64,000 bases of DNA from Nocardioidaceae bacterium (GTDB taxonomy: Bacteria; Actinomycetota; Actinomycetes; Propionibacteriales; Nocardioidaceae). Each line of letters starts with the position of its first letter. Within the stretch, counting starts at the first letter, position 1. A program made the translations under genes and the position numbers. Location: positions 62,001 through 126,000 of the forward strand of contig JAURVT010000002.1 in the NCBI GenBank assembly GCA_030655315.1, read 5' to 3'. Of the stretch, positions 1 to 64,000 are shown piece after piece. Under the pieces are notes generated by a model. The model was not told the DNA's origin. It did no database searches and saw only the letters and a list, made by a program, of their open reading frames with translations.

Positions 1-1156
1 GGTCGAGGGTCTCGAAGGCGCGCGTCATCCAGTCCATGCCCTGCAGCAGGCCGTGGCACATGATCGGCTCGAAGGCGTTGAGCTGCAGCTGCCCGGCCTC
101 GGCGGCCATCGTGATCGTCACGTCGTTGCCGATCACCCAGAACGCCACCTGGTTCACCATCTCGGGCACGACCGGGTTGACCTTGCCCGGCATGATGCTC
201 GACCCCGCCTGACGGGGCGGGAGCCTCAGCTCGTTGAACCCCGCCTGCGGCCCCGACGAGAGCAGCCGCAGGTCGTTGCAGATCTTCGACACCTTGACCG
301 CGGTGCGCTTGAGCACGCCGGACAGCTGGACGAACACCCCGGTGTCGGCGGTGGCCTCGAGCAGGTCGCCCGCCGTCTGCAGCGGCACGCCCGTGATCGC
401 ACGCAGGTGCCGCAGCACGGTCGCCGCGTACCGGGGGTCGGCGGTGATGCCGGTGCCGATCGCGGTGGCGCCGAGGTTGATCTCGGCGAGCAGGCTCCGC
501 GAGTCCAGCAGCCGTGCCTGCTCCTCGGCCAGCGTCGCCGCCCACGCGGCGAGCTCCTGGCCGACGGTCATCGGCACGGCGTCCTGCAGCTGGGTGCGGC
601 CCACCTTGGGCACGGCCCGGAACTGCTCGGCCTTGGCCGCGAACGACGCCGACAGGTCCCGCACCGCGAGGGCCAGGCGGTCGAGCTCGACGACCAGGGC
701 GAGCTTGACGGCCGTCGGGTACACGTCGTTGGTGCTCTGGCTCGCGTTGACGTGGTCGTTCGGGTGGAGCCGGTCGTAGGCGCCCACCGGGAGCCCGAGC
801 ACCTGCAGGGCCCGGTTCGCGATCACCTCGTTGGCGTTCATGTGCGTCGACGTGCCCGCACCGCCCTGCACCACGTCCACGACGAACTGGTCGTCGAGCG
901 CGCCGTCGACGACGTCCAGGCAGGCCACCTCGATCGCCGCGGCGCGGCGCTCGTCCAGGACGCCCAGCTCGGCGTTGGCGCGCGCCGCCGCGAGCTTGAC
1001 CTGCCCGAGGGCCGCCACCAGCGGCCGGTGCCGCCCGACGGGCGTGCCGCTGATCGGGAAGTTCTCGAGCGCGCGCGAGGTGTGGATCCCCCACAGCGCC
1101 TCCGCGGGCACCGCCCGCTCGCCGAGGAGGTCGTGCTCCACCCGCGTCGCGGTCAC
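1..1156 (-). CDS. aspA: Aspartate ammonia-lyase (aspartase/fumarase family), C-terminus off the window
   Basis: Reverse-strand translation from GTG at 1156 gives about 385 residues of an aspartase/fumarase-superfamily lyase, which would interconvert L-aspartate with fumarate and ammonia or act on a related compound. The superfamily signature GSSIMPGKVNPVVPE lies near residues 315-330, and the substrate-binding segment GGAGTSTHMNANEV lies near residues 95-110. The family is usually 460-480 residues, so roughly the last 80 run off the left edge. The GTG start overlaps the stop of the M20 peptidase gene by four bases (GTGA), making this the last visible gene of the catabolic operon. A related substrate such as an N-substituted aspartate or argininosuccinate-like compound is possible, but the motif spacing is most like aspartase. 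Confidence 0.88.
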   Translation of the reverse strand, partial: MTATRVEHDLLGERAVPAEALWGIHTSRALENFPISGTPVGRHRPLVAALGQVKLAAARANAELGVLDERRAAAIEVACLDVVDGALDDQFVVDVVQGGAGTSTHMNANEVIANRALQVLGLPVGAYDRLHPNDHVNASQSTNDVYPTAVKLALVVELDRLALAVRDLSASFAAKAEQFRAVPKVGRTQLQDAVPMTVGQELAAWAATLAEEQARLLDSRSLLAEINLGATAIGTGITADPRYAATVLRHLRAITGVPLQTAGDLLEATADTGVFVQLSGVLKRTAVKVSKICNDLRLLSSGPQAGFNELRLPPRQAGSSIMPGKVNPVVPEMVNQVAFWVIGNDVTITMAAEAGQLQLNAFEPIMCHGLLQGMDWMTRAFETLD

Positions 1157-2307
1157 CGCCCGCCCCGGTCGGCCGCGACGTCGAGCGTCGTCCACGCCAG
1201 GGCGGTCGCCGCGTCGAGCAGCGCCCTCTCGGCGTCGCCGCCGACGCAGTGCGCGGCGAACTCGGGCTGGTGGTTCAGGGCGGGCAGCGAGCCGATGCCG
1301 ACGTAGGGGTGGATCGCGGGCACCACCTGCGAGACGTTGCCCATGTCGGTCGACGCGCGGTTCATCCGCCGCGCCGGCGACCCGGTGTCGAACACGCGGC
1401 CCAGCCGCTCGGCGTTCGCCACGTAGGCGTCGAGCGCCGTCCGGTCGGTGCGGAACTCGGCGTAGGGCTTGCTCTCAGGCTCGATCGTGAGCTCGCAGCC
1501 CGTCGCGAGGGCACCGGCCTCGAAGCAGCGCCACACCCGGGCCTCGGTCTCGGCGAGCTGGTCGAGGGACTTCGCCCGCACGTACCAGCGGCCGTCGGTG
1601 CGGGCGGGGATGGCGTTGGGCGCCTCTCCCCCGTTGGTCATCACGCCGTGCACGCGGACGGTCTGCGGCAGCTGCTGACGCAGCAGGCCGACCGCCACCT
1701 GCGCGACGGTGAACGCGTCCGCGGCGTTGACCCCCTGCTCGGGGTAGGCGGCGGCGTGGGACGCCTTGCCGCGGTAGGTGACGTGGGAGTGCGACACCGC
1801 GAACGGCTCCGCCTCGGCGACGTCGACCGGCGCGGGGTGCGCCATCATCGCGAGGTCGAGCCCGGTGAAGGCCCCACGCTCGAGCAGCTCGATCTTGCCG
1901 CCACCGCCCTCCTCGGCCGGGGTGCCGTAGACCTCGATGGTCAGGCCCGCGGCGTCGGCCAGCGGCGCCAGCGCCCGCGCGGCCCCGACGGTGATCGCGG
2001 AGATCAGGTTGTGGCCGCAGGCGTGGCCGAGGCCGGGCAGCGCGTCGTACTCCGCGCACAGACCGATGCGGAACGGGCCGCTCCCGTAGGTGGCGAGGAA
2101 CGCCGTCTCCAGCCCGAGGTAGGCCGGCGTGACGTCGAAACCGGCGTCGGCGAGGTGGTCCGCGACCCGCGTCGACGACCGGTGCTCCTCCCAGGCGGTC
2201 TCGGGGTCGGCGTGCAGCAGCTCGGACAGCCCGATGAGGGTCGTGGCGTCGTCGTGGACGGTCGCGGCGGCCCGGTCGCGGGCCGCCTGCTCGGCGGCCA
2301 CGCTCAC
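1153..2307 (-). CDS. M20 family metallopeptidase / amidohydrolase (M20D, AbgB-like)
   Basis: This 384-residue zinc or cobalt hydrolase belongs to the M20D group, which contains aminoacylases, p-aminobenzoyl-glutamate hydrolase and N-acyl amino acid amidohydrolases. Family marks include CAEYDALPGLGHACGHN near residues 83-97, with the first metal histidine, and the catalytic glutamate pair in GTPAEEGGGGK near residue 130. No signal peptide is visible, so it is cytosolic. It starts at GTG inside the stop of the DUF1028 gene and ends inside the start of the aspartase gene, so translation is probably coupled. In this context it probably releases an amino acid from an acyl or amide conjugate, which the lyase next door could deaminate. 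The substrate is not identifiable from sequence. Confidence 0.88.
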   Translation of the reverse strand: MSVAAEQAARDRAAATVHDDATTLIGLSELLHADPETAWEEHRSSTRVADHLADAGFDVTPAYLGLETAFLATYGSGPFRIGLCAEYDALPGLGHACGHNLISAITVGAARALAPLADAAGLTIEVYGTPAEEGGGGKIELLERGAFTGLDLAMMAHPAPVDVAEAEPFAVSHSHVTYRGKASHAAAYPEQGVNAADAFTVAQVAVGLLRQQLPQTVRVHGVMTNGGEAPNAIPARTDGRWYVRAKSLDQLAETEARVWRCFEAGALATGCELTIEPESKPYAEFRTDRTALDAYVANAERLGRVFDTGSPARRMNRASTDMGNVSQVVPAIHPYVGIGSLPALNHQPEFAAHCVGGDAERALLDAATALAWTTLDVAADRGGR

Positions 2308-2972
2308 TCGTCCCCGGGGACGCCGTACGACGGCGCCACCGTGGGGTCGAGGCCCCGGGTCACGTAGTCGTCGCGCTGGGGAAGCCAGACCTCGAGCAGA
2401 GAGCGCAGGTCAGCCACCGGGGTGTCGGCCCAGTCGACCCGCAGGTCGGTGACGCGCCACGGCACGTCGCGCACGACCGACAGGCCGGCGGACCGGACGG
2501 GCCCGGCCTCCCCGCCGGCGTCCAGGCCCGCCTCGAGCGCGCTCAGCAGGCGCAGCTCCAGGTCGCCGTCGGCCGCATCGAAGCCGGCGGCGACGGCGTC
2601 GACGACCTCCGGCCCAGCCAGCATGTTGCCCGCGGCCGCCAGCCGGTCGCCGGTGACGTGGCGGTGCACGCCGAGCGACCCCGCGCCGGAGAACGCGGCG
2701 GCGTCGCCGCCGACGCCCAGGACCGTCAGCTGACGGTGCTCGACGTGCTCACGGTCGCGGACGACGTCGTCCATCGCCGCCTGCGCCCCGACCCCGGTCT
2801 CCAGGGCGTCGAGCAGCGCCGTGCCGAGCCGTGGGTCGGTGACGTTCTGCGACGAGGCCCCGCCCACGCCAGGGCGCAGGTGGATGCACCGGGCGGCGAC
2901 GGCCGGGCTCGAGGAGGTGACGGCGATGCCGACGGCGCCGGTGCCGTCGGTCGCGAGGATCGAGAAGGTCAC
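2304..2972 (-). CDS. DUF1028 domain-containing protein
   Basis: This is a 222-residue protein of the DUF1028 family, whose fold resembles Ntn-hydrolases. It opens with TFSILATD, and the next segment, GIAVTSSSPAVAARC, is typical of the family. The GTG start at 2972 overlaps the RidA stop by four bases, and the stop overlaps the peptidase start. Family members commonly sit beside RidA proteins, amidases and peptide or amino acid transporters, which fits a role in amide or peptide-like compound breakdown. No biochemical activity can be assigned from this sequence alone. A longer frame reaching upstream exists, but that part is a shadow of the RidA gene. Confidence 0.85.
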   Translation of the reverse strand: MTFSILATDGTGAVGIAVTSSSPAVAARCIHLRPGVGGASSQNVTDPRLGTALLDALETGVGAQAAMDDVVRDREHVEHRQLTVLGVGGDAAAFSGAGSLGVHRHVTGDRLAAAGNMLAGPEVVDAVAAGFDAADGDLELRLLSALEAGLDAGGEAGPVRSAGLSVVRDVPWRVTDLRVDWADTPVADLRSLLEVWLPQRDDYVTRGLDPTVAPSYGVPGDE

Positions 2973-3409
2973 CGGGCACCACCGGGTATGACGGCGACGG
3001 CGTCGACCTCGACCAGCCACTCGGGTCGTGCGAGGGCCGACACGACCAGGCCGGTGGAGATCGGGTGCACGCCGCGCGTCCACCGCCCCACGGTGCGGTA
3101 GACGGCCTCGCGGTAGCGCGGGTCGACGATGTAGATGGTGAGCTTGACCAGGTGCTCCATCTCGGCCCCGGCCTCGGTCAGCAGCATCGAGATGTTGGCC
3201 ATCGCCCGCTCGGTCTGCGCCTCGACGTCGCCGATGCCGACGGACTCGCTGGTGTCGAGGTCCTGGCCGATCTGGCCGCGGACGTAGACGGTGTCGCCGG
3301 CGACGACGGCCTGGCACAGGTCGTTGTCGAGGTTCTGCTCGGGGTAGGTGTCCCCGGTGTTGAACGGACGGAACCGGGTGTGCCCGCCCACGACGATCGG
3401 GTCGTTCAT
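2969..3409 (-). CDS. RidA family protein (YjgF/YER057c/UK114)
   Basis: This 146-residue RidA/YjgF family member would hydrolyse reactive enamine/imine intermediates to ketone and ammonia, or act as a related deaminase. The middle segment AGDTVYVRGQIGQD and the later segment AHLVKLTIYIV-like stretch (EHLVKLTIYIVDPRYR) are characteristic. The C-terminal region RPEWLVEVDAVAVIP aligns with the family block that carries the catalytic arginine and glutamate; here the arginine precedes PEW and the glutamate lies in VEVDA. ATG at 3409 overlaps the monooxygenase stop (ATGA). Encoded directly after a flavin monooxygenase, it probably clears imines produced when that enzyme oxidises an amine. Confidence 0.9.
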   Translation of the reverse strand: MNDPIVVGGHTRFRPFNTGDTYPEQNLDNDLCQAVVAGDTVYVRGQIGQDLDTSESVGIGDVEAQTERAMANISMLLTEAGAEMEHLVKLTIYIVDPRYREAVYRTVGRWTRGVHPISTGLVVSALARPEWLVEVDAVAVIPGGAR

Positions 3410-4749
3410 CGCGCCACCTCCGGCCGTCCGGCCGCCACCGCGTGCAGGTCGGTCGTCGCCCGCGGCTCGGTGGTCGAGTGCGCGCGGAGGCCGTCGGCCC
3501 CGCCGCTGCCGTACGTCAGGTAGCCGCGCTGGATGGCGATGTGGTCGGCGACGTGCTTCGCGTCGTGCCACACCCCCCAGATGAAGCTGGAGCCGCGACG
3601 CGACAGCCAGGGCAGGCCGAGGAAGTAGACACCGGGCTCGCGGGACACCCCGCGGCGGTGCTCGGGGCGTCCCCGCTCGTCGAACGCGTCGACGTCGAGC
3701 CAGCCGTGGTCGGTGGCGAAGCCCGTCGCCCAGATGATCGAGCTGATGCCCTGCGCCGCGAGGTCGAGCTGCTCGACCGGGTCGGTCATGCAGTCCGGGT
3801 CGGGGCGCCGGACACGGGCCTCGGGCTCCTCGGGGAGGTCCAGGCCGTTGCGCTCGACGTAGGCGTCGGCCGCGTCGAGCAGCGCGAGGTGCGTGCGGTC
3901 CCCCTGCTCGACGTTCTCGACCAGGTCGGGCGCGAAGTGCAGGACCCCGTCGTCGAAGGTCGACGTGAGGCCGACGAGGGTGACGCCTCCCGCGGCCAGG
4001 GCGCGGAAGTCGACGGTGTGCCCGCCACGGGCGCCGCTGACGGCGATCGTCACGTGCTCGGCGCCCTGGGGCGGGGTCTCGGCGTCCCACATGCCGAGCA
4101 CGCCGAGCCACCAGCAGAAGTCACGGCCGCGGTAGGAGCGGGGCGGCCGGTCGTGCGGTCCCACCGACAGGTGCACCTCGCGCCCGGCGAGGCGCAGCTC
4201 CTCGGCGATCTGCACGCCCGACGACCCGGCGCCGACGACGAGCACGCCGCCGTCGGGCAGCTGCCGGGGGTTCTTGTAGCCGCTGGAGTGGATCTGCAGC
4301 GCGACCGCGTCGTCGGGGACGATCGGGGGGATCACCGGCCGCTGGAACGGGCCGGTGGCCGCGACGACGTACCGCGCGTCCCACGAGCCCTCGGAGGTGT
4401 CGACCTGGAACCCGGGGCGGCCGTCGTGGCGACGCACGCCCGTGACCTCGACGCCGGTGCGGACCGGCGCGCCGATCTTCTCGGCGTAGGCGGTGAAGTA
4501 GGCCGCGACGTCCTCCTTGCCGGCGAACCCGTCGGGCTGGGTGTCGGGGAACTCCATGCCCGGGAAGCGGTCGTGCCACGCGGGCCCGTTGGCGACGAGC
4601 GAGTCCCAGCGCTCCGAGCGCCAGCGCTCGGCGATGCGGTCCCGCTCCAGGACGACGTGCGGGATGCCGGCGGCGCCCAGGTGCTCGCTGATCGCGACAC
4701 CCGCCTGGCCGGCGCCGACCACCACGACGTCGATCTGCTGACTGGTCAT
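3406..4749 (-). CDS. Flavin-containing monooxygenase (CzcO/FMO-like NAD(P)/FAD-dependent oxidoreductase)
   Basis: This 447-residue class B flavoprotein monooxygenase has an N-terminal FAD Rossmann motif VVVGAGQAGVA near residues 9-19 and a second dinucleotide motif VLVVGAGSSGVQ near residue 170 for NADPH. Between them is the family segment LQIHSSGYKNP. It would oxygenate a nitrogen, sulfur or carbonyl substrate using NADPH and O2. I chose ATG at 4749 rather than the upstream in-frame GTG because GGAGG stands five bases before this ATG. It is the first gene of the operon FMO-RidA-DUF1028-M20-lyase. Upstream lies a T-N11-A box (4802-4816) shared with the transporter gene behind it, suggesting joint induction. 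Confidence 0.88.
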   Translation of the reverse strand: MTSQQIDVVVVGAGQAGVAISEHLGAAGIPHVVLERDRIAERWRSERWDSLVANGPAWHDRFPGMEFPDTQPDGFAGKEDVAAYFTAYAEKIGAPVRTGVEVTGVRRHDGRPGFQVDTSEGSWDARYVVAATGPFQRPVIPPIVPDDAVALQIHSSGYKNPRQLPDGGVLVVGAGSSGVQIAEELRLAGREVHLSVGPHDRPPRSYRGRDFCWWLGVLGMWDAETPPQGAEHVTIAVSGARGGHTVDFRALAAGGVTLVGLTSTFDDGVLHFAPDLVENVEQGDRTHLALLDAADAYVERNGLDLPEEPEARVRRPDPDCMTDPVEQLDLAAQGISSIIWATGFATDHGWLDVDAFDERGRPEHRRGVSREPGVYFLGLPWLSRRGSSFIWGVWHDAKHVADHIAIQRGYLTYGSGGADGLRAHSTTEPRATTDLHAVAAGRPEVAR

Positions 4750-4780
4750 TGCATCCTCCACGGTGAGCGACTCTCGGGAC

Positions 4781-4804
4781 GATCCTCGCCGGAGGGTGAG
4801 GATC
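4781..4804 (-). terminator. Candidate hairpin after the MHS transporter gene
   Basis: The 7-base arms GATCCTC and GAGGATC surround a 10-base loop, about 58 bases past the transporter stop. It has no U tract, and its right arm touches the T-N11-A box, so it could equally be part of the regulatory region of the monooxygenase operon. Confidence 0.3.
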
Positions 4805-4816
4805 TGTCGAACAGAT
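4802..4816. promoter_or_regulatory. Candidate LysR-type box upstream of the monooxygenase operon
   Basis: ATCTGTCGAACAGAT is a perfect 6-3-6 inverted repeat that contains T-N11-A, the core of LysR-type boxes. Its centre is 60 bases upstream of the monooxygenase start. A near copy stands 63-64 bases upstream of the transporter start, and a lysR gene is adjacent. The assignment to that LysR protein is inference. Confidence 0.45.
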
Positions 4817-4861
4817 GTTTGTGCTGCTGAAGATCGTCGTGCGCGATGCAGGGGGCGTGCG

Positions 4862-6217
4862 TCACGAGGTCGGGACGCGGGCCTGGTCGGCGTGCTCCGC
4901 GGCGCCCCGGGTGTCCGAGGCGTGCAGCAGGTCGATCCCCCGGGTCTCGGGGATGGAGGCCACCGACACCAGGCCGATGATCCCGATGACGACCAGCGCG
5001 AAGGCGGGCACGAGGTCGTTGCCCGTGACGCCGATCAGCCACGTGTTCAGGTAGGGCAGGGTGCCGGCGAAGAACGCCCCGGCGACGCTGTAGGCCATCG
5101 ACAGCCCGCTCTGCCGGGTCCGGGTGGGGAACAGCTCGGCGACGGTCGCCGCGTGGGTCCCGAGGATGATCGCCAGGATCACCGAGAGCCCGAGGGTGGC
5201 GACGAAGCCCGCGAGCATCGTCCCCGTCTGCATCAGGACGAACAGCGGCACCGCGCCCACCACGAGGAGCACTCCGGCGAGCCGCAGGACCGGCTTGCGG
5301 CCGAAGCGGTCCGACGCCGTGCCCGACAGCGGGATCACCCCGATGGCGACGAGCGAGGCCATCGTCGAGAGCAGGGCGGCGCTCGTGGGCGTCAGCCCGA
5401 CGACCTCCTCCTGGTAGGTGAGCAGGTAGACCAGCACGACGTAGAAGGTCGCGTTCATGAACGTCTCGATGCCGACGGTCTGCACGAACTGCTTGCGGTT
5501 GAGGCGGAAGACCTCGCGGATCGGCTGCTTGGCCACGGTCTGGAGACGCTCGAGCGCCCGGTACTCCGGGGTGTCCTCGATGCGCAGCCGGATGTAGAGG
5601 CCGACGAAGGCCATCGGCACGGTGAGCAGGAACGGGATGCGCCAGCCGTAGGCGAGCACCTGCTCGTCGGTGAGGACCGTCTGCAGCACCCACACGGCGA
5701 AGGACGCGGCCAGGAAGCCCAGCACCGAGCCGAACTCGATCCACGAGCAGCCGAAGCCGCGACGGCGTCGGGGCGAGTACTCGGCCAGGAACGCCGCCGC
5801 CGAGCCGAACTCACCGCCCGCCGCGAGCCCCTGGACGACCCGCGCGACCACGAGCAGCACCGGGGCGACGAGGCCCGCGGACTCGTACGACGGCAGCACG
5901 CCGAGCAGGAGGGTGCCGCCGGCCATCGTCATGATGACGATGGAGAGAGTCTTCTTGCGGCCGTAGCGGTCGCCGATGTAGCCGAACAGCACCGAGCCGA
6001 GCGGGCGCACGAAGAAGGCGACGGCGAAGACCGCGAACACCGACAGCAGGCCGGCGTTGCCGTCCTGCTCGGGGAAGAAGATGCGGGCCATCGTGGTCGC
6101 GAGGTAGGCGTAGACCGCCCAGTCGAACCAGTGGACGAACACCCCGATCGACCCGGCGACCAGGCTCTTGCGCAGGCCTGCGGGGGTGGGGTCCTCACGT
6201 GCGTCGACGTTGCTCAT
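4862..6217 (-). CDS. MFS transporter, metabolite:H+ symporter (MHS) family
   Basis: This 451-residue transporter with 12 predicted membrane helices belongs to the MHS family, whose members import organic acids, betaines, shikimate or aromatic acids with protons. The loop 2-3 motif GYIGDRYGRKK near residue 80 and the middle segment SAAAFLAEYSPRRRRGF are diagnostic. Loop 8-9 carries the second copy GTASDRFGRKP. ATG at 6217 has a purine-rich GGGAGCAG just upstream. It lies between the lysR gene and the monooxygenase operon on the same strand, so it most likely imports the compound that operon degrades. Confidence 0.88.
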   Translation of the reverse strand: MSNVDAREDPTPAGLRKSLVAGSIGVFVHWFDWAVYAYLATTMARIFFPEQDGNAGLLSVFAVFAVAFFVRPLGSVLFGYIGDRYGRKKTLSIVIMTMAGGTLLLGVLPSYESAGLVAPVLLVVARVVQGLAAGGEFGSAAAFLAEYSPRRRRGFGCSWIEFGSVLGFLAASFAVWVLQTVLTDEQVLAYGWRIPFLLTVPMAFVGLYIRLRIEDTPEYRALERLQTVAKQPIREVFRLNRKQFVQTVGIETFMNATFYVVLVYLLTYQEEVVGLTPTSAALLSTMASLVAIGVIPLSGTASDRFGRKPVLRLAGVLLVVGAVPLFVLMQTGTMLAGFVATLGLSVILAIILGTHAATVAELFPTRTRQSGLSMAYSVAGAFFAGTLPYLNTWLIGVTGNDLVPAFALVVIGIIGLVSVASIPETRGIDLLHASDTRGAAEHADQARVPTS

Positions 6218-6273
6218 GCTGCTCCCGTGGGTCGGTCGGTCCGGTTCGTCCGATCGTGACCCAGCACACCGTC

Positions 6274-6288
6274 ATCTGTACAACACAC
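6274..6288. promoter_or_regulatory. Candidate LysR-type box upstream of the MHS transporter
   Basis: ATCTGTACAACACAC shares the pattern ATCTGT-N3-ACA with the perfect box at 4802-4816 but has a degenerate right half. It sits at nearly the same distance (about 63 bases) from its gene start. Confidence 0.35.
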
Positions 6289-6300
6289 GTCGTGGGACGA

Positions 6301-6323
6301 CTGCATCGACTGAGTCGATGCAG
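6301..6323 (-). terminator. Perfect 11-1-11 palindrome just after lysR
   Basis: CTGCATCGACT-G-AGTCGATGCAG begins 10 bases after the lysR stop and lies upstream of the transporter gene on the same strand. It can form a strong stem and is best read as the lysR terminator. A dyad operator is the alternative. Confidence 0.5.
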
Positions 6324-6333
6324 CGGTGGGCGC

Positions 6334-7281
6334 TCAGACCGCGGACACCAAGGTGATGAACTCCTGCGCGCGGCGGGTGAGGCGCGACGTCGCCGGCCAC
6401 GACACGACGACGTCGAGGGCGTCGACGTCGTCCTCCACCTCGAGCAGGCGGACCGGGGTGCCGTCGTAGGTCAGGTCGTGCGCGGGGCGCTGGTTGAGCA
6501 GGGCGAAGCCGTGGCCGTGCGCGACCATCGAGCGGACCGTCTCGAAGCCGGGGCTGCGGAACCGCACCGGCGGCTGGTCCAGGCCGCGGGCGGTGAACAG
6601 CGACACGAAGTAGTTCGACGTGTGCGGCAGGTCGAGCAGGATCATCGGGAGCTCGGTCAGCTCGGCGAGCCGGACCGAGCCGCGCTCGGCCAGCGGGTGG
6701 CCCGACGGCACCAGGACGTAGGGCCGCAGGGAGTCGATCAGCGCGTGGTCGAGGTCGCCGAGGTCGTAGCCGTACATGACGGCCACCTCGCAGCGCCCCT
6801 CGCGCAGGGCCACCTGCAGCTGCGCGTGCTCCCCCTCCACCACACGGACGTGCGCCTGGGGGAAGCGGGACTCGAACGACGCGACCGCGACCGGCAGCCG
6901 GAACGGGGCCAGCGTCGAGAAGCACCCGACGACGAGCTCGCCCACCACCGACCGTCCGACGCCCCGGGCCGCGTCCTGCAGGTCGGAGGCGTGCGCGAGG
7001 AAGGGACGCAGCTCGCGCAGGAAGTCCTCGCCCGCGGTGGTCAGGCTCAGGCCGCGGGCATGGTGCCGGACGAACAGCTGGACGCCCAGCTCCCGCTCCA
7101 GCTGGGCGATCGAGGTCGACACGGCCGACTGCGACACCATGAGCACGCGCGAGGCCCCGGTCATCGTGGTCTGCTCGGCGGCCGCGGCGAAGTAGCGCAG
7201 CTGCACCAACGTGAAGGAGTGCCCGCGCACGAGCGACTCGGCCGCGTTGCCACCCGCCCTGCGCCCGTCCGCGTCCTGCAT
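6334..7281 (-). CDS. LysR family transcriptional regulator
   Basis: This 315-residue LysR-type regulator has an N-terminal winged helix-turn-helix near residues 28-90 (LVQLRYFAAAAEQ, then SRVLMVSQSAVSTSIAQLE) and a C-terminal inducer-binding domain from about residue 110. ATG at 7281 has GGAGGGG about nine bases upstream. It is followed on the same strand by the MHS transporter and the catabolic operon, and two T-N11-A boxes precede those units. It is therefore the probable local activator, responding to the substrate or an intermediate of the pathway. Confidence 0.9.
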   Translation of the reverse strand: MQDADGRRAGGNAAESLVRGHSFTLVQLRYFAAAAEQTTMTGASRVLMVSQSAVSTSIAQLERELGVQLFVRHHARGLSLTTAGEDFLRELRPFLAHASDLQDAARGVGRSVVGELVVGCFSTLAPFRLPVAVASFESRFPQAHVRVVEGEHAQLQVALREGRCEVAVMYGYDLGDLDHALIDSLRPYVLVPSGHPLAERGSVRLAELTELPMILLDLPHTSNYFVSLFTARGLDQPPVRFRSPGFETVRSMVAHGHGFALLNQRPAHDLTYDGTPVRLLEVEDDVDALDVVVSWPATSRLTRRAQEFITLVSAV

Positions 7282-7368
7282 CGTGTGCGTCCCCTCCGGT
7301 GTGGTCGCCCGGGCCCGTCGCGGGACGCCGCGTGGAGATGGTGGCACATCCCCCTCCCGCCCGCCCCG

Positions 7369-7451
7369 TGCCGAGCGGCGCAAACTCGGGGTCGACACGC
7401 GGGGCTGCGCCCGAAGTTGCGCCGCTCGGGCACCAGTTTGCGCCACTCGGC
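7369..7451. repeat. Short repeated motif CCGAGCGGCGCAAACT, one direct and two inverted copies
   Basis: The gap between lysR and the amidohydrolase gene holds GTGCCGAGCGGCGCAAACT at 7369-7385. Two near reverse complements follow at about 7415-7433 and 7435-7451, so the copies can fold on each other. No open reading frame or transposase is present. It resembles a small dispersed intergenic repeat or a folded terminator behind the amidohydrolase gene. Confidence 0.45.
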
Positions 7452-7469
7452 GACCGAGCGGCGCGAGCG

Positions 7470-8804
7470 TCAGGCGGCCTCGCGGACCACCGCACCCTGG
7501 GCGACGACGACCGACAGCTGCTCCAGCGCGGTCGCGTCGACCAGCGGGTCGGCGTCGGCCACGACGACGTCGGCCTGGAAGCCCTGGCGCAGCCGGCCCA
7601 CGCGGTCGGACCAGCGCAGCAGGCGGGCGGCGTTCGTGGTGGCGGCGCGCAGCGCGGCGAGGTGGGGCAGGCCCGCCTCGACGAGGAGGCGGAACTCGGT
7701 GCCGATCGGGTCGACGTCGGTGCCGAACGAGTCGGTGCCGGCGACCACGGTGACGCCGCGCTCGTGGGCCGCACGGACCGCGGCCTGCAGCACCGGGGTG
7801 TACTCGCGTCCGCGCGCGGCCAGCACCGGGTCGGGCGAGCCCGACAGCCCGGTGACGGCGGCCATCGTGGGCGTGAAGTACGTGCCGCGCCGGCGCATCT
7901 GCTCGAGCGTGGACTCCCCCACGTAGACGCCGTGCTCGATGCTGCGCACCCCGGCCCGCACCGCGCCGTCGATTCCGCGCTCGCTGTAGGCGTGGCACAG
8001 CACGTCGGCCGGGCCCGCCGCGGACACGACGGCCGCGATCTGCTCACGGTCGTAGACCAGCTCGGTGGGGTCCTGCTCGGCGAGGCCGGCGCGCGGGTTG
8101 GCGCGCGTCTTGACCACGTCGACGCCGCGGGAGCGGTTCACCCGCGTGAGGTAGCGCAGGTCGCTCGCCGAGCGCACGCCGCCGCGCAGCCCCGCGAGCG
8201 GCGCCAGGTCGGGGTCGGCCAGCACCGTGTCACCGAGGTCGGGGCTGACGAAGACGCCGGCGGCCCGCATGCGTGGCGCCCGGCCCGGTGCCCACGTCGC
8301 GAGCGGGCGCAGCGCGACGTCCTGGTAGAAGTTCGACGACCCGCTCCGCACCGTCGTCGCGCCGGCCCGCAGGACCGCGGCCGCGTCCGCCAGCGCGTTC
8401 ACGTGCACGTGCGCGTCGACCAGGCCGGGCAGCACCCACCGTCCGGTGGCCGAGATCGTGCGGGCGCTCCCCTGCACCGAGCGGACCGCCCGGCGGGTCG
8501 CGTCGCGCGTCCCCGAGGCCAGCACCCGCCCACGGGCCAGCACCACGACGCCGTCCTCGACCACGTCGCCGGTGAGCGGGTCGACGAGGGTGCCGCCGTC
8601 GATCACGATCGGGTCGGGCACGGGCGGCTCACCCCGGTAGCGGGCCCGCGCGTCCTGCGTGCGCATCGCGGCGGACGCCGTCCCGGCTCCTGCGAGGCCG
8701 CTGCCGGCCACGCCGGCCAGCACTCCGGCGACGCTCAGGACGTGCCTGCGGCTCGGTACGGTGGGCGGGACCTCGGTCGAGGCATCGTGGTCGTGCAGGC
8801 ACAT
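7470..8804 (-). CDS. Exported metal-dependent amidohydrolase (M38-like, Tat signal)
   Basis: This 444-residue amidohydrolase-superfamily enzyme begins with a twin-arginine signal: PSRRHVLSVAGVLAGVAG near residues 17-35, ending at TASAA near residue 48. Metal-site marks run in order: LVDAHVHVNA, VDVVKTRANP (candidate bridging lysine), LCHAYSE, SIEHGVY and VVAGTDSFG. This matches imidazolonepropionase or Xaa-Pro-dipeptidase-like members. ATG at 8804 has GAGGAG seven bases upstream. It is divergent from a GntR gene across a 64-base gap holding a perfect 12-base palindrome, so it is probably controlled by that regulator. It probably cleaves a cyclic amide or dipeptide outside the membrane; the substrate is unknown. 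Confidence 0.87.
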   Translation of the reverse strand: MCLHDHDASTEVPPTVPSRRHVLSVAGVLAGVAGSGLAGAGTASAAMRTQDARARYRGEPPVPDPIVIDGGTLVDPLTGDVVEDGVVVLARGRVLASGTRDATRRAVRSVQGSARTISATGRWVLPGLVDAHVHVNALADAAAVLRAGATTVRSGSSNFYQDVALRPLATWAPGRAPRMRAAGVFVSPDLGDTVLADPDLAPLAGLRGGVRSASDLRYLTRVNRSRGVDVVKTRANPRAGLAEQDPTELVYDREQIAAVVSAAGPADVLCHAYSERGIDGAVRAGVRSIEHGVYVGESTLEQMRRRGTYFTPTMAAVTGLSGSPDPVLAARGREYTPVLQAAVRAAHERGVTVVAGTDSFGTDVDPIGTEFRLLVEAGLPHLAALRAATTNAARLLRWSDRVGRLRQGFQADVVVADADPLVDATALEQLSVVVAQGAVVREAA

Positions 8805-8820
8805 CGCGGGCTCCTCGGGT

Positions 8821-8832
8821 TTGGTATACCAA
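8821..8832. promoter_or_regulatory. Candidate GntR/FadR-type operator
   Basis: TTGGTATACCAA is a perfect palindrome in the divergent gap, starting 17 bases upstream of the amidohydrolase start. It fits the TGGT-N-ACCA half-site pattern typical of FadR-subfamily GntR regulators, and the adjacent gene encodes one. Confidence 0.6.
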
Positions 8833-8868
8833 GACCGTAGGACACCGCGCAGGAGGGAGCAAGACCCT

Positions 8869-9504
8869 GTGACGACGGGTTCGGCACGCGACGTCGCCCG
8901 CGAGGGCATCCGCGACCTCGTGATCCGGGGCGAGCTGCGCCCCGGCGACCGGTTGGTCGAGCGCCGGCTCGCCGACCGCCTCGGCGTGTCGCGGGTGCCG
9001 GTCCGCGAGGCGCTGCACCAGCTCGCGCACGAGGGGTTCGCCGAGGAGCGTCCCCCGCGCGGCATGGTCGTCCGCGCGCTCGACGCGTCCGACACCGAGA
9101 CCCTGTTCGCGGTGCGGGCCGCCCTCGAGGACCTGGTGTGCGACCGCGTCGTCGAGACCGCCGACGAGGCCGGCCTGGCTCGCCTCGCCGAGCTGGTCGA
9201 CCGCGCCCGGGCCGCCCTCGAGGCCGGCGACGTCGCCCGGGCGGTGGCGCTCAACGCGGGCTTCCACCCCGCGCTCGTCGAGGCCTCGGGCAGCGGGGTG
9301 CTGCACGCGGTGATGGAGCCCGTGGCCGGCCGGATGCGCTGGCTGCTGAGCCAGCACGACGACCCGGCGTCGATGGTCGACGACCACGCCGCCATCGTCG
9401 ACGCGCTGCGCCGACGTGACGCGCCCGCCGCGCGTCGCCTGTGCCGCGACCACCTGGTGGTCAGCCGCGCCGCCCTCGGCAGGGCCGGCGACGCGACCGA
9501 CTAG
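8869..9504 (+). CDS. GntR family transcriptional regulator (FadR/FCD subfamily)
   Basis: This 211-residue regulator has an N-terminal GntR winged helix near residues 5-70 (LRPGDRLVERRLADRLGVSR, then VPVREALHQL) and a C-terminal all-helical FCD ligand domain with metal-type histidines (GFHPAL, DDHAAIVDAL). GTG at 8869 is chosen because AGGAGGGA stands about ten bases upstream and the signature begins soon after. Longer in-frame extensions upstream are antisense to the amidohydrolase gene. The palindrome at 8821-8832 is the probable operator, giving control of the divergent gene and of itself. Confidence 0.9.
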   Translation: MTTGSARDVAREGIRDLVIRGELRPGDRLVERRLADRLGVSRVPVREALHQLAHEGFAEERPPRGMVVRALDASDTETLFAVRAALEDLVCDRVVETADEAGLARLAELVDRARAALEAGDVARAVALNAGFHPALVEASGSGVLHAVMEPVAGRMRWLLSQHDDPASMVDDHAAIVDALRRRDAPAARRLCRDHLVVSRAALGRAGDATD

Positions 9505-9545
9505 GTTCACCGTGCCGACCACCCCGTAGACGACAGGAGACGACC

Positions 9546-9869
9546 TTGATCCTCATCACCGTCAGGACGAAGGTGAAGCCGGGCACCGCCGAGGACTACC
9601 TCGCGGCGAACCGCCCCTTCCTCGAGGCCACGCGCCGCGAGCCGGGCAACAAGTGGTTCGAGCAGTACCGCAGCGTCGACGACCCCGACGTCGTCCTCAC
9701 CACCGAGGCGTTCGACGACGCGGCGGCGGGCGAGGCGCACGTCGCCTCGGAGCACTTCCAGCAGTTCCTCGAGGACCCGGCGACCAAGCCGTTCGTCGCC
9801 GAGGCGCCCGACATCATCTACGTCGACATCCCCGACCGCGACGGCTGGGACAAGATGTCGGAGTTCTGA
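9546..9869 (+). CDS. Antibiotic biosynthesis monooxygenase (ABM/YgiN) domain protein
   Basis: This 107-residue single ABM-domain protein has a ferredoxin-like fold and belongs to the small quinol or heme-related monooxygenases and stress dimers. The opening LILITVRTKVKPG, the central EPGNKWFEQYRS and the segment ASEHFQQFLEDP are typical. TTG at 9546 is the likely start: AGGAGA stands five bases upstream and there is no ATG or GTG nearby. It lies 41 bases after the GntR gene and is probably co-transcribed with it. A hairpin terminator follows. Confidence 0.82.
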   Translation: MILITVRTKVKPGTAEDYLAANRPFLEATRREPGNKWFEQYRSVDDPDVVLTTEAFDDAAAGEAHVASEHFQQFLEDPATKPFVAEAPDIIYVDIPDRDGWDKMSEF

Positions 9870-9875
9870 GCCCGA

Positions 9876-9915
9876 CGGGACGGCGGCGCCGCACGTGCGC
9901 GGCGCGGCCGTCCCG
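9876..9915. terminator. Hairpin terminator between convergent genes
   Basis: Arms of about 17 bases (CGGGACGGCGGCGCCGC against GCGGCGCGGCCGTCCCG, one bulge) fold just after the ABM stop and before the convergent aztD stop. It probably works for both directions. Confidence 0.65.
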
Positions 9916-9926
9916 CGGGTCCGCGG

Positions 9927-11120
9927 TCAGGACGTGGCCACGACCCCGGTGAGCTCGTTCGGCACGTGGTCGAGCGTCGCGGTCTCGACGACCTCGCCCG
10001 TGCCCAGGTCCACCCGGTGCAGCTCGCGCGTGGCGGGCTCGGTCACGAAGGCCTCGCCGCCCCGCACGAACAGGCTGGGCCGGGGCTGCTGCCAGTCGAC
10101 CGGCTCCACCCAGGGCTCGGTCACCGGGTGCGACGCGCTGACCTCCGCGGTGTCGGGATCGACGACGTGCAGCGCGCCGTCGTCGCCGAGGACGAGGGCC
10201 TCGCCGTCAGGGCCGCGGCCGAGCGACCGGAACGAGTAGCTGGCGCCGAGGTCGACCAGCCGCATGGTGCCGTCCGTGGTGTCGGTCAGCGAGATCCGGG
10301 TGGGACGCTCGCGCTCGGCGTCCGGGTCGGTCTTGTAGTCGCCGAGCACGACCGCCGACTCGTCCGAGCCCGCCTGGTTGCCGACGCGGCCGTAGGCGTC
10401 GGGGCTCTGCACCTTGGTCAGGACGCCGTCGCGGTAGACGAGCAGACCGTCCTCGCACCCGACGACGACGGCCTCGTCCCGGGCCGTGGCCTCACCGTGC
10501 ACGCCGGGGCACTCCTCGTTGCGCGCGACCTCCTCGCGGTCGGCGTCGAGCACCCGGACGCCCGAGCGCGTCTCGGCGTTGCCGACGGTGGTCACCAGCT
10601 CGCCGTTCGCGAGCTCGATCGCGACGCCGTGGTGGGCCTCGGGCGACGCGATGCTCTCGGCGTCGCCGGTGAGGTCGTCGGAGTCCAGCACCCGCACCTC
10701 CCCGGTGCCGTCGGTGAACAGGACCGTCCGGCCCGCGTGGCGCACGACGTGGCCGGGCTCGGCTCCGTCGAAGGTGGTGCCGGTCATCTCGCCGGCGACG
10801 GCGTCGAGCAGCGTGAAGCCGGCCGCGGTGGAGACGAGCACGTGACGGTCGTCGCCGGCGGGGTTGACCCGGTTGAAGCCCTCGAGGGCGACCTCGCCCC
10901 GCGGCTCGAGCGACTCCCCGTCGAGCACCTGCAGGCCGCCGTCGTGGGTGTAGACCAGGGGCGCGGTGCGGGGGTCGGACGAGCCGGTGGCCCGGGACGC
11001 GGTGGTGCCGGCATCGGGGTCGGAGCCGCAGGCGGCGAGGGTGAGGGCGAGCACCGCCGCGACGGGGGCGGCGAGCGCCCTCGGCGACACGGTCCTGGAC
11101 GACGGGTTCGGGGATGGCAC
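9927..11120 (-). CDS. aztD: AztD-like zinc metallochaperone, lipoprotein beta-propeller
   Basis: This 397-residue secreted protein has a lipoprotein signal (LALTLAAC near residues 24-31) and a beta-propeller made of repeated strands. Histidine-bearing loops match known AztD chaperones: GHVVRHAG, SPEAHHGVAI and CPGVHGEAT. AztD binds zinc outside the membrane and passes it to the AztC binding protein. It lies 48 bases behind aztC on the same strand. A second, diverged AztD-like gene sits on the other side of aztC, so the locus carries two candidate chaperones. Confidence 0.82.
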   Translation of the reverse strand: MPSPNPSSRTVSPRALAAPVAAVLALTLAACGSDPDAGTTASRATGSSDPRTAPLVYTHDGGLQVLDGESLEPRGEVALEGFNRVNPAGDDRHVLVSTAAGFTLLDAVAGEMTGTTFDGAEPGHVVRHAGRTVLFTDGTGEVRVLDSDDLTGDAESIASPEAHHGVAIELANGELVTTVGNAETRSGVRVLDADREEVARNEECPGVHGEATARDEAVVVGCEDGLLVYRDGVLTKVQSPDAYGRVGNQAGSDESAVVLGDYKTDPDAERERPTRISLTDTTDGTMRLVDLGASYSFRSLGRGPDGEALVLGDDGALHVVDPDTAEVSASHPVTEPWVEPVDWQQPRPSLFVRGGEAFVTEPATRELHRVDLGTGEVVETATLDHVPNELTGVVATS

Positions 11121-11168
11121 AGGTGTTCTCCTGACTGGTGGTGGGAGGGGTGGTGCGGGGGACGGAGA

Positions 11169-12077
11169 TCAGGTGAGCCCGTCCACGATCGTGGTGGTGT
11201 TGGCGCGCATCATGGCGAGGTAGGTGGGGGCGCCCCCGTCGTCGCCGGTGAGCGACTCGGAGTGCAGGGAGAGCACCTCGACGCCGAGGCCGGCCTCGTC
11301 CGCGAGCACCTGCGCGAGACGGTCGGGCTGCGAGGTGTCGGCGAAGACCGCCCGGACGCCCGCCGCTCGGACGGCTCCGGCCAGGGAGTCCAGGTCGGAC
11401 GCGCTCGGGCTGGCGAGGGTCGTGCCGCTGGGCACGACGGCGCCGACGACCTGGTAGCCGAACCGGTCGGCGAGGTAGCCCAGCACGTGGTGGTTGGTGA
11501 CCAGGCGGCGGCGCTCCGGCGGCACCGAGCCGAGCTCGGCGACCATCCAGTCGTCCAGCTCGGCGAGGTCGTCCAGGTAGCGGTCGGCGTTCTGCTCGAT
11601 CGCCGCGGAGTCGACGCCCTCGACCTCGGCGACGACGGCGTCGCGGACGAGCTCCGTGGCCGCGGCGACCCGGGCCGGGTCGGTCCAGAAGTGCGGGTCG
11701 AGCTCTCCCCGGGTGTCGCCGTCGGCGTGGGCGAGGGGGTCGACCTCCTCCCCCACGGCGAGGGTCGTCACGCCCTCGTCCGCGGCGCTGCGCACCTGCC
11801 GCGCGATCCCCTCCTCCAGCCCGAGGCCGTTGTGGACGACGAGGTCCGCCGACTCGAGGTCGGCCGCCTGCCGGGCGGAGAGCCCGAACGAGTGCGGGTC
11901 GGCGTCCGGGGCCATCAGCACCGCGACCCGCACGTCGTCACCGGCCACCTGGCGCACGACGTCGCCGAGGATGTTGGTGGTCACGACCACCTGGGGTCGG
12001 GTGTCGCCCGCGCAGGACGTCAGACCGACCGCCGCAAGGACGGCGACCGCGGCCGCGAGGGCCGCACGGCGCGTCAT
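11169..12077 (-). CDS. aztC: Zinc ABC transporter substrate-binding lipoprotein AztC (ZnuA family)
   Basis: This 302-residue cluster A-I metal-binding protein has a lipobox (GLTSC near residue 22). Family marks include VVTTNILGDVVRQVAG, the first metal histidine in DADPHSFGLS, the second in VVHNGLGLEEG and the third in LVTNHHVLGY. The loop between the first two helices is short and holds ELDPHFWTDP. It captures zinc for the AztB/AztA transporter. It starts inside the stop of the upstream AztD-like gene (four-base overlap). Confidence 0.9.
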   Translation of the reverse strand: MTRRAALAAAVAVLAAVGLTSCAGDTRPQVVVTTNILGDVVRQVAGDDVRVAVLMAPDADPHSFGLSARQAADLESADLVVHNGLGLEEGIARQVRSAADEGVTTLAVGEEVDPLAHADGDTRGELDPHFWTDPARVAAATELVRDAVVAEVEGVDSAAIEQNADRYLDDLAELDDWMVAELGSVPPERRRLVTNHHVLGYLADRFGYQVVGAVVPSGTTLASPSASDLDSLAGAVRAAGVRAVFADTSQPDRLAQVLADEAGLGVEVLSLHSESLTGDDGGAPTYLAMMRANTTTIVDGLT

Positions 12078-13309
12078 CGGCCGGTCTCGGTCATGAAGTC
12101 GGGGGCGACCTCGGTCGCGAAGGTGCGGGCCACCCGGAGGTCGTCGGCGTAGTCGAGCTCGACGACGCGCATCCCGGCGGCGTCGTTGACGTACGCCCGG
12201 GTCGTGTCCACCTCGACGACCGGAGCCGGCCCGTCCCGCGGATCGACGGGCGCCGTCAGCACCCGACGCTCGGCGAGCACCCGGCCGGTGGCGAGGTCGC
12301 GCGACTCCAGCACCCCGTCGCTGCGCAGCACCAGCAGGGTCCGGTCATCGCCCGGTGAGGCCACGGCCACCGGCCCCCCACTGGTCCGAACCAGTGCGAG
12401 GGTGCGCGCGGACGGGTCGATCGTCCAGACCCCCGACGTCCCGGCGGCACCGACGACCGAGTTGCTGCCGGGTCGGACGTGCAACGTCGAGAGGCGGTCG
12501 GCCGGCGGGGTGCCGTCAGGATAGGGGATCTTCTCGCCGGAGAAGGTCCCGTCGTCCTCGGTCACGAGCAGCACGCCGTCGGCGCAGCCGAGCAGCACGC
12601 CCGTCCGGGCCAGGGCGTGGCCGGACACCTCCGGGCAGCGCACGTCGATCTCGGAGGTGCGCTCTCCGTCGGGCGTGAAGACCGCGACAGCGTCGGCACG
12701 ACCGGCGCCGTCCGCGGCCACCGACGCGACCACGTGCTCGCGGTAGGGAACGGCGACGCCGGCGTGCGGGCCCACGTCGATCCGGGCGGTCTGGTCGACC
12801 TCGCCGTCGTCGAGGCCCTCGCGCGACAGCACCGCCACCTCACCGGCCGCCTCGAACACGACCGCGGCGCCCGCGCCGGACCCCGCGACCCGGCCCGGCG
12901 AGTCGCCGCGCACCGACCCGACCGGGCGCGGGTCGGCACGGTAGTAGTGGGCGTGGTCGCCGTGCTCGACCCGCCAGGCACCGCTGTCGAGCACCCGAAG
13001 GCCGCGTCCTCCCTCAGGCGCGACGTAGACGAAGCGTCCGTCACCGGCCAGGGCCGCGACGGTCTCGTCCCGTCGGGGTCCGAGCGGCACGGTCTGCTCG
13101 GTGGTGAGGTCGAGGACGCGCGGACGGTCGCCGTCGGCCGCGGCGTAGACCAGCCGCGTCTGCGCCTCGGACTCCTCCTGCGCCCCCTCGACGTACCCGT
13201 GCGGGGTGGCGTCGGCACCGGCCTCGGCGGCGTCCGGACCGCCGCACGCGGCGAGCGCGGGGGCGAGCAGCAGGGCGGTGGCCGGGAGGGTGAGCACTCG
13301 GCTCTTCAT
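12074..13309 (-). CDS. Second AztD-like beta-propeller lipoprotein
   Basis: This 411-residue lipoprotein (signal with LAPALAAC near residues 14-21) shares the AztD plan: a beta-propeller with a histidine cluster HGDHAHYY near residue 110, GPHAGVAVPY, and CPEVSGHAL, which aligns with the CPGVHGEA segment of the other copy. ATG at 13309 overlaps the permease stop (ATGA), and its own stop overlaps the aztC start, so it is translationally tied to the transporter. The histidines differ from those of the first copy, so zinc affinity or the partner may differ. Whether it acts as a chaperone or as a zinc store is not decidable here. Confidence 0.78.
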   Translation of the reverse strand: MKSRVLTLPATALLLAPALAACGGPDAAEAGADATPHGYVEGAQEESEAQTRLVYAAADGDRPRVLDLTTEQTVPLGPRRDETVAALAGDGRFVYVAPEGGRGLRVLDSGAWRVEHGDHAHYYRADPRPVGSVRGDSPGRVAGSGAGAAVVFEAAGEVAVLSREGLDDGEVDQTARIDVGPHAGVAVPYREHVVASVAADGAGRADAVAVFTPDGERTSEIDVRCPEVSGHALARTGVLLGCADGVLLVTEDDGTFSGEKIPYPDGTPPADRLSTLHVRPGSNSVVGAAGTSGVWTIDPSARTLALVRTSGGPVAVASPGDDRTLLVLRSDGVLESRDLATGRVLAERRVLTAPVDPRDGPAPVVEVDTTRAYVNDAAGMRVVELDYADDLRVARTFATEVAPDFMTETGR

Positions 13310-14199
13310 GGGGTCTCCGATCGGGTGGGGGTGGCGACGACGGCGCGCACCGTGGCGCGGGACGGGTGTCGGCGGAGGGCGCGGTGGCGACGCAGGAGCG
13401 CGGCCACGGCGGCGGAGGCGAAGTAGGAGCCGACGCCGAGCGCCGCGATGGTGGCGCCGGCGGCGGTGCGGGCGTACCAGGAGACGAGCAGGCCGGCGAC
13501 GGTCGCCAGGCCCCCGAGGCACGCGGCGAGCGCGATGGTCGAGCTGACGCGACGGGTCCAGACCGCGGCCGCGGCGGGAGGGCCCAGCAGCATGCCGAAG
13601 ACCAGCAGCGTGCCCACGACGCGGAACGAGGCCACCATCGCGGTGGCCATCAGCAGGAGCATCGCGACGGCGGCCAGGCCGGGGCGCAGCCCGAGGGTGT
13701 GCGCCGTGCGCGCGTCGAACGTCAGCGCGAGGAACGGACGGTAGAGGGCCAAGGCGAGCGTGACGGTCACGAACGCGGCGGCGGCGAGCAGCGCGAGGTC
13801 GGCGCCGGTGACGCCGAGGACGTCGCCGAACAGGTAGCCGGTGAGGTCGACGGCGAACGACTGCGAGCGCGACACGATGATCACGCCGACCGACAGCATG
13901 CCGACGAACAGCAGGCCCACCGCGGTGTCGTGGGTGACCGCGCCCCGCGAGGTGACGACCCGGAGGCCGACGGCCATCACGACGGCGGCGACCGCGGCGC
14001 CCAGCACGAGCGGCCCGCCGAGCAGCGACGCCACCGCGATCCCCGGGAGCATCCCGTGCGACATCGCGTCACCGAGGAACGCCAGCCCGCGCAGCACCAC
14101 CCAGGTGCCGACGGCGGCGCACATCACCGACACCAGCAGACCGGCCCACAGGGCGCGCTGGACGAACGAGACCTCCAGCGGGGTCAGCAGCCACTCCAT
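13306..14199 (-). CDS. aztB: Zinc ABC transporter permease (AztB/ZnuB family)
   Basis: This 297-residue ABC-3 type permease has about eight membrane helices. The motif RGLAFLGDAMSHGMLPGIA near residues 37-55 is the family signature. It would form the channel for zinc delivered by AztC. It is the first gene of the leftward zinc operon, divergent from the ATPase gene across 47 bases. No ribosome site precedes ATG 14199, but TTAAAT lies exactly six bases upstream, which would suit a leaderless message. A Zur-like box lies 18 bases upstream of the start. Confidence 0.9.
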   Translation of the reverse strand: MEWLLTPLEVSFVQRALWAGLLVSVMCAAVGTWVVLRGLAFLGDAMSHGMLPGIAVASLLGGPLVLGAAVAAVVMAVGLRVVTSRGAVTHDTAVGLLFVGMLSVGVIIVSRSQSFAVDLTGYLFGDVLGVTGADLALLAAAAFVTVTLALALYRPFLALTFDARTAHTLGLRPGLAAVAMLLLMATAMVASFRVVGTLLVFGMLLGPPAAAAVWTRRVSSTIALAACLGGLATVAGLLVSWYARTAAGATIAALGVGSYFASAAVAALLRRHRALRRHPSRATVRAVVATPTRSETP

Positions 14200-14216
14200 G
14201 GCATGATTTAAACAGA

Positions 14217-14229
14217 AATGATTCTCATT
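14217..14229. promoter_or_regulatory. Candidate Zur box between the divergent zinc genes
   Basis: AATGATTCTCATT is a 5-3-5 inverted repeat within GAAATGATTCTCATTGTG, close to the AT-rich actinobacterial Zur consensus. It lies 18 bases from each divergent start, so one bound repressor could shut both operons when zinc is sufficient. Confidence 0.65.
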
Positions 14230-14246
14230 GTGAAAAGGAGGGGCTC

Positions 14247-14933
14247 GTGGAGCTCGCCGCCCAGCTGGTCGAGGTGACCTTCAGCCATGACGGCCGCCGC
14301 CGCGCCCTCGACGACGCCACGCTCGCCGTCCCGCGCGGGGGCGCCACCGCGCTCGTCGGGGCGAACGGGTCGGGGAAGTCGACCGCCCTGGGCGTGCTCG
14401 CGGGCGTGCTCACGCCGCGGACGGGCCTCGTGCGGACCTGGACCGGGAGCCGTCCCTCGCTGGTGGTGCAGCGCAGCGACGTCGACGACCGGCTGCCCGT
14501 CACGGTGCGCGACACCGTCGCGATGGGTCGGTGGGCGCGGCTCGGGTGGTTGCGACGACCTCGGCAGGCGGACCGCGACGTGGTCGAGCGCTGCCTGGAC
14601 GCGATGGGTCTGCACGGCGTCGCCGACGAGCGGCTCGGCGACCTGTCGGGCGGCCAGCGCCAGCGCGCCCTCGTCGCGCAGGGGCTCGCCCAGGAGGCCG
14701 ACCTGATGCTGCTCGACGAGCCCACGACCGGCCTGGACCGCGAGTCCCTGCGGCACGTCGTCGACGTGGTCCGCTCGGCCGGGGTGCGCGGCACCACGGT
14801 GGTGGTCGCCACGCACGACCTCGCGCTCGCCCGCGGCTGCGACCACGCCGTCCTGCTGGACGCGGGCTCCGTCGTGGGCGAGGGCCGACCGGACGAGGTG
14901 CTGGCCGCGTCCGACCGTTCGTGGGCCGGTTGA
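14247..14933 (+). CDS. aztA: Zinc ABC transporter ATP-binding protein (AztA/ZnuC-like)
   Basis: This 228-residue ABC ATPase has Walker A GANGSGKST near residue 38, the signature LSGGQRQR near residue 135, Walker B LMLLDEPTT and the switch histidine in VVATHDLAL. It powers zinc import through the divergently encoded permease. GTG at 14247 has AAGGAGGGG five to ten bases upstream. It is transcribed alone, away from its partners, with the shared Zur-like box in between. Confidence 0.9.
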   Translation: MELAAQLVEVTFSHDGRRRALDDATLAVPRGGATALVGANGSGKSTALGVLAGVLTPRTGLVRTWTGSRPSLVVQRSDVDDRLPVTVRDTVAMGRWARLGWLRRPRQADRDVVERCLDAMGLHGVADERLGDLSGGQRQRALVAQGLAQEADLMLLDEPTTGLDRESLRHVVDVVRSAGVRGTTVVVATHDLALARGCDHAVLLDAGSVVGEGRPDEVLAASDRSWAG

Positions 14934-14949
14934 GGGGCGGGGTGGTCGG

Positions 14950-15546
14950 TCAGCGACCGTCCCAGCGACGCAGGGTGGGCCGGTAGACGAGCTCCTGGGT
15001 GCGGCCGTCGAGCGTGCGGGTCTCGAGCAGCTCGAGGTCGAGGTCGGGCGCCCCGGCGAAGACCGGGTCGTCGCCCGTCGCACCGCAGATGACGGGGAAG
15101 ACCGTCACCTGCACCTCGTCGACGAGCCCGGCGGCCAGCAGCGACCGGTTCAGGGTGAGGCTGCCGTGCGAGCGCAACGGCACGTCGGACTCCTCCTTGA
15201 GGCGGGTGACGGTCGCGACGGCGTCGCCGCTCGCCACGGTCGCGTCGGGCCAGTCGAGCGGAGCCTGGAGCGTCGAGGACACCACCGTGGTCGGCTTGCT
15301 CCTCATCCGCTGCACCCAGGGGTCCTCGATGCCCGAGTCCGGCGGGCTGGAGGCCAGCATCTCGACGAACTGGCCGAAGGTGGTCGCCCCGAAGACCATC
15401 CGGACGTCGCCCTCGTAGAGGGAGGCGCGGCGGGCGACGAGCTCGGGTCCCTGCTTGCCCCAGTAGCCGCCCCAGTCCCCCGGGGGCGCGTAGGACCCGT
15501 ACCCGTCCAGGCTGGAGAAGACGTCGACGGTGTAGGTGGCGGTCAT
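14950..15546 (-). CDS. Dihydrofolate reductase-like protein (RibD C-terminal domain family)
   Basis: This 198-residue protein of the RibD C-terminal/DHFR-like family would be an NADPH-dependent reductase of unknown substrate. Its start TVDVFSSLDGYGS and the segment MVFGATTFGQFVEML are typical, followed by VPLRSHGSLTLNRSLLAAGL and DEVQVTVFPVICG. ATG at 15546 has GAGGAG eight bases upstream. It converges on aztA with a 16-base gap. A hairpin upstream separates it from the transport operon on the same strand. Confidence 0.85.
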   Translation of the reverse strand: MTATYTVDVFSSLDGYGSYAPPGDWGGYWGKQGPELVARRASLYEGDVRMVFGATTFGQFVEMLASSPPDSGIEDPWVQRMRSKPTTVVSSTLQAPLDWPDATVASGDAVATVTRLKEESDVPLRSHGSLTLNRSLLAAGLVDEVQVTVFPVICGATGDDPVFAGAPDLDLELLETRTLDGRTQELVYRPTLRRWDGR

Positions 15547-15625
15547 GGCGTGCTCCTCGGTCGTGGCGGACGGTCACAGGGTCAGACCGTGCGCGGAGCC
15601 CAGACTCATCGGCCCGGCCGTGACC

Positions 15626-15659
15626 ACGGCGGGCGCCCCGCTCGCGGTGCGCCCGCCGT
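15626..15659 (-). terminator. Hairpin terminator of the ABC/MFS operon
   Basis: The perfect 11-base arms ACGGCGGGCGC and GCGCCCGCCGT lie 6-39 bases past the stop of the fused transporter gene and before the reductase gene. Confidence 0.6.
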
Positions 15660-15664
15660 GGGCC

Positions 15665-18091
15665 TCAGACCGGGTCGGTGACGCGGTTGGAGACGAGCGT
15701 GTCGAAGTCCGACCCGTCGTCGACCAGGCCCCACTTCACGAGCCAGCGGTAGGTCTGGTCGAACTCGTGGGGCGGGTAGGGCTCGGGGTCCGCGAAGCGC
15801 AGGCGCCACGGCGCGATCTGCGACTCCTGCAGCACGCCGAGGTCCTCGGGCACCTCCTCGGTGAAGTAGTGCAGGTAGGGCGTGACGTCGGTGTTGATGT
15901 CGGCGACCGCCCGCTTGACCGCCCGGTCGATGGCCGCGAAGGTGTCGGCGTCGACGTCCTCGCCGGCGATCTCGGCGCCGGTGTAGAAGGACTCGGCGAC
16001 GAGCCGGTAGCCCTGGGACAGGGCGAGCGAGATGTACGGCTCCATCAGGGCGACCGCGTCGACGCTGCCGTCACGCAGGGCACGGAACCGGTCGGCCGGA
16101 CCGCCCACGTGCACGACCTTGAGGTGCTCGGGATCGACGAAGCCCTCCAGGGTCTGGATCGCGAGGTAGTGCGACCCGTGGTGGAAGTTGACCGCGACGG
16201 TCCTGTCGGCCAGCGCCTGCGGGTGCAGGACCGGCGAGTCGGGGCGGACGAAGATGGCCTGGCTCGCGATCGCCGCGCGCTTGGACACGATCTGGCCGCC
16301 GCGCTCGGAGTCGTGCGAGCGGCGCACCTGGCCCCACTCGCAGGCCCGGTAGAACGACACCGAGCCCTCCTCGAAGCCGCGGGACAGCCCACCGAAGGAG
16401 CTGACCAGCGTGTGGTCCTCGATCGGCGCGACCGACGCGTTGTAGGCGCCCGGGGCGACGAGCTCGAGGTCGATGCCCTCGTCGGCGAAGTAGCCCTTCT
16501 CCAGGCCCACGAGGTAGGGCAGGGTGAAGATGGCGCCGGTGCGCACGCTGGTGACCCTGGTGCGTCCGGCGGTGGTGGTCTCGGTGGTCATGTTCTCTCC
16601 TTCGGGGTGGGTGGGCGCCGCTGCCGCGGGTCCCGGTGGTGGTGCGGTGGTGGTCGGGGAGGTCGACGGCCGGTCCGCGCGGACCAGCCGGTGGGCGGTG
16701 GCCAGGCACACCAGGGCGAGAGCACCCAGCAGCAGGTACGTCACGCGCAGGCCGGTGACGTACGCGACCGGGTCGATCGACCCGGCGACCGGGGTGCCCG
16801 ACGGCGGGCCGGTGGTGGCGAGCGCGGCGAACGAGACCGCGAGCGAGCCGGCCAGCGAGGTGCCGAGGTTCATGCCGATCTGGCGCGACACGCTCGTGAC
16901 GGCGCTGGCGGCGCCGGCACGGTCGTCGGGGAGGCTCGCGATCGCGGCCGCCGTCGAGGGCGGGTTCGCCAGGCCCATGCCCGTCCCCAGCAGCGCGTAG
17001 CCCAGCAGCAGGGGCGTCAGCGGACCGTCCACGGTGGTGCCGGCGGCGAGCACGAGCAGGGCCGACGCCAGGCACGTGTGCGCCAGCAGGACGGGAGGCC
17101 GCGGACCCCTCGCGCCCATCCAGGCGCCGGCGACCTTGGCCGCGACGAGCGTGGCGAGCGTCAGGGGCAGCACCAGGGAGCCGGCGACGATCGGCGACAA
17201 CCCCCGGACCTGCTGCAGGTACAGCGTGTTCACGAACATGACGCCGGCCAGGCACAGGTACGAGAAGCCGGCCGTGGTCATCGCGCCGCGCAGCAGGGGC
17301 GAGCGCAGGTTCTCGGGATCGACGACGGGGTCGGCGACCGCGCCCTCGACCTTCCAGAGCAGCAGCGCCGCCGCGACCGCCAGCAGCAGCGGGCCCCAGG
17401 TCTGCACCGAGGACCACCCGACCCGGGCAGCCCCGGACAGGCCGAGGGTGGCGGTGAGCATCGCCACGGCGACGACGACCTGTCCGACCACGTCGGCCCG
17501 GCGCCGCCGCGTCGCCCGTGGCGCCTCGGCCACGCGGCGCGAGGCCAGCAGCACCGCGCCCGCGAACGGGGCGGCGATCAGGAACACCGCCCTCCAGTCG
17601 GTGACGGTCACGAGGACGCCCCCGACCAGCGGACCGATCGCCGACGAGACCCCCGCGGTGGCGCTCCACGACCCCAGGGCCCTGCCCCGCTCCCCCGGGT
17701 CGGTGAAGCTCGCGCTGAGCAGCGCGATCGAGCCCGGCGTCATGAGCGCACCGCCGAGGCCCTGGAGCAGGCGGAGCAGGATCAGGGGGACCGCCGACGG
17801 GGCGAACGCGCACGCGATCGACGCCGTCGCGAAGATCGCGACGCCCCAGCACAGGACCCGCTTGGCCCCGTGACGGTCGGCCATCGTGCCCGCCCAGAAC
17901 AGCAGGCTGCCCCGGGCGAGCGCGCTGGCGACCACGACCCACTGCAGCTGGGCGACCGACAGCCCCAGGTCGGCCTGCAGCGAGGGCAGGGCGACGACGA
18001 GCGCCGCGGTGTCGAGGCTGCTCAGGAAGAGCGCGGAGCAGCACACCGCCAGGGTGGTGCGCGGGTGTGCCGCCGTGGCCCGGGTGGTCAT
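15665..18091 (-). CDS. Fused MFS (DHA2, 14-helix) transporter and SsuA/THI5-like substrate-binding domain
   Basis: One uninterrupted 808-codon frame encodes two proteins usually separate. Residues 1-475 are a DHA2-type drug/H+ antiporter (SLDTAALVVALPSLQ, then motif C-like GLGGALMTPGSIALL). A Pro/Thr-rich linker (residues about 476-500) leads into a 308-residue NMT1/SsuA-like binding domain (YLVGLEKGYFADEGIDLEL). The second part has no signal peptide, and the C-terminus of a 14-helix transporter is cytosolic, so the domain would sit inside the cell. However, AAGGAGAG stands five bases before an internal ATG at 16591, so the binding domain could also be made alone. It follows the SBP gene by four bases, ending the operon. 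Its layout recalls DszB-type desulfinases, but the catalytic cysteine position is not conserved. Confidence 0.75.
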   Translation of the reverse strand: MTTRATAAHPRTTLAVCCSALFLSSLDTAALVVALPSLQADLGLSVAQLQWVVVASALARGSLLFWAGTMADRHGAKRVLCWGVAIFATASIACAFAPSAVPLILLRLLQGLGGALMTPGSIALLSASFTDPGERGRALGSWSATAGVSSAIGPLVGGVLVTVTDWRAVFLIAAPFAGAVLLASRRVAEAPRATRRRRADVVGQVVVAVAMLTATLGLSGAARVGWSSVQTWGPLLLAVAAALLLWKVEGAVADPVVDPENLRSPLLRGAMTTAGFSYLCLAGVMFVNTLYLQQVRGLSPIVAGSLVLPLTLATLVAAKVAGAWMGARGPRPPVLLAHTCLASALLVLAAGTTVDGPLTPLLLGYALLGTGMGLANPPSTAAAIASLPDDRAGAASAVTSVSRQIGMNLGTSLAGSLAVSFAALATTGPPSGTPVAGSIDPVAYVTGLRVTYLLLGALALVCLATAHRLVRADRPSTSPTTTAPPPGPAAAAPTHPEGENMTTETTTAGRTRVTSVRTGAIFTLPYLVGLEKGYFADEGIDLELVAPGAYNASVAPIEDHTLVSSFGGLSRGFEEGSVSFYRACEWGQVRRSHDSERGGQIVSKRAAIASQAIFVRPDSPVLHPQALADRTVAVNFHHGSHYLAIQTLEGFVDPEHLKVVHVGGPADRFRALRDGSVDAVALMEPYISLALSQGYRLVAESFYTGAEIAGEDVDADTFAAIDRAVKRAVADINTDVTPYLHYFTEEVPEDLGVLQESQIAPWRLRFADPEPYPPHEFDQTYRWLVKWGLVDDGSDFDTLVSNRVTDPV
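16591..16605 (-). promoter_or_regulatory. Internal ribosome-binding site and start for the SBP domain
   Basis: GAAGGAGAGAAC directly precedes ATG at 16591 in the frame of the fused gene. This is the best ribosome site in the whole frame and would give a 308-residue cytosolic protein (16591 down to 15665). Confidence 0.6.
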
Positions 18092-18095
18092 CGGC

Positions 18096-19172
18096 TCAGG
18101 TCAGCGTCTCGTAGACGGGCTCGTCCGGCTCCGACTCGAGGATCCCGAGCTCGAGCGCGACCGCGATCTGCTGGTCGAGGTTGGCGAAGACCGCGTCGTC
18201 CCAGACGGTCGGATAGATGTCGGCGAGCCGCTCGGGCAGCAGGGCGATGGCCGCCTCCTCGTCCGCCGGGACGCCGAAGGCCTCGTGGTAGGTCGCGAGC
18301 AGCGACGGGTCGTCGACGATCTTCTGGTTCGCCTCGGTCCGCAGCGCCACGAGCGCCCGGGCGGCCCGGGCGTGCTCGTCGCTCTCGGCCAGCCACTCGC
18401 GCCGGAAGGAGGCGCCGTTGAGGAACAGCGGCGCCGAGTCGCCCGTCCCCCGCTGCCACTCCGCACTCACCGTCGCGACCTGGCGGTTGCCGGCCGCGAC
18501 GAGACGGGTGGCGTTGGGCTCGATCGCGATGATCGCGTCGAGGTCGCCCCGCTCGTAGAGCGCGAGGTTGGCGATGGGCTGCCCGGGGAAGAGCTCGAAC
18601 TCCCGGGCGAAGTCGATCCCGTTGACGCCCGCGGCCAGCGCCGCGAGCCGGTACGTGTCCGACGACGCGGGCTGGACGCCGATCCGCTTGCCGCGCAGGT
18701 CCGCGACCGAGGTCACGTCGCTGTCCTCCGGGACGATCCAGCGGCCGTGGTTCCACAGCTGGGGACCGGCGATCACGATGTCGTGCCCCGTGGTGTTCGC
18801 CTGCACCGCGCCGAGCGGGCCGAAGGCGAAGCTGTCGAGCACGCCGGTCAGGAGCTGGTCCTGGCCGGCGCCCGGACCACCGCCGGCCGATCGCCCGAGC
18901 CGCAGGCCGTGCTCGGCGTCGAGCCCGAACTTCGCGATGATCGGGTCGATCACGGACCCCGCGGTGCCCGGGTTGGCCGCGCCGACGTCGATGGGCAGAC
19001 GGCCGTCCGCGGCGGCCGGCTCGCCGTCGCCGCACGAGGCGAGCAGCGGGGCGAGGGCGGACGCGCCGAGCAGCGCGACGGAGCCGCGGAGCAGCTGGCG
19101 ACGGCCCACCGGCGCGGTCCGGAGCTGACGGGTGAAGGTGGCGCCACGGGGCGCGTAGGGGCGTGCAGGCAT
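18096..19172 (-). CDS. ABC transporter substrate-binding lipoprotein (SsuA/TauA/NitT type)
   Basis: This 358-residue periplasmic-type binding protein has a twin-arginine and lipobox signal (GRRQLLRGSVALLGAS, cleavage before Cys in LLASC, near residue 50). The mature part follows the NMT1/SsuA plan, with VADLRGKRIGVQPASSD near residue 165. It would bind a sulfonate, nitrate or similar small anion or ring compound for the adjacent permease. ATG at 19172 is preferred over an upstream frame because GAGGAGA stands six bases before it. The fused MFS gene starts four bases after its stop. Confidence 0.87.
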   Translation of the reverse strand: MPARPYAPRGATFTRQLRTAPVGRRQLLRGSVALLGASALAPLLASCGDGEPAAADGRLPIDVGAANPGTAGSVIDPIIAKFGLDAEHGLRLGRSAGGGPGAGQDQLLTGVLDSFAFGPLGAVQANTTGHDIVIAGPQLWNHGRWIVPEDSDVTSVADLRGKRIGVQPASSDTYRLAALAAGVNGIDFAREFELFPGQPIANLALYERGDLDAIIAIEPNATRLVAAGNRQVATVSAEWQRGTGDSAPLFLNGASFRREWLAESDEHARAARALVALRTEANQKIVDDPSLLATYHEAFGVPADEEAAIALLPERLADIYPTVWDDAVFANLDQQIAVALELGILESEPDEPVYETLT

Positions 19173-19296
19173 GGGTGTCTCCTCAGAGGGGCGTGAGCGG
19201 GGTGCGGCGCGGGGGCCGAGGGGTGTCGGAGCGGTCAGTGCGCCCGACATCGGCGCGAGGACGGGGACGTGCGCCGCCCGAGCGCGGGCGGTCGCC

Positions 19297-20025
19297 TCAC
19301 GTCAGCTCCGCGACGATGCGACGGTGCAGGTCGAACAGGCGGGTGTCCTCGGGGTCGCGGGGACGCGGGACGTCGACGAGGTGCTCGGTCGCGACGACGG
19401 CCGGCCGTCCCTCGAGCACGACCACGCGGTCGGCGAGCATCGCCGCCTCCAGCGGGTTGTGGGTGACGAGCAGACCCGTGCGCGGGCGGTCGGTCCACAG
19501 GCGCTGCAGCAGCAGGCGCAGCCTGCGTCCGGTCAGCTCGTCGAGCGCGCTGAACGGCTCGTCGAACAGGAGCACCTCGGGCTCGACCGCGAAGGCCCGC
19601 GCCACCGCCACCCGCTGACGCTGTCCGCCGGACAGGACCGACGGGTAGGAGCCGACGTAGTCCGTCAGCCCGACGGCGTCGAGGATCTCGTCCACGCCGC
19701 CGGTCCCGCGCCCCGCCGCGTCCGCGGCCAGGGCGACGTTCTCCCGGACGCTGACCCAGTCGAGCAGCCGTGGCTGCTGGAACACGACGCCGAGCCGCGC
19801 CGGGCGGGCGCCGTGGCCGGCGACGACCGTCCCCGCGTCCGGCCTCTCCAGCCCGGCCACCAGGTGCAGCAGCGTGGTCTTGCCGGTGCCCGAGGCACCC
19901 ACGACCGCCACCAGCTCACCGGCGGGGACGACGAGGTCGAACCGGTCGAAGACGCGCTGCTCGGTGCCGTCGCGACGATCGACGTAGGTCTTGGTGACCC
20001 CGGACAGGCGGATCTCGGGACTCAT
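19297..20025 (-). CDS. ABC transporter ATP-binding protein (SsuB/TauB type)
   Basis: This 242-residue ATPase has Walker A GASGTGKTT near residue 42, Q-loop VFQQPRLLDW, signature LSGGQRQR near residue 133, Walker B LLFDEPFSALD and the switch histidine in LVTHNPLEA. The sequence matches the nitrate/sulfonate/taurine importer class. ATG at 20025 overlaps the permease stop (ATGA). A 124-base gap then separates it from the binding-protein gene, in which I see no clear terminator. Confidence 0.9.
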   Translation of the reverse strand: MSPEIRLSGVTKTYVDRRDGTEQRVFDRFDLVVPAGELVAVVGASGTGKTTLLHLVAGLERPDAGTVVAGHGARPARLGVVFQQPRLLDWVSVRENVALAADAAGRGTGGVDEILDAVGLTDYVGSYPSVLSGGQRQRVAVARAFAVEPEVLLFDEPFSALDELTGRRLRLLLQRLWTDRPRTGLLVTHNPLEAAMLADRVVVLEGRPAVVATEHLVDVPRPRDPEDTRLFDLHRRIVAELT

Positions 20026-20876
20026 ACCGACACCTCCCGGCGCCAGCGGGCCGATCGACGCTCGAGCGTCTGCAGCACGCCGTACTCGATCACGGTCATC
20101 ACGCCGGCGAAGGCGATCGTCCAGGCGAGCACGCCCGCGACGTGGTGCTGGGTGAACTCGAGGTTGAGCTGGTACCCGACCCCGTCGGCCAGCCCGAAGA
20201 TCTCCACGAGCACGATCACCTTCCAGGACAGTGCCACCCCCAGCCTCGCGCCGGCGAACAGGCCGGGCGCCAGGGCGGGGATCCACAGCCGACGGAGCCG
20301 CGTGCGCCGGCTGAAGCGGTAGACGTGCGCCATCTCGAGCAGCGCGGGGTCGACGCTGCGGACCCCCTGGGTGAGGTTGATGATCAGCGCGGGCGCGGCG
20401 GCCATGGCCACGACCAGCACGGGGTTGACCATGCTGATCCCGAACCAGATGACGCCCAGCAGCGCCTTGACCAGGCCGGGCACCACGAGCCCGAGGAGCA
20501 CGAGCGGCTCGAGGAACCGCCGGACCCAGACGTTGCGGCCCATCGCGATGCCGACCGCGACGGCCAGGACGAACGCCAGCGCGAAGCCGAGGGCCACCCG
20601 GAGCAGCGTCACCTCCAGGCTCGACCAGAGCAGGCCCGACCGCGCGATCTCCACCAGCGCGTCACGGATCTCCGGCAGCCCGGGCACCAGCGGGCTGTCG
20701 AGCCGCACGGTCATCAGCTGCCAGCCCGCGGACAGCACGACCACCAGCAGCAGCGGCGGGCCCGCCGACGAGGCCAGGCGCACCCATGCGGACGACCGGT
20801 GCGGGCTGCGTCGCGGTCGCGGGACGACCTCGGCGACCTCGGGCTCCACCAGCGGCCTGGTCCTGAGCCCGCTCAT
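20022..20876 (-). CDS. ABC transporter permease (SsuC/TauC type)
   Basis: This 284-residue inner-membrane permease has about six helices. The EAA-like loop VDPALLEMAHVYRFSRRTRLRR near residues 188-210 contacts the ATPase. The first about 30 residues are a charged cytosolic extension. It lies 22 bases after the MarR gene and overlaps the ATPase gene, so regulator, permease and ATPase form one transcription unit. Confidence 0.9.
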   Translation of the reverse strand: MSGLRTRPLVEPEVAEVVPRPRRSPHRSSAWVRLASSAGPPLLLVVVLSAGWQLMTVRLDSPLVPGLPEIRDALVEIARSGLLWSSLEVTLLRVALGFALAFVLAVAVGIAMGRNVWVRRFLEPLVLLGLVVPGLVKALLGVIWFGISMVNPVLVVAMAAAPALIINLTQGVRSVDPALLEMAHVYRFSRRTRLRRLWIPALAPGLFAGARLGVALSWKVIVLVEIFGLADGVGYQLNLEFTQHHVAGVLAWTIAFAGVMTVIEYGVLQTLERRSARWRREVSV

Positions 20877-20898
20877 CGCGCACCCACCGTCGCGGGCG

Positions 20899-21348
20899 TC
20901 AGCGCCGGGTGAGCTCGATCATCTGCTCCAGCGGGCCGGCGGCGGCGAGCAGCGCCGCCAGGTCGTCCTCGGAGAGCGCGTCGAGCTGCGAGACGAGCTG
21001 CTCGCTCAGCAGACGTCGGTCGTCCAGGAACCGGGACCGTCCGCGCTCGCTCGCCTCCACCAGCCAGACCCGACCGTCCTGGGGGTCCGGCGACCGCGTG
21101 ACCAGCCCGTCGGCCTCCAGGTTGCGCACCGTGCGCGAGATGGCCGTCTGCCCGACGCCCTCCCGCTCGGCCAGGTCGCCGATCCGCAGGGGTCCGTACT
21201 TGACCACCGCCGCCAGCGCCGTTCGCGCCGACCGGGGCAGGTCGTCCGGGTAGGCCGATCCGAGCTGGCGCGCCAGCTGGATCACCGCCACCTGCAGCCG
21301 CTCGACCTCGGCCAGCCGGTTGCGCGAGGGCACCCGGGACGTCGTCAT
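20899..21348 (-). CDS. MarR family transcriptional regulator
   Basis: This 149-residue winged-helix regulator has LRIGDLAEREGVGQTAISRT near residues 55-75 as the DNA-reading helix-turn-helix and VTRSPDPQDGRVWLVE as the wing. It heads the ABC/MFS operon and probably represses it until a ligand binds. Upstream, at 21423-21439, the direct repeat ACTCGACT-T-ACTCGACT may be its binding site. Confidence 0.9.
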   Translation of the reverse strand: MTTSRVPSRNRLAEVERLQVAVIQLARQLGSAYPDDLPRSARTALAAVVKYGPLRIGDLAEREGVGQTAISRTVRNLEADGLVTRSPDPQDGRVWLVEASERGRSRFLDDRRLLSEQLVSQLDALSEDDLAALLAAAGPLEQMIELTRR

Positions 21349-21486
21349 GGCCGCGAGTATGGCAGGACGACGCGCGGTGACCTGCGTCGGAGCGGGGGTG
21401 GCCGGTGCCGTCCATAATTCTCACTCGACTTACTCGACTAATGACCGGCACGGGGCGCGGTCGGTTCGGCGGGGACCCCAGAAACG

Positions 21487-21498
21487 TAACCGCGGTTA
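21487..21498. promoter_or_regulatory. 12-base palindrome TAACCGCGGTTA in the marR/DUF952 gap
   Basis: A perfect palindrome lies two bases upstream of TATTCT (21501-21506), a possible -10 for the rightward gene. The rest of the 203-base gap is unusually AT-rich for this genome and carries a direct repeat ACTCGACT at 21423 and 21432. The binding protein is unknown. Confidence 0.35.
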
Positions 21499-21551
21499 AG
21501 TATTCTTGGACCGGACGTCCACGATGCGGACAGCCTTGCCACGATGGCGGC

Positions 21552-21914
21552 ATGAGCGACTCCACCCCCGTCCTGCACCTCGTCCCGCGGAGCCAGTGGT
21601 CAACGGCGCAGCAGCTCGCGCCGGCGTCGCTGGCGAGCGAGGGCTTCGTGCACTGCTCGCCCGACGACGACGTGACCCTGGCCGTGGCCAACGCCTTCTA
21701 CGCCGGTGCCGAGCGTCCGCTGCTGGTCCTCACCATCGACCCGTCGCGCTGCGGGGCGCCGCTCGTGTGGGAGGCCGCCGACCCGGCACCGCCCCCGGGC
21801 GTGGCCGACGACACCCTCTTCCCGCACCTCTACGGCCCCGTGCCGCCCGACGCGGTCGTCGCAGTCCGGACCGTGGAGTGGGACGCCGAGGGCACCGCGG
21901 TCCGGATCGGCTGA
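21552..21914 (+). CDS. DUF952 domain-containing protein
   Basis: This 120-residue DUF952 protein begins with the family start VLHLVPRSQW and contains ASEGFVHCSPDDDV, then PLLVLTIDP, DTLFPHLYGPVP and VVAVRTVEWD. The fold resembles ADP-ribosyltransferase-like small proteins, but no activity is established. ATG at 21552 has no ribosome site. CACGAT lies exactly six bases upstream, so the message may be leaderless. Confidence 0.88.
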   Translation: MSDSTPVLHLVPRSQWSTAQQLAPASLASEGFVHCSPDDDVTLAVANAFYAGAERPLLVLTIDPSRCGAPLVWEAADPAPPPGVADDTLFPHLYGPVPPDAVVAVRTVEWDAEGTAVRIG

Positions 21915-21956
21915 GGCCGCGACGGCGCTGACGGTGCCGTGGTCGATGCTGGTGCC

Positions 21957-22490
21957 ATGGCACGGACGCGGGGACCGGGGCGGGCGGGCGTCGTGCTGCC
22001 GCTGGTGCTGGTGGCCGCGCTGGTGTGGTGGGCCGTCGACCGCGTCGGCGGCGACGACCGGGACGGCGTGGACGACGCGGGCTCGACGACCGTGGCCGTG
22101 CAGCGGGTGGTCGACGGCGACACCCTCGTGGTCGACGGGGCGGACCGCGTCCGGGTGCTCGGCATCGACACCCCCGAGACCGGCGGCCCGCGGGGTCGCC
22201 AGTGCGGGGGCGACGAGGCGACCCGGGCGGCCACCACGCTGCTCGACGGTCAGGACGTCACCCTCACGGGCGACCCCACCCAGGCCGCGCGAGACCGGTT
22301 CGACCGGCGGCTGGCGTACGTCACCCTCCCCGACGGCCGCGACCTCGCGCAGGTGCTGCTCGAGCAGGGGTGGGCCCGCGTCTACGCCCCGGCCGGCGAC
22401 GTCGAGCGGATGGACGACTACCGCGACGCCGAGCGCAGCGCCCGCGCGGACGGCGCCGGCTCCTGGGGTCGCTGCCCGTCCTTCGGGTAG
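21957..22490 (+). CDS. Thermonuclease (SNase-like) family protein, membrane-anchored or secreted
   Basis: This 177-residue protein has an N-terminal hydrophobic segment (residues about 9-26, VVLPLVLVAALVWWAV), then a staphylococcal nuclease fold from about residue 45. Catalytic features are visible: VVDGDTLVV (calcium aspartates), VRVLGIDTPET (arginine and aspartate) and RFDRRLAYVTL (second arginine). It would cleave DNA or RNA outside the cell. ATG at 21957 is preferred to a slightly upstream GTG because the hydrophobic segment then begins after a short basic N-terminus. Its last 73 bases overlap the end of the convergent MFS gene. Confidence 0.85.
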   Translation: MARTRGPGRAGVVLPLVLVAALVWWAVDRVGGDDRDGVDDAGSTTVAVQRVVDGDTLVVDGADRVRVLGIDTPETGGPRGRQCGGDEATRAATTLLDGQDVTLTGDPTQAARDRFDRRLAYVTLPDGRDLAQVLLEQGWARVYAPAGDVERMDDYRDAERSARADGAGSWGRCPSFG

Positions 22491-23677
22491 CCGGCCGTGC
22501 GTCCCGCCACGGCCGTGAGCACTCCCCCGACGGCGCAGAGGGAGGCCGCGGCGACGACCAGCGCCACCGCGGGCACCCCACCGCGGACGGCGCCGAAGCC
22601 CACCGAGCCGATGGCCTGGCCGACGGCCAGGGCGATGAACAGGACGGACGTGCCGGCGCCCGCCGCCGACGGCCACGCCGCTCGGGCCCACAGGATGAGG
22701 ACCCCGGACAGGCACATGTAGCCCGCGCCGAAGACCGCCATCGACCCGTAGGCGGCCCAGGCGGCGTCGAGCACCACCGCGACCCCGAGCAGGACGTCGG
22801 CCACGACGAGCACGCCCGCGAACAGGCTCCAGCCGCGGCGGGGGCCCAGCCGGTCGACGACGAGCCCGGTGGACGGTCCGAGCAGGCCCCCGACGCCGAG
22901 CGCGATCCACAGCCACCCGGCCTGCGCGGCCGCGACCGAGCCGGACCCCGTCGCGAGCAGCGGCCCGAAGGTCCAGACCAGTGCCGACCCCGCACCGACG
23001 ACCAGCGCCGCGACCGACGGCAGCGCCAGCCGTCCCCGGGGTCGCCGACCACGGGCGACGTCGGTCCGGGGCGCCGCGGGCGTCGACGTCCGGGCTCGTC
23101 CGCGCACCAGGATCAGGACGCCGGCGGCGGACGCGGCGCAGGCCGCGGCCATGAGCACCCACGCCGGCGTCGTCGACGCCGTGGCGAAGGTCAGCAGACC
23201 GGCGCCGACCACCCCGGCCGCGGTACCGGTGTTCACCAGCGACTGCGCCGTCGAGGAGGACCGTTCGGGCACGACGGCGTCGACGACGCGCACCAGGGCG
23301 GGCGAGGCGAACCCCGCACCCATCCCGCCCACGAAGACGGCCCCGACGAACGCCGCCGGCGTCGACGCGGCGGCGACCCCGAGGCACCCCGCGGTCGCGG
23401 CGAGGCCGGCCAGGAGCAGGCCGGCCCGGGGTCGCCGGTCGGTCAGCCGCGCGGCCACCCCGGCCGCGATCGAGTAGGAGACGAACTGCGCGGCCGCCGC
23501 CAGGCCGACCACGTCCGCCAGCGCGGGACGCTCGACCGCCAGGCGCGGCGCGAAGAGGCCGACCCCGAACCGGGCCATGCCGTAGGTCGAGGCGATGAGC
23601 AGCATCCCCGCGACCGCGGTGCCGAGTCCGGCGGTCCGGCCGTCGAGGGACCGGGACGTGCGCGCGACGGCATCCAT
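22418..23677 (-). CDS. MFS transporter (YbfB/CynX-like sugar or drug efflux type)
   Basis: This 419-residue, 12-helix transporter opens with MLLIASTYGMARFGVGLFAP, a start seen in small MFS efflux families, and has ARLTDRRPRAGLLL as the loop 2-3 motif. The last about 25 residues are hydrophilic and overlap the nuclease gene on the other strand. It is divergent from a TetR gene. Two copies of the operator ATAACGACCGTTNT lie between them, one covering this gene's start codon, so TetR repression followed by ligand-induced efflux is the probable scheme. Confidence 0.87.
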   Translation of the reverse strand: MDAVARTSRSLDGRTAGLGTAVAGMLLIASTYGMARFGVGLFAPRLAVERPALADVVGLAAAAQFVSYSIAAGVAARLTDRRPRAGLLLAGLAATAGCLGVAAASTPAAFVGAVFVGGMGAGFASPALVRVVDAVVPERSSSTAQSLVNTGTAAGVVGAGLLTFATASTTPAWVLMAAACAASAAGVLILVRGRARTSTPAAPRTDVARGRRPRGRLALPSVAALVVGAGSALVWTFGPLLATGSGSVAAAQAGWLWIALGVGGLLGPSTGLVVDRLGPRRGWSLFAGVLVVADVLLGVAVVLDAAWAAYGSMAVFGAGYMCLSGVLILWARAAWPSAAGAGTSVLFIALAVGQAIGSVGFGAVRGGVPAVALVVAAASLCAVGGVLTAVAGRTAGYPKDGQRPQEPAPSARALRSASR

Positions 23678-23706
23678 AACGACCGTTCTATCATAACGAC
23701 CGTTAT
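23676..23706. promoter_or_regulatory. Tandem TetR operators
   Basis: ATAACGACCGTTCT (23676-23689) and ATAACGACCGTTAT (23693-23706) repeat 17 bases apart; the second is an ATAACG/CGTTAT dyad. They cover the MFS start codon and the TetR -10 region. TATGAT (23695-23690, minus strand) is a likely -10 for the MFS gene. Confidence 0.65.
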
Positions 23707-23709
23707 AGT
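23704..23709 (+). promoter_or_regulatory. -10 element TATAGT of the tetR gene, leaderless spacing
   Basis: TATAGT is separated by exactly six bases from ATG 23716, so transcription would begin at the start codon. It overlaps the second TetR operator. Confidence 0.55.
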
Positions 23710-23715
23710 CGCAGG

Positions 23716-24303
23716 ATGAGCCCGCCGACGACCACCGACCGCATCCTCGACTCGGCCGAGACCCTGTTCTTCACCGACGGCATCGCCGTGACCGGGGTGG
23801 ACCGCGTCGCCGCCTCCGCCGGGGTCGCCATCGCCACCCTCTACAAGCACGTCGGCAGCAAGGACGGCCTGCTCGAGGCGGTCCTCGAGCGCCGGCTGCG
23901 CAGCTGGACCGAGCACTGGGACGCCGCGATCGAGGCCGCCGACTCGCCGACCGACGAGCTCCTGGCGGTCTTCGACGCGGTGACGTCGTTCCGCGCCTCG
24001 GCGGGCGCGACGCAGTGGTGCAGCTTCCTGGCCACGGCGTCCGAGCGTCCCCACCCACCGGGTGCCGGCGCCGATCCGGTCCTGGACCTGGTCGACCGGG
24101 ACACCCGTCTCGTGACCGACCGGCTGCGCGAGCTGGCGCGCAGCGCCGACCTGGACGACCCGCAGGCCGTCGCGTCGAGCCTGCTGCTCCTCTACAACGG
24201 GGTGCTGGGCAGCCTGCTGCGCGGCACGCCCGACGATCCGGTGGCGCTCGCCCGTCGGCTCGCGCTCTCGGTGGTCACCGGTTCCACAGGTCGAACGGCC
24301 TGA
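23716..24303 (+). CDS. TetR/AcrR family transcriptional regulator
   Basis: This 195-residue TetR regulator has its helix-turn-helix at residues about 5-50 (DRILDSAETLFFTDGIAVTG, then ASAGVAIATLYKHVGSKDGL) and a C-terminal ligand domain. It is divergent from an MFS efflux gene with tandem operators in the 38-base gap. Its 3' end overlaps the convergent GIY-YIG-like gene by 29 bases. Confidence 0.92.
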   Translation: MSPPTTTDRILDSAETLFFTDGIAVTGVDRVAASAGVAIATLYKHVGSKDGLLEAVLERRLRSWTEHWDAAIEAADSPTDELLAVFDAVTSFRASAGATQWCSFLATASERPHPPGAGADPVLDLVDRDTRLVTDRLRELARSADLDDPQAVASSLLLLYNGVLGSLLRGTPDDPVALARRLALSVVTGSTGRTA

Positions 24304-24790
24304 GCAGCTGGAGCACCCGGGCCTCCAGCACCCGGGCGTCGGCGGCGGACGGCTGGGCCGACCAGCTCACCTCGGGAGCCAGGCGCACGATCGCGTCGCG
24401 CGCCCAGTCCCTGACGCGCTCGGGTCCGCTGGTGCGGAGCCGCTCGAGCCGCGCGGCCAGCCACTCGACGTCACCGAGAGCGCGGTCGAGCGCGGCCTCG
24501 CCGAGCCCCGACACCGGCGCCTGGCCGGTGCGGTGGACCCGCAGCCGACCGTAGAGCCCCTGCGGCCGCCCGCCGCCCCCGGCGCGCTCCCCGGCCGACC
24601 CGACGTAGCGGACCACCGCGTCGTGGGGCTCGCGGAACAGGTAGACGCCGGGGTCGCGGGGCACCTCGGGCAGCGCCTGGTCGAACGGCGCCCAGCCCGA
24701 CCACTCGGCCAGGTCGTCGACCTCGGCGTAGGCGGCCAGGCGTGCGGCCCGGGACTCGATCGTCTCGAGCAGCGGGGGGTGGCCGGTCAC
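24275..24790 (-). CDS. GIY-YIG-like nuclease domain protein
   Basis: This 171-residue protein has a recognisable GIY-YIG core: DPGVYLFRE near residue 46 (GVY for GIY), VVRYVGSAGERA (YVG for YIG) and GLYGRLRVHRTGQ, with the conserved arginine. EARVLQLLRP near the C-terminus may supply the metal-binding glutamate. I chose GTG at 24790; the longer frame upstream is antisense to the next gene. The role is unknown. Similar stand-alone proteins are annotated only as GIY-YIG family. It converges on tetR with a 29-base overlap. Confidence 0.75.
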   Translation of the reverse strand: MTGHPPLLETIESRAARLAAYAEVDDLAEWSGWAPFDQALPEVPRDPGVYLFREPHDAVVRYVGSAGERAGGGGRPQGLYGRLRVHRTGQAPVSGLGEAALDRALGDVEWLAARLERLRTSGPERVRDWARDAIVRLAPEVSWSAQPSAADARVLEARVLQLLRPFDLWNR

Positions 24791-24913
24791 GGTGCGTGCG
24801 GGTGGAGGAGGGACACGAGCCCAGCCTGGACGCCGGCACCGACAGTCCGGTGCGGTCGCTCCCCCGCGACCGGTGCGCCAGGATGGGGCGTCCGACGACC
24901 GAGGGGGTTGCCC

Positions 24914-25429
24914 GTGATCCTGTCCGACACCCGCGACCCCCGGCTCGTGACGGTGCGCCGCGGCGGGACCCTGACCGACCCCGACCACCACCTGCTCGCG
25001 CTGTGGGCGGCGGAGTGCGCCGAGCACGTCCTGCCGCTGTTCGAGCAGGCCCGCCCCGAGGACCTCCGTCCCCGGCTGGCGATCGAGCACGCCCGTGCCT
25101 GGGTGCGCGGCGAGGTGCGCATGATGCGGGCCCGGGCGGCCGGCGGGCACGCCATGGGCGCGGCCAGGGACCTGCGCGGCGCCGCGCGCCACGCCGCGTA
25201 CGCCGCCGGCCAGGCGGGGGCCGTCGCCCACGTCGCCGAGCACGACCTCGGGGCCGCCGCCTACGCCATCAGGGCCGTGCGGGCGGCCGCCGCGCCGGGC
25301 GATGAGGAGCGCGCGGGTCGGGCCGAGTGCCGCTGGCAGCGTGACCGACTGCCGCCGGACGTCCGCGACCTCGTCCTGGCCGACCAGCGGCGCCGCAACG
25401 ACCTCTGCTGGTCGGTCTTCGACTGCTGA
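24914..25429 (+). CDS. Imm-5-like putative immunity protein
   Basis: This 171-residue helical protein matches the plan of Imm5-like proteins: HHLLALWAAECAEHVLPLFE near residues 25-45, then RPRLAIEHARAWVRGEV, alanine-rich helices with ARHAAYAAGQAGAVAHVAEH, and a C-terminal QRRRNDLCWSVFDC. GTG at 24914 follows GAGGGGG. Imm5 proteins are predicted to neutralise polymorphic toxins, but no toxin, VgrG or Esx gene is nearby, so this is an orphan. It may protect against toxins of neighbouring strains or have another use. Confidence 0.75.
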   Translation: MILSDTRDPRLVTVRRGGTLTDPDHHLLALWAAECAEHVLPLFEQARPEDLRPRLAIEHARAWVRGEVRMMRARAAGGHAMGAARDLRGAARHAAYAAGQAGAVAHVAEHDLGAAAYAIRAVRAAAAPGDEERAGRAECRWQRDRLPPDVRDLVLADQRRRNDLCWSVFDC

Positions 25430-25469
25430 GCGACCAGGTCGCGTCGGCCGCGATCGCCGTCGGCCGGAC

Positions 25470-26000
25470 TCAGGACCGGTCGAGCCCCACCTCGTACCGG
25501 CGGGTGCGACCGTGCCGCGTGTCGTCGACCGAGACGAGCACCCCGCCCGCCCGCTCGATGGTGCGCGCCGACGCGACGTTGCGGACGTCGCAGACGAGGG
25601 CGACCGAGGAGAGCCCGAGGTCCCGGGCGAGGCCGAGGGTGCGGCCTAGTGCCCAGGACGCGACGCCCCGTCCACGGGCGGACGGCCGCACGCCGAAGCC
25701 GACGTGCCCCAGCGACCGGGTGCGCCCGTCCAGCTCGTGCCGCAGCGCGACCCCCGCGAGCACGTCGCCGTCCTCCACCACCCACCGGTAGGTGGCCGGC
25801 AGCCTCCCCATGGCGGCGGCCCGGTCCGGGTCGGCCTGGTCGAGGAGTCGCCGCGTCCACGCCGCGAAGCCTGCCCGGGTCGTCACGTCGTCGTCGGCGT
25901 GCAGGCCGAAGCCGTCCTCGTGCGCACCGGTCCCCCACTCCTCGTGCGCGGCCAGCCACGCCACGTGCAGCGAGACGTCGGGCGGGCGGAGGTGCAGCAC
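25470..26000 (-). CDS. GNAT family N-acetyltransferase (RimJ/RimL-like)
   Basis: This 176-residue GNAT enzyme would transfer acetyl from acetyl-CoA to an amine. The acceptor-site region GHVGFGVRPSARGRGVASWA near residues 95-115 carries the R-x-x-G-x-G/A acetyl-CoA signature, followed by LVCDVRNVASARTIERAGGV. GTG at 26000 has TAGCGT exactly six bases upstream and no ribosome site, so it is probably leaderless. The substrate is unknown. Confidence 0.87.
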   Translation of the reverse strand: MLHLRPPDVSLHVAWLAAHEEWGTGAHEDGFGLHADDDVTTRAGFAAWTRRLLDQADPDRAAAMGRLPATYRWVVEDGDVLAGVALRHELDGRTRSLGHVGFGVRPSARGRGVASWALGRTLGLARDLGLSSVALVCDVRNVASARTIERAGGVLVSVDDTRHGRTRRYEVGLDRS

Positions 26001-26006
26001 CCCGCC

Positions 26007-26012
26007 ACGCTA
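26007..26012 (-). promoter_or_regulatory. -10 element TAGCGT of the GNAT gene, leaderless spacing
   Basis: TAGCGT on the minus strand, then six bases, then GTG at 26000. Confidence 0.5.
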
Positions 26013-26031
26013 GCCCCCGCTCCGCGGACCG

Positions 26032-26487
26032 TCAGTCCTCGTGGCGGGCGTGCGCGGCGTCGAGGGCGTCGTTGAACGCGCCCATCCCGGCGATCAGGGC
26101 TTCGGCGGCGTCGGGGCCGATCAGGCCCAGCGCGTGGCGCAACGCGTCGGCGCGCAGCGCGGCGTCGTGCCGGTACGCGACGACGCCCGCGTCCGTCGCG
26201 CGGACGGGCCGGCTGACCTGGCCCGGGTCGTCGAAGCGCTCCACCAGCCCGTCGGCCTGGCTGGCCCTGACCTGACGGTTGATCGTCGACTGGTCGAGCT
26301 CGAGGTCCTCCGCCAGCTCGCGCAGCGTCCGCGCGCCGGCGTTGACCAGGCGCCACAGGATCTTGAACGCCGAGCCGTCCAGCCTCGAGCCCGGGTAGGA
26401 CGTCGGACGTCGCCGGCTGATGCGCATGAGCTGGTCGCCCAGGGCACGCAGGACGTCGTCGTCGACCTGCGACGGGACCTCGGACAC
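26032..26487 (-). CDS. MarR family transcriptional regulator
   Basis: This 151-residue winged-helix protein has RTLRELAEDLELDQSTINRQ near residues 55-75 as the DNA-binding motif and a wing at FDDPGQVSRPVRATDAG. GTG at 26487 is preferred to ATG at 26517 because AGAGGAGG stands six bases before the GTG. It is divergent from a DHA2-type transporter whose start codon lies in a 10-1-10 palindrome, the probable operator. Confidence 0.87.
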   Translation of the reverse strand: MSEVPSQVDDDVLRALGDQLMRISRRRPTSYPGSRLDGSAFKILWRLVNAGARTLRELAEDLELDQSTINRQVRASQADGLVERFDDPGQVSRPVRATDAGVVAYRHDAALRADALRHALGLIGPDAAEALIAGMGAFNDALDAAHARHED

Positions 26488-26590
26488 CGGCGACCTCCTC
26501 TGGCACGGACGGTCCATGATGCCAGCCGGTCGGACCGACGTGACGCAGGTCGCAGCCGGTTGCCGCCGACAACCATGCCGCCCCGTGCCA

Positions 26591-26611
26591 CGATGTGCAT
26601 CATGCACATCG
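26591..26611. promoter_or_regulatory. Candidate MarR operator, perfect 10-1-10 palindrome
   Basis: CGATGTGCAT-C-ATGCACATCG spans the start of the MFS gene, about 104 bases from the divergent marR start. Perfect dyads of this size are typical MarR sites. It would block both promoter clearance and early transcription of the MFS gene. Confidence 0.6.
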
Positions 26612-28077
26612 ACAGTCCCGACACCCCCGGAGGCACCGCCTCCGCCGCCCCGCGGACCGACGCGCCGCTCCTCGCGGTGGTGGTCCTCTGCCTCGGCGGC
26701 CTCGCCGCGGCCATGACCCAGACGATGGTCATCCCGATCCAGAGCGAGCTGCCGCGCCTGCTCTCGACCTCGGCCTCGAACGCCGGCTGGGTGGTCACCG
26801 TGACGCTGCTCGCGGCCGCGGTCACCATGCCCGTCGCGGGACGGCTCGGCGACCTGTTCGGCAAGCAGCGCGTGCTCGTCGCGAGCGCGTCGATCCTCGC
26901 GGTCGGCTCGGCCGTCGCCGCGACGTCGGACTCGCTCGCGCCGATGCTCTCCGGGCGCGTGCTCCAGGGCATGGGGATGGGCTTCATCCCGGTCGGCATC
27001 TCGATCATCCGGGACATCTGCCCGCCTCGCCTCGCCGGCACCTCGGTGGCCGCGATGAGCGCGACGCTCGGCGTCGGCGGCGCGATCGGGCTCCCCCTGT
27101 CGGCCTGGGTGGTGCAGTCCGGCAACTGGCACGCGCTGTTCTGGATCGCCACCGGCCTGGCGGTCGCGATCGCCGTCGCCACCTGGTTCGCCGTCCCCCA
27201 CGTCGCCCCGGCCACCTCCGGACGGCTCGACCTCCTCGGGGCCGGCCTGCTGGCCGTCGCGCTGGTGTCGTTCCTGGTCGGTGTGTCGAAGGCCGCCCAG
27301 TGGGGCTGGGGCGACCCGCGGACGCTCGGCGCGATCGCGCTCGGCCTGGTGGTCGGCCTGGTCTGGGGCGCGTACGAGCTGCGCCACGACGAGCCCCTGG
27401 TCGACCTGCGGACCTCGGCCCGGCCCACCGTGCTGCTGACCAACCTCGCCGCGGTCGCGATCGGGTTCGGGATGATGGCACAGTCGATCGTCGTCCCGCA
27501 GCTGCTCCAGCTGCCCGGGGCCACCGGGTACGGGCTCGGCCAGTCGATCCTCGCGGCGGGCCTGTGGATGGCGCCGGCCGGGCTGATGATGATGGTCTTC
27601 GCGCCGGTCTCGAGCCAGCTGATCCGCCGGGCGGGCGCCAGGACGACGCTCGTCCTCGGCGCCGCCGTGCTCGGCACCGGTTACCTGGTGGCGCTGGCGC
27701 TGATGGGCGCCCCGTGGCAGCTGCTCGTCGCGTCGTGCGTGACGTCGGCCGGCGTCGGCATCGGCTACGCCGCGATGCCCACCCTGATCCTGGACGCCGT
27801 GCCGCCGCGCGAGGCCGGCGCCGCCGTCGGGCTCAACGCCCTGATGCGCTCGCTCGGCACCACGCTGGCCGCGGCCGTCATGGCGACCCTGCTGAGCAGC
27901 AGCACCCAGGCACTCGGCCCCGTCCAGGTCCCGACGCAGGGCGCGTTCCAGCTGTGCTTCGTGATCGGCGCCGCCGCGGCCTTCGTCGGCATGCTGATCG
28001 CGCTGGCCGCGCCGCGGACCGTCGCGCCGGCGGCGGCACCCCGGCAGGCGGACGCGGTGGCCGCGCAGGCGGACTGA
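26602..28077 (+). CDS. MFS transporter, DHA2 family (14 helices)
   Basis: This protein of about 491 residues is a DHA2-type drug:H+ antiporter with 14 helices: LAAAMTQTMVIPIQSELP in helix 1, VAGRLGDLFGKQRVLV as motif A near residue 75, and RVLQGMGMGFIPVGISIIRD in helix 4. Three in-frame ATGs are possible (26575, 26593, 26602) and none has a ribosome site. I give 26602, which lies inside the palindrome with CACGAT seven bases upstream. It is probably an exporter controlled by the divergent MarR. Confidence 0.85.
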   Translation: MHIDSPDTPGGTASAAPRTDAPLLAVVVLCLGGLAAAMTQTMVIPIQSELPRLLSTSASNAGWVVTVTLLAAAVTMPVAGRLGDLFGKQRVLVASASILAVGSAVAATSDSLAPMLSGRVLQGMGMGFIPVGISIIRDICPPRLAGTSVAAMSATLGVGGAIGLPLSAWVVQSGNWHALFWIATGLAVAIAVATWFAVPHVAPATSGRLDLLGAGLLAVALVSFLVGVSKAAQWGWGDPRTLGAIALGLVVGLVWGAYELRHDEPLVDLRTSARPTVLLTNLAAVAIGFGMMAQSIVVPQLLQLPGATGYGLGQSILAAGLWMAPAGLMMMVFAPVSSQLIRRAGARTTLVLGAAVLGTGYLVALALMGAPWQLLVASCVTSAGVGIGYAAMPTLILDAVPPREAGAAVGLNALMRSLGTTLAAAVMATLLSSSTQALGPVQVPTQGAFQLCFVIGAAAAFVGMLIALAAPRTVAPAAAPRQADAVAAQAD

Positions 28078-28093
28078 CCGGGCCCCGACGCAG

Positions 28094-28134
28094 CGACGGG
28101 CCCGCCCGACCGGAGTGGTCGAGCGGGCCCGTCG
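28094..28134. terminator. Bidirectional hairpin terminator
   Basis: CGACGGGCCCGC(CCGACC)/(GGTCGA)GCGGGCCCGTCG arms of about 18 bases with a 4-base loop fold between the convergent MFS and alcohol dehydrogenase stops. Confidence 0.7.
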
Positions 28135-28143
28135 TCGTGTGGA

Positions 28144-29202
28144 TCAGGCCGAGAGGGTCTCGGTGTCGATGACGGCGCGGTAGCGCACGTCGCCGGACAC
28201 GACCCTGTCGTAGTAGTCGTCGACCTGGTCGGCCGAGATGACCTCGACGGTGGCGGTGACGCCGTGCTCGGCGCAGAAGTCGATCATCTCCTGCGTCTCG
28301 GGCAGGCCACCGATCATGTTGCCCGCGAGCGAGCGACGGTTGGTCAGCAGCGAGAAGGCGCTGACCTCGAGGTTGTCCTCGGGCGCGCCGACGTTGGCCA
28401 GCACGCCGCCACGGCCCAGCAGGCCGAGGAACGAGTCGAGCGGGATGCCCGAGCCGACCGTGTTGAGGATGATGTCGAAGCTGCCGGCGAGGTCGTCGAA
28501 GACCGACTCGTCCTCGGTGGCGTAGTAGTGGTCGGCACCGAAGGACAGGCCGTCCTCCTTCTTGGCGTCGGTCCGGCTCAGCACGCTGACCTCGGCGCCC
28601 ATGGCCTTGGCGATCTTGACGCCGACGTGGCCGAGGCCGCCCAGGCCGATGACGCCGACCTTCTTGCCGGGACCGGCACCGTGCTCCTTGAGCGGGTGGT
28701 AGGTGGTGATGCCGGCGCAGAGCAGCGGGGTGACGGCGGCGTGGTCGGCGGGGTCGAACGCGCTCGGGATCCGGACGACGAACTGGTCGCGCACGACGAC
28801 CTGGGCGCTGTAGCCACCCTGGGTGACCTCGCCGTCGTAGCCCTCGGAGCCGTAGGTCATCACGGCACCCTTCTCGCAGTACTGCTCCTCGCCGTCCTTG
28901 CAGGCCGCGCACTCCTGGCAGGAGTCGACCAGGCAGCCGACGCCGACGACGTCGCCGACGGCGTGGGCGGTGACGTCGGACCCGACCTCGGCGACGGTGC
29001 CGAGGATCTCGTGGCCGGGGGTGAGCGGGAACGGGGTCGTGCCCCACTCCTCGCGCTTGGTGTGGATGTCGCTGTGGCAGATGCCGGCCCAGCGGATGTC
29101 GATGCGCACGTCGTCGGCGCGGAGGTCGCGACGCTCGAGCTGGATGCGCTCGAAGGTGGCGTCGGCGGAGGCCGCCGACAGGGCAGGAACGGTGATCGTC
29201 AT
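28144..29202 (-). CDS. Zinc-dependent NAD(P) alcohol dehydrogenase (YahK/cinnamyl-alcohol type)
   Basis: This 352-residue medium-chain dehydrogenase reduces aldehydes or oxidises alcohols. Catalytic zinc ligands are in WAGICHSDIH near residue 40 and TPGHEILG near residue 62. The structural zinc site is CQECAACKDGEEQYC near residues 95-110. The cofactor fold has GLGGLGHVG near residue 182. ATG at 29202 is chosen from the family N-terminus MTITVPAL; TAGCGT lies seven bases upstream, suggesting a leaderless message. The longer GTG start at 29238 would overlap the hydrolase gene. Confidence 0.9.
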   Translation of the reverse strand: MTITVPALSAASADATFERIQLERRDLRADDVRIDIRWAGICHSDIHTKREEWGTTPFPLTPGHEILGTVAEVGSDVTAHAVGDVVGVGCLVDSCQECAACKDGEEQYCEKGAVMTYGSEGYDGEVTQGGYSAQVVVRDQFVVRIPSAFDPADHAAVTPLLCAGITTYHPLKEHGAGPGKKVGVIGLGGLGHVGVKIAKAMGAEVSVLSRTDAKKEDGLSFGADHYYATEDESVFDDLAGSFDIILNTVGSGIPLDSFLGLLGRGGVLANVGAPEDNLEVSAFSLLTNRRSLAGNMIGGLPETQEMIDFCAEHGVTATVEVISADQVDDYYDRVVSGDVRYRAVIDTETLSA

Positions 29203-29209
29203 GTCATCG

Positions 29210-29215
29210 ACGCTA
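29210..29215 (-). promoter_or_regulatory. -10 element TAGCGT of the dehydrogenase gene
   Basis: TAGCGT on the minus strand stands seven bases before ATG 29202. No ribosome site is present. Confidence 0.4.
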
Positions 29216-29230
29216 AGACAAGTTGCCCGT

Positions 29231-30139
29231 TCAAGCACTTCGAGACGGACCGAGCAGCGACGACACCGCGGCGGCGAACGCGCGGGGGTCCTCCTGGGGA
29301 GGGTTGTGGCCGACGCCCGGCAGGCCGACCTGCTCGAGCGGGCCGACGAACGACCCCACGTCGGACGGCCCGTCGTACGCGCCGAGCCCGTCGGCCCCGC
29401 TGTCGAGGACCACCGTCGGCACGCCGATCGTCGGCCCCTGGGCCAGGGCGGCCTCGAGCGCGTCGTACCGGCCGTCCCCCGGGACGAGCCCGTAGCGGTG
29501 CCGGTAGGAGTGGATGACGACGTCGACGAAGTCGGGGTTGTGCAGGCTGGGCGCCGAGGCTCGGAACGCGTCGGCCGCGCCGTCCCACGCCGGCGACCAG
29601 TCCCGCCACAGCAGGCCGCACAGCGCCTCGCGGTCCTGCTCCAGGCCGCGGCGCCCCCGCTCGGAGTGGAAGTAGTACTGGTACCAGTAGGTCTTCTCCG
29701 ACTCCGGTGCCGTGGGCACCTGGAAGCCCGCGATGTCCTGGATGTTGTATCCCCCCACGGTCACCAGACCGGCGACCCGCTCGGGGAACAGGGCCGCGGC
29801 GACGCACGCCGCCCGGCCGCCCCAGTCGTAGCCCGCCACGACGGCCCGCTCGACGTCGAGGGCGTCGAGCAGGTCGACCAGGTCCTGCCCGAGCGCCGCC
29901 TGCTGGCCCGAGCGGAGCGTCGACGACGACGCGAACCGGGTCGGCCCGTAGCCGCGGAGGTACGGCACCACGACCCGCGCACCGGCACCGGCCAGCGCCG
30001 GCGCGACCTCGTCGTACGAGCGGACGTCGTAGGGGAACCCGTGGAGCAGGACGACGGGCGGACCGGACGGGTCGCCCGACTCCTCGTACCCGACGTGCAG
30101 GACGGACGTGGACGTCTCGAGCAGCTCACCGGTCGGCAT
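29231..30139 (-). CDS. Alpha/beta hydrolase, epoxide hydrolase-like (Asp nucleophile)
   Basis: This 302-residue alpha/beta hydrolase has the oxyanion segment VVLLHGFPYD near residue 30. The nucleophile elbow VVAGYDWGGRAA, near residue 103, has aspartate where esterases have serine. The C-terminal histidine is in GVGHNPPQED. The Asp nucleophile places it with epoxide hydrolases and haloalkane dehalogenases rather than esterases. It is cytosolic, with no signal peptide. The hydrolase gene stands immediately upstream of the alcohol dehydrogenase gene on the same strand, with a 28-base gap if the dehydrogenase starts at 29202. Confidence 0.87.
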   Translation of the reverse strand: MPTGELLETSTSVLHVGYEESGDPSGPPVVLLHGFPYDVRSYDEVAPALAGAGARVVVPYLRGYGPTRFASSSTLRSGQQAALGQDLVDLLDALDVERAVVAGYDWGGRAACVAAALFPERVAGLVTVGGYNIQDIAGFQVPTAPESEKTYWYQYYFHSERGRRGLEQDREALCGLLWRDWSPAWDGAADAFRASAPSLHNPDFVDVVIHSYRHRYGLVPGDGRYDALEAALAQGPTIGVPTVVLDSGADGLGAYDGPSDVGSFVGPLEQVGLPGVGHNPPQEDPRAFAAAVSSLLGPSRSA

Positions 30140-30164
30140 CGGCCCACCCTCTCACCGGCGACCG

Positions 30165-30506
30165 TCAGGCCCGCAGCACCTTCTCCATGGCCTTGCCCCG
30201 CGCGAGCTCGTCGACCAGCTTGTCGAGGTAGCGGATCTTCTGCATCAGCGGGTCCTCGACGTCCTCGACCCGCACCCCGCAGACCACTCCCGTGATCGCC
30301 GTGGCCCGCGGGTTCAGCCGGGCCGCGGCGAAGAACTCCTCGAAGGTCGTGCCCGCGTCGAGGTGGCCGGCGAGCGTGGCCTCGTCGAACCCCGTGAGCC
30401 AGCCGATCACCTCGTCGAGCTCGGCCCGCGTGCGGCCCTTCCTCTCCAGCTTGGCGACGTAGTGGGGGTGGACCGACGCGACGCTCGTGGTGAAGATCCG
30501 GTGCAT
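30165..30506 (-). CDS. DUF2200 family protein
   Basis: This 113-residue protein has the DUF2200 signature: [24 protein letters not shown] at the start, EVIGWLTGF, then [20 protein letters not shown] and [13 protein letters not shown]. The function is unknown; the family is small, cytosolic and widespread. TAGCCT stands exactly six bases before ATG 30506, so the message is probably leaderless. It is divergent from the CmtR-like gene. Confidence 0.9.
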
Positions 30507-30512
30507 CCCGCG

Positions 30513-30518
30513 AGGCTA
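30513..30518 (-). promoter_or_regulatory. -10 element TAGCCT of the DUF2200 gene, leaderless spacing
   Basis: TAGCCT on the minus strand, then six bases, then ATG 30506. Confidence 0.5.
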
Positions 30519-30548
30519 GTGCTCCTCGCCCGTGGTGGGAGTACAGGG

Positions 30549-30577
30549 TTGGCTGTATTCACCGGTTGCTTTACCGT
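30549..30577 (+). promoter_or_regulatory. Promoter of the CmtR-CDF-DsbA-like operon
   Basis: TTGGCT (30549-30554), a 17-base spacer and TACCGT (30572-30577) make a recognisable sigma-70-type promoter. Six bases later comes GTG 30584, so transcription would start at the start codon. Confidence 0.5.
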
Positions 30578-30583
30578 GGACGG

Positions 30584-30922
30584 GTGCAGATCTCCACCTC
30601 GACCGGCGCGCTCGCGCGCTTCGGCCACGCCCTGTCCGACCCCACCCGGACCCGCGTGCTGCTCGCGCTGGCGGGTGGCCCGTCCTACCCGGCCGACCTC
30701 GCGACCGAGACCGGGGTCTCGCGCCAGGCGATGTCGAACCACCTCGCGTGCCTGCGTGGCTGCGGCCTGGTCGTCACCGTTCCCGAGGGGCGACGGACGC
30801 GCTACGAGCTCGCCGACGCCCGGATCGCCCGGGCGCTCGAGGGTCTGCTCGACCTGGTGCTCGTCGTCGACCCGGCGTGCACCTGCGTCGACGACGACGT
30901 CCCCGAGGCGGTGCCGTCGTGA
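30584..30922 (+). CDS. ArsR/SmtB metal sensor, CmtR-like (Cd/Pb)
   Basis: This 112-residue ArsR-family repressor closely follows mycobacterial CmtR: FGHALSDPTRTRVLLAL, VSRQAMSNHLACLRGCGLVV near residues 46-66 with the two recognition-helix cysteines spaced C-x3-C, and a C-terminal ACTC for the third ligand. CmtR releases DNA on binding Cd(II) or Pb(II). GTG at 30584 is chosen because TACCGT lies six bases upstream and the family start follows. It overlaps the CDF transporter gene by four bases. Confidence 0.85.
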   Translation: MQISTSTGALARFGHALSDPTRTRVLLALAGGPSYPADLATETGVSRQAMSNHLACLRGCGLVVTVPEGRRTRYELADARIARALEGLLDLVLVVDPACTCVDDDVPEAVPS

Positions 30923-31620
30923 CCGGCCCCGCGGTGCGGACGGCGACGTCCGCGGACCGACGGTCGGTGCTGTCCCGGCGCATCCGGCTCCTCGTCGCCC
31001 TCACGATCGCCTACAACGTCGTCGAGGCCGCGGTCGCGCTGACGGCCGGCGCGCAGGCCTCGTCCTCCGCGCTCATCGGCTTCGGGCTCGACTCGGTGAT
31101 CGAGGTGTCGTCGGCCGCCGCGGTCGCCTGGCAGTTCGCCGGGCGCGACCCCGAGGCCCGGGAGCGCGTCACGCTGACGGTGATCGCGTGCTCGTTCTTC
31201 GCCCTGGCCGCGTTCGTCGGTGTCGACTCGGTGCGCGCGCTGCTGGGCGGGTCGCAGGCCGAGCCGTCCACCGTGGGGATCGTGCTCGCTGCGGTGTCGC
31301 TCGCCGTGATGCCGTTCCTGTCCTGGGCCCAGCGCCGGGCCGGCCGCGAGCTCGGCTCGCGCTCGGCCGTCGCGGACTCCCACCAGACGCTCCTGTGCAC
31401 CTACCTGTCCGCCGTCCTGCTCCTCGGCCTCGTGCTCAACGGCCTGCTCGGGTGGTCGTGGGCCGACCCGGTCGCGGGGCTCGTCATCGCCGTCGTCGCG
31501 GTCAAGGAGGGCGTGTCGGCCTGGCGGGGCGACGGCTGCTGCGCGCCCGACGCCGGCGTGCTCCTCGGCACCGGCGCCCCGGCACCCTGCGCCTGCTGCG
31601 ACACCGGGCAGAGCCGATGA
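30919..31620 (+). CDS. Cation diffusion facilitator (CDF) family transporter
   Basis: This 233-residue protein has about six helices of the CDF fold. SSALIGFGLDSVIEVSSAAA near residue 50 and SAVADSHQTLLCTYLSA near residue 155 correspond to the two metal-site helices. It lacks the usual cytosolic domain and instead ends in a cysteine-rich tail, with GDGCCAPD and PCACCDTG. It would export heavy metal ions sensed by the CmtR-like regulator with which it overlaps (GTGA). The cysteine tail suggests Cd, Pb or a similar thiophilic ion. Confidence 0.82.
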   Translation: MTGPAVRTATSADRRSVLSRRIRLLVALTIAYNVVEAAVALTAGAQASSSALIGFGLDSVIEVSSAAAVAWQFAGRDPEARERVTLTVIACSFFALAAFVGVDSVRALLGGSQAEPSTVGIVLAAVSLAVMPFLSWAQRRAGRELGSRSAVADSHQTLLCTYLSAVLLLGLVLNGLLGWSWADPVAGLVIAVVAVKEGVSAWRGDGCCAPDAGVLLGTGAPAPCACCDTGQSR

Positions 31621-32270
31621 GGTCCGAGACGAAGGTGACGGCCGCCGTCGCGGTGGTCGTCCTGGCCGTCCTCCTCGCGTACGTCGTCGTGCAGGCCACG
31701 ACCTCCGAGGAGCCGGCGAGCGCCGCCGAGTCGGCCGGCGTCCTGGTCCGCGACGACAGCCACCGGCTCGGCACGCCGGCGCCGGACGACGAGGTGGTGC
31801 TCGTGGAGTTCCTCGACCTCGAGTGCGAGTCGTGCCGCGCGGTCTTCCCGTTCGTCGAGCAGCTGCGCGAGACGTACGAGGGACGGGTGACCTTCGTGCT
31901 GCGGTACTTCCCGCTCCCCGGCCACGCCAATGCCGAGAACGCCGCGTGGGCCGTCGAGGCCGCCGCCCAGCAGGACGCGCTCGAGCCGATGTACCAGCGG
32001 ATGTACCAGACCCAGGCTCAGTGGGGCGAGCGGCAGGACTCCCAGGCGGCGCTGTTCCGGACGTTCGCCGACGACCTCGGCCTCGACCTCGACCGCTACG
32101 ACGCCGACGTCGCCTCGACGACCACCCGCGAGCGGGTCGCCCGCGACTACGAGGACGGCCTCGCCCTGGGGGTCTCCGGCACCCCCACGTTCTTCCTCGA
32201 CGGCCGGCAGCTCAGGCCGTCGACGCCCGAGGACTTCACCGCGGCCATCGACGCGGCCCTGGCCGACTGA
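31617..32270 (+). CDS. DsbA-like thioredoxin-fold protein, membrane-anchored
   Basis: This 217-residue protein has an N-terminal membrane anchor (residues about 8-27) and a DsbA-type thioredoxin fold outside. The active site is LECESCRAVF (CESC) near residue 69, and the cis-proline loop is GVSGTPTFFLDG near residue 183. It would oxidise or reduce thiols at the cell surface. ATG at 31617 overlaps the CDF stop (ATGA), so it is co-translated with the metal exporter and may protect cysteines damaged by thiophilic metals. Confidence 0.87.
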   Translation: MRSETKVTAAVAVVVLAVLLAYVVVQATTSEEPASAAESAGVLVRDDSHRLGTPAPDDEVVLVEFLDLECESCRAVFPFVEQLRETYEGRVTFVLRYFPLPGHANAENAAWAVEAAAQQDALEPMYQRMYQTQAQWGERQDSQAALFRTFADDLGLDLDRYDADVASTTTRERVARDYEDGLALGVSGTPTFFLDGRQLRPSTPEDFTAAIDAALAD

Positions 32271-32271
32271 C

Positions 32272-32298
32272 GCCGTCCCACCGGGACGTGGGGACGGC
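32272..32298. terminator. Hairpin terminator between convergent genes
   Basis: GCCGTCCCAC and GTGGGGACGGC pair with one bulge, directly after the DsbA-like stop and before the convergent monooxygenase stop. Confidence 0.55.
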
Positions 32299-32303
32299 CG
32301 CGG

Positions 32304-33521
32304 TCAGAGGACCGGGAGCGCCCGATCGGTCCGAGGGCCGCTCGTCAGGCGCCCGGCGAGGTTCCGGACGAGTCGGGTGGAGGCGATCCGCGTCGCCGTA
32401 TGGAACAGGCCCACCCCGATCCTGGAGCGCGGATTGGCCAGGCCCGGCACGCCCGGGGGAAGACCCTGGACGTCCTCGACCAGCGGACGCATCCAGGCCT
32501 CGTAGGCGGCCAGCCCCGCGGCGGGGTGCTCACCCGGGGCGAGCCGGCCCAGCTCGGCCGCGAGCACGTAGGCCCCGGTGAGCGCCAGCGACGTGCCACC
32601 GCCCGCGACCGGCGTCACGCACCACGCCGCGTCGCCGAGCAGGCACGCCCTCCCGGCGACCCAGGTCGGGCTGAGCACCTGGGTGAGGTCCTCGACGTAG
32701 AGGTCGCTCGCGTCCTCGAGCCCGTCGAGCACCCGGGCGGTCTCCCAGCCCAGGTCGCCGAACCGGTCGCGCAGCTGGGCCACCTGCGCGTCGCGGTCGA
32801 GCCGGTCGAAGCCGTTGGGGCCGCTCATGAACGACAGCGACGCGCGGGTCGTCCCGCGGTCGTCGGGGCGCAGCGACACCGAGCGCGCACCGGGCACGCT
32901 GAGCCAGCGCCACCAGTCGTCGTCGCCGTCGGTGCGCGGGATGGTGCCGTAGGCGGTGTACATCCCGAGCCGCTTGAGCTCGGGCGCGTCGGCGCCGTCG
33001 AGCAGCAGGCCGCGGGTGCGCGAGCCCGCCCCCTCGGCCACGACGAGGAGGTCGAACGCGTGCGCGGCGCCGGACGACAGGGTCACCGAGACGTGGTCGT
33101 CGTCCTGCTCCAGCGCCTCGACCTGGTCGCCGTACCACCAGGTGACGTCGTCGGGGCAGGCCTCCCGGACGACGCGCGACAGCTCGTCGCGCAGCACCTC
33201 GAGCTCGGCGGTGGGGCCGTCGCCGTCCCCCTCGTCGACGGGGAACTCCGAGACGGTGCGGCCCCGTCCGTCCACGAAGCGGGTGCCCCGCTCCCCCGTG
33301 TTGGCGGCCCGGACGGCGTCGGTCAGGCCCATCTGGTCGAGGACGTCGCGGCCGAGACCGCGCACGTCGATGTTCTGGCCGCCCTCGCGCGGGCCGTCCC
33401 AGCGCTCCAGCACCGTCACCTGCCACCCGGTGCGGGCGAGCCAGTAGGCCGCGGACGGCCCCGCGATGCTCCCGCCCGTCACCAGGACGGTGCCGCGGGA
33501 CGGGGTGGACGCTGCAGGCAT
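32304..33521 (-). CDS. FAD-dependent monooxygenase (PHBH-like, group A)
   Basis: This 405-residue flavoprotein has the FAD motif VLVTGGSIAGPSAAYWLA near residue 13 and the GD motif ACLLGDAAWCVTPVAGGG near residue 285. It matches group A aromatic hydroxylases and related tetracycline-modifying enzymes. ATG at 33521 follows CGAGG at a suitable distance; the longer upstream frame is dropped. It is divergent from the DUF899 gene. The substrate is unknown. Confidence 0.87.
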   Translation of the reverse strand: MPAASTPSRGTVLVTGGSIAGPSAAYWLARTGWQVTVLERWDGPREGGQNIDVRGLGRDVLDQMGLTDAVRAANTGERGTRFVDGRGRTVSEFPVDEGDGDGPTAELEVLRDELSRVVREACPDDVTWWYGDQVEALEQDDDHVSVTLSSGAAHAFDLLVVAEGAGSRTRGLLLDGADAPELKRLGMYTAYGTIPRTDGDDDWWRWLSVPGARSVSLRPDDRGTTRASLSFMSGPNGFDRLDRDAQVAQLRDRFGDLGWETARVLDGLEDASDLYVEDLTQVLSPTWVAGRACLLGDAAWCVTPVAGGGTSLALTGAYVLAAELGRLAPGEHPAAGLAAYEAWMRPLVEDVQGLPPGVPGLANPRSRIGVGLFHTATRIASTRLVRNLAGRLTSGPRTDRALPVL

Positions 33522-33666
33522 GGGACCTCGGAGGGACGGTGCACCCACGCCGGTCGCAGGTCGCGGACCCAGTAGAGCACCGGCCGACTGCGTCGACCCG
33601 ATGAGTCCGGGCGCCGGGGCCGGTCAGTCCCTGGAGCACCGACACCGACCCAGCGAGGAGACCACC

Positions 33667-34335
33667 ATGACCGACCAGCCGATCGCCGCACCGCCCGTCG
33701 TGGACCGGGCCGACTTCGAGGCGGCCCTGGCCGACCAGGTCGTCCTGGAGAAGGAGCTGACGCGCCACGGCGACCGGGTCTCGGCCGCCCGCCGACGGCT
33801 GCCCCGGGTCGAGGTGGACGACTACGTCTTCACCGGGCCCGAGGGGCCGGTGCGGCTCACCGAGCTGTTCGGCGACCACCAGGTCCTGCTGGTGCAGAAC
33901 GTGATGTTCGGCCCGGACTGGGAGGAGGGCTGCCCGAGCTGCACCTGGGCGGTCGACAACCTGCCGGCCGGGATGGAGCGGTTCGCCGAGGAGGGCATCG
34001 CGTTCGCGATGGTGTCCCAGGCGCCCATCGAGAAGCTCGAGGCCTGGCGGGCCCGCCGCGGGTGGGACCACCGGTGGGTCTCCTCCGCCGGCACCAGCTA
34101 CCACCACGACTGGGGCTGGACGCGGCGCGACGACCAGGGTCGCGAGGGCCAGCTGCCCGGGTACTCCTACTACCTGCTGCGCGACGGACGCCCGTCCCTC
34201 ACCTACGCGACGACGGCGCGCGGCACCGAGGCGATCCTGCCGCTGGCGCACGTGATGGACCGCACCTGCTACGGCCGCCGGCAGGACTGGGAGGACAGCC
34301 CCGAGGGCTGGCCGCAGGACCCCACGTACGGCTGA
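33667..34335 (+). CDS. DUF899 thioredoxin-like family protein
   Basis: This 222-residue DUF899 protein has ALADQVVLEKELTRHGDRV near residue 20 and the diagnostic MFGPDWEEGCPSCTWAVDNL near residue 80, in which CPSC sits at a thioredoxin-like position. SYYLLRDGRPSLTYATTARG follows. It probably has a redox role, not proven for the family. ATG at 33667 has GAGGAGA about nine bases upstream. Confidence 0.87.
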   Translation: MTDQPIAAPPVVDRADFEAALADQVVLEKELTRHGDRVSAARRRLPRVEVDDYVFTGPEGPVRLTELFGDHQVLLVQNVMFGPDWEEGCPSCTWAVDNLPAGMERFAEEGIAFAMVSQAPIEKLEAWRARRGWDHRWVSSAGTSYHHDWGWTRRDDQGREGQLPGYSYYLLRDGRPSLTYATTARGTEAILPLAHVMDRTCYGRRQDWEDSPEGWPQDPTYG

Positions 34336-34366
34336 GCGCCGCCCGCACCGCGCCGATGTGGTGGGC

Positions 34367-34564
34367 TCAGCCGCGCGCGGGCACCGGGGTTCCGACGAGC
34401 TGCAGCACCTCGTCGGCGGGGAAGCGACGGTGCCCGCCGAGCGTGCGGACGAAGGAGAGCTTGCCCGCGTCGGCCCATCGGGTGACGGTCTTGGGGTCGA
34501 CCGCGAACAGCGCGGCGACCTCGGCGGGCGTGAGGAGCTTCGGGGTGGATGTCGAGACGGTCAT
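34367..34564 (-). CDS. bldC: BldC-like MerR-family DNA-binding protein
   Basis: This 65-residue protein closely matches actinobacterial BldC: LLTPAEVAALFAVDPKTVTR, WADAGKLSFVRTLGGHRRF and the C-terminal LQLVGTPV. BldC binds DNA cooperatively as head-to-tail oligomers on repeats and controls development or secondary metabolism in Streptomyces. ATG at 34564 gives the family's usual length; the upstream GTG would add six residues. Confidence 0.88.
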   Translation of the reverse strand: MTVSTSTPKLLTPAEVAALFAVDPKTVTRWADAGKLSFVRTLGGHRRFPADEVLQLVGTPVPARG

Positions 34565-34669
34565 GATCAAAGGTTCAACCACTTCGTCCGGGGTTGTCAG
34601 GCGAACGCGTGATCCGCGACCTCAAGATCTGCTGTGTGACCGGCGCCGCGACCGGGGTCGTCAGCCGGG

Positions 34670-35713
34670 TCAACGCCCGAGGTCGACGGTGGCGAGCAGC
34701 GTGGTGGACTCGGTCGACGGCGTCCGCAGCGACCAGCCGCGGCCGCGCTCGGTGCCGCAGGGACGGACGGCCCGCAGGGTCCGGCCGCACGCGACGCCCC
34801 GCACGTCGGCTCCCCGCACGCGGAGCACCGTGCCGCCGGGGTCGGAGCCCCGCGCCACGACGCTGAACGCGGTGAGGTCGACCAGGCCGCGCGCCTCGTC
34901 GTCCCCGCTGGTGCGCACGGCGTCGCGGACCACGTAGCTCACCCGCACGCGATCGGTGGGACCGGAGAAGGTGACCCGCTGCCGGTCCCCGGACGCGGCG
35001 GGCTCCACGGTGTCGACGCCCGCGCCCCGGACGGTCACGGACGTCGCACGACGCCCGTCGCGTCGCGAGCCCGGGGCGACGTCGACCGACCGCACCGGCT
35101 CCTCGAACGCCAGCCACTGGACGACCTCCACCGAGCCGCCGGCCCCCGGCACGACCTCCACCAGGCGTCCCGGCACCGGCGCCGAGGCCGGGGCCGCCGC
35201 GGGATCGACGGCACCGGACGCGACCGTCCGGGCGGACGGGTCACCGGCGGGTCGCGCCACGAGGAACCCGCCCACGAGCACGGCGACGACGGCCACCAGC
35301 ACCGCGGCCACCACGACGGCCCGGCGGCGTCGGCGCGGTGGTGCCGACGGCCCGGGCGACGGCTCGACCGGTGACGGCCGCGTGGCGACGGGACGCGGAG
35401 GCGACGCAGCGGCGGGCGGGGCGGCCGGACGTGCCGCGGGCACCTCGATCCTGGTCCCCGTGTTCCGCACGGTGCCGCGCACCCGCACCGGCGGCGAGCC
35501 CGGCCGCGGCGGGGCCCTCGGGGCCTCCGCGGCAGGCTCGTCGACCGGCGCCGGCGGGACGACCGCGGGCTCGACGCGTCGGACGGCGGGACGGGCGTCG
35601 ACGCGCGGCACCGACAGGTCGATGTCGTCCAGGCGGGCGCGGGTGCTGACGGTGAGGTCCGTGAGCGCCGACTCCAGGTCGACCCGGAGACGCTCGAACG
35701 GGTCGGCGCTCAT
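34670..35713 (-). CDS. Membrane-anchored protein of unknown function, sortase operon
   Basis: This 347-residue protein is not recognised. Residues 1-130 are cytosolic and rich in Pro and Ala; RRRRRAVVVAAVLVAVVAVL near residues 130-150 is a single membrane helix. The outer 190 residues are beta-rich (for example SVDVAPGSRR, then SVTVRGAGVD, and RVRVSYVVRDAVR) with a cysteine pair near the end (ACGR...RPCG). ATG overlaps the sortase stop. Its position suggests a surface protein or sortase partner, but no LPxTG-type motif is present. Confidence 0.75.
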   Translation of the reverse strand: MSADPFERLRVDLESALTDLTVSTRARLDDIDLSVPRVDARPAVRRVEPAVVPPAPVDEPAAEAPRAPPRPGSPPVRVRGTVRNTGTRIEVPAARPAAPPAAASPPRPVATRPSPVEPSPGPSAPPRRRRRAVVVAAVLVAVVAVLVGGFLVARPAGDPSARTVASGAVDPAAAPASAPVPGRLVEVVPGAGGSVEVVQWLAFEEPVRSVDVAPGSRRDGRRATSVTVRGAGVDTVEPAASGDRQRVTFSGPTDRVRVSYVVRDAVRTSGDDEARGLVDLTAFSVVARGSDPGGTVLRVRGADVRGVACGRTLRAVRPCGTERGRGWSLRTPSTESTTLLATVDLGR

Positions 35714-36342
35714 CGCGCGCGCTCCGTCGTGGCGCCCACCGGCTGGGCGGTGAGGACCAGCAGGTTCTGGTAACCGCCCCGCGACCGGTCGTACGGCCCG
35801 GCGCAGGTGATCAGCACGAGCCGGGGAGCCCCGTCGGCGGCGAACACCGACCCGTCGGTGCGCAGGATCGTCCGCCGGACGGTGCGCAGCGCACCGACCC
35901 GGTAGGTGGTGCGCAGGCCGTCGGACAGGACGGTGACGCGCTCGCCCTCGCGGGCCCCGAGCAGCTCGGCGAAGGGTCCGAGGCCCCGTCCGACCGAGTC
36001 CACGTGGGCCGCGACCACGGTGGCGCCGAAGGGGTCGCCGGGACGGGACCCGCCGTCCCACCAGCCCGCGACGTCCGGGTCGTCGGGCACGTCGAGACGC
36101 CCGGCCGCGTCGGTCGCGGCCGGCTGCACCGGCACCGTGCGCCCACTGGGGAGCCGGACGCGCGTCGGCACCTCGGGGAGGACGTTGCCCGCCGCGCGGC
36201 TGGCGACCGCGGCGGGTGGGGCAGGCGACTCCTCGGTGAGCCCGGACGTGCGCGGCAGGGGCGCGCCGCCCGACGAGCCGCCGCACCCGGCGAGCACCAG
36301 CACGCCGAGCGCGAGACCGAGCCGGCCGACCGCCGCCGTCAC
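35710..36342 (-). CDS. Class F sortase
   Basis: This 210-residue sortase has a lipobox-like signal (VLVLAGC near residue 20). The catalytic histidine is in TVVAAHVDSVG near residue 110, the cysteine in RLVLITCAGPYD near residue 180, and the arginine in SRGGYQNLLV. Spacing is typical of class F enzymes of actinobacteria. It would join a sorting-signal protein to the wall or to another acceptor. It overlaps both neighbours by four bases. No obvious substrate with an LPxTG tail is in this window. Confidence 0.87.
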   Translation of the reverse strand: MTAAVGRLGLALGVLVLAGCGGSSGGAPLPRTSGLTEESPAPPAAVASRAAGNVLPEVPTRVRLPSGRTVPVQPAATDAAGRLDVPDDPDVAGWWDGGSRPGDPFGATVVAAHVDSVGRGLGPFAELLGAREGERVTVLSDGLRTTYRVGALRTVRRTILRTDGSVFAADGAPRLVLITCAGPYDRSRGGYQNLLVLTAQPVGATTERAR

Positions 36343-37130
36343 GGCGACGCCGACGGTCCCGCGCCCCTGGGCCCGAAGGTCTGCACCGTGAGCCCCGAGA
36401 CCAGTCCGGCGCTGCCGGTGTCGACGGTGGTGGGCGCGACGCTGCCGTCACGGCGCAGCCGCACGGTGCGGGCGACGACGTCCATCGACCCCGCGTCGGG
36501 GCTGCCGACGGCGTAGACCATCGTCGCGGTGCGCGCGCCGAGGTCGAGCGGCAGCGGGCCGAGGATCGTGGTGCCCTCGCCGGACAGCACCAGGGAGGCC
36601 CGGTGCTCGCCCGCGGGCACGTCGGCCGTCGCGAACTCGCCGTTCGCGATGTTGGTGAACACCGTGCGGCCGTCGAGCTCGACGTCGGCCGGCGGCACCA
36701 GCGCGGTGTGGGCGAGCAGCACCCGCGAGCGCCCGGGCGCGATCGGCTCGTCCGGGGTGGCGTAGACACTGATCACCGGGTCCTCGTCGACGGACGCGGG
36801 CCGGTGCAGGACGACGTCGCTGTTGCCGCCGGCCGCCACCGTGACCTGGGCCCGCGCGGGCGCGCCGTCGCCCCGGAACTCCACCGTGTGGCGTCCCGCC
36901 GCGACCCGCAACGGCCCCACGACCGTGCGTCCGCGCACGCCCGCGCGCACCTTCTCCCCGTCGACGAGCACGTTCACCCGTGTGCCCGGGACCGCCTGCA
37001 CGAGGGCGATCTCGCCGGTGGCACGCGCCCCGGCCGCGGTGCCGGGCGCCGTCAGCACGAGCAGGGCGGCCGTGCACCCGAGCGCGGTGAGCACGGCGGC
37101 GACCCGGTGAGGGCGTCGAACGGTGGACAC
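36339..37130 (-). CDS. DUF4397 domain-containing secreted protein
   Basis: This 263-residue secreted protein has a signal peptide (residues about 10-32) and two DUF4397-like beta-sandwich halves: ALVQAVPGTRVNVLVDGE near residue 42, HTVEFRGDG, then RVLLAHTALVPPADVELDG and TATMVYAVGSPDAGS. GTG at 37130 has TGGAGG five bases upstream. It is the first gene of a three-gene operon with the sortase. The function is unknown; a surface-exposed binding role is plausible. Confidence 0.8.
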   Translation of the reverse strand: MSTVRRPHRVAAVLTALGCTAALLVLTAPGTAAGARATGEIALVQAVPGTRVNVLVDGEKVRAGVRGRTVVGPLRVAAGRHTVEFRGDGAPARAQVTVAAGGNSDVVLHRPASVDEDPVISVYATPDEPIAPGRSRVLLAHTALVPPADVELDGRTVFTNIANGEFATADVPAGEHRASLVLSGEGTTILGPLPLDLGARTATMVYAVGSPDAGSMDVVARTVRLRRDGSVAPTTVDTGSAGLVSGLTVQTFGPRGAGPSASP

Positions 37131-37331
37131 GTGGCCTCCAGTGGTCCCGGCGGCGGGCGCACGTCGGAGGTCGAGTCAGACATGGGCGCCAGGACGGCGC
37201 AATACCGAAGAATGGTCAGGGACCACCATCTGCGGGGCATCTCTCCCCCACCTGGGTCCGTTACCGGCGCGTAGCCCCCCGGTCCGCCCCGCGAATTGCA
37301 CCCGCGACCGGCCGTGGCAAGGTCGTCGCCG
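37131..37331. other. 201-base divergent gap without a gene
   Basis: The gap holds the promoters of the DUF4397/sortase operon and the MFS gene. An AT-richer stretch at about 37195-37215 may carry the leftward promoter. G- and C-rich runs at 37235-37285 looked riboswitch-like but match no class I recognise. Confidence 0.4.
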
Positions 37332-38564
37332 ATGACGACCGACCCCGCCGACGAGCCGTTGCGGCCCGGCACCTCCGACCTGCGCCGGCTGAACGGGGCG
37401 ATGCTCGCCGCCGGCCTCGCGGGCTTCGGCATGCTCTACGCGACCCAGCCGCTGATGCCGCAGATCGCCGACGAGTTCGACGTCTCCGCCGCCGCGTCCA
37501 GCCTGACGATCTCGGCCGCGACGGGCGCGCTGGCGGTCTGCGTGCTGCCGATGACCCTCTTCGCCGAGGCCGTCGGCCGGGTGCGGGTGATGCGGTGGGG
37601 CCTGGTGGCCGCCGTGGTGCTCCTGCTGCTGAGCGCGACCGCGCCGTCGCTGGCCGTCCTGATCGGGCTCCGGGCGCTGCTCGGGGTGGCCGTGGCGGCC
37701 GTCGTCGCGGTGGCGATGGGCCACGTCGGCGCGGTGGTGCACCCCGCGGCCGTGGGCGCGACGATGGGTCTCTACGTCGCGGGCAACACCCTCGGCGGCG
37801 TGGGAGGCCGTGTCGTCACCGCGGTGGCCGGCGACCTCGCCGGCTGGCGCTGGGCCGACGCCACGCTGGCGGCGTTCGTCGCCGTGGCCGTGGCCACGTT
37901 CTGGGTCCTGCTGCCGGCCCCCCGACCGGTCCGCGCGACGGCGCCGCGCCCGTCGTCGGCCTCGCTCGTGCTGCCCCACCTCCGCAACGGCGCGCTGCTG
38001 CGGCTGCTCGTGGTGCCGTTCACGCTGATGGGCGCCTTCGTGGCCGTCTACAACTACCTGGCGTTCCGGCTCGTCGCTCCCCCGTTCTCGCTCCCGGTGG
38101 CGGTCGTCGGCGCCGTCTTCCTGGCCTACCTGAGCGGCACGGCGACGTCGGTGCTCGCCGGACGCCTCGCGGCGCGCTCGGACCGTCGGCGCGCGGTCGT
38201 CGGCTGGATCCTGGTGATGGCCGCGGGCGCGGCGATGACCGTGCCCGACCAGCTGGTCGTCGTGGTCGTCGGTCTCGTCGTCTTCACCGGCGGGTTCTTC
38301 GGCGCGCACGCCGTCGCCAGCGGATGGGTGCCGTCGATCGCCCGGCGGTCCGACGCCGGGGTGGCCACCGCGCCCGCGAGCGGCCTGTACCTGCTGGCCT
38401 ACTACGCCGGGTCCAGCACCTTCGGCGCCCTGGTCGGGATCGCCTGGACCCGCGACGGCTGGACCGGCACCGTGGTGTCGGTGGCGTGCCTGGTGGCGGT
38501 GGCACTCGTCGCGGCGCTGAGCGTCCGCGACACGCGTCCGCGCGACGTCCGGGCGGGCCGGTAA
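37332..38564 (+). CDS. MFS transporter (YnfM-like)
   Basis: This 410-residue, 12-helix transporter has LAGFGMLYATQPLMPQIADE in helix 1, characteristic of the YnfM/inner membrane transport group, and FAEAVGRVRVMR as the loop 2-3 motif. ATG at 37332 follows a charged short N-terminus; an earlier in-frame start lacks support. CAAGGT lies upstream as a weak -10. It probably exports small molecules; the ligand is unknown. Confidence 0.85.
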   Translation: MTTDPADEPLRPGTSDLRRLNGAMLAAGLAGFGMLYATQPLMPQIADEFDVSAAASSLTISAATGALAVCVLPMTLFAEAVGRVRVMRWGLVAAVVLLLLSATAPSLAVLIGLRALLGVAVAAVVAVAMGHVGAVVHPAAVGATMGLYVAGNTLGGVGGRVVTAVAGDLAGWRWADATLAAFVAVAVATFWVLLPAPRPVRATAPRPSSASLVLPHLRNGALLRLLVVPFTLMGAFVAVYNYLAFRLVAPPFSLPVAVVGAVFLAYLSGTATSVLAGRLAARSDRRRAVVGWILVMAAGAAMTVPDQLVVVVVGLVVFTGGFFGAHAVASGWVPSIARRSDAGVATAPASGLYLLAYYAGSSTFGALVGIAWTRDGWTGTVVSVACLVAVALVAALSVRDTRPRDVRAGR

Positions 38565-38669
38565 CCGGACCGACGCACGCCGCGCCGCACCACGTACTTG
38601 CCGCTTTCACCTCGAGGCATCACAGTGAGCCCACCGCGGGGCGCCCGTCCCCGCGGCGATCGAGGGGAC

Positions 38670-40097
38670 ATGAGCGAGACGACGCAGCAGACCGAGCAGC
38701 CCGAGCTCAAGCGGGTGATGGGTCCTGGCCTGCTCCTGCTCTTCATCGTCGGCGACATCCTGGGCACCGGCGTGTACGCGCTCACCGGGCAGGTCGCCGC
38801 CGAGGTGGGCGGTGCCGCGTGGGCACCGTTCCTGATCGCCTTCGCGGTCGCGATGGTGACCGCCTTCTCCTACCTCGAGCTCGTCACCAAGTACCCGCAG
38901 GCCGCGGGTGCCGCGCTGTACGTGCACAAGGCGTTCGGCATCCACTTCATCACGTTCATCGTGTGCTTCACCGTGATGTGCTCGGGCATCACCTCGGCCT
39001 CGACGGCCGCGCGCGCGGTGGCGTCCAACTTCGACGTCGGCTTCGGTCTCGGCTGGACCGAGTCTGGCAACAACGGCGCGATCCTCGCGGTCGCCCTGCT
39101 CTTCATGCTGATCGTGATGGCGGTGAACTTCCGCGGCGTCAGCGAGAGCGTGAAGGCCAACGTCGTCCTCACCATGATCGAGCTGTCCGGCCTCCTGCTC
39201 GTCATCCTGATCGGCTTCTACGCCATCGTCGGCGGCGGCGAGACGATCGACCTGTCGCGCGCCATGGTCTTCGAGAGCGCCAGCGACAAGAGCACCTTCC
39301 TGGCCCTGAGCACCGCGACGTCGCTCGCGTTCTTCGCCATGGTCGGCTTCGAGGACTCGGTCAACATGGCCGAGGAGACCAAGGACCCGAGCCGGATCTT
39401 CCCCAAGATGATGCTCACCGGACTCGGTGCGGCCGCCGTGATCTACGTGCTGGTCGCCATCTGCTCGGTGGCCGTCGTGCCGATCGGCGAGCTGGCCGGC
39501 AACGAGACGCCGCTGGTCACCGTCGTCCAGACGGCGGCGCCTGACTTCCCGATCTCCGACCTGATCCCGTTCATCTCCATCTTCGCCGTGGCCAACTCGG
39601 CGCTGATCAACATGATGATGGCCAGCCGCCTGCTCTACGGCATGAGCAAGCAGGCCGTGCTGCCGCCGTTCCTGTCCAAGGTGCACCCGCGCACCCGCAC
39701 GCCGTACAACGCCATCCTCTTCACCACCGTGATCTCGCTGGGCCTGATCACCTACGTCTCGCTCGACCCCGAGAGCCCCGTCGTGGCCATCCTCGGCGGC
39801 ACGACGTCGCTGCTGCTGCTCGCGGTCTTCGCGGTCGTGAACGTCGTGGTGCTGGTCCTGCGCCGCGATCCCGTCGAGCACCACCACTTCAAGGCGGGCA
39901 GGATCCTGCCGGTCGTCGGGGCGCTCGCCTGCGTCTACCTGGTGCTCCCGTGGTCGTCCGGGCGCGATCCCGAGCAGTACCGGATCGCCGGCATCCTGCT
40001 CGTCCTCGGCGTCATCCTCTGGGCGATCACCTGGTTCGCCAACCGCGCGCTGCACGCGAAGAAGACCGTCATCCGCGACCCCGCCGACCTCGACTGA
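38670..40097 (+). CDS. APC superfamily amino acid/peptide permease
   Basis: This 475-residue permease has 12 helices with the APC helix 1 motif FIVGDILGTGVYALTGQVA near residue 28 and AFFAMVGFEDSVNMAEETKD near residue 225. ATG at 38670 has GAGGGGAC just upstream. Three genes of peptide metabolism follow, the first overlapping its stop. It probably imports an amino acid or a dipeptide released from the cell wall. Confidence 0.88.
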   Translation: MSETTQQTEQPELKRVMGPGLLLLFIVGDILGTGVYALTGQVAAEVGGAAWAPFLIAFAVAMVTAFSYLELVTKYPQAAGAALYVHKAFGIHFITFIVCFTVMCSGITSASTAARAVASNFDVGFGLGWTESGNNGAILAVALLFMLIVMAVNFRGVSESVKANVVLTMIELSGLLLVILIGFYAIVGGGETIDLSRAMVFESASDKSTFLALSTATSLAFFAMVGFEDSVNMAEETKDPSRIFPKMMLTGLGAAAVIYVLVAICSVAVVPIGELAGNETPLVTVVQTAAPDFPISDLIPFISIFAVANSALINMMMASRLLYGMSKQAVLPPFLSKVHPRTRTPYNAILFTTVISLGLITYVSLDPESPVVAILGGTTSLLLLAVFAVVNVVVLVLRRDPVEHHHFKAGRILPVVGALACVYLVLPWSSGRDPEQYRIAGILLVLGVILWAITWFANRALHAKKTVIRDPADLD

Positions 40098-40918
40098 ACC
40101 CCCTGCTCGCCGCCCGCGTCGACGCGCTCGCGTCCTCCGCGGGCGGCCAGGTGTCGGTCTGGGCCGGACCGGTCGACGGGCCGGCCTGGTTCGAGCGCGA
40201 CGCCGACGCCGTCCACGCCGCCGCCAGCACGCTCAAGCTGCCGCTGCTGGTGGCCGTGCTGGCCGCGGTGCAGGCCGGGCGGCTCGGCCTCGACGACGAG
40301 CTGCTCGTGCACGACGCGTTCGCGTCCGCGGTCACCGGGCACACCTACGTCTCGACCCCCGGCTACGACAACGACGCCGAGCCGTGGGCACTGCTCGGTG
40401 GCCGGGCGACCCTCGAGTGGCTCGCGCGGCGCGCGGTCGTCCGCTCCAGCAACCTGGCCACCAACCTGCTCCTCGAGGCGGTCGGGACGCAGGCCGTCGA
40501 CGCGGTGTGGGCCCGCGCCGGGGCGCGCCGGTCGCGGCTCCGCAAGGGGATCGAGGACGGTCCGGCCGGCGAGGCGGGCCTGACGAACGACGCGACGGCA
40601 CGCGACCTCGCCGGCGTCGTGTCGGCGCTGGCCGGCGGGCGGCTGCTCGACGCGCCGCGCACCGCGTGGGCGGTCGACGTGCTGTCCCACGTGGAGCACC
40701 GCGACGGGCTGCCGGCCGGGCTGCCCGCCGGGACGCCGGTCTGGCACAAGCCCGGGTGGATCGAGGGGGCCTGCCACGACGTGGGCCTGGTCTCCGCGGT
40801 GGACGAGACCCCCGTGGTGCTCGCGGTCCTGACCACCGCTCCCCTCGACGACGCCGCCGCGCACGCCCTCGTCGCCGACGTCGTCCGCGCCTGCTGGCAC
40901 CACCGCCCCCGCTCCTGA
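40094..40918 (+). CDS. Serine hydrolase / class A beta-lactamase-like protein, probable CTG start
   Basis: The frame encodes about 274 residues with all three penicillin-binding/beta-lactamase motifs: S-x-x-K as ASTLKLPLL near residue 45, SSN as VVRSSNLATN, and K-[TS]-G replaced by KPG in VWHKPGWIEG. No ATG, GTG or TTG suits the N-terminus. CTG at 40094 overlaps the permease stop (CTGA) like the ATGA junctions elsewhere here and gives a family-like start NPLLAARVDALA. The next candidate, GTG near 40151, would cut the first strand. No signal peptide is visible, so it is cytosolic and likely a peptidase in wall-peptide recycling rather than a drug-resistance enzyme. Confidence 0.75.
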   Translation: MNPLLAARVDALASSAGGQVSVWAGPVDGPAWFERDADAVHAAASTLKLPLLVAVLAAVQAGRLGLDDELLVHDAFASAVTGHTYVSTPGYDNDAEPWALLGGRATLEWLARRAVVRSSNLATNLLLEAVGTQAVDAVWARAGARRSRLRKGIEDGPAGEAGLTNDATARDLAGVVSALAGGRLLDAPRTAWAVDVLSHVEHRDGLPAGLPAGTPVWHKPGWIEGACHDVGLVSAVDETPVVLAVLTTAPLDDAAAHALVADVVRACWHHRPRS

Positions 40919-40928
40919 GACGCGGTCG

Positions 40929-40934
40929 TAGGGT
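40929..40934 (+). promoter_or_regulatory. -10 element TAGGGT upstream of the epimerase gene
   Basis: TAGGGT, then six bases, then GTG 40941. This may give an internal leaderless promoter within the operon. Confidence 0.45.
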
Positions 40935-40940
40935 CGGGGC

Positions 40941-42014
40941 GTGATCTCCGCCGTCCGCACGCGGGTGCTCGACGTCCCGCTGCACACCCCGTTCGTCACC
41001 GCGCTCCGCCGCACCGAGACCACCTCCACCGTGCTGGTCGAGGTGGAGGACGCCGACGGCGTCGTCGGGTTCGGCGAGGCCCCCGCGGTCTGGCAGGTGA
41101 CCGGGGAGTCGCTCGCCGGCGCGCGGGCGTGCGTCGACGGCCCGCTCGCCTCCGTGCTCGTGGGACGCGACCCCGACGACCTGCGCGCGCTGCTGCACGA
41201 CGTGCGCCGCGCGGTCGCCGGCAACCACGGCGCGAAGGCCGCGGTCGACGTCGCCGTCCACGACCTCGTCGCACGACGCCGGGGCGTGCCGCTGGTGGTC
41301 CTGCTCGGCGGCACCTCGCGACGCGTGCCCACCGACGTCACCCTCTCGGTCGCCGACGCGGCCGACCTCGCGCGCACCGCCGGCCGGCGCCTGTCCGAGG
41401 GGTTCACCGCGGTCAAGGTCAAGGTCGGCACCGACGCGGTCGCCGACGTCGAGCGGGTCCGGCAGGTACGCGAGGCCGTCGGCCCCGACGTCGCCGTGCG
41501 CCTGGACGCCAACCAGGGCTGGACCCCGCGCGCGGCCGTCACCGCGATCGGCCGGATGGAGGACCTCGGGCTGGCGGTCGAGCTCGTCGAGCAGCCCGTC
41601 GCCGCGGCCGACCTCGCCGGGCTCGCCTGGGTCAGCGACCACGTCGGCACCCCGGTGATGGCCGACGAGACCGTCTTCGGGCTGCGCGACCTCGTGGAGG
41701 TGGTGTCGCGACGCGCGGCCGACCTCGTCAACGTCAAGCTCGCCAAGTGCGGCGGACTCGTGCCCGCGGCGGCGATGCTCGAGCTCTGCGCCGCGCACGA
41801 GGTGGGCACGATGGTCGGCACCATGATGGAGACGCACGTGGGCGTCGGCGCCGCCGCGGCCCTGGCGTCCGCGCACGGCACCCCGCTGCTGGACGACCTC
41901 GACGCCGCCTGGTGGGCGACCTCGTCGCCCTACGTCGGCGGACCGACCTACGACGGGCCGGTGCTCGTGCTGCCCGACACGCCCGGCCTGGGCGTCGAGG
42001 GGGTGCGCGCATGA
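40941..42014 (+). CDS. Dipeptide epimerase (enolase superfamily, YkfB/L-Ala-D/L-Glu epimerase type)
   Basis: This 357-residue enolase-superfamily enzyme has the catalytic lysines in TAVKVKVGTD near residue 160. Metal ligands are in AVRLDANQGW, VELVEQP and VMADETVF, and the second lysine is in NVKLAKCGG near residue 270. This set defines dipeptide epimerases, which convert L-Ala-D-Glu from murein to L-Ala-L-Glu. GTG at 40941 is preceded by TAGGGT at six bases. It overlaps the NlpC/P60 gene, the same pairing as ykfB-ykfC of Bacillus. Confidence 0.9.
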   Translation: MISAVRTRVLDVPLHTPFVTALRRTETTSTVLVEVEDADGVVGFGEAPAVWQVTGESLAGARACVDGPLASVLVGRDPDDLRALLHDVRRAVAGNHGAKAAVDVAVHDLVARRRGVPLVVLLGGTSRRVPTDVTLSVADAADLARTAGRRLSEGFTAVKVKVGTDAVADVERVRQVREAVGPDVAVRLDANQGWTPRAAVTAIGRMEDLGLAVELVEQPVAAADLAGLAWVSDHVGTPVMADETVFGLRDLVEVVSRRAADLVNVKLAKCGGLVPAAAMLELCAAHEVGTMVGTMMETHVGVGAAAALASAHGTPLLDDLDAAWWATSSPYVGGPTYDGPVLVLPDTPGLGVEGVRA

Positions 42015-42889
42015 GCGGGCACGTCGGGGTCGCGGTGCCCGTGACGACGGTCTGGACCTCGCCCGACGCCCCCCGCGACCTCGACGCGCCCGCCGTCGCC
42101 GCCGTCCCCGACGTCGCGACGTGGACCGCGTCGCTGGACCACGAGCGGCGGCTCGGCCTGCACGGCCGCACCCAGACCCAGGGCCTGCTGGGCGAGCCGG
42201 TGATGGTGCTCGACGAGCGCGCCGGCTGGTCCGAGGTGGTGCTCCCCTGGCAGCCGTCGCGCACCGATCCCCGCGGCTACCGCGGCTGGGTGCCCAGCGC
42301 CCACCTCGGTCCGTCGCCCGAGCCGGCCGTCCTCTACGCGACGGTCGTCGTGCCCACCTCGTCCACCGACGACGGCACCGCCCTGTCACGCGGCAGCGTG
42401 CTGCCGGTGCTGGACCGCGAGGCCGACCGGGTCCGGGTCGCCGTGACCGGCCGCTCGTCGTGGGTCGCGGCGTCGGACCTGCACGTCGCTCCGTTCGGGC
42501 AGGTCGACCGTGGCGTCGACGGCCTGCTCGCCGGGGCCCGGCAGCACCTGGGCCTGGCCTACCTCTGGGGCGGCACGAGCGGCTGGGGGCTCGACTGCTC
42601 GGGCCTGGTGCACGTCTCGCACCGCGTCGCCGGCGTCACCGTCCCGCGCGACGCCTCGGACCAGCAGCCGGTGGCGCGACCCGTCGCCGTCGAGGCCGCC
42701 GGCCCCGGCGACCTGTACTTCTTCGCCCGGCCCGACGGCCGCGTCACCCACGTCGGGTTCGCGACCAACCGCCCCGGCGAGCCGCTGCGGATGCTGCACG
42801 CGCCCGAGGGCGGCGGGCTCGTCGAGGACGCCCCCATGGCCGACGAGCGTCGCGCGTCCCTCGTCTCGGCCGGCCGCCTGCTCCCCTGA
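42011..42889 (+). CDS. NlpC/P60 (C40) peptidase with SH3-like domains, YkfC-like
   Basis: This 292-residue protein has two bacterial SH3-like regions (residues about 1-100 and 105-160, with GYRGWVPSAHL and RSSWVAASDL) and a C-terminal NlpC/P60 domain. The catalytic cysteine is in WGLDCSGLVHVSH near residue 198, and the histidine in RVTHVGFAT near residue 250. It would cut gamma-D-Glu-diamino acid bonds in wall peptides. No signal peptide is visible, which fits YkfC-type recycling enzymes. ATG overlaps the epimerase stop. Confidence 0.88.
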   Translation: MSGHVGVAVPVTTVWTSPDAPRDLDAPAVAAVPDVATWTASLDHERRLGLHGRTQTQGLLGEPVMVLDERAGWSEVVLPWQPSRTDPRGYRGWVPSAHLGPSPEPAVLYATVVVPTSSTDDGTALSRGSVLPVLDREADRVRVAVTGRSSWVAASDLHVAPFGQVDRGVDGLLAGARQHLGLAYLWGGTSGWGLDCSGLVHVSHRVAGVTVPRDASDQQPVARPVAVEAAGPGDLYFFARPDGRVTHVGFATNRPGEPLRMLHAPEGGGLVEDAPMADERRASLVSAGRLLP

Positions 42890-42941
42890 GACTTGTCGGT
42901 GCCTCACAGGGCCATGACCCTGTGAGGCACCGACAAGTCTC
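42888..42941. terminator. 24-base perfect inverted repeat, bidirectional terminator
   Basis: Arms 42888-42911 and 42918-42941 pair perfectly over 24 bases (starting GAGACTTGTCGGTGCC) with loop CCATGA. The left arm begins inside the stop codon of the NlpC/P60 gene, and the convergent TerC stop is 66 bases away. Confidence 0.75.
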
Positions 42942-43007
42942 CGGCACGCGACGACGCCCCGCCTCCCGCGAGGGGTGACGGGGCGTCGGTCGGTGGTGCG
43001 TGGTGCG

Positions 43008-44105
43008 TCAGCGGTGCGTGTCGTCCGCGTCCTCGACGCCCGGGGCGGCGGTGCGACGCGAGGGCACGTCGGGGGTGCCGCCCGCGTCGGTCTCGCTGCT
43101 CTGCGTGGCCGAGACCTTGGTCGGGTCGGGGTCGACCTCCTGGCCCTTGGTCTTGCGCAGGCTCAGGACCGCGGTGAGCGCGATGGTCACGATGATGACC
43201 GCCAGGCTCAGCAGCGACGGGATCTCCCAGCTGATGACCGGCTCGCCGCCGTTCAGGAACGACAGCTCGTTCTCGTGCAGGGCGTGGATGACGAGCTTGA
43301 CGCCGATGTAGGCCAGGATGAACGACAGGCCGAGCGACAGGTAGACCAGCTTCTGCAGCAGTCCGCCGAGCAGGAAGTACAGCTGGCGCAGACCCATCAG
43401 CGCGAAGACGTTGGCCGCGAAGACCAGGTACGGCTCCTGGGTGATGCCGAAGATGGCCGGGATCGAGTCGAGCGCGAACATGATGTCGGTGGCGCCGAGC
43501 GCGACCAGCACGAGCAGCATCGGGGTGGCGACGCGCTTGCCGTTCTCCTTGACGAAGAGCTTGAGGCCGTGCCACTCCTCGCCCACGTTGAGACGCTTGC
43601 GGGCGAACTTCAGGATCGCCGACTCCTCGTCGTGACCGCTGTCGTCGGCCTTGTAGCTCTTGACCAGGCCGTAGGCGGTGTAGATGAGGAACGCGCCGAA
43701 GATGTAGAAGACCCAGGAGAAGTTGCTGACCAGCTGGTAGCCGACGGCGATGAAGATGGTGCGGAAGACCAGGGCCAGGATGATCCCGACCATGATCGCT
43801 TCCTGCTGGTACTTCTTGGGCACCTGCAGCGCGCTCATGATGATGATGAACACGAACAGGTTGTCGATGCTCAGCGAGTACTCGGTCAGGTAGCCGGTGA
43901 AGAACTGCACACCGTACGAGCCGCCGTGGTACAGCGTGGTCCAGATGCCGAACGCGACGGCGAGGCCGACGTAGAACGACAGGAAGGTGACGAGCTCCTT
44001 GGTCTTGGGCTCGTGAGGTCGGCGGGACACGATGATCAGGTCGACGATGATGACGCCGACCGTGACGAACACCGTGATGGCCCACTCGGTGGTGGAGACG
44101 TTCAC
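43008..44105 (-). CDS. TerC family integral membrane protein
   Basis: This 365-residue membrane protein has about nine helices. TerC marks are LTEYSLSIDNLFVFIIIM near residue 75 and LGATDIMFALDSIPAIFGIT near residue 205, with aspartates that may bind a metal ion. The C-terminal 40 residues are hydrophilic. TerC proteins take part in tellurite resistance and in manganese or other metal loading of exported proteins. GTG at 44105 has GAGG about nine bases upstream and gives the family N-terminus; a longer frame reaches into the leader. Confidence 0.9.
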   Translation of the reverse strand: MNVSTTEWAITVFVTVGVIIVDLIIVSRRPHEPKTKELVTFLSFYVGLAVAFGIWTTLYHGGSYGVQFFTGYLTEYSLSIDNLFVFIIIMSALQVPKKYQQEAIMVGIILALVFRTIFIAVGYQLVSNFSWVFYIFGAFLIYTAYGLVKSYKADDSGHDEESAILKFARKRLNVGEEWHGLKLFVKENGKRVATPMLLVLVALGATDIMFALDSIPAIFGITQEPYLVFAANVFALMGLRQLYFLLGGLLQKLVYLSLGLSFILAYIGVKLVIHALHENELSFLNGGEPVISWEIPSLLSLAVIIVTIALTAVLSLRKTKGQEVDPDPTKVSATQSSETDAGGTPDVPSRRTAAPGVEDADDTHR

Positions 44106-44133
44106 GTGGAGGGTTCCTCTGGTCGAATGATCT

Positions 44134-44267
44134 GGGGTACCGGAGGTCTCTTCCGCCGCCACGCCGGTGCTGCGCGGGCGACCCGTGGCGCCGGACCGCA
44201 CTGAGGCGGTCGTGCTGACGACGACACGGCGAAAGGAATACTCCCCTCCAACCGGAGAACTATCTCA
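44134..44267 (-). ncRNA. Candidate structured 5' leader of terC
   Basis: About 160 bases separate a -10-like GATAGT (minus strand, near 44267-44262) from the terC start. The leader opens with CCGGTTGGAGGGGAGTATTC (44254-44235) and ends with GACCTCCGGTACCCC (44148-44134). GGAGG and CCGG can pair with CCTCC and CCGG at the far end, enclosing GC-rich stems. TerC-family genes are often under manganese riboswitches of the yybP-ykoY class. I do not see that class's full consensus, so this may be another leader type. Confidence 0.45.
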
Positions 44268-44323
44268 CGAGGGGGGCCCGTCCGCCTCCGCGCGCGAGCG
44301 AGGCGGTCGTCACGGCGCCGCCG

Positions 44324-45805
44324 CTAGGGCGCGGTCGCGCCGCGCGCGTCCTCCTGGGCGACGAGCTCGCCGAGGTCCTTGAGCCGGTGTCGCTGCTGCA
44401 TCGGGCGGGCGAGGCGGTGGTTGCCCTCGAGCACGTCGGCGTTGCGGTCGAGGAACCACCAGTAGCCGGCCGTGAACGGGCACGCGTCGTCGCCCACCCG
44501 CTTCTTCGGGTCGTACCGGCAGCCGCCGCAGTAGTCGCTCATGCGGTCGATGTAGGCGCCGCCGGACGCGTAGGGCTTGGTGGCCATCAGGCCCCCGTCG
44601 GCGTGCTGGCTCATGCCCACGACGTTCACGGGCATCACCCAGTCGTAGCCGTCGACGAACCGCGTCTGGAACCACTCGGTGAGCGCGTCCGGGTCGTAGC
44701 CGCGCTGGAGCGCCCAGTTCCCGAGCACCATGAGCCGGGGGATGTGGTGCACCCACCCGTGGTCGCGCACCCCGCGCAGGACCCCCGACAGGCAGGCGGC
44801 GTCGACGTCGTCGGCCCGCAGGTCGTCGAACCAGGCCGGGAGCGGCTTGCCGGCGTGCAGGCGGTTGTGGGCGCGGTAGTCCTCGCCGAAGTGCCAGTAC
44901 AGCTGCCAGACGTACTCGCGCCAGCCGATCAGCTGGCGCACGAACCCCTCGACGCTCGCGATGGGTGCGTCCCCGTCGTCGTGGCGACGGACGGCCGCCT
45001 CGGCGACCTCGTGCACGTGCACCAGCCCGAGGTTGAGCGGCACCGACAGCAGGCTGTGGGCCATCTGGTCGTCGCCCTGGAGCATCGCGTCCTCGTGCGG
45101 GCCGAAGGCCGGCAGCCGCTCGTCGCAGAACCGGTCGACGGCGGCGAGCGCCTCGCGCCGCGTGACGGCGAACTGGCGGGGCCCGTCCTCCCCCACCACC
45201 TGCAGGCCGTCGTCGCGGATCCAGCGGTCGAGGTCGTCGCGGACCTCGGCGTCGATGTCGTCCTCCCGCGGGCGGTACGGACGCGGGACGTCGAGCCGCT
45301 CGGTCCTCGGCGGGGGCTCGCGGTTGTCGTGGTCGTGGTTCCACTGGCCGCCGGCGGGCTCGCCCCCGTCGACGAGGAGGTCGAGACGGCGGCGCTGGTG
45401 CCGGTAGAAGTCCTCGAGCCGCAGCTGCTTGCGTCCGTCGGCCCAGGCCCCGAACTCGTCCCGGGGCATGGAGAACCCTGGCGTGGTGTCGATCGCGCCG
45501 ACGGCGCCCTCGTCGCGGAGGGCCTCGACGAGCTGCTGCGCGCGCCAGGACGTCGGCTCGAACACGTCGACCGTCTCGCCGAGCTCGGCCAGCGCCTCGC
45601 GGTAGGTGCCCGTCTGCAGGAACACGGCGCCGTCGCCGAGCTCGGCCGCGCGGTGACGCAGCGCGGACAGCGTGAGGTGCAGCTTCTGCCGGTGGTACAC
45701 CCGTCGCCCGAGCACCGCCCTGGACTCCACCAGCAGCACGGGCCGTCGGTCCGCGGTGAAGTGGGGCCCGAGCTGGTCGGCGAAGAGCCATCGGCGGTTC
45801 GGCAC
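44324..45805 (-). CDS. Cryptochrome/photolyase family protein, Fe-S type (PhrB-like)
   Basis: This 493-residue protein of the iron-sulfur bacterial cryptochrome/photolyase group repairs (6-4) photoproducts or senses light. Its start RRWLFADQLGPHF is typical. FAD-domain marks include GWREYVWQLYWHFGEDYR near residue 300 and LMVLGNWALQRGYDP near residue 375. Cysteines for the 4Fe-4S cluster are visible in ACLSGVLRG and YCGGCRYDP, then DACPFTAGYWWFL. It starts at GTG with CAGCCT six bases upstream. It is divergent from sppA. Confidence 0.9.
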   Translation of the reverse strand: MPNRRWLFADQLGPHFTADRRPVLLVESRAVLGRRVYHRQKLHLTLSALRHRAAELGDGAVFLQTGTYREALAELGETVDVFEPTSWRAQQLVEALRDEGAVGAIDTTPGFSMPRDEFGAWADGRKQLRLEDFYRHQRRRLDLLVDGGEPAGGQWNHDHDNREPPPRTERLDVPRPYRPREDDIDAEVRDDLDRWIRDDGLQVVGEDGPRQFAVTRREALAAVDRFCDERLPAFGPHEDAMLQGDDQMAHSLLSVPLNLGLVHVHEVAEAAVRRHDDGDAPIASVEGFVRQLIGWREYVWQLYWHFGEDYRAHNRLHAGKPLPAWFDDLRADDVDAACLSGVLRGVRDHGWVHHIPRLMVLGNWALQRGYDPDALTEWFQTRFVDGYDWVMPVNVVGMSQHADGGLMATKPYASGGAYIDRMSDYCGGCRYDPKKRVGDDACPFTAGYWWFLDRNADVLEGNHRLARPMQQRHRLKDLGELVAQEDARGATAP

Positions 45806-46031
45806 CGTCCCAGGCTGTCACCGGGTGGGCCGTGGTGCAGGTCGGGCTCTGCATGCGTGCAGCGATGCTGCCCTCGAGGGTGTTCGCGGGACGAGGCGCG
45901 CAGCGACGGACCAGGGCTGCGGCGGTCAGGCTCGCCGCCACCTCCCACCCGCCCGTCGGTGCCTGTCGGTGAGCGCCCCATCGGCGGCGCACCCGGAGCC
46001 ACGAAGAACAACCCCCGCCTAGGCTGGACGC
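45806..46031. other. 226-base divergent gap without a gene
   Basis: The gap carries the promoters of the photolyase and SppA genes. Apart from the TAGGCT element before sppA, I see no distinct element. Confidence 0.5.
46020..46025 (+). promoter_or_regulatory. -10 element TAGGCT of sppA, leaderless spacing
   Basis: TAGGCT, then six bases, then ATG 46032. No ribosome site is present. Confidence 0.5.
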
Positions 46032-47714
46032 ATGGACCTCAGGCGCCGCAACCGTCTCCCGCTCGTGCTCGAGATCGACCTCGCGCGGGGGCTGCTCACG
46101 CAGGCGCCGCAGGACCCGCTCGAGATGCTGCGGTCGCGGGCGACGCCGACGCTGGCGGACGTCCTGGCCGGGCTGCGGCGCGGGGCCGAGGACGACGAGG
46201 TGGTCGCGGCGGTCGTGCACGTCGGCGGCGAGGTGACGGCCGCGGTCGCCGCCGAGCTCGGGCTCGCGCTGCGGGCGTTCGCCGATGCGGGCAAGGCCAC
46301 GATCGCCTTCAGCGAGAGCTTCGGCGAGCTCGGGCCCGGCACGGTCCCCTACTACCTGGCCGCGCACGCCGAGACGATCTGGCTGCAGCCGTCGGGACAG
46401 GTGGGCCTCACGGGCGTCAGCCTCGAGCTCAGCACCGTGCGCGGCGTCCTCGACAAGATCGGGATCGAGCCGCAGATCGGGCAGCGGCACGAGTACAAGA
46501 CCGCGGCCGAGCGACTGACCTCCACCGAGGTGTCCGACGCGAACCGGGAGATGTCCCAGCGCCTGGCCGACTCGGTGCTGGAGCAGGTGCGCGAGCAGGT
46601 GGTGCGCTCGCGCGGGCTCACGCCCGCCGAGCTCGACGCCCTGGTCGCCGAGGCCCCCGTCGAGGCCGGACGCGCCCACGCCGCCCGCCTGGTCGACCAC
46701 CTCGGCTACCGCGACGCGGTCTACGCCGCCGTGCGCCGCGAGCACGGCCGGGACGGCGAGGTGCGCCTGCAGTACGCCCACCGCTACGCCCACTCGGCGA
46801 AGGCGGCCGCCTCGGGGGTCGTCGACCGCCTGCGTCGCCGCAACCAGCCCGTCGTGGCCGTGGTCGAGGTGCACGGCGGCATCGTCACCGGACGCGGCGG
46901 CTCGTCCCCGCTCGGCGGCCGGTCGGTCGGGTCGGACCAGGTGCTCGCGGCGCTGCGCCTGGCGCGCGAGGACGACGACGTCAAGGCGGTCGTCCTCCGG
47001 GTCGACAGCCCCGGCGGGTCCTACGTGGCCTCCGACGCGATCCGCGACGGAATCCGCACCCTGCGCGACACCGGCCGACCCGTCGTCGCGTCGATGGGTG
47101 CCGTGGCCGGGTCCGGCGGCTACTTCGTCTCGATGCCGGCCGACGAGATCGTCGCGCTGCCCACCACGCTCACCGGATCGATCGGCGTGCTCGGCGGCAA
47201 GATGGTCACCACCGGCGTCGCCGACCGGATCGGCCTGGCGCGCGAGACCGTCGGCGCCGGTGCGCACGCCACCATGTTCACCACCACCCGACGCTTCGAC
47301 GAGGACGAGCAGGCGCGGGTCGACGGCTGGCTCGACGCCGTCTACGCCGACTTCACTGCCAAGGCCGCCGCCGACCGGCACCTCGACCTCGCCGTCCTCG
47401 AGCCCCTGGCCCGCGGACGGGTCTGGACCGGCGCCGATGCCCGCGACCGCGGCCTCGTCGACCTCACCGGGGGGCTGGCCACGGCGATCGACCGCGCCTG
47501 CGCCCGCCTCGACCGCACCCGCGACGACGTGCAGGTCCGCCGCTACCCGCACCTCGGCCTGCTCGACCGGCTGGGACGCCCGGACTCGAGCGAGGACGCG
47601 CTCGACGCGATCGGTTCGGGCAGCGGCCCCGGCCTCGTCGCCGGGCTCGCGCGCCAGCTCGGCCTCCCCGCCGACGGCGTGCTCACGATGGCGGGCGTGA
47701 CCCGGATCATCTGA
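46032..47714 (+). CDS. sppA: Signal peptide peptidase SppA (protease IV, double-domain type)
   Basis: This 560-residue S49 peptidase has tandem ClpP-like domains. The lysine of the dyad is in RHEYKTAAERLT near residue 157, and the serine in VAGSGGYFVSMP near residue 361, in the second domain. Unlike E. coli SppA, it has no clear N-terminal membrane helix, so it may be soluble or peripherally bound. It digests signal peptides and other membrane-derived peptides. Confidence 0.9.
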   Translation: MDLRRRNRLPLVLEIDLARGLLTQAPQDPLEMLRSRATPTLADVLAGLRRGAEDDEVVAAVVHVGGEVTAAVAAELGLALRAFADAGKATIAFSESFGELGPGTVPYYLAAHAETIWLQPSGQVGLTGVSLELSTVRGVLDKIGIEPQIGQRHEYKTAAERLTSTEVSDANREMSQRLADSVLEQVREQVVRSRGLTPAELDALVAEAPVEAGRAHAARLVDHLGYRDAVYAAVRREHGRDGEVRLQYAHRYAHSAKAAASGVVDRLRRRNQPVVAVVEVHGGIVTGRGGSSPLGGRSVGSDQVLAALRLAREDDDVKAVVLRVDSPGGSYVASDAIRDGIRTLRDTGRPVVASMGAVAGSGGYFVSMPADEIVALPTTLTGSIGVLGGKMVTTGVADRIGLARETVGAGAHATMFTTTRRFDEDEQARVDGWLDAVYADFTAKAAADRHLDLAVLEPLARGRVWTGADARDRGLVDLTGGLATAIDRACARLDRTRDDVQVRRYPHLGLLDRLGRPDSSEDALDAIGSGSGPGLVAGLARQLGLPADGVLTMAGVTRII

Positions 47715-47763
47715 TCCATCCCCCGCCGGCCCCTGGGTCGTCCTGCTGTCGGATTCCCAGGTA

Positions 47764-47823
47764 GGCACGGTCTTCCGACGCGACCACGGAGAACTCGCCG
47801 TGGTCCCGTCGGTTCCCCGTGCC
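47764..47823. terminator. Long interrupted hairpin between sppA and the carbonic anhydrase gene
   Basis: The inner arms are 47775-47789 and 47798-47812 (15 bases, one mismatch). The outer arms GGCACGG and CCGTGCC are separated from them by a symmetric TCTT/TTCC internal loop. It stands between two convergent stops. Confidence 0.55.
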
Positions 47824-47853
47824 AGGTGGTGCGGGTGGGACCCCTGGCTCGGG

Positions 47854-48345
47854 CTAGGCGTCGACCTCGTCGAGCCGACCCGTGGCGACGTCGAAGACGA
47901 AGCCGCGGACCTGGTCGGTCCGGGGGACGAAGGGCGAGGCCTTGATCCGCTGGACCGACTGGCGGACGTCGCCCGCTGCGTCGGGGAAGGCCTCGGCGGC
48001 CCAGCTGGGGCGGATGCCGGTCTCGGCCTCGATGTCCTGGCGGAAGGCGTCGTCGGTGAAGGTCACCATGCCGCAATCGCTGTGGTGCACCAGGACGATC
48101 TCCTCGGTGCCCAGCAACCGCTGGCTGATCGCGAGCGAGCGGATGGCGTCCTCGGTCGCGACGCCGCCGGCGTTGCGGATGACGTGGGCGTCGCCCTCGC
48201 TGAGGCCGAGGATCTTCGCGGGGTCGAGGCGCGCGTCCATGCAGGCCAGGACGGCCACCTTGCGGGCGGGCGGCAAGGGCAGCGGCCCCTCGAAACCCGA
48301 GGCGTACGCCTGGTTGGCCTCGACGAGCTCGTCGGTGACGGACAT
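47854..48345 (-). CDS. Beta-carbonic anhydrase
   Basis: This 163-residue beta-class carbonic anhydrase interconverts CO2 and bicarbonate. Zinc ligands Cys35, His88 and Cys91 are visible in VLACMDARLDP and LVHHSDCGMVTF, with the Asp37-Arg39 dyad. The spacing is the same as in mycobacterial Rv1284-type enzymes. ATG at 48345 has GAGGAGA six bases upstream. It is cytosolic. Confidence 0.92.
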   Translation of the reverse strand: MSVTDELVEANQAYASGFEGPLPLPPARKVAVLACMDARLDPAKILGLSEGDAHVIRNAGGVATEDAIRSLAISQRLLGTEEIVLVHHSDCGMVTFTDDAFRQDIEAETGIRPSWAAEAFPDAAGDVRQSVQRIKASPFVPRTDQVRGFVFDVATGRLDEVDA

Positions 48346-48464
48346 GGTGTCTCCTCGCGTGACTGGTCCCCAGCTGCAAAGTCATGCAGCTCGATCCAGT
48401 TACTGAACCACGAATCGCGGAACCCTCGTCGCGGTCTCGCCCGCTGGACCGACGGGCGCCGGAC

Positions 48465-50558
48465 TCAGCGCGTCGCCTCCACCATCTGCCGCAGCTCCTT
48501 CTTCAGGTCGCCGATCTCGTCGCGCAGGCGTGCGGCGAGCTCGAACTGGAGCTCCGCGGCGGCGGTGTGCATCTGGTCGCTGAGCTCCTGGACGAGCGAG
48601 GCGAGCTCGGAGGCGGCCATGCTGCCGGTGTCGAGGCCCTTGGCCTTGCCCACGAGCCCGGGCACCGGGGTCTTGCCGCGCTGCTCGACCCCCCGGCTGC
48701 CGACGAGCTTCTCGGTGTCGGCGTCCTCGCGGGCGAGCATGTCGGTGATGTCGGCGATCTTCTTGCGCAGCGCGGTGGGCGTGATGCCGTGCTCGGTGTT
48801 GTAGGCGACCTGCTTCTCGCGGCGGCGGTTGGTCTCCTCGATCGCGAGCTCCATCGAGGGGGTCACGGAGTCGGCGTACATGATCACCTGGCCCGAGACG
48901 TTGCGCGCGGCACGGCCGATGGTCTGGATCAGCGAGCGGCCCGAGCGCAGGAAGCCCTCCTTGTCGGCGTCGAGGATCGCCACCAGGCTCACCTCGGGCA
49001 GGTCGAGGCCCTCGCGCAGCAGGTTGATGCCGACGAGGACGTCGTACTCCCCCATGCGCAGCTCGCGGAGCAGCTCGACGCGTCGCAGCGTGTCGACCTC
49101 GCTGTGCAGGTAGCGGGTGCGCAGGCCAGCCTCGAGCAGGTAGTCGGTGAGGTCCTCGGACATCTTCTTGGTCAGCGTCGTGACCAGCACGCGCTCGTTC
49201 TTCTCGACGCGCTCGCGGATCTCGTGGATCAGGTCGTCGATCTGGCCCTTGGTCGGCTTGACCACGACCTCGGGGTCGATCAGGCCGGTGGGGCGGATGA
49301 TCTGCTCGACGTAGTCGTCCTTGGCCTTGGCCATCTCGTAGGGGCCCGGGGTGGCCGAGAGGTAGACGGTCTGGCCGATGCGGGTGAGGAACTCCTCCCA
49401 CTTCAGCGGCCGGTTGTCCATCGCGCTCGGCAGCCGGAACCCGTGCTCGACGAGGGTCCGCTTGCGCGACATGTCGCCCTCGTACATCGCACCGATCTGC
49501 GGGATCGTCACGTGCGACTCGTCGACGACGAGCACGAAGTCGTCGGCGAAGTAGTCGAGCAGGCAGTTGGGCGCCGAGCCGGGCTGGCGGCCGTCCATGT
49601 GGCGCGAGTAGTTCTCGATGCCCGAGCAGGACCCGACCTGGCGCATCATCTCGAGGTCGTAGGTGGTGCGCATGCGCAGCCGCTGCGCCTCGAGCAGCTT
49701 GCCCTCGCGCTCGAGCTCGGCGAGGCGGTCGGCGAGCTCGACCTCGATCGAGCCGATCGCCGTCTCCATGGTGTCGGGCCCGACCGTGTAGTGCGTGGCC
49801 GCGCCGACGTAGAGCTCGTCCTCCTCGCTCAGCACCTCACCGGTGAGCGGGTGGAGCGTCATCAGCCGCTCGATCTCGTCGCCGAAGAACTCGACCCGGA
49901 CCGCGAGCTCCTGGTAGACGGGGAAGATCTCGAGGGTGTCGCCACGGACGCGGAACGTGCCGCGGGTGGCCGCGAGGTCGTTGCGGGCGTACTGCGCGGT
50001 GACCAGCGTGCGGAGCAGCGTGTCGCGGTCGTGCTCGGAACCCACCTTGAGGTGGATCATCCGGTCGTTGTACTCCTGCGCCGAGCCCAGGCCGTAGATG
50101 CACGACACGGTGGCGACGACGATGACGTCGCGCCGCGTGAGGAGGTTCCAGGTGGCCGAGTGCCGCAGCCGCTCGACCTCCTCGTTGATCGAGGAGTCCT
50201 TCTCGATGTAGGTGTCGGTCTGCGGGACGTAGGCCTCGGGCTGGTAGTAGTCGTAGTACGAGACGAAGTATTCGACCGAGTTCTGCGGGAACAGCCCGCG
50301 CAGCTCGTTGGCGAACTGCGCGGCCAGCGTCTTGTTGGGCTGCATGACGAGCATCGGACGCTGGATCTTCTCGGCCAGCCAGGCCACCGTGGCCGTCTTG
50401 CCGGTACCGGTGGCGCCGAGCAGCACGACGTCCTGCTCACCGCGGTTGACCCGCTCGACGAGCTGGCCGATGGCGCGCGGCTGGTCGCCCGCGGGCTGGT
50501 AGTCGGAGACGACGGTCAGGGGCGCGACCTGGCGCTGGAGCTCGTGCACGGAAGCCAT
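48465..50558 (-). CDS. uvrB: Excinuclease ABC subunit UvrB
   Basis: This 697-residue UvrB is complete: Walker [13 protein letters not shown] near residue 45, the damage-verifying beta-hairpin [12 protein letters not shown] near residue 100, helicase motifs [13 protein letters not shown] and IGRAARN, and a C-terminal UVR domain (about residues 645-690) that binds UvrC. It loads onto damaged DNA with UvrA. ATG at 50558 is preceded by TAGGCT at exactly six bases with no ribosome site, so it is probably leaderless. Confidence 0.96.
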
Positions 50559-50564
50559 GCCTCG

Positions 50565-50570
50565 AGCCTA
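50565..50570 (-). promoter_or_regulatory. -10 element TAGGCT of uvrB, leaderless spacing
   Basis: TAGGCT on the minus strand, then six bases, then ATG 50558. Confidence 0.5.
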
Positions 50571-50605
50571 CGACCGCCCGCCGACAGAAGCCGACCGGTC
50601 GTGCG

Positions 50606-52309
50606 TCAGCCGGTCTCGCGGGTGTTGGTGAGGTTGGCCTTGAGGCTGCTCGGGTCGGCGTTCCACTTCTGCGAGGTCGAGCCGGTGCACGTGCCCGTGA
50701 CGGCCTTGTAGTAGAAGCTGCTGTGCCGGTCCGACCGGGCCCCGAGCGACAGGCAGCGGCCCACGCTGTCCTTGATCGTGTACCGGTCCCCGTAGGCCAG
50801 CTCGGGGGTGTCGGGGCCGCCGGACTGGTACCGCTGGGCGACGGTCCACCCGAACTCGCCCACGGGCGTCGACGGGCAGGTGCTCGAGAGCACCGGGTAG
50901 CCGCCGGCGGTGAGGGGGCTGCGCAGGCAGTAGGTGGTGCCGTTCACGGTCGTGGTCAGCTTGGTCAGCGTCGGCCCCCGGTCCAGGGCGGGCGACGGGA
51001 CGAACCGCTGGTTCCAGCGCACCGCACCCAGGCGCGGGTTCTGCTTGCAGGTGTAGAGGATCAGGTAGGACGCGCTGACGTTCTGCCCGGTGACGTCGAG
51101 GCAGGTCGCGAACTGCGCGTAGTTCACGAGCTGCTCGTTGCCGGCGCCCGCCGCTCCCGCTCCCGCGGTGTCGGCGGGGACCCAGGTCTGGCGGCCATCG
51201 GTGGTGCCTCCCGCACATCCCTGCAGGAACAGGCCGGCTCCGGGCGCCGGGGCGTCGATGCACAGGCCGTTGACGTCGCCCTGGTCCATCCGCGACCCAC
51301 GCAGGTGGGCGTTGTCGTCGACGCTCCAGCGCTGGTGCCACGGCGAGTTCGCGCAGGAGCGGCCGGGGTTCTTCGACGCGTACTCGCCCGGCGTGGTGCC
51401 GGCCGGGCAGACCGACGTGGCCGTCTTGTCGCGCGGGTTCGGGTCGGCGACGCCGCACCGGTTCAGGACGAGGGGCTGTCCGGCCGCCTGGTCGGGCACG
51501 TCCGCGGCGAGGCTCGAGCTGTCGATGCACAGTCCGGGCCCGACCGGTTGGCCCGACACCGCGACGGCCGACGACACCAGCTCGATCGACAGGTCGCTGC
51601 GGTAGCTCCACACCTGCTTCTCGGGCGGCGGGGTGGAGTTGATGCACGGCTGCAGGGTGACGGCGGTGCCGACCGCGGGCGCGTCGCCGGCGTCCATGCA
51701 GCTGTCGGAGCCGTAGACGCGGATCTGCCCGCCGCTGATGTTCACGTCGTTGGTCTGGAAGTTGTAGACGGTCTCGACCCGGCGGCCCTTGGAGGCACCG
51801 CTGCCCGCGCGGGAGTTGTCGCGGCCGAACGAGACGATCAGGGCGAACTTGGGTGCCCGGCTGTTCGACGCACGGTCGAACGGGCCGCCACTGGAGGCGC
51901 AGATCATCTTCTGGGAGGCACGGGCGGCGTCGTCGAGGGCGGCGGGGTTGACCCGGTAGTAGGCCACCGACGCCGTGAAGGTGGACGTGTCGCTGGAGTC
52001 GGCCCTGACGTCGTCCCATCCTCCGCAGGGCAGGGCGCCGGCGTCGCCGAGGGTCGCGTCGTCGGCACTGACGGCGCTGCGGATCAGGGCGAGCACGTGG
52101 TCGATGCCGGCCTGGGCGGCGTCGAGGGAGTGGACGCGGGTCTCGTCGAACCGGGACGTGCTCGCCTGGCTGACCACGGTCGTCAGCAGCACGGCGCCGA
52201 GCGACGCGCAGACGATCATCACCAGCGCCAGGAAGGGTAGCGACCCGCGCTCGCGGTCGTCGCCGGTGAGTCGTCCGCGGACGACGGAGACCAGGGACCA
52301 GGACGTCAT
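50606..52309 (-). CDS. Pilus-associated protein with six ricin-type lectin repeats (PilX-like)
   Basis: This 567-residue protein has an N-terminal pilin-like or membrane helix at residues about 24-48 (SLPFLALVMIVCASLGAVLL) without a clear Gly-Phe cleavage site. From residue 195 there are six units of the pattern C-x-D...C...[QR]-x-W: SCMDAG/QVWSY, GLCIDSS/QRWSV, GLCIDAP/QTWVP, TCLDVTG/RWNQRF, YCLRS/FGWTV and RCLSLG/QKWNA. Three such units make one ricin B-type beta-trefoil, so two trefoils are likely. It would be a surface or pilus-tip lectin binding sugars. It is the last gene of the pil operon and overlaps the PilW-like gene (ATGA). Confidence 0.8.
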   Translation of the reverse strand: MTSWSLVSVVRGRLTGDDRERGSLPFLALVMIVCASLGAVLLTTVVSQASTSRFDETRVHSLDAAQAGIDHVLALIRSAVSADDATLGDAGALPCGGWDDVRADSSDTSTFTASVAYYRVNPAALDDAARASQKMICASSGGPFDRASNSRAPKFALIVSFGRDNSRAGSGASKGRRVETVYNFQTNDVNISGGQIRVYGSDSCMDAGDAPAVGTAVTLQPCINSTPPPEKQVWSYRSDLSIELVSSAVAVSGQPVGPGLCIDSSSLAADVPDQAAGQPLVLNRCGVADPNPRDKTATSVCPAGTTPGEYASKNPGRSCANSPWHQRWSVDDNAHLRGSRMDQGDVNGLCIDAPAPGAGLFLQGCAGGTTDGRQTWVPADTAGAGAAGAGNEQLVNYAQFATCLDVTGQNVSASYLILYTCKQNPRLGAVRWNQRFVPSPALDRGPTLTKLTTTVNGTTYCLRSPLTAGGYPVLSSTCPSTPVGEFGWTVAQRYQSGGPDTPELAYGDRYTIKDSVGRCLSLGARSDRHSSFYYKAVTGTCTGSTSQKWNADPSSLKANLTNTRETG

Positions 52310-52950
52310 GAGGGCTGCTCCACGGGGACCTGTTGGCACACGGACGACTCGGCACCGGCCGTGCTGTTGAGCGCGGTGAAGGTGGACGTCGCCCGGGTCG
52401 CGGACGGGGCGTTGGTCGGCCCGGCGGCCGTGAGGGTCGTGACCGTCAGGCGCTGGAACGCGCTGGGCGTGGCCGACGTCGGCGTGGAGAAGGGCTGGTC
52501 GGCCTCGCCCGCGGCCGCGCCGCCGTTGGTCACGCCCGACGCGAGGGGCTTCCACGACGTGAGCGACCCGGACGCGTGGGAGCTGCCGCTGACCACCCAC
52601 GTGCGCCGCTGCAGCTGTCCGTCCGACACCCGCAGCTGGGTGCACATCTCACGGGCCGTCCCGTCGCTCAGGTCGGCAGCCGCGTACTCGACGTGCCAGG
52701 TGCCGGCGGCGTTCGTCGACGGCGTCGAGATGCCGGTGGCGTACCGCACCGACCGGTCGAGCGCGAGGAAGACGCTGTTGGTCTGGTCCGCCGACTCCGC
52801 GACGCCCTGCACCTTGGAGGTGGTGCTCGTCATCTCGAAGATCGCGGCGGTGAAGATCGCCATGAAGATCGACAGCAGTCCCATGGCGACGACGAGCTCC
52901 ATCAGCGTGGTCCCGCGGTCGTCGCGCAGGTCGACCCGTCGGCCGGTCAC
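52306..52950 (-). CDS. Prepilin-type protein, PilW-like minor pilin
   Basis: This 214-residue prepilin has a short basic leader and the cleavage/methylation motif RGTTLMELVVAMGLLSIFMA near residues 13-32, which includes the conserved Glu at position 5 after the cleavage glycine. The globular part has two cysteines, one near the middle (EMCTQL) and one near the end (SVCQQV). It would be cut by PilD and join the pilus as a minor subunit. It overlaps the neighbours on both sides. Confidence 0.87.
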   Translation of the reverse strand: MTGRRVDLRDDRGTTLMELVVAMGLLSIFMAIFTAAIFEMTSTTSKVQGVAESADQTNSVFLALDRSVRYATGISTPSTNAAGTWHVEYAAADLSDGTAREMCTQLRVSDGQLQRRTWVVSGSSHASGSLTSWKPLASGVTNGGAAAGEADQPFSTPTSATPSAFQRLTVTTLTAAGPTNAPSATRATSTFTALNSTAGAESSVCQQVPVEQPS

Positions 52951-55193
52951 GGTTCCACCGTCAGCACGAAGTCGTCGGTGACGAAGGCACCGGCCTGGTC
53001 GGTCACGCGGGTGCCCACCGGGAACGTGCCGGTGGCCGAGGGCTTGCCCACCAGGGACGTGCCGTCGAAGCTCAGCCCGGGCGGCAGGTTGCCGAGGGTG
53101 GCGTAGGTGCGCGGGGTGGTGCCGCCAGCGGTGTAGGCGGACAGGTTGATGGCGATCTCGGTGCCGGCCTTGGCCGTCAGGTCCGGCACGTTGTGCACGA
53201 GGTCGGAGACGTACCAGGTGAAGGTCGGTGACGTGCTGCCGAAGCCGGAGGCGTCGACCGCCGTCACGGTCACGTCGGAGGTCACCGAGCTGGTGGTCGA
53301 GGCGGTGCCGCCCACCACGCCCGTGCGAGGGTCGATGGTCAGGCCCTTCGGCAGGTTGCTCGCCGAGTAGGTGAACGGTGCGGTGCCCCCGGTGACGAAG
53401 CCGTGCAGGTCGACCGACACGCCGGCACCGGAGCGGGACGTCCGGTTGCCCGGCGATCCGTAGGCGGGCTTCTCGTTCACGGTCCAGGTGAAGGTGGCGG
53501 TGCCGGTGGCCCCGGAGTCGTCCGTGGCGGTGACGGTCACCTGGTTGGAGGTGCTCGCGTTGGTGGCGACGGTGCCGACGAGCCGTCCGGTCGACTCCTC
53601 GATCGTGACGCCGTTGGGCTGCCCGGCGACGGTGTACCGGCAGGGCCCGTTCTGGCAGGTGGAGGTGACCGGGACGCTGACCGTGCCGCCCCGCGTGGTG
53701 GCCCGGTTGCCGGGCGAGGTGGCCGAGGGGGCCTCCACCACCTTGTACGTGATCTTGCGAGTCACCGGCTTCACGTCGGAGCGGGCGTCGGTGACGGTGA
53801 TCGTGACGGTGTAGGTGCCGGTCGCCGTCGGCGTGCCGCGGATCTCACCGGTCTTGGGCCCGACGTTGACGATGGACGTGCCGCCGGGGAGCCCGGTCGC
53901 GCTGAACGTGTAGGAGTCGGACCCGCCGCTGGCGGTCACGGTGACCGTGTCCGGCTTGCCCACGGTGGTCACCTGGGCACCGGGGTCGGAGACCGCGATG
54001 GGCGGGTAGGCGATGGTCCAGCTGAAGGTGGTCGACGCGGTGCGTCGTCCGCTGCTGTCGGTCACGGTGATCTTGACCGGGTAGGTGCCGGGCTTGGTGG
54101 GCGTGCCGGTGACCTGGCCGCCCGTCGACACGGTGAGGCCCGGAGGCAGGCCCGTGCCCGTGTAGGCGTACGGCGCGCCGGACCCGCCGCTGGCCGACAG
54201 CGTGACCGGCGCGATGGCCTGGCCCTGGATGCCCGCCTGGCTGTTGACCGGTGCGAGGAGGAGCCGGGGGAACGCGTTCCAGCGGATGGTGGCCACGGCG
54301 GTCCGCGTGAACGCGTCGGTCACGGTGACGGTCGAGGTGTAGGTGGCGGTGGAGCCGCCCACCGTCCCGCTCACCGTGCCGGCCGGCGACAGCGACAGAC
54401 CGGTCGGCAGCGTCCCCGAGGTCAGCGTCCAGCTGAACGGCGCGACGCCCTTGCCGGTCTGGACCTTCAGCTGCAGGTCGACCGCGTCGCCGACGGTGAC
54501 CTCCTGGTCACCGGGCGCGACGATCACCGGCGCCGGCGGCAGCGGCTGGTTGAGGTCGAAGGTGGGGTTGGGGTGGGTGTCAATCAGGCTGGACGTGACG
54601 AACGCGCACGTCCCGTTCGGGCAGCCGCGCGCCGGCCAGGTCACGGCGACGACGGCGCGGACGGCGTTGCCGGCCGAGGTGCAGGTGTTGCTGGTGCCGA
54701 TCGACGTCGCGTCGTCACGGCACTCGAGGTACTGGTAGACGCGGAAGGGCTGGGCCTGCGGGGTCTGCTGCACCGACGCCGTCGGCACGACGGCCGCCGT
54801 CGCCGAGCCGTCGTAGGCGAGCTTGGCGGGGTCCGAGCTGATCCACCGCGCCACCTTGGGGATGGCGGCCAGCTCGTTGCGCTGGGCGGTGACGTCGACG
54901 AGCCGGCGACCGGTGAGCAGGTTGCTCGGGTCGATCGCGCGAAGCTCGGACATCGCGGTGCTCGCGAGCTGGGAGGCCGCGACGCTGGACCGCTGGTGGC
55001 TCGAGACCACGACCGCGTTGACGTACTCCATGCTGACCGCCGCCATGATCACCGTGATGAGGGTGAGCGCGATCATCACCTCGAGCAGGATGAAGCCGCC
55101 CTCGTCGTCGCCCCGCGCCTGACGACCCCGCGCGAGACGCAGCGCCGCCCGGCGCCGGAGGCGCTCGGACACGGGTGCGTCGTGGGTCGGCAT
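52947..55193 (-). CDS. Giant prepilin with six Ig-like repeats (adhesin-like minor pilin)
   Basis: This 748-residue protein begins as a type IV prepilin (EGGFILLEVMIALTLITVIM near residues 30-50), with a globular pilin-like part to about residue 215. It then carries six putative Ig (He_PIG-like) repeats of about 80-95 residues, each with a core like GLPPGLTVSTGGQVTGTP followed by YPVKITVTDSSG. Such repeats usually extend adhesins. As an outsized pilin it would project from the fibre or cap it. ATG at 55193 is 31 codons before the cleavage site. A 34-base gap separates it from pilO. Confidence 0.85.
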   Translation of the reverse strand: MPTHDAPVSERLRRRAALRLARGRQARGDDEGGFILLEVMIALTLITVIMAAVSMEYVNAVVVSSHQRSSVAASQLASTAMSELRAIDPSNLLTGRRLVDVTAQRNELAAIPKVARWISSDPAKLAYDGSATAAVVPTASVQQTPQAQPFRVYQYLECRDDATSIGTSNTCTSAGNAVRAVVAVTWPARGCPNGTCAFVTSSLIDTHPNPTFDLNQPLPPAPVIVAPGDQEVTVGDAVDLQLKVQTGKGVAPFSWTLTSGTLPTGLSLSPAGTVSGTVGGSTATYTSTVTVTDAFTRTAVATIRWNAFPRLLLAPVNSQAGIQGQAIAPVTLSASGGSGAPYAYTGTGLPPGLTVSTGGQVTGTPTKPGTYPVKITVTDSSGRRTASTTFSWTIAYPPIAVSDPGAQVTTVGKPDTVTVTASGGSDSYTFSATGLPGGTSIVNVGPKTGEIRGTPTATGTYTVTITVTDARSDVKPVTRKITYKVVEAPSATSPGNRATTRGGTVSVPVTSTCQNGPCRYTVAGQPNGVTIEESTGRLVGTVATNASTSNQVTVTATDDSGATGTATFTWTVNEKPAYGSPGNRTSRSGAGVSVDLHGFVTGGTAPFTYSASNLPKGLTIDPRTGVVGGTASTTSSVTSDVTVTAVDASGFGSTSPTFTWYVSDLVHNVPDLTAKAGTEIAINLSAYTAGGTTPRTYATLGNLPPGLSFDGTSLVGKPSATGTFPVGTRVTDQAGAFVTDDFVLTVEP

Positions 55194-55227
55194 CGGGGTT
55201 CCTCGGGGTGCAGTGGGACGGGGGCGG

Positions 55228-55836
55228 TCAGGAGCCGGTGAAGATGGTGACCTGGGCGGTCATCGACGAGGCCGCGTCGACCGATGCCACCGCGGACTCC
55301 TCGGACGTCGTCACCTGCGACGACGTGACCAGCACGCGTCGCTCGCCGTCCTGCAGCGCCCGCAGGAACGCCGTCTGCTGGGCGAGCCGACCGGTCGAGG
55401 TCACCGACACGGCGATCGCCTGCTGCGCGGGGGCGGCCGCGGCGGTGCCGTCCGCGGCTGCGGCTGCGGCCGCCACCCCCACCGGGGCCGGCGGGCTGAC
55501 CGACACCGTCGTCAGCGACACCCCTGCCACCGACGCCGCGGCCGTGACCTGGTTGGTGAACTCGGGCAGGGCGGTGGTCACGGGGAGGCCGGCCTTCGCG
55601 TCGGCGAGGCCCGCCTGGAGGGACGAGATCTGCTTGTCCTGCTCGGCGAGCTGCGAGTTCTTGCGCTGGAGCGTCACGTTCTGCAGCTCGGCGTCGGCCT
55701 GCTGCGTCGCCGACTCGTCCGCGGCCGACAGCTGCGGCGACACCAGGAGGAACCAGGTCGCGAGGACGATCAGCACCGCGAGGAGCGCGCCGCCGCCGAT
55801 CAGCACGCGGCGGTCGTCGAGGGCCGAGGTCTTCAT
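55228..55836 (-). CDS. pilO: Type IV pilus assembly protein PilO-like
   Basis: This 202-residue bitopic protein has one membrane helix at residues about 12-31 (LIGGGALLAVLIVLATWFLL), then a coiled-coil (QNVTLQRKNSQLAEQDKQIS near residue 55) and a ferredoxin-like C-terminal domain with an Ala-rich insertion near residue 125. It pairs with PilN in the inner-membrane alignment complex. It overlaps pilN by four bases. Confidence 0.85.
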   Translation of the reverse strand: MKTSALDDRRVLIGGGALLAVLIVLATWFLLVSPQLSAADESATQQADAELQNVTLQRKNSQLAEQDKQISSLQAGLADAKAGLPVTTALPEFTNQVTAAASVAGVSLTTVSVSPPAPVGVAAAAAAADGTAAAAPAQQAIAVSVTSTGRLAQQTAFLRALQDGERRVLVTSSQVTTSEESAVASVDAASSMTAQVTIFTGS

Positions 55837-56552
55837 GACTGTCCTCCGTCGGACGGCGCGTCGAGGTCGTAGCGGTGCGTGTGCAGCGCGTCGGTGATGC
55901 CGAGCGTCACCGTCCAGGTGGTGGCACCCGCCTCGCCCTTCGCGTTCGACGCCGGCAGCACGTTGGCCACCCCGTCGATGCCCGCGAGGTCGGTGGCGTA
56001 CCCGGCCAGGTCCGAGAGCTGCTGCGCCGACCCGGTCAAGGTGACGGTGCCGATGGGAGTCGACCCGGGCTCGGCCGCGGGGTCGGTGGCCGCGACGGGA
56101 GGGGCCGCGGCGTCGGTCGCCGACGTGAGCGTGACGTTGAGGGCGGTGAGCGACATGGTGCCGGGCAGCGTGCCGCGGAGCTCGGTGACGAGGGTGGCGA
56201 CGTCGACGTCGGTCGCCATCAGCTGTGCGACCTGGGCATCGACCGCGCGGGTGTCGGCCTGCACCTTGACGACGTCGTCGTACTGGCCCTGCGCGGCCAT
56301 CAGCTCGTCGGTGGCAGCCTGGGTCGAGGCGAGCGAGTCCTCGGCGGTGGTGGCCTGGAGCGTCGCGAAGGCGAAGCCCGCGACGCACACCAGCACGATG
56401 GCAGCCAGGCCGACCACGAGACGCTTGCGAATGGCACGGACCTGCCGACCCTCGATCACCTCGGGCGGGGTCAGGTCGGCGGCGAGTCCCCAGGCGGGCA
56501 TGGTGCTGCCCCAGTCGGCGGGCTCGACCGGAGGGGTGAGGACGGCGGTCAT
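55833..56552 (-). CDS. pilN: Type IV pilus assembly protein PilN-like
   Basis: This 239-residue protein has an N-terminal cytosolic tail, a helix at residues about 46-66 (VVGLAAIVLVCVAGFAFATL) and a C-terminal domain with VTLTGSAQQLSDLAGYATDL, as in PilN proteins. The tail would bind PilM. ATG at 56552 overlaps the pilM stop. A longer upstream frame is a shadow of pilM. Confidence 0.85.
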   Translation of the reverse strand: MTAVLTPPVEPADWGSTMPAWGLAADLTPPEVIEGRQVRAIRKRLVVGLAAIVLVCVAGFAFATLQATTAEDSLASTQAATDELMAAQGQYDDVVKVQADTRAVDAQVAQLMATDVDVATLVTELRGTLPGTMSLTALNVTLTSATDAAAPPVAATDPAAEPGSTPIGTVTLTGSAQQLSDLAGYATDLAGIDGVANVLPASNAKGEAGATTWTVTLGITDALHTHRYDLDAPSDGGQS

Positions 56553-57628
56553 GCGGCTGCTCCCATCGCGAGACCCAGCGACACCGCCGACGGCGGTGCG
56601 AAGGTCGCGTCCGGCGCCGACGGGGCGTCGTCGCGGTTGCTGACGTGCTGGAGCGGGTCGACCAGGCGCGTGGGCAAGTCGACCTGGTCCTCGATGGCCT
56701 TGACGATGCCGCCCAGGCGGGCTCCCCCACCGGTCAGCGACACCCGCTCGATCACCGCACCCTCGTGGGCGGAGCGGAAGTAGGCCAGCGACGTGCGGAT
56801 CTCGGCGACCAGGGGTCGGACTCCCTGGATCAGCGCCCGGCTGATCTCGGCGTGGTCCGAGTCCAGGCCCGACTCGCACTTCAGCGCCTCGGCCTCGATC
56901 TGCTCGATGCCCATCCGGTCGGCCAGCTGCTGCGTCAGCTCGTCACCGCCGCGGGCCAGGGTCCGCACCAGCTGGGGCACGCCGCGGTCGTGCACGACGA
57001 TCGTGGTGAGGTGCGCGCCCAGGTCGATCACGGCCTCGACGGCCAGGTGCTGCGCGCCGATCGCGCGGAGCGTCGCGAAGGACGCGAGGTCGACGCGAGC
57101 GACCCGCAGCCCGGCCCGCTCCACCGCGGCGACGGCGGCGAGCACGGGCTCGCGGGGCGTCGCGATGAGGAGGCCGTCGACCATGTCGGTCTCGGGGTCC
57201 GGCTCACCGAGCTGGCAGTAGTCGAGCACCACCTGGTCGATGGGCAGCGCCACGACGTCCTTCGCCTGGTACGGCAGCGCCTTGGCGCGCCGGGCCGGGT
57301 CGAGGTTGGGCATGCGCAGGTCGCGCACCAGCGACTGCTGGTTGGCGACGCCGAGCACCACGTTGCGGCAGTGGAAGCGGTTCTCGGCCCATAGCTGCTT
57401 GATCGCCTCGGTGACGACGTCGGCGTCGTGGATGACGCCCTCCTTGACCGCGTCGCGGGGCAGCGGCACCTGGCCGGCGCCCTCCACCGCCACGGTGGGG
57501 CGTCCCCCGAGGGTGCCCGGGCTGAGGATCGCGGCCCGGACCCCGGTGGCGCCGATGTCGAGTCCGATGGCGTGGCCGTCGGGGTTGAGCACGCCCACGC
57601 GGTTCCGCGGCAGGTGACGGTGCTTCAT
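56549..57628 (-). CDS. pilM: Type IV pilus assembly protein PilM (actin-like ATPase)
   Basis: This 359-residue FtsA/actin-like protein has the phosphate-binding loop AIGLDIGATGVRAAIL near residue 20, VIDLGAHLTTIVVHDRG near residue 210 and VSLTGGGARLGGIVKA near residue 305. It is cytosolic and links PilN to the motor side. It follows pilD by 14 bases and is the second gene of the pilD-M-N-O unit. Confidence 0.92.
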   Translation of the reverse strand: MKHRHLPRNRVGVLNPDGHAIGLDIGATGVRAAILSPGTLGGRPTVAVEGAGQVPLPRDAVKEGVIHDADVVTEAIKQLWAENRFHCRNVVLGVANQQSLVRDLRMPNLDPARRAKALPYQAKDVVALPIDQVVLDYCQLGEPDPETDMVDGLLIATPREPVLAAVAAVERAGLRVARVDLASFATLRAIGAQHLAVEAVIDLGAHLTTIVVHDRGVPQLVRTLARGGDELTQQLADRMGIEQIEAEALKCESGLDSDHAEISRALIQGVRPLVAEIRTSLAYFRSAHEGAVIERVSLTGGGARLGGIVKAIEDQVDLPTRLVDPLQHVSNRDDAPSAPDATFAPPSAVSLGLAMGAAA

Positions 57629-57642
57629 GGTGGGCTCCAGGC

Positions 57643-58434
57643 TCAGCTGAGGTGGGTGAGGTTCAGGTACGCGTCGGAGACCGCGCCACCGACGAAGAAG
57701 GCGACGAGGGCCCCGACGACGAGCGCCGGGCCGAACGGCAGCAGCGACCGGCGCCCGGCGCGGCGCGCGACGATCAGCACCGCTCCGGCGAGCGTGCCGA
57801 GCAGGAAGGCCGCGAAGAGGCCGACGACGACCACCGGGTAGGAGACGTAGCCGAGCACGGCGCCGATGACGACGGCGAGCTTGACGTCACCGAGCCCCAT
57901 CCCGCCGGGCTTGGCGACGGCGAGCGCGAGGAAGAGCGCGCCGAGCACGGTGCCGGCGACGACGGCCCGGAGGAGCGCCTCGACCTCGCCGGTGAAGGCG
58001 GTGGCTGCGACGAAGCCGGCGAGCACGAGCGCGAGGGTGGGGTAGACGATCACGTTCGGCAGGCGCATGACGTCGAGGTCGATCGCGGCGAGCGCGACGC
58101 CGGCCGCGACGAAGACGAGGAACGCGGGCAGCGCGGGCAGCAGGTCCAGACGCGCGGCCTGCCAGGTGGTGGCGACGAACAGCACCCCGGTAACCAGCTC
58201 GACGAGCGGGTACCGGACGCTGATCGGCGCCGTGCAGTCGGCGCAGCGGCCGCGCAGCACGAGCCAACCCAGCACCGGCACGTTGTGCCGGGTGCGGATG
58301 GCCGCGTCGCAGGCCGGGCAGCGCGACGCGGGGTGCACGATCGACAGGCCGGCGGGAACCCGGTGGATCACGACGTTGAGGAAGGACCCGACGGCCAGGC
58401 CGAGGAGGCCGACGGCGGTGAGCAGGATCGGCAC
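57643..58434 (-). CDS. pilD: Prepilin peptidase PilD (A24 family)
   Basis: This 263-residue membrane protein removes prepilin leaders and methylates the new N-terminus. The cytosolic zinc-type loop has CPACDAAIR and CADCTAPI near residues 39-75. The catalytic aspartates are in AIDLDVMRLPN near residue 117 and GLGDVKLAVV near residue 177. It lies downstream of pilA but behind a strong hairpin, so it may be expressed from read-through or its own promoter. Confidence 0.93.
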   Translation of the reverse strand: MPILLTAVGLLGLAVGSFLNVVIHRVPAGLSIVHPASRCPACDAAIRTRHNVPVLGWLVLRGRCADCTAPISVRYPLVELVTGVLFVATTWQAARLDLLPALPAFLVFVAAGVALAAIDLDVMRLPNVIVYPTLALVLAGFVAATAFTGEVEALLRAVVAGTVLGALFLALAVAKPGGMGLGDVKLAVVIGAVLGYVSYPVVVVGLFAAFLLGTLAGAVLIVARRAGRRSLLPFGPALVVGALVAFFVGGAVSDAYLNLTHLS

Positions 58435-58489
58435 GGTCGGCTCCTCTCGGTGGGGGTGGTCAGGGGTGTGGCTCAGGTGTTCTCACCGC

Positions 58490-58514
58490 GGGCCGGAGCA
58501 TGAGGCTCCGGCCC
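58490..58514 (-). terminator. Hairpin terminator after pilA
   Basis: The perfect 10-base arms GGGCCGGAGC and GCTCCGGCCC have the 5-base loop ATGAG and start about 30 bases past the pilA stop. It would hold back transcription into pilD and keep pilA messages abundant. Confidence 0.7.
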
Positions 58515-58543
58515 GGGTGGCAGCACCTGCGCTGCGGGGTGGA

Positions 58544-58990
58544 TCAGCAGGCGTTGGTGTTGGCGACGGTCTTGATGGAACCGCCGTTCGTGCTGACGTA
58601 GCAGTAGAACTTGCTCGCCGAGCCCTTCGAGTTGGTCGACCACAGCGAGTAGTTCGCGGGGGTGGTTCCCGTGGCGGGCTTGTAGGTGAAAGCGGTGCCG
58701 CTGCTGAGCGTGACCTTGCCGGTGGTGCAACCGGTCGTCGCGCCGGCCGTCGTGATGGCGGTCGGGTAAGCGCCGTTGTCGGCCATGCACTGCTCGAGGG
58801 CGCTGACGGCACCGCGCAGGTCGGACTGGGCGGCCTTGTCGTTGGCGCCCTTCTGGTAGTTCAGGTACAGCGGGACGGCGATCGCGGTCAGGATGCCGAT
58901 GATGACGACGACCACGAGCAGCTCGATCAGCGTGAAACCGCCCTCGCCGTTCTCCTGGTCCCGCCGGTGCCGGGCAATGGTGTTGATCAT
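58544..58990 (-). CDS. pilA: Major type IV pilin PilA
   Basis: This 148-residue prepilin has a leader of 18 residues ending in EGG, cut before Phe19. The mature start FTLIELLVVVVIIGILTAIA has Glu at position 5. The mature protein is about 130 residues with four cysteines (QCMADN, GCTTGK, FYCYV and the C-terminal Cys), which probably form two disulfides. GGAGGG precedes ATG 58990. It stands alone between two terminators, as expected for a highly expressed major subunit. Confidence 0.93.
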   Translation of the reverse strand: MINTIARHRRDQENGEGGFTLIELLVVVVIIGILTAIAVPLYLNYQKGANDKAAQSDLRGAVSALEQCMADNGAYPTAITTAGATTGCTTGKVTLSSGTAFTYKPATGTTPANYSLWSTNSKGSASKFYCYVSTNGGSIKTVANTNAC

Positions 58991-59133
58991 GGAGCCCTCC
59001 AGGCTCGTCGGGGACCAGCGGGAGTGCCGGTCTCATCTACATGAGGTATCGGCCCGGCGACGAGCCACCTGAGGAAATCTTCAGGAAGTCAAGAGTGAAT
59101 TTCTGTGGCGGGGACGTCCTCCGCGGGGCGGCG
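58991..59133. promoter_or_regulatory. Promoter region of pilA
   Basis: This gap is AT-richer than its surroundings (59070-59105). TTGACT on the minus strand (59092-59087) is a possible -35. I cannot place a matching -10 with confidence. Confidence 0.35.
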
Positions 59134-59171
59134 CGACGGCCGGGCGCCCGCAGGGGGCGGCCCGGCCGTCG
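59134..59171 (-). terminator. Hairpin terminator after pilC
   Basis: The perfect 12-base arms CGACGGCCGGGC and GCCCGGCCGTCG begin 22 bases past the pilC stop, closing the pilB-pilT-pilC unit. Confidence 0.7.
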
Positions 59172-59192
59172 TGGGTGCCGCGACGCGGCGCG

Positions 59193-60425
59193 TCAGTTGG
59201 TCTGGATGTTGCCGAACACCGAGAACATCGGCAGGTAGAGACAGATGACCATGCCGCCGATGACCACGCCGAGGAACACCACGAGCAGCGGCTCCATGGC
59301 CGACGAGAGCGACTCCGTCGCGGTCTCGACCTCCCTCTCGTAGTACTCGGCCACCTTCTCGAGCATGTCGGTGATCTGGCCGGTCTCTTCGCCCACCTCG
59401 AGCATCTGCACCACCATCGAGGGGAACAGCTCGTGCTTCTGCAGCGCCGACGACATCTGCCCGCCCACCCGGACCTGGTCGCGGACGTCGTCCATCGCCC
59501 GGCTGATCAGGGCGTTGCCCGACGTGCCGCCGACCACCTCGAGCGCCTGGATCACCGGGACGCCCACGGCCAGCAGCGTGCCGAGGTTGCGCGACCAGCG
59601 GCTGATGGCGAGCTTGGTGAGCAGCGGGCCGAAGACCGGCAGCTTCACCTTGCGCTGGTCGACGCGGTAGCGGAACTCCTCGCTGGTCTGCAGCCCCCTG
59701 CGGTAGGCCTTGAGGGCGACCAGGAAGACGACGACCAGCAGCGGGCCGGCCCACGGGATGTTGTCCGACAGTCCGACCATGATCCTGGTGGGCAGCGGCA
59801 GCTCGCTGCCGAGCTGGGTGAACATCTTCTCGAAGACCGGGACGATGAACAGGATCACGCCGGTGCCGAGGATCATCGAGAAGATCAGCACGATCACCGG
59901 GTAGGTCATCGCCGACTTGATCTTGGCGCGCAGCTCGGCGTCGGCCTCGAACATCGTCGCGATCCGCGACAGCGCCTCGTCGAGGAAGCCGCCGGTCTCG
60001 CCCGCCTTGATCATGTTGATCATCAGCAGCGGGAACTGGTTCGGGTGCTTGGACATCGCCGCCGACAGCGGCGCGCCGCCCTGCACGTCGTTCTTGACCG
60101 CGGCGACGGCCTCCTTGAGCTGGGGCTTGGGCGTCTGCTCCTCGAGGATCGCCAGCGAGCGCAGCAGCGTGAGTCCCGAGGAGGTCATCGAGGCGAACTG
60201 GCGGGAGAACACCGCGAGGTCGCGCAGGCTCGTCCGCCCGCCGAGGCCAGGGATCTTGATCTCGGTGTTCAGGCCGGTGCCGAGACCGGCGATCTCGAGC
60301 GGCACGAGGCGCTGGTTCGACAGCGCGCGCGACGCGGCGTCGGACGAGTCGGCCTCGATCTTGCCCTTGACGACGGCGCCCGCGGCGTCGATCGCCTCGT
60401 AGGAGAACGTCTTGGTGGCGCTCAC
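59193..60425 (-). CDS. pilC: Type IV pilus platform protein PilC (type II secretion F family)
   Basis: This 410-residue inner-membrane platform has two T2SF domains (residues about 75-195 and 275-400), each ending in a membrane helix. Typical stretches are LAVFSRQFASMTSSGLTLLR near residue 67 and MVVQMLEVGEETGQITDMLE near residue 340. It is turned by PilB and PilT. ATG overlaps the pilT stop (ATGA). Confidence 0.93.
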   Translation of the reverse strand: MSATKTFSYEAIDAAGAVVKGKIEADSSDAASRALSNQRLVPLEIAGLGTGLNTEIKIPGLGGRTSLRDLAVFSRQFASMTSSGLTLLRSLAILEEQTPKPQLKEAVAAVKNDVQGGAPLSAAMSKHPNQFPLLMINMIKAGETGGFLDEALSRIATMFEADAELRAKIKSAMTYPVIVLIFSMILGTGVILFIVPVFEKMFTQLGSELPLPTRIMVGLSDNIPWAGPLLVVVFLVALKAYRRGLQTSEEFRYRVDQRKVKLPVFGPLLTKLAISRWSRNLGTLLAVGVPVIQALEVVGGTSGNALISRAMDDVRDQVRVGGQMSSALQKHELFPSMVVQMLEVGEETGQITDMLEKVAEYYEREVETATESLSSAMEPLLVVFLGVVIGGMVICLYLPMFSVFGNIQTN

Positions 60426-61564
60426 GAGATCCTCGCCAGGCGCTTGAACTCGTTCGGGTCGTGCGCCAGCTCGAGGGCGGTGCCCGTGCTGATCAGCTGC
60501 TCGGCGTGCCGCTGGGCGAGGTGCTGGTCGAAGCTGATCATGCCGACGTCGGCGCCCGACTGCAGGAACGTCGGGATCTGGTGCACCTTGCCCTCACGGA
60601 TCAGGTTCCGGATCGCGGCGGTGGCCACCATGATCTCGCAGACGGTGGTGCGACCCTTGCCGTCCTTGGTGGGGGCGAGGGCCTGGGTGATCACGCCCTG
60701 CAGGCAGTTGGCCAGCTGCGCCCGGATCTGCGACTGCTGGTGCGCGGGGAAGATGTCGATCAGCCGGTCGATCGTCTGCGCGGCCGACTGCGTGTGCAGC
60801 GTGGCGAGCACGAGGTGGCCCGTCTCGGCGGCGGTGACGGCCGTGGCCGTCGTCTCGAGGTCGCGGAGCTCGCCGACCAAGATGATGTCGGGGTCCTGTC
60901 GCAGCACGTGCTTGAGCGCGGTCGGGAAGTCCTCGGTGTCGGCCCCCACCTCGCGCTGGTTCACGACGCTGCGGCCGTGGGTGTGCAGGTACTCGATCGG
61001 GTCCTCGATCGTCATGATGTGCGCCGCGCGGGTCTGGTTGGCGACGTCCAGCAGGCTCGCGAGCGTCGTCGACTTGCCCGAGCCGGTCGGTCCGGTGACG
61101 AGCACCAGGCCGCGGGGCAGGTGCGCGAAGCGCTCGACGTCGTCCGGCAGCCCGAGCTCGGTGAGCGGCCGGATGCGGTGCGGGATCGTGCGCAGCACGG
61201 CACCGACGGCACCCCGCTGCACGAAGACGTTGACGCGGAACCGGCTCAGGCCCTCGAGGGAGTAGGACGTGTCCAGCTCCTGGTCGCGGTCGAACCGGGC
61301 CCAGGACTCCGGCGGGAGGATCGACTGCATCATGGCCTGGGTGTCGCTGGGCGTCAGCTTGGCGACGTCCTCGATCGGACGCAGCGAGCCGTGGACGCGG
61401 ATGCAGGGCGCGATGCCGGCGGTGAGGTGCAGGTCCGAGCCACCGCGCTCGACCGTCATCTGGAGCAGGCGCTGGATCGTGGCCCGGGGGTCACCGACCA
61501 CCGAGTCCGGCGTCGGCGGACGACCGAAGCCCGTCGACTCGGCGTCGTGGATGGTGGCGGTCAT
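60422..61564 (-). CDS. pilT: Pilus retraction ATPase PilT
   Basis: This 380-residue hexameric ATPase drives pilus disassembly. Walker A GPTGSGKSTTLASLL lies near residue 155, the Asp box and Walker B are in DPDIILVGELRD near residue 220, and the His box is in GHLVLATLHTQSA. The PilT-specific AIRNLIREGKVHQI lies near residue 335. Its presence predicts retractable pili and hence twitching or DNA uptake. It lies 24 bases after pilB. Confidence 0.94.
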   Translation of the reverse strand: MTATIHDAESTGFGRPPTPDSVVGDPRATIQRLLQMTVERGGSDLHLTAGIAPCIRVHGSLRPIEDVAKLTPSDTQAMMQSILPPESWARFDRDQELDTSYSLEGLSRFRVNVFVQRGAVGAVLRTIPHRIRPLTELGLPDDVERFAHLPRGLVLVTGPTGSGKSTTLASLLDVANQTRAAHIMTIEDPIEYLHTHGRSVVNQREVGADTEDFPTALKHVLRQDPDIILVGELRDLETTATAVTAAETGHLVLATLHTQSAAQTIDRLIDIFPAHQQSQIRAQLANCLQGVITQALAPTKDGKGRTTVCEIMVATAAIRNLIREGKVHQIPTFLQSGADVGMISFDQHLAQRHAEQLISTGTALELAHDPNEFKRLARIS

Positions 61565-61588
61565 GGGGTGAACCTCCGGGTAGCAGGG

Positions 61589-63253
61589 TCAGACGGTGAC
61601 ACGGAAGACCTCCTCGACGGTGGTCTCGCCCACGGCGGCCTTCATCAGGCCATCGAGGCGGAGGGGGACCATCCCCTCCTCGACCGCGACGTGGTGGATC
61701 TCGGACGAGGACGCGCGACGGACGGCGAGCCGCTCGACCTCCTCGGTCACCGGCATCACCTCGTTCACGGCGATCCGGGCGCGGTAGCCGGTCTGGCCGC
61801 ACGAACGGCAGCCGACCGGACGCCACAGCTTCTCCGGCGGCTCGAGCTCGTCGGGCCAGCCCAGCTGCACGGCGTCGTGCTCGGTGACCGCGTACGGCTC
61901 CTTGCACCAGTCGCAGAGCCGGCGGGCGAGCCGCTGGGCGAGCACGCAGTCCACCGAGGAGCCGACCAGGAAGGGCTCGACGCCCATCTCGGTGAGGCGT
62001 GTGACGGCCGACGGCGCGTCGTTGGTGTGCAGGGTCGAGAGCACGAGGTGGCCGGTGAGGGCGGCCTCGATGCCGAGCTGGGCGGTGGCGGGGTCGCGGA
62101 TCTCGCCGATCAGGACGACGTCGGGGTCCGACCGCAGGATCGCGGGCAGCACGGCGGCGAACGTCAGACCCGCCTTGGCATTGACCTGTACCTGGTTGAC
62201 GCCGGCCAGTCGGTACTCGACCGGGTCCTCGACGGTGATGATGTTGACCGAGGGGTTGCTGATCTCGGACAGCGTCGCGTAGAGCGTCGTGGACTTGCCC
62301 GACCCCGTCGGCCCGGTGACGAGCACCATGCCGTGCGGCTTGCCGAAGGACGTCGCGAACCGTGCGTAGTTGGCCTCGGAGAAGCCGAGCTTGCGCAGCT
62401 CGAGGTCGATGCCGCCGGTGTCGAGCACGCGGAGGACGACCTTCTCGCCCCACACCGTCGGCAGCGTGGCGACGCGCAGGTCGACCTTCTTGTTGTTCAG
62501 GCGCACCGTGATGCGGCCGTTCTGCGGGACGCGCTTCTCGGTGATGTCGACGCTCGCCATGATCTTCAGGCGGGAGATGAGGGGGCCCTGGACGGCCGCG
62601 GGGACGCTGTCGACGTCGTGCAGGACGCCGTCGATGCGGAACCGGACGCGCAGCTCGCCCTCGGTGGGCTCGATGTGGAGGTCGGACGCACGGCTCTGGA
62701 TGGCCTGCTCGATGAGCGAGTTGACGTAGCGGACGACGGGCGCGTCCTCGCCGTCGGGCACCACCGCGGTCATCGTGGTCTCGGCCTCGACGAAGGAGGC
62801 GGCGATGTCGGCGAGGTCGGTCTGCTCGCGCTTGATGCGGTCGATCAGCCGGCGGAGCTCGCTGCGTGCGCCCACGACGGGCACGACGCGCAGGCCGGTC
62901 GCAGCCCGGATGTCGTCGAGCGCCACGACGTCCTCGGGGTCGGAGATGGCCACGACGAGAGCTGGTCCGGACCACCCGATGCCGAGCACCCGGTGCCGCG
63001 TCACGAGCTGGAGCGGGATCTTGCCCATGGCCTCGGCGTCGAGCGGGTAGCCGACGAGGTCCACGCTGTTGAGCCCGTTGGCCTCGGCCGACGCCTCAGT
63101 CAGCTCCATCTCGGTGATGATGTTGTCGTTGACGAGGACGTCGCGGATCGACCGGTCGCTGCGCTCGCACTCCTCGGCGGCCTCGGCCAGGGCGTGGGCG
63201 TCGATGCCACGGTCGGCGAGGGCGTCGAGCAGGGGTCGGTACGAGGGGATCAT
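61589..63253 (-). CDS. pilB: Pilus extension ATPase PilB
   Basis: This 554-residue assembly ATPase has an N-terminal MshE/T2SSE-N domain (residues about 20-140) and Walker A GPTGSGKSTTLYATL near residue 310. Walker B is in VVLIGEIRDPATA near residue 375, and a four-cysteine zinc site in LCDWCKEPY and GCRSCGQTGY near residues 440-480. ATG at 63253 is preferred to the in-frame GTG six bases earlier because AAGGAGG is then six bases away. It is the first gene of pilB-T-C. Confidence 0.95.
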   Translation of the reverse strand: MIPSYRPLLDALADRGIDAHALAEAAEECERSDRSIRDVLVNDNIITEMELTEASAEANGLNSVDLVGYPLDAEAMGKIPLQLVTRHRVLGIGWSGPALVVAISDPEDVVALDDIRAATGLRVVPVVGARSELRRLIDRIKREQTDLADIAASFVEAETTMTAVVPDGEDAPVVRYVNSLIEQAIQSRASDLHIEPTEGELRVRFRIDGVLHDVDSVPAAVQGPLISRLKIMASVDITEKRVPQNGRITVRLNNKKVDLRVATLPTVWGEKVVLRVLDTGGIDLELRKLGFSEANYARFATSFGKPHGMVLVTGPTGSGKSTTLYATLSEISNPSVNIITVEDPVEYRLAGVNQVQVNAKAGLTFAAVLPAILRSDPDVVLIGEIRDPATAQLGIEAALTGHLVLSTLHTNDAPSAVTRLTEMGVEPFLVGSSVDCVLAQRLARRLCDWCKEPYAVTEHDAVQLGWPDELEPPEKLWRPVGCRSCGQTGYRARIAVNEVMPVTEEVERLAVRRASSSEIHHVAVEEGMVPLRLDGLMKAAVGETTVEEVFRVTV

Positions 63254-63374
63254 CGCCACCCTCCTTCATCACGTGGGCCGCGGCACCGGTCGCCGTCGGA
63301 AGAGCCTTGTACGTCCGACATCGGCAGTGCCCCCCACGACCTGAGGATTCGGGCCACATCGACCCCAAGGGGCC

Positions 63375-63380
63375 TAGGCT
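63375..63380 (+). promoter_or_regulatory. -10 element TAGGCT of the last gene, leaderless spacing
   Basis: TAGGCT, then six bases, then GTG 63387. Confidence 0.45.
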
Positions 63381-63386
63381 CCCCCG

Positions 63387-64000
63387 GTGGCCCCCTGGAC
63401 CGAGCGCGTCGAGGCCGTGCACGACCGCGAGGTCGGTACGGCGGTGGCGGTGACCGACGACGCCGAGGTCGTCGCGCTGGCGTCCGGCGGCCGCGTGCGC
63501 GTCCGGGTGCCGTCGTCCGTGGCGGACCGGGCGGTGCCCCGCCTGCGCCGCGACGACGCGCTCCCGCTCGACCCTGCCTGGTGGACCGAGGTGCTCGGCC
63601 GCGCCCCCGCAAGGGTCGTCGGCCCGACCGTGCACGCCTACACCGCCGCGCTGCCCGACGTCCTGCTGCGCCACGAGGTCGAGCAGGTCGCCCTCTGGCG
63701 CCTCACCCGGCTCCACGAGGCGGTGACGGCGCGGGAGCGGGCGGCCGGCGGGTTCGCGTCCGACGTCGAGGTCGCCTTCGGGCGCTTCAGCGAGCCGGTC
63801 GACCCGCCCGCCTGGATGGCCCGCGCCACCCCCGCCGCCCGCCGCACCGAGGTCTCGGCCGCCGCGAGCCTGCGTGCGTGGGACGGCGCGCCCGTCGACG
63901 TCGGTGTCCTGGTGCACCCCGACCACCGCGGTCGCGGCCACGCCGTCGAGGTGGCGGCCGCCGCCGTCGACCTCGCCGTCCGCACCGCCGGCCTCGCTCG
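63387..64000 (+). CDS. GNAT-like acetyltransferase, C-terminus off the window
   Basis: Translation from GTG 63387 gives about 204 residues without a stop to the right edge. The first about 130 residues match nothing I recognise. The visible end VGVLVHPDHRGRGHAVEVAA has the R/Q-x-x-G-x-G/A acetyl-CoA signature of GNAT enzymes. The rest of the fold lies outside the window. The start is supported by TAGGCT six bases upstream and by high-GC codon use from there on. It is divergent from pilB. Confidence 0.72.
   Translation, partial: MAPWTERVEAVHDREVGTAVAVTDDAEVVALASGGRVRVRVPSSVADRAVPRLRRDDALPLDPAWWTEVLGRAPARVVGPTVHAYTAALPDVLLRHEVEQVALWRLTRLHEAVTARERAAGGFASDVEVAFGRFSEPVDPPAWMARATPAARRTEVSAAASLRAWDGAPVDVGVLVHPDHRGRGHAVEVAAAAVDLAVRTAGLA

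Follow-up and report, generated by a model that had tools for sequence, protein, structure and literature searches.

The terC leader of a Nocardioidaceae bacterium as a probable manganese riboswitch of the yybP-ykoY family with the layout of Escherichia coli alx

The closest described systems are leaders of the yybP-ykoY family, which is counted among the motifs found in over 75% of the taxonomic groups studied in PMC3766115. The alx and mntP leaders are described as Mn-sensing yybP-ykoY riboswitches; in medium without buffer, 1 mM Mn raised a reporter of the E. coli alx leader 3-fold and 2 mM Mn raised it 6.5-fold, and alkaline pH raises it as well (PMC9603457). In the crystal of the L. lactis aptamer, the Mn site comprises G9, U39, C40, A41, U44 and C45; the invariant A41 contributes its N7 as a ligand (PMC9190785). 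The crystallised aptamer is a four-way junction (PMC11087558). In Corynebacterium glutamicum, the terC (cg2157) leader was listed as RF00080 with 49.13 bits under the 2013 Rfam model and its 5'-UTR was seen by RNA-seq (PMC3890552), and two yybP-ykoY leaders are mentioned in PMC4046766. For that species, membership of the terC leader in the family has already been published (PMC3890552), the likeness to our locus being that of an actinobacterial terC leader assigned by a table listing; the family is known and the locus is new. TerC proteins themselves have been linked to the loading of exported enzymes with metal (PMC10550928). Among the papers listed in our search of the open-licence literature, none dealt with an actinobacterial terC switch lacking P2.

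The DNA considered here, hereafter the window, is the whole analysed stretch of 64,000 nucleotides from a Nocardioidaceae bacterium. Its reverse strand carries a gene of the Mn2+-handling TerC/Alx family behind a long leader, and the features of both are collected in Table 1. We assign a probability of about 0.93 to the reading that this leader belongs to the yybP-ykoY (Mn2+) riboswitches, has the alx layout and switches translation ON. Mn2+ as the ligand, the ON direction and translation as the controlled step are what we infer by analogy with the described members.

Table 1 Coordinates of the terC leader, its predicted parts and the gene (positions in the window)
Feature	Position	Strand	Remarks
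-10-like box GATAGT	44259..44264	-	putative transcription start near 44251
yybP-ykoY (Mn2+) aptamer, alx-type, without P2 (predicted)	44142..44249	-	model match and covariation
P1.1 5' strand GGAGG	44245..44249	-	pairs with CCUCC 44146-44142; 99.1% of cells paired in alignment A1
L1 motif GGGGAGUA	44239..44246	-	overlaps the end of P1.1; identical in 23/23 and 67/67 aligned leaders
P1.2 5' strand UUCC	44235..44238	-	pairs with GGAA 44154-44151
P3.1 5' strand	44219..44229	-	pairs with 44193-44183; one U.C mismatch, 44224/44188
L3 UCAGCACG	44211..44218	-	CCGG opposite; UCA and final CG identical in 23/23 and 67/67
P3.2 hairpin	44195..44210	-	two-sided changes in 5/5 pairs (23 leaders)
P4 region, variable hairpin	44155..44182	-	two-sided changes in 3/4 pairs (23 leaders)
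Switching strand CCUCCGGU	44139..44146	-	CCUCC forms the 3' side of P1.1; the strand may instead act as anti-Shine-Dalgarno
Shine-Dalgarno region ACCAGAGG	44116..44123	-	pairs with 44146-44139 except C44142/A44120
terC (TerC/Alx family)	43008..44105	-	start GTG 44105; Pfam and NCBIfam matches, homologous starts

The terC product matches Pfam TerC at 1.8e-50 and falls in the NCBIfam subfamily TIGR03718 'R_switched_Alx' with 361.8 bits (cut-off 246.4), and homologous proteins begin at the position equivalent to 44105. With mechanical ORF calling, the gene reaches back to a GTG at 44201, in the same frame and within the leader, giving a longer ORF of 397 aa; an annotator taking this codon as the start would bury the riboswitch within coding sequence. 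Upstream on the same strand, a photolyase-related gene ends at 44324, and a strong GC hairpin (44282-44306) lies between that end and the terC promoter. Compared with an unrelated viral hairpin family, the hairpin scored 19.3 bits, below the cut-off; it is perhaps the terminator of the photolyase-related gene, of a kind without a T run.

The evidence for the structure was drawn from comparison across leaders. We searched 58 genomes, that of the organism itself included, with a 301-base query containing the leader and the start of terC; DNA matches at E ≤ 0.001 were found in 35 of them, many within the leader. Among the loci that were fetched, 25 have a terC gene with GGGGAGTA 120-222 bases ahead, and these leaders share the consensus GGAGG-GGAGUA-(U/C)UCC ... 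CGUCA ... CCGG ... GG(A/G)(A/G)GAGACCUCC, after which the Shine-Dalgarno region often reads CCGGAGG. Exceptions concern P1.1, which is AGGGG in L021 and GAAGG, with CCUUC, in L025, and the last base, which deviates in L009, L012 and L021. In an alignment of 23 of these terC leaders, all from the order of the window (A1), a structure of five helices, P1.1, P1.2, P3.1 (11 pairs), P3.2 and P4, was drawn from inspection and pair counts, amounting to 29 pairs and 667 cells. Standard pairs fill 94.3% of these cells, and 18 of the 29 pairs have changed on both sides; none of 500 shuffles equalled the real alignment on any of five measures, and pairing falls to 37.8-52.3% when the partners are slid. 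A covariance model, R1, was built only from these 23 leaders. In 67 further leaders of the class, 96.4% of the cells are paired and 22/29 pairs show two-sided changes, with 0/500 shuffles as good, figures that lean towards R1 because this second alignment was fitted to it.

These counts exclude the absence of covariation that the sequence-only reading had named as the outcome that would speak against its proposal, a structured terC leader that may be a riboswitch. The proposal itself is supported by the covariation, by homology to E. coli alx, by the gene context and by a co-varying alternative pairing of the Shine-Dalgarno region. Its suggestion that the ends of the leader pair around GC-rich stems holds for the core, GGAGG (44249-44245) with CCUCC (44146-44142), and for the GC-rich stems inside; the outer GGTT and TACCCC lie outside the covarying structure.

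R1 matches the window at 44252-44139 with 92.5 bits, the window sequence itself being one of the 23 from which the model was made. The L1 motif faces GAGACC at 44150-44145, so that the family's combination of GGGGAGUA with GAGACC or AAGACC is present. The outermost pair of P1.2 changes from UA to CG among the 23 leaders, and both outer pairs change in the set of 67; in P3.1, two-sided changes affect 8 of the 11 pairs in the 23 leaders. Another P1.2 register, CUUCGC/GCGGAAG, was dropped by inspection: leaders with CUCC keep GGAG opposite, and therefore only the adopted register fits. L3 contains the UCA with its invariant adenosine, opposite CCGG. This adenosine, A44216, is A in 23/23 and 67/67 aligned leaders, and we take it to be the counterpart of the Mn2+-contacting A41 of L. 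lactis, a placement made with the numbering of PMC9190785 and, like the matching of L1, of UCA..C in L3 and of U44, with the L. lactis sequence.

The P2 helix and the four-way junction are lacking in the window, where the linker between P1.2 and P3.1 has five bases, and the junction of such a leader would be three-way. Among 97 loci, in a survey for which three early pattern matches were read by eye, only L031 and L034, each of which precedes a VIT1 gene, have room for P2. We do not count P2 as defining because the accepted member E. coli alx is also without it. The alx leader shares with ours the TerC/Alx gene, GGGGAGUA, a four-pair P1.2, P3.1, L3 with UCA..ACG, CCGG, GAGACC, the missing P2 and a P1.2-P3.1 linker of four or five bases, and it differs in sequence, GC content and P4 length. 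In E. coli, the alx leader has additional, pH-responsive folds. The L. lactis member (4Y1I) has the same L1 and L3 cores, A41 and the P1.1 switch helix (PMC11087558, PMC9190785), but it possesses P2 and a four-way junction and acts by transcription control, whereas the window has no P2 and its platform is likely the Shine-Dalgarno region.

The leader is almost certainly a manganese-sensing switch of the yybP-ykoY family laid out as in E. coli alx. In 101 kb of sequence, R1 detects the alx leader, which is absent from the model, with a score of 40.8 bits and E 2.2e-8, which shows homology to an experimentally studied member; for E. coli mntP, there was no match at E ≤ 1. The earlier remark that no yybP-ykoY consensus is evident was wrong, as both L1 (GGGGAGUA...GAGACC) and L3 (UCAGCACG...CCGG) are present.

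An important question is whether the silence of Rfam counts against this assignment. Rfam 15 gave no match to the family over the window at gathering score, so that the leader does not exceed the cut-off of RF00080, and none over a 601-base stretch at the leader at E ≤ 10; an Rfam scan of 16 relatives found no relevant family at their terC leaders. RF00080 passed its cut-off in 0/58 genomes (own and related) and in 2/14 control genomes. At E ≤ 10, it has places in 21/58 genomes, of which none among those listed coincides with the terC leaders found; the best two of these sub-threshold places precede VIT1 and GDT1 genes, and the third is L033. Ten sub-threshold places were fetched from relatives, and R1 also matches four of them (L031, L032, L034 and L035). 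In a control on E. coli, RF00080 failed to match alx at E ≤ 1, and mntP scored 41.6 bits, under the cut-off of 45. Since RF00080 also misses alx, its silence at the terC leader means little, and its cut-off was not taken as defining because both known E. coli members fail it. The Rfam search proposed from the sequence alone finds no RF00080 match at the leader, and the control reveals a model blind to E. coli alx; silence read as evidence against yybP-ykoY was overturned by the alx and mntP control. RF00080 ('Manganese', Rfam 15) has the same family name and core motifs as the terC leader, but its printed consensus, with an mntP-like L3 and the GGGGAGUA side unpaired, is unlike it.

The -10-like box recurs in homologous leaders: 66 of 95 have one whose hexamer begins 11-22 bases before P1.1, where shuffles would lead one to expect 16.8. 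A strict sigma-70 consensus scan at the terC leader yielded 0 promoters, and the start of the transcript, probably near 44251, is placed by the recurrence of the box. The message had been thought to begin about 160 bases before terC; a long leader is retained, with a length of about 146 nt as judged from GATAGT. No start close to the gene was found, the start itself being placed by this box.

We propose that at high Mn2+, L1 and L3 would dock around Mg2+/Mn2+ and hold P1.1 (GGAGG with CCUCC), leaving the Shine-Dalgarno region free so that terC could be translated. At low Mn2+, the CCUCCGGU strand would pair with ACCAGAGG and block ribosome entry. TerC made at high Mn2+ would then export Mn2+ or load exported proteins with it.

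Across loci, the 3' strand of the switch helix P1.1 competes with the putative expression platform, in the window with one C.A mismatch. A clear arm is present at 94 loci; at 77 of them, it has an unbroken match of at least 7 of 9 bases within about 110 bases, and the matches most often sit in the segment right before the start codon; the mean anti-SD match is 7.47 against 6.0 in shuffles, and 29 of the 94 loci reach p ≤ 0.05 singly. The partners co-vary, as in CCTCCGAGG with TCTCGGAGG (L017), CCTTCGGTC with GACCGAAGG (L082) and CCTCCAGCG with CGCTGGAGG (L076). When arms were swapped among 97 loci, the sum of longest runs was 629 +/- 8 against 707 observed, with 0/1000 as high, which is not a clean probability because the loci are related; compared with the average of the foreign arms, the native arm of a locus does better in 78/97 cases and worse in 18/97.

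In this respect the window ranks among the weaker examples, since ACCAGAGG faces the CCUCCGG arm with one C.A mismatch, and run-based tests therefore pass over it: an automatic search for an unbroken run reported an unrelated 5-pair match elsewhere (p 0.91), and the best run in a shorter stretch was 4. In the lowest-energy fold predicted for the window (-64.7 kcal/mol), the Shine-Dalgarno region is paired with CCUC.GGU, and the P1.1 5' strand is tied to CCCUCCA directly before the start codon, whereas the best fold retaining the aptamer has -60.6 kcal/mol, a difference such that a ligand could tip the fold. These modelled folds fit a leader that would be OFF without ligand and whose ON state would be paid for by metal-bound docking.

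Could the same aptamer control transcription, through a terminator or Rho, rather than release a ribosome-binding site? Precedents are the L. lactis riboswitch, which attenuates transcription, and the E. coli mntP leader, which is a target of Rho (PMC11087558, PMC11647493). In the window, the only terminator-like site within 43900-44500 lies at 44260-44240, across the 5' end of the aptamer; between the aptamer and terC, the scan, which is blind to Rho sites, detected none. In many loci, moreover, the strand pairing in P1.1 matches the segment just 5' of the start codon, and we consider transcription control unlikely.

Translational control by Mn2+ also has to be set against a riboswitch of the same fold whose main signal is another metal or pH, which we regard as more improbable still. 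The E. coli alx leader responds to alkaline pH too (PMC9603457), and position 44 of L3 is A in 20/23 and 63/67 leaders, compared with U44 in L. lactis (PMC9190785). However, E. coli alx, by inspection, likewise has A at position 44, yet answers to Mn; A41 and the core letters of L1 and L3 are unchanged; and the same fold stands ahead of GDT1 and VIT1 family genes in relatives. The simplest explanation, an ordinary GC-rich leader that folds because of its composition, draws on the lack of an Rfam yybP-ykoY match and on the single-sequence fold, which is ordinary (z -1.23; 23/200 shuffles as good); it is for this reason that the evidence was taken from comparison. The covariation (0/500 in both leader sets) and the significant homology to E. 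coli alx leave it a negligible chance.

The translational ON switch of terC that we favour appears to be one of many related leaders. Among 296 genomes sampled from the class, 176 have an R1 match at E ≤ 0.01 under stricter filters, by which weak matches are lost. For the 67 further loci, terC follows on the same strand in 59 and does not in 8. A pattern scan of named contigs gave at least 119 stretches; among the 80 listed, the names are those of Actinomycetota (Streptomyces, Nocardioides, Micromonospora, Mycolicibacterium, Amycolatopsis, Kribbella and others), and terC lies within 400 bases in 78, while in the remaining two the sequence ends too soon, 220 and 138 bases on. A c-di-AMP riboswitch (RF00379) was observed on the same strand not far past terC in L004 (2781-2952) and L007 (2829-2990), with 58.8 and 55.2 bits.

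Genes other than terC also follow the aptamer. The sub-threshold RF00080 elements L031 and L034, both with P2, precede VIT1-family genes, and L032 and L035, both without P2, precede GDT1-family genes; the two families are Mn/Fe transporters. In three genomes of different families, the aptamer precedes genes for a GreA/GreB C-terminal domain (PF01272; L094 1.7e-13, L103 8.5e-15, L104 2.8e-16); a short ORF may intervene in two of them, L094 and L103. L076 stands before an open ORF of 465 residues with no Pfam or NCBIfam match, L092 before a 288-residue protein without a match, L105 before a similar protein of 291 residues and L101 before a PGPGW membrane protein; L078 has no evident gene after it.

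An Rfam-negative terC leader, until now a doubtful call, is thus very probably a manganese riboswitch. The result is useful beyond the locus, as it exposes a gap in the current Rfam model and provides a list of other genes carrying the same aptamer. Because RF00080 misses the alx/terC branch where tested, annotations based on it may lack Mn2+ switches across a large class; the scale of the possible gap is suggested by the 176/296 sampled genomes that match R1, the comparison with RF00080 itself covering the window, 58 genomes and E. coli. With their recurrent platform of Shine-Dalgarno and anti-Shine-Dalgarno strands, terC leaders could serve as reporters of cell Mn2+ in actinobacteria. More tentatively, and with the odds somewhat against it, Actinomycetia may possess a P2-less Mn2+ riboswitch branch with a three-way junction, to which E. 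coli alx also belongs and which the present Rfam model misses where tested. This branch would widely switch on the translation of terC and would have been recruited to unrelated genes, including those of GreA/GreB-like RNA polymerase factors. If this is true, an excess of Mn2+ may be answered at the polymerase besides by export.

Follow-up and report, generated by a model that had tools for sequence, protein, structure and literature searches.

We propose, with a probability of about 0.7, that the gene closing the pilus operon in the 64,000-nucleotide stretch of actinobacterial DNA analyzed here (the window) encodes a K-type (PilX/GspK) minor pilin joined to two ricin-type beta-trefoils, that the two parts were fused once and early in the actinobacteria, and that the product, which we call LEC, caps the pilus and binds glycans. 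Its organization is that of a modular pilin, with an N-terminal pilin module, the fold of which is likely, and a functional module of nonpilus type. An earlier note on this DNA had proposed that a lectin is built into an actinobacterial type IV pilus, and this proposal is well supported by sequence, by operon position, and by conservation over about 100 species.

The earlier note placed the gene correctly at positions 50606 to 52309, and it lies on the minus strand. LEC is the last gene of a complete type IVa pilus operon, with PilB-PilT-PilC-PilA-PilD-PilM-PilN-PilO-PilV-PilW upstream on the same strand (Table 1). The identities of PilB, PilT, PilC, and uvrB are those that we take from their sequences and established knowledge; the other genes were named through Pfam or by position. 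The stop codon of PilW and the start codon of LEC share the tetranucleotide ATGA, an overlap of 4 bp, and PilV and PilW also overlap by 4 bp. Downstream of LEC, on the same strand, uvrB starts 47 bp past the LEC stop codon (gap, 50559 to 50605). Scans of the pil operon for promoters and terminators returned nothing usable, and read-through from the pilus operon into uvrB is possible across this 47-bp gap, in which no terminator was detected. A separate observation concerns PilA (58544 to 58990), which the model for the DNA-uptake receptor ComP matched below its cut-off (E, 4.5e-4), a hint of DNA uptake.

Table 1. Positions in the window of the pil genes and of the parts of LEC
Feature	Position	Strand	Basis or remark
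LEC, 567 aa + stop	50606..52309	(-)	K-type minor pilin with two ricin-type beta-trefoils (proposed)
LEC prepilin-type (class III) leader, residues 1-22	52244..52309	(-)	predicted cleavage RERG/SLPFL, +5 = Leu
LEC pilin module, residues 23-190, helix 23-77 then beta-sheet	51740..52243	(-)	AF2 model
LEC first beta-trefoil, ~residues 190-379, repeats 1-3	51173..51742	(-)	AF2 model and structural match
LEC second beta-trefoil, ~residues 386-556, repeats 4-6	50642..51154	(-)	AF2 model and structural match
LEC repeat 4, residues 393-440, D405/Y419/N433/Q434	50990..51133	(-)	sole repeat with conserved putative sugar pocket
PilW-type (J) minor pilin	52306..52950	(-)	4-bp overlap with LEC
PilV-type (I) minor pilin, 748 aa, six He_PIG Ig-like repeats	52947..55193	(-)	Pfam N_methyl and PF05345
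PilO-like	55228..55830	(-)	weak Pfam matches PilO, T2SSM_b
PilN-like	55833..56552	(-)	position and size
PilM	56549..57628	(-)	PF11104, E 3e-46
PilD prepilin peptidase	57643..58434	(-)	PF06750 and PF01478
PilA major pilin	58544..58990	(-)	N_methyl
PilC platform protein	59193..60425	(-)	recognized from sequence
PilT retraction ATPase	60422..61564	(-)	recognized from sequence
PilB extension ATPase	61589..63259	(-)	recognized from sequence

Two stretches of LEC were matched by the Pfam family Ricin_B_lectin (PF00652; E = 1.1e-14) with a score of 55.2 bits, the cut-off being 29, and the domain was present in all 15 proteins of our first alignment. LEC is the sole ricin-B protein of its 4.18-Mb genome, and none of 14 control genomes contained a match. 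An artefact or chance motif is ruled out by an E value of 1e-14 together with the conserved architecture and position. The full-length AlphaFold2 model of LEC (15 sequences; mean pLDDT, 71) has the strand pattern of two trefoils. In comparisons made with Foldseek and VIA-align 2, the stretch from ~190 to 379 superimposed over 121 residues on a Streptomyces CBM13 with an rmsd of 1.6 (Z, 18.9). Residues 185 to 552 were placed on tandem-trefoil lectins (Z, ~17.5), where an rmsd of ~15 over both domains implies that the relative placement of the two trefoils differs or is uncertain. The PDB sequences yielded no match to LEC alone but did match in profile searches. The two beta-trefoils expected by the earlier note are thus predicted and match solved trefoil lectins; a fold free of trefoils, for which we checked, was not predicted. 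The same note had read six C-x-D...C...Q-x-W units, and six Cys...Cys repeats are indeed present, but the motif is strict in repeats 1 to 3 only: repeat 4 has Q-R-F, the Asp is missing from repeats 5 and 6, and repeat 5 is without the Gln as well, leaving C-x-D in four of the six and two degenerate. Repeat 2 contains an insertion (residues 286 to 326; 51332 to 51454) with two extra Cys residues that is longer than in the aligned relatives. The closest solved fold to the first trefoil is the CBM13 of Streptomyces xylanases (1knm and 5gqe; 25 to 27% identity), which is the sugar-binding appendage of an enzyme, whereas the first trefoil of LEC sits on a pilin and is without the conserved pocket residues.

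The other half of LEC starts with a prepilin-type leader. Its context is RERG/SLPFLALVMIVCASL, with the Gly ahead of a hydrophobic stretch, and the N-terminus reads RERG/SLPFLALVMIVCASLGAVLL. Of 84 relatives with a recognizable leader, 73 have Gly at -1 and not one has Glu at +5; the 11 without Gly at -1 mostly reflect our choice of start codon. Glu5 is present in the other three pilins of the window, PilA (FTLIE), PilV (FILLE), and PilW (TTLME). The subunit known to lack Glu5 is K, which caps the tip complex (PMC9934059, PMC7541494). LEC had no match to Pfam N_methyl, TIGR02532, or PilX_N (PF14341); a match to the first two is not to be expected of a pilin without Glu5, and PilX_N matched 7 of 71 LEC relatives weakly (best E, 0.0082).

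An AF2 model of residues 1 to 192 (71 sequences; mean pLDDT, 85.5) contains a 55-residue helix at residues 23 to 77 and, after it, strands at 109 to 118, 155 to 164, and 176 to 183. The single N-terminal helix described in the earlier note is therefore there, but the description was incomplete, as residues 23 to 190 are predicted to form a helix and a beta-sheet. The best VIA-align 2 match of the pilin-module model was chain T of the XcpGHIJK pseudopilus (9a1f; 295 residues), with a Z of 6.7 against the tool's caution line of 8 (rmsd, 3.7; 139 residues) and with residue 22 of the module aligned to residue 1 of the chain; from its length, we take chain T to be the K subunit XcpX. The pilin 1dzo gave a Z of 3.4 with the same program. 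Foldseek found no pilin with the pilin-module model (best E, 0.86), and the pilin-module profile had no match among PDB sequences. Because a pseudopilus chain was returned by VIA-align 2 only, we call the modeled pilin fold likely and not proven.

To define the extent of the family, 84,980 species genomes were scanned with one degenerate peptide, [MLF]Ix[WY][PF]CK[QH][AND]P, and 108 of the 112 stretches that it retrieved were LEC relatives. The best 80 of these 108 are all actinobacterial, and their carriers include Actinoplanes, Paractinoplanes, Dactylosporangium, Virgisporangium, Planobispora, Planomonospora, Cellulomonas, Cellulosimicrobium, Sanguibacter, Demequina, Kineococcus, Leifsonia, Microbacterium, Nocardioides, and Aeromicrobium. 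Many of the carriers belong to genera known for motile spores or motile cells (Actinoplanes, Dactylosporangium, Planobispora, Planomonospora, and Kineococcus). The family profile matched all of the best 80, and the uncut proteins among them span the N-terminal module through the last repeat. Other pil genes were found at 79 of these 80 loci, the exception being cut by a contig end, and several Actinoplanes species carry the gene within the pil locus. A PilW-type gene lies directly upstream of LEC at 75 of the 80, and at 62 of those 75 the first LEC start codon overlaps the PilW stop codon by exactly 4 bp, so that the coupling to a minor pilin gene pointed out in the earlier note is a recurrent trait of the family. 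A PilV-type gene accompanies 59 relatives, and in 41 of these its Ig part was recognizable.

Queried with the one protein, the 395 genomes of the class yielded relatives in 14 besides the window's own, and the family yielded one. PilM is present in 84 of the 395 class genomes, including all 15 that carry the lectin. One PilM-bearing genome contains a ricin-part match with an in-frame TGA (G496:C16:35543-35950), possibly a decayed or misassembled copy. A search across 346 genomes of the phylum, with four candidates scored per genome, matched only the window's own genome, and no phage relatives of LEC were found. Pairwise distances in the pilin half and in the lectin half are correlated (r = 0.86; Mantel, 0/999 permutations), and this correlated divergence argues for one old fusion that has been inherited as a unit. 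A recent fusion specific to the window is ruled out by the 88 distinct aligned sequences and the codiverging halves.

The operon slot that LEC occupies is not restricted to lectins. A profile search of other PilM-bearing genomes returned mostly N-terminal matches, and the pil loci in 20 regions fetched on such matches (L156-L175) encode PilX-type proteins that are ~395 to 795 residues long. Two of these same-slot homologues of the N-terminal module reach the PilX_N cut-off. Pfam detected a ricin domain in none of the 19 same-slot PilX-type proteins scanned, and few C-terminal domains were recognized in them, from which it follows that the slot is constant and the outer module variable. The long C-terminal parts of these proteins are possible further types of adhesin.

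Within the lectin half, conservation is concentrated in one repeat. In an alignment of 88 proteins, each of the four putative pocket positions of repeat 4 (Asp405, Trp/Tyr419, Asn433, and Gln/His434) is kept in 87, and the other five repeats lack the full set. Repeat 4 is also the most conserved part of LEC (mean column entropy, 1.51 bits, versus 1.91 to 2.38 for the other repeats), and the peptide that the scan tool picked as most conserved falls within it. Profile alignment to a solved galactose-type lectin repeat pairs the same pocket residues, with per-domain scores that are weak. Judged from its lectin family, LEC most likely binds glycans through repeat 4. That one site has stayed constant across genera of diverse ecology speaks for a common ligand and not for a host-specific receptor; the ligand is thus probably widespread, either a polysaccharide of plants or microbes or a self glycan, and not peculiar to a strain or host. 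The earlier note had envisaged sugar-specific attachment. A predicted pocket in one repeat is in keeping with sugar binding, but the case for specificity is weaker than that phrase suggests, with the pocket confined to one of six repeats and near-invariant over the family.

The same near-invariance, in genera of different habitats, would also suit a ligand common to all of them in another sense: LEC could be a K-type minor pilin with trefoils that serve assembly or anchoring, repeat 4 holding a self glycan of the cell wall, capsule, exopolysaccharide, or glycosylated pilin and acting as a brake, as a cork, or in movement on the colony matrix. PilT is present, and the lectin-free state of the same slot elsewhere means that the lectin is dispensable for assembly in general and that its ligand may be lineage specific and internal. 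However, tip subunits of known type IVa pili face outward, and holding on to a self ligand might block extension; we regard this alternative as unlikely, although it is the strongest of those considered. Distinctly less probable is a DNA-uptake pilus whose trefoils have lost sugar binding and serve some other role, such as binding to a DNA-associated matrix. The weak match of PilA to the ComP model and the loss of the pocket from five of six repeats fit such a role, but a sugar-blind fold would have no need of the four repeat-4 positions that the family has preserved.

LEC as a pilus-capping minor pilin is best compared with the K subunits. Like LEC, PilX of the Pseudomonas and Myxococcus type IVa pili and GspK or XcpX of type II secretion lack Glu5, are encoded by the final minor-pilin gene, and have a long helix and a small sheet, which in LEC are predicted; they are the proposed tip cap (PMC7541494, PMC9934059). 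GspK differs in having an alpha-domain inserted in the sheet, and diderm PilX differs in being free of lectin and in presenting an adhesin, PilY1, that is a protein of its own; LEC, for its part, falls short of the PilX_N model. PilY1, the diderm tip adhesin that is carried by PilX, is reportedly absent from monoderms (PMC9934059); our search of 16 genomes found no PilY1 homologue, but the control was equally silent, so this result does not argue for absence. Since the known K subunits are free of lectins, the tip position that we consider probable for LEC is drawn by analogy. The least probable alternative is that LEC is a membrane-anchored surface lectin, coexpressed with the pilus and not assembled into it, which would agree with the unmatched Pfam pilin models but is at odds with the prepilin-type cleavage context, the 55-residue helix and sheet, the PilX operon slot, the N-terminal similarity to same-slot proteins at the PilX_N cut-off, and the conserved 4-bp coupling to PilW.

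A lectin on a pilin has a precedent in another monoderm. In the modular minor pilin PilC of Streptococcus sanguinis, one module is a lectin (PMC9934059); as is predicted for LEC, a glycan-binding module comes after the pilin module, and PilC is likewise placed in a predicted tip complex and belongs to a monoderm type IVa pilus. In the S. sanguinis protein the lectin is of the concanavalin A-like kind and is accompanied by an Ig module, whereas LEC bears two ricin-type trefoils and places its lectin on a Glu5-less K-type subunit beside PilV- and PilW-type pilins. With Ig repeats on PilV and trefoils on LEC, two subunits of the tip complex may be enlarged, a situation also found in S. sanguinis. 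Modular pilins are widespread according to a survey (PMC8179133), and LEC follows the same cut-and-paste principle. The survey's list includes modular pilins of Actinoplanes and the PF05345 Ig type seen in the window's PilV, and the 15 architectures that its text names do not include ricin-type trefoils. The survey required the IPR012902/N_methyl motif, which LEC lacks, so LEC would have been passed over.

The observations support a model in which PilD would cleave LEC after Gly22 and a PilV-PilW-LEC complex would prime pilus assembly, leaving LEC, bulky and without Glu5, at the tip. There the repeat-4 pocket would hold a glycan common in the environment or on neighboring cells, and retraction by PilT would pull on the LEC-glycan bond, giving adhesion and perhaps twitching. 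PilD cleavage, priming by minor pilins, the tip position of the K subunit, and PilT retraction are carried over from established work on type IVa pili. Relatives in more than 100 genomes, with the same operon position in the cases examined closely, make it probable that actinobacterial pili with LEC attach to surfaces by holding a sugar.

Full-text searches found no description of ricin-type or trefoil domains on pilins or on actinobacterial pili, a paper on Actinoplanes zoospore pili being outside their reach. The earlier note's remark that no actinobacterial pilus lectin of this form had been described fits the searchable literature, in which ricin-type trefoils on the K-type subunit of an actinobacterial type IVa pilus appear to be undescribed. 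Actinobacterial type IVa pili have barely been studied; a 2019 review stated that the actinobacterial pili studied until then were all of type c (PMC6916266), and zoospores of Actinoplanes missouriensis adhere to hydrophobic surfaces by type IV pili, according to work cited in PMC8325347.

The chances are about even that actinobacterial type IVa pili have a tip kind of their own, in which the K-type pilin is the adhesin, one ancient lineage bearing a double lectin of ricin type whose only sugar site is conserved across the class and other lineages bearing unrelated large C-terminal modules. If so, the K subunit itself would do in actinobacteria the job that falls to the separate PilY1 in diderms. 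The LEC family provides actinobacterial type IVa pili with a probable adhesin, for which a single candidate binding site can be put forward. Its culturable carriers include Actinoplanes, Cellulomonas, Planobispora, and Demequina, and which component of these pili sticks, and to what, becomes testable.
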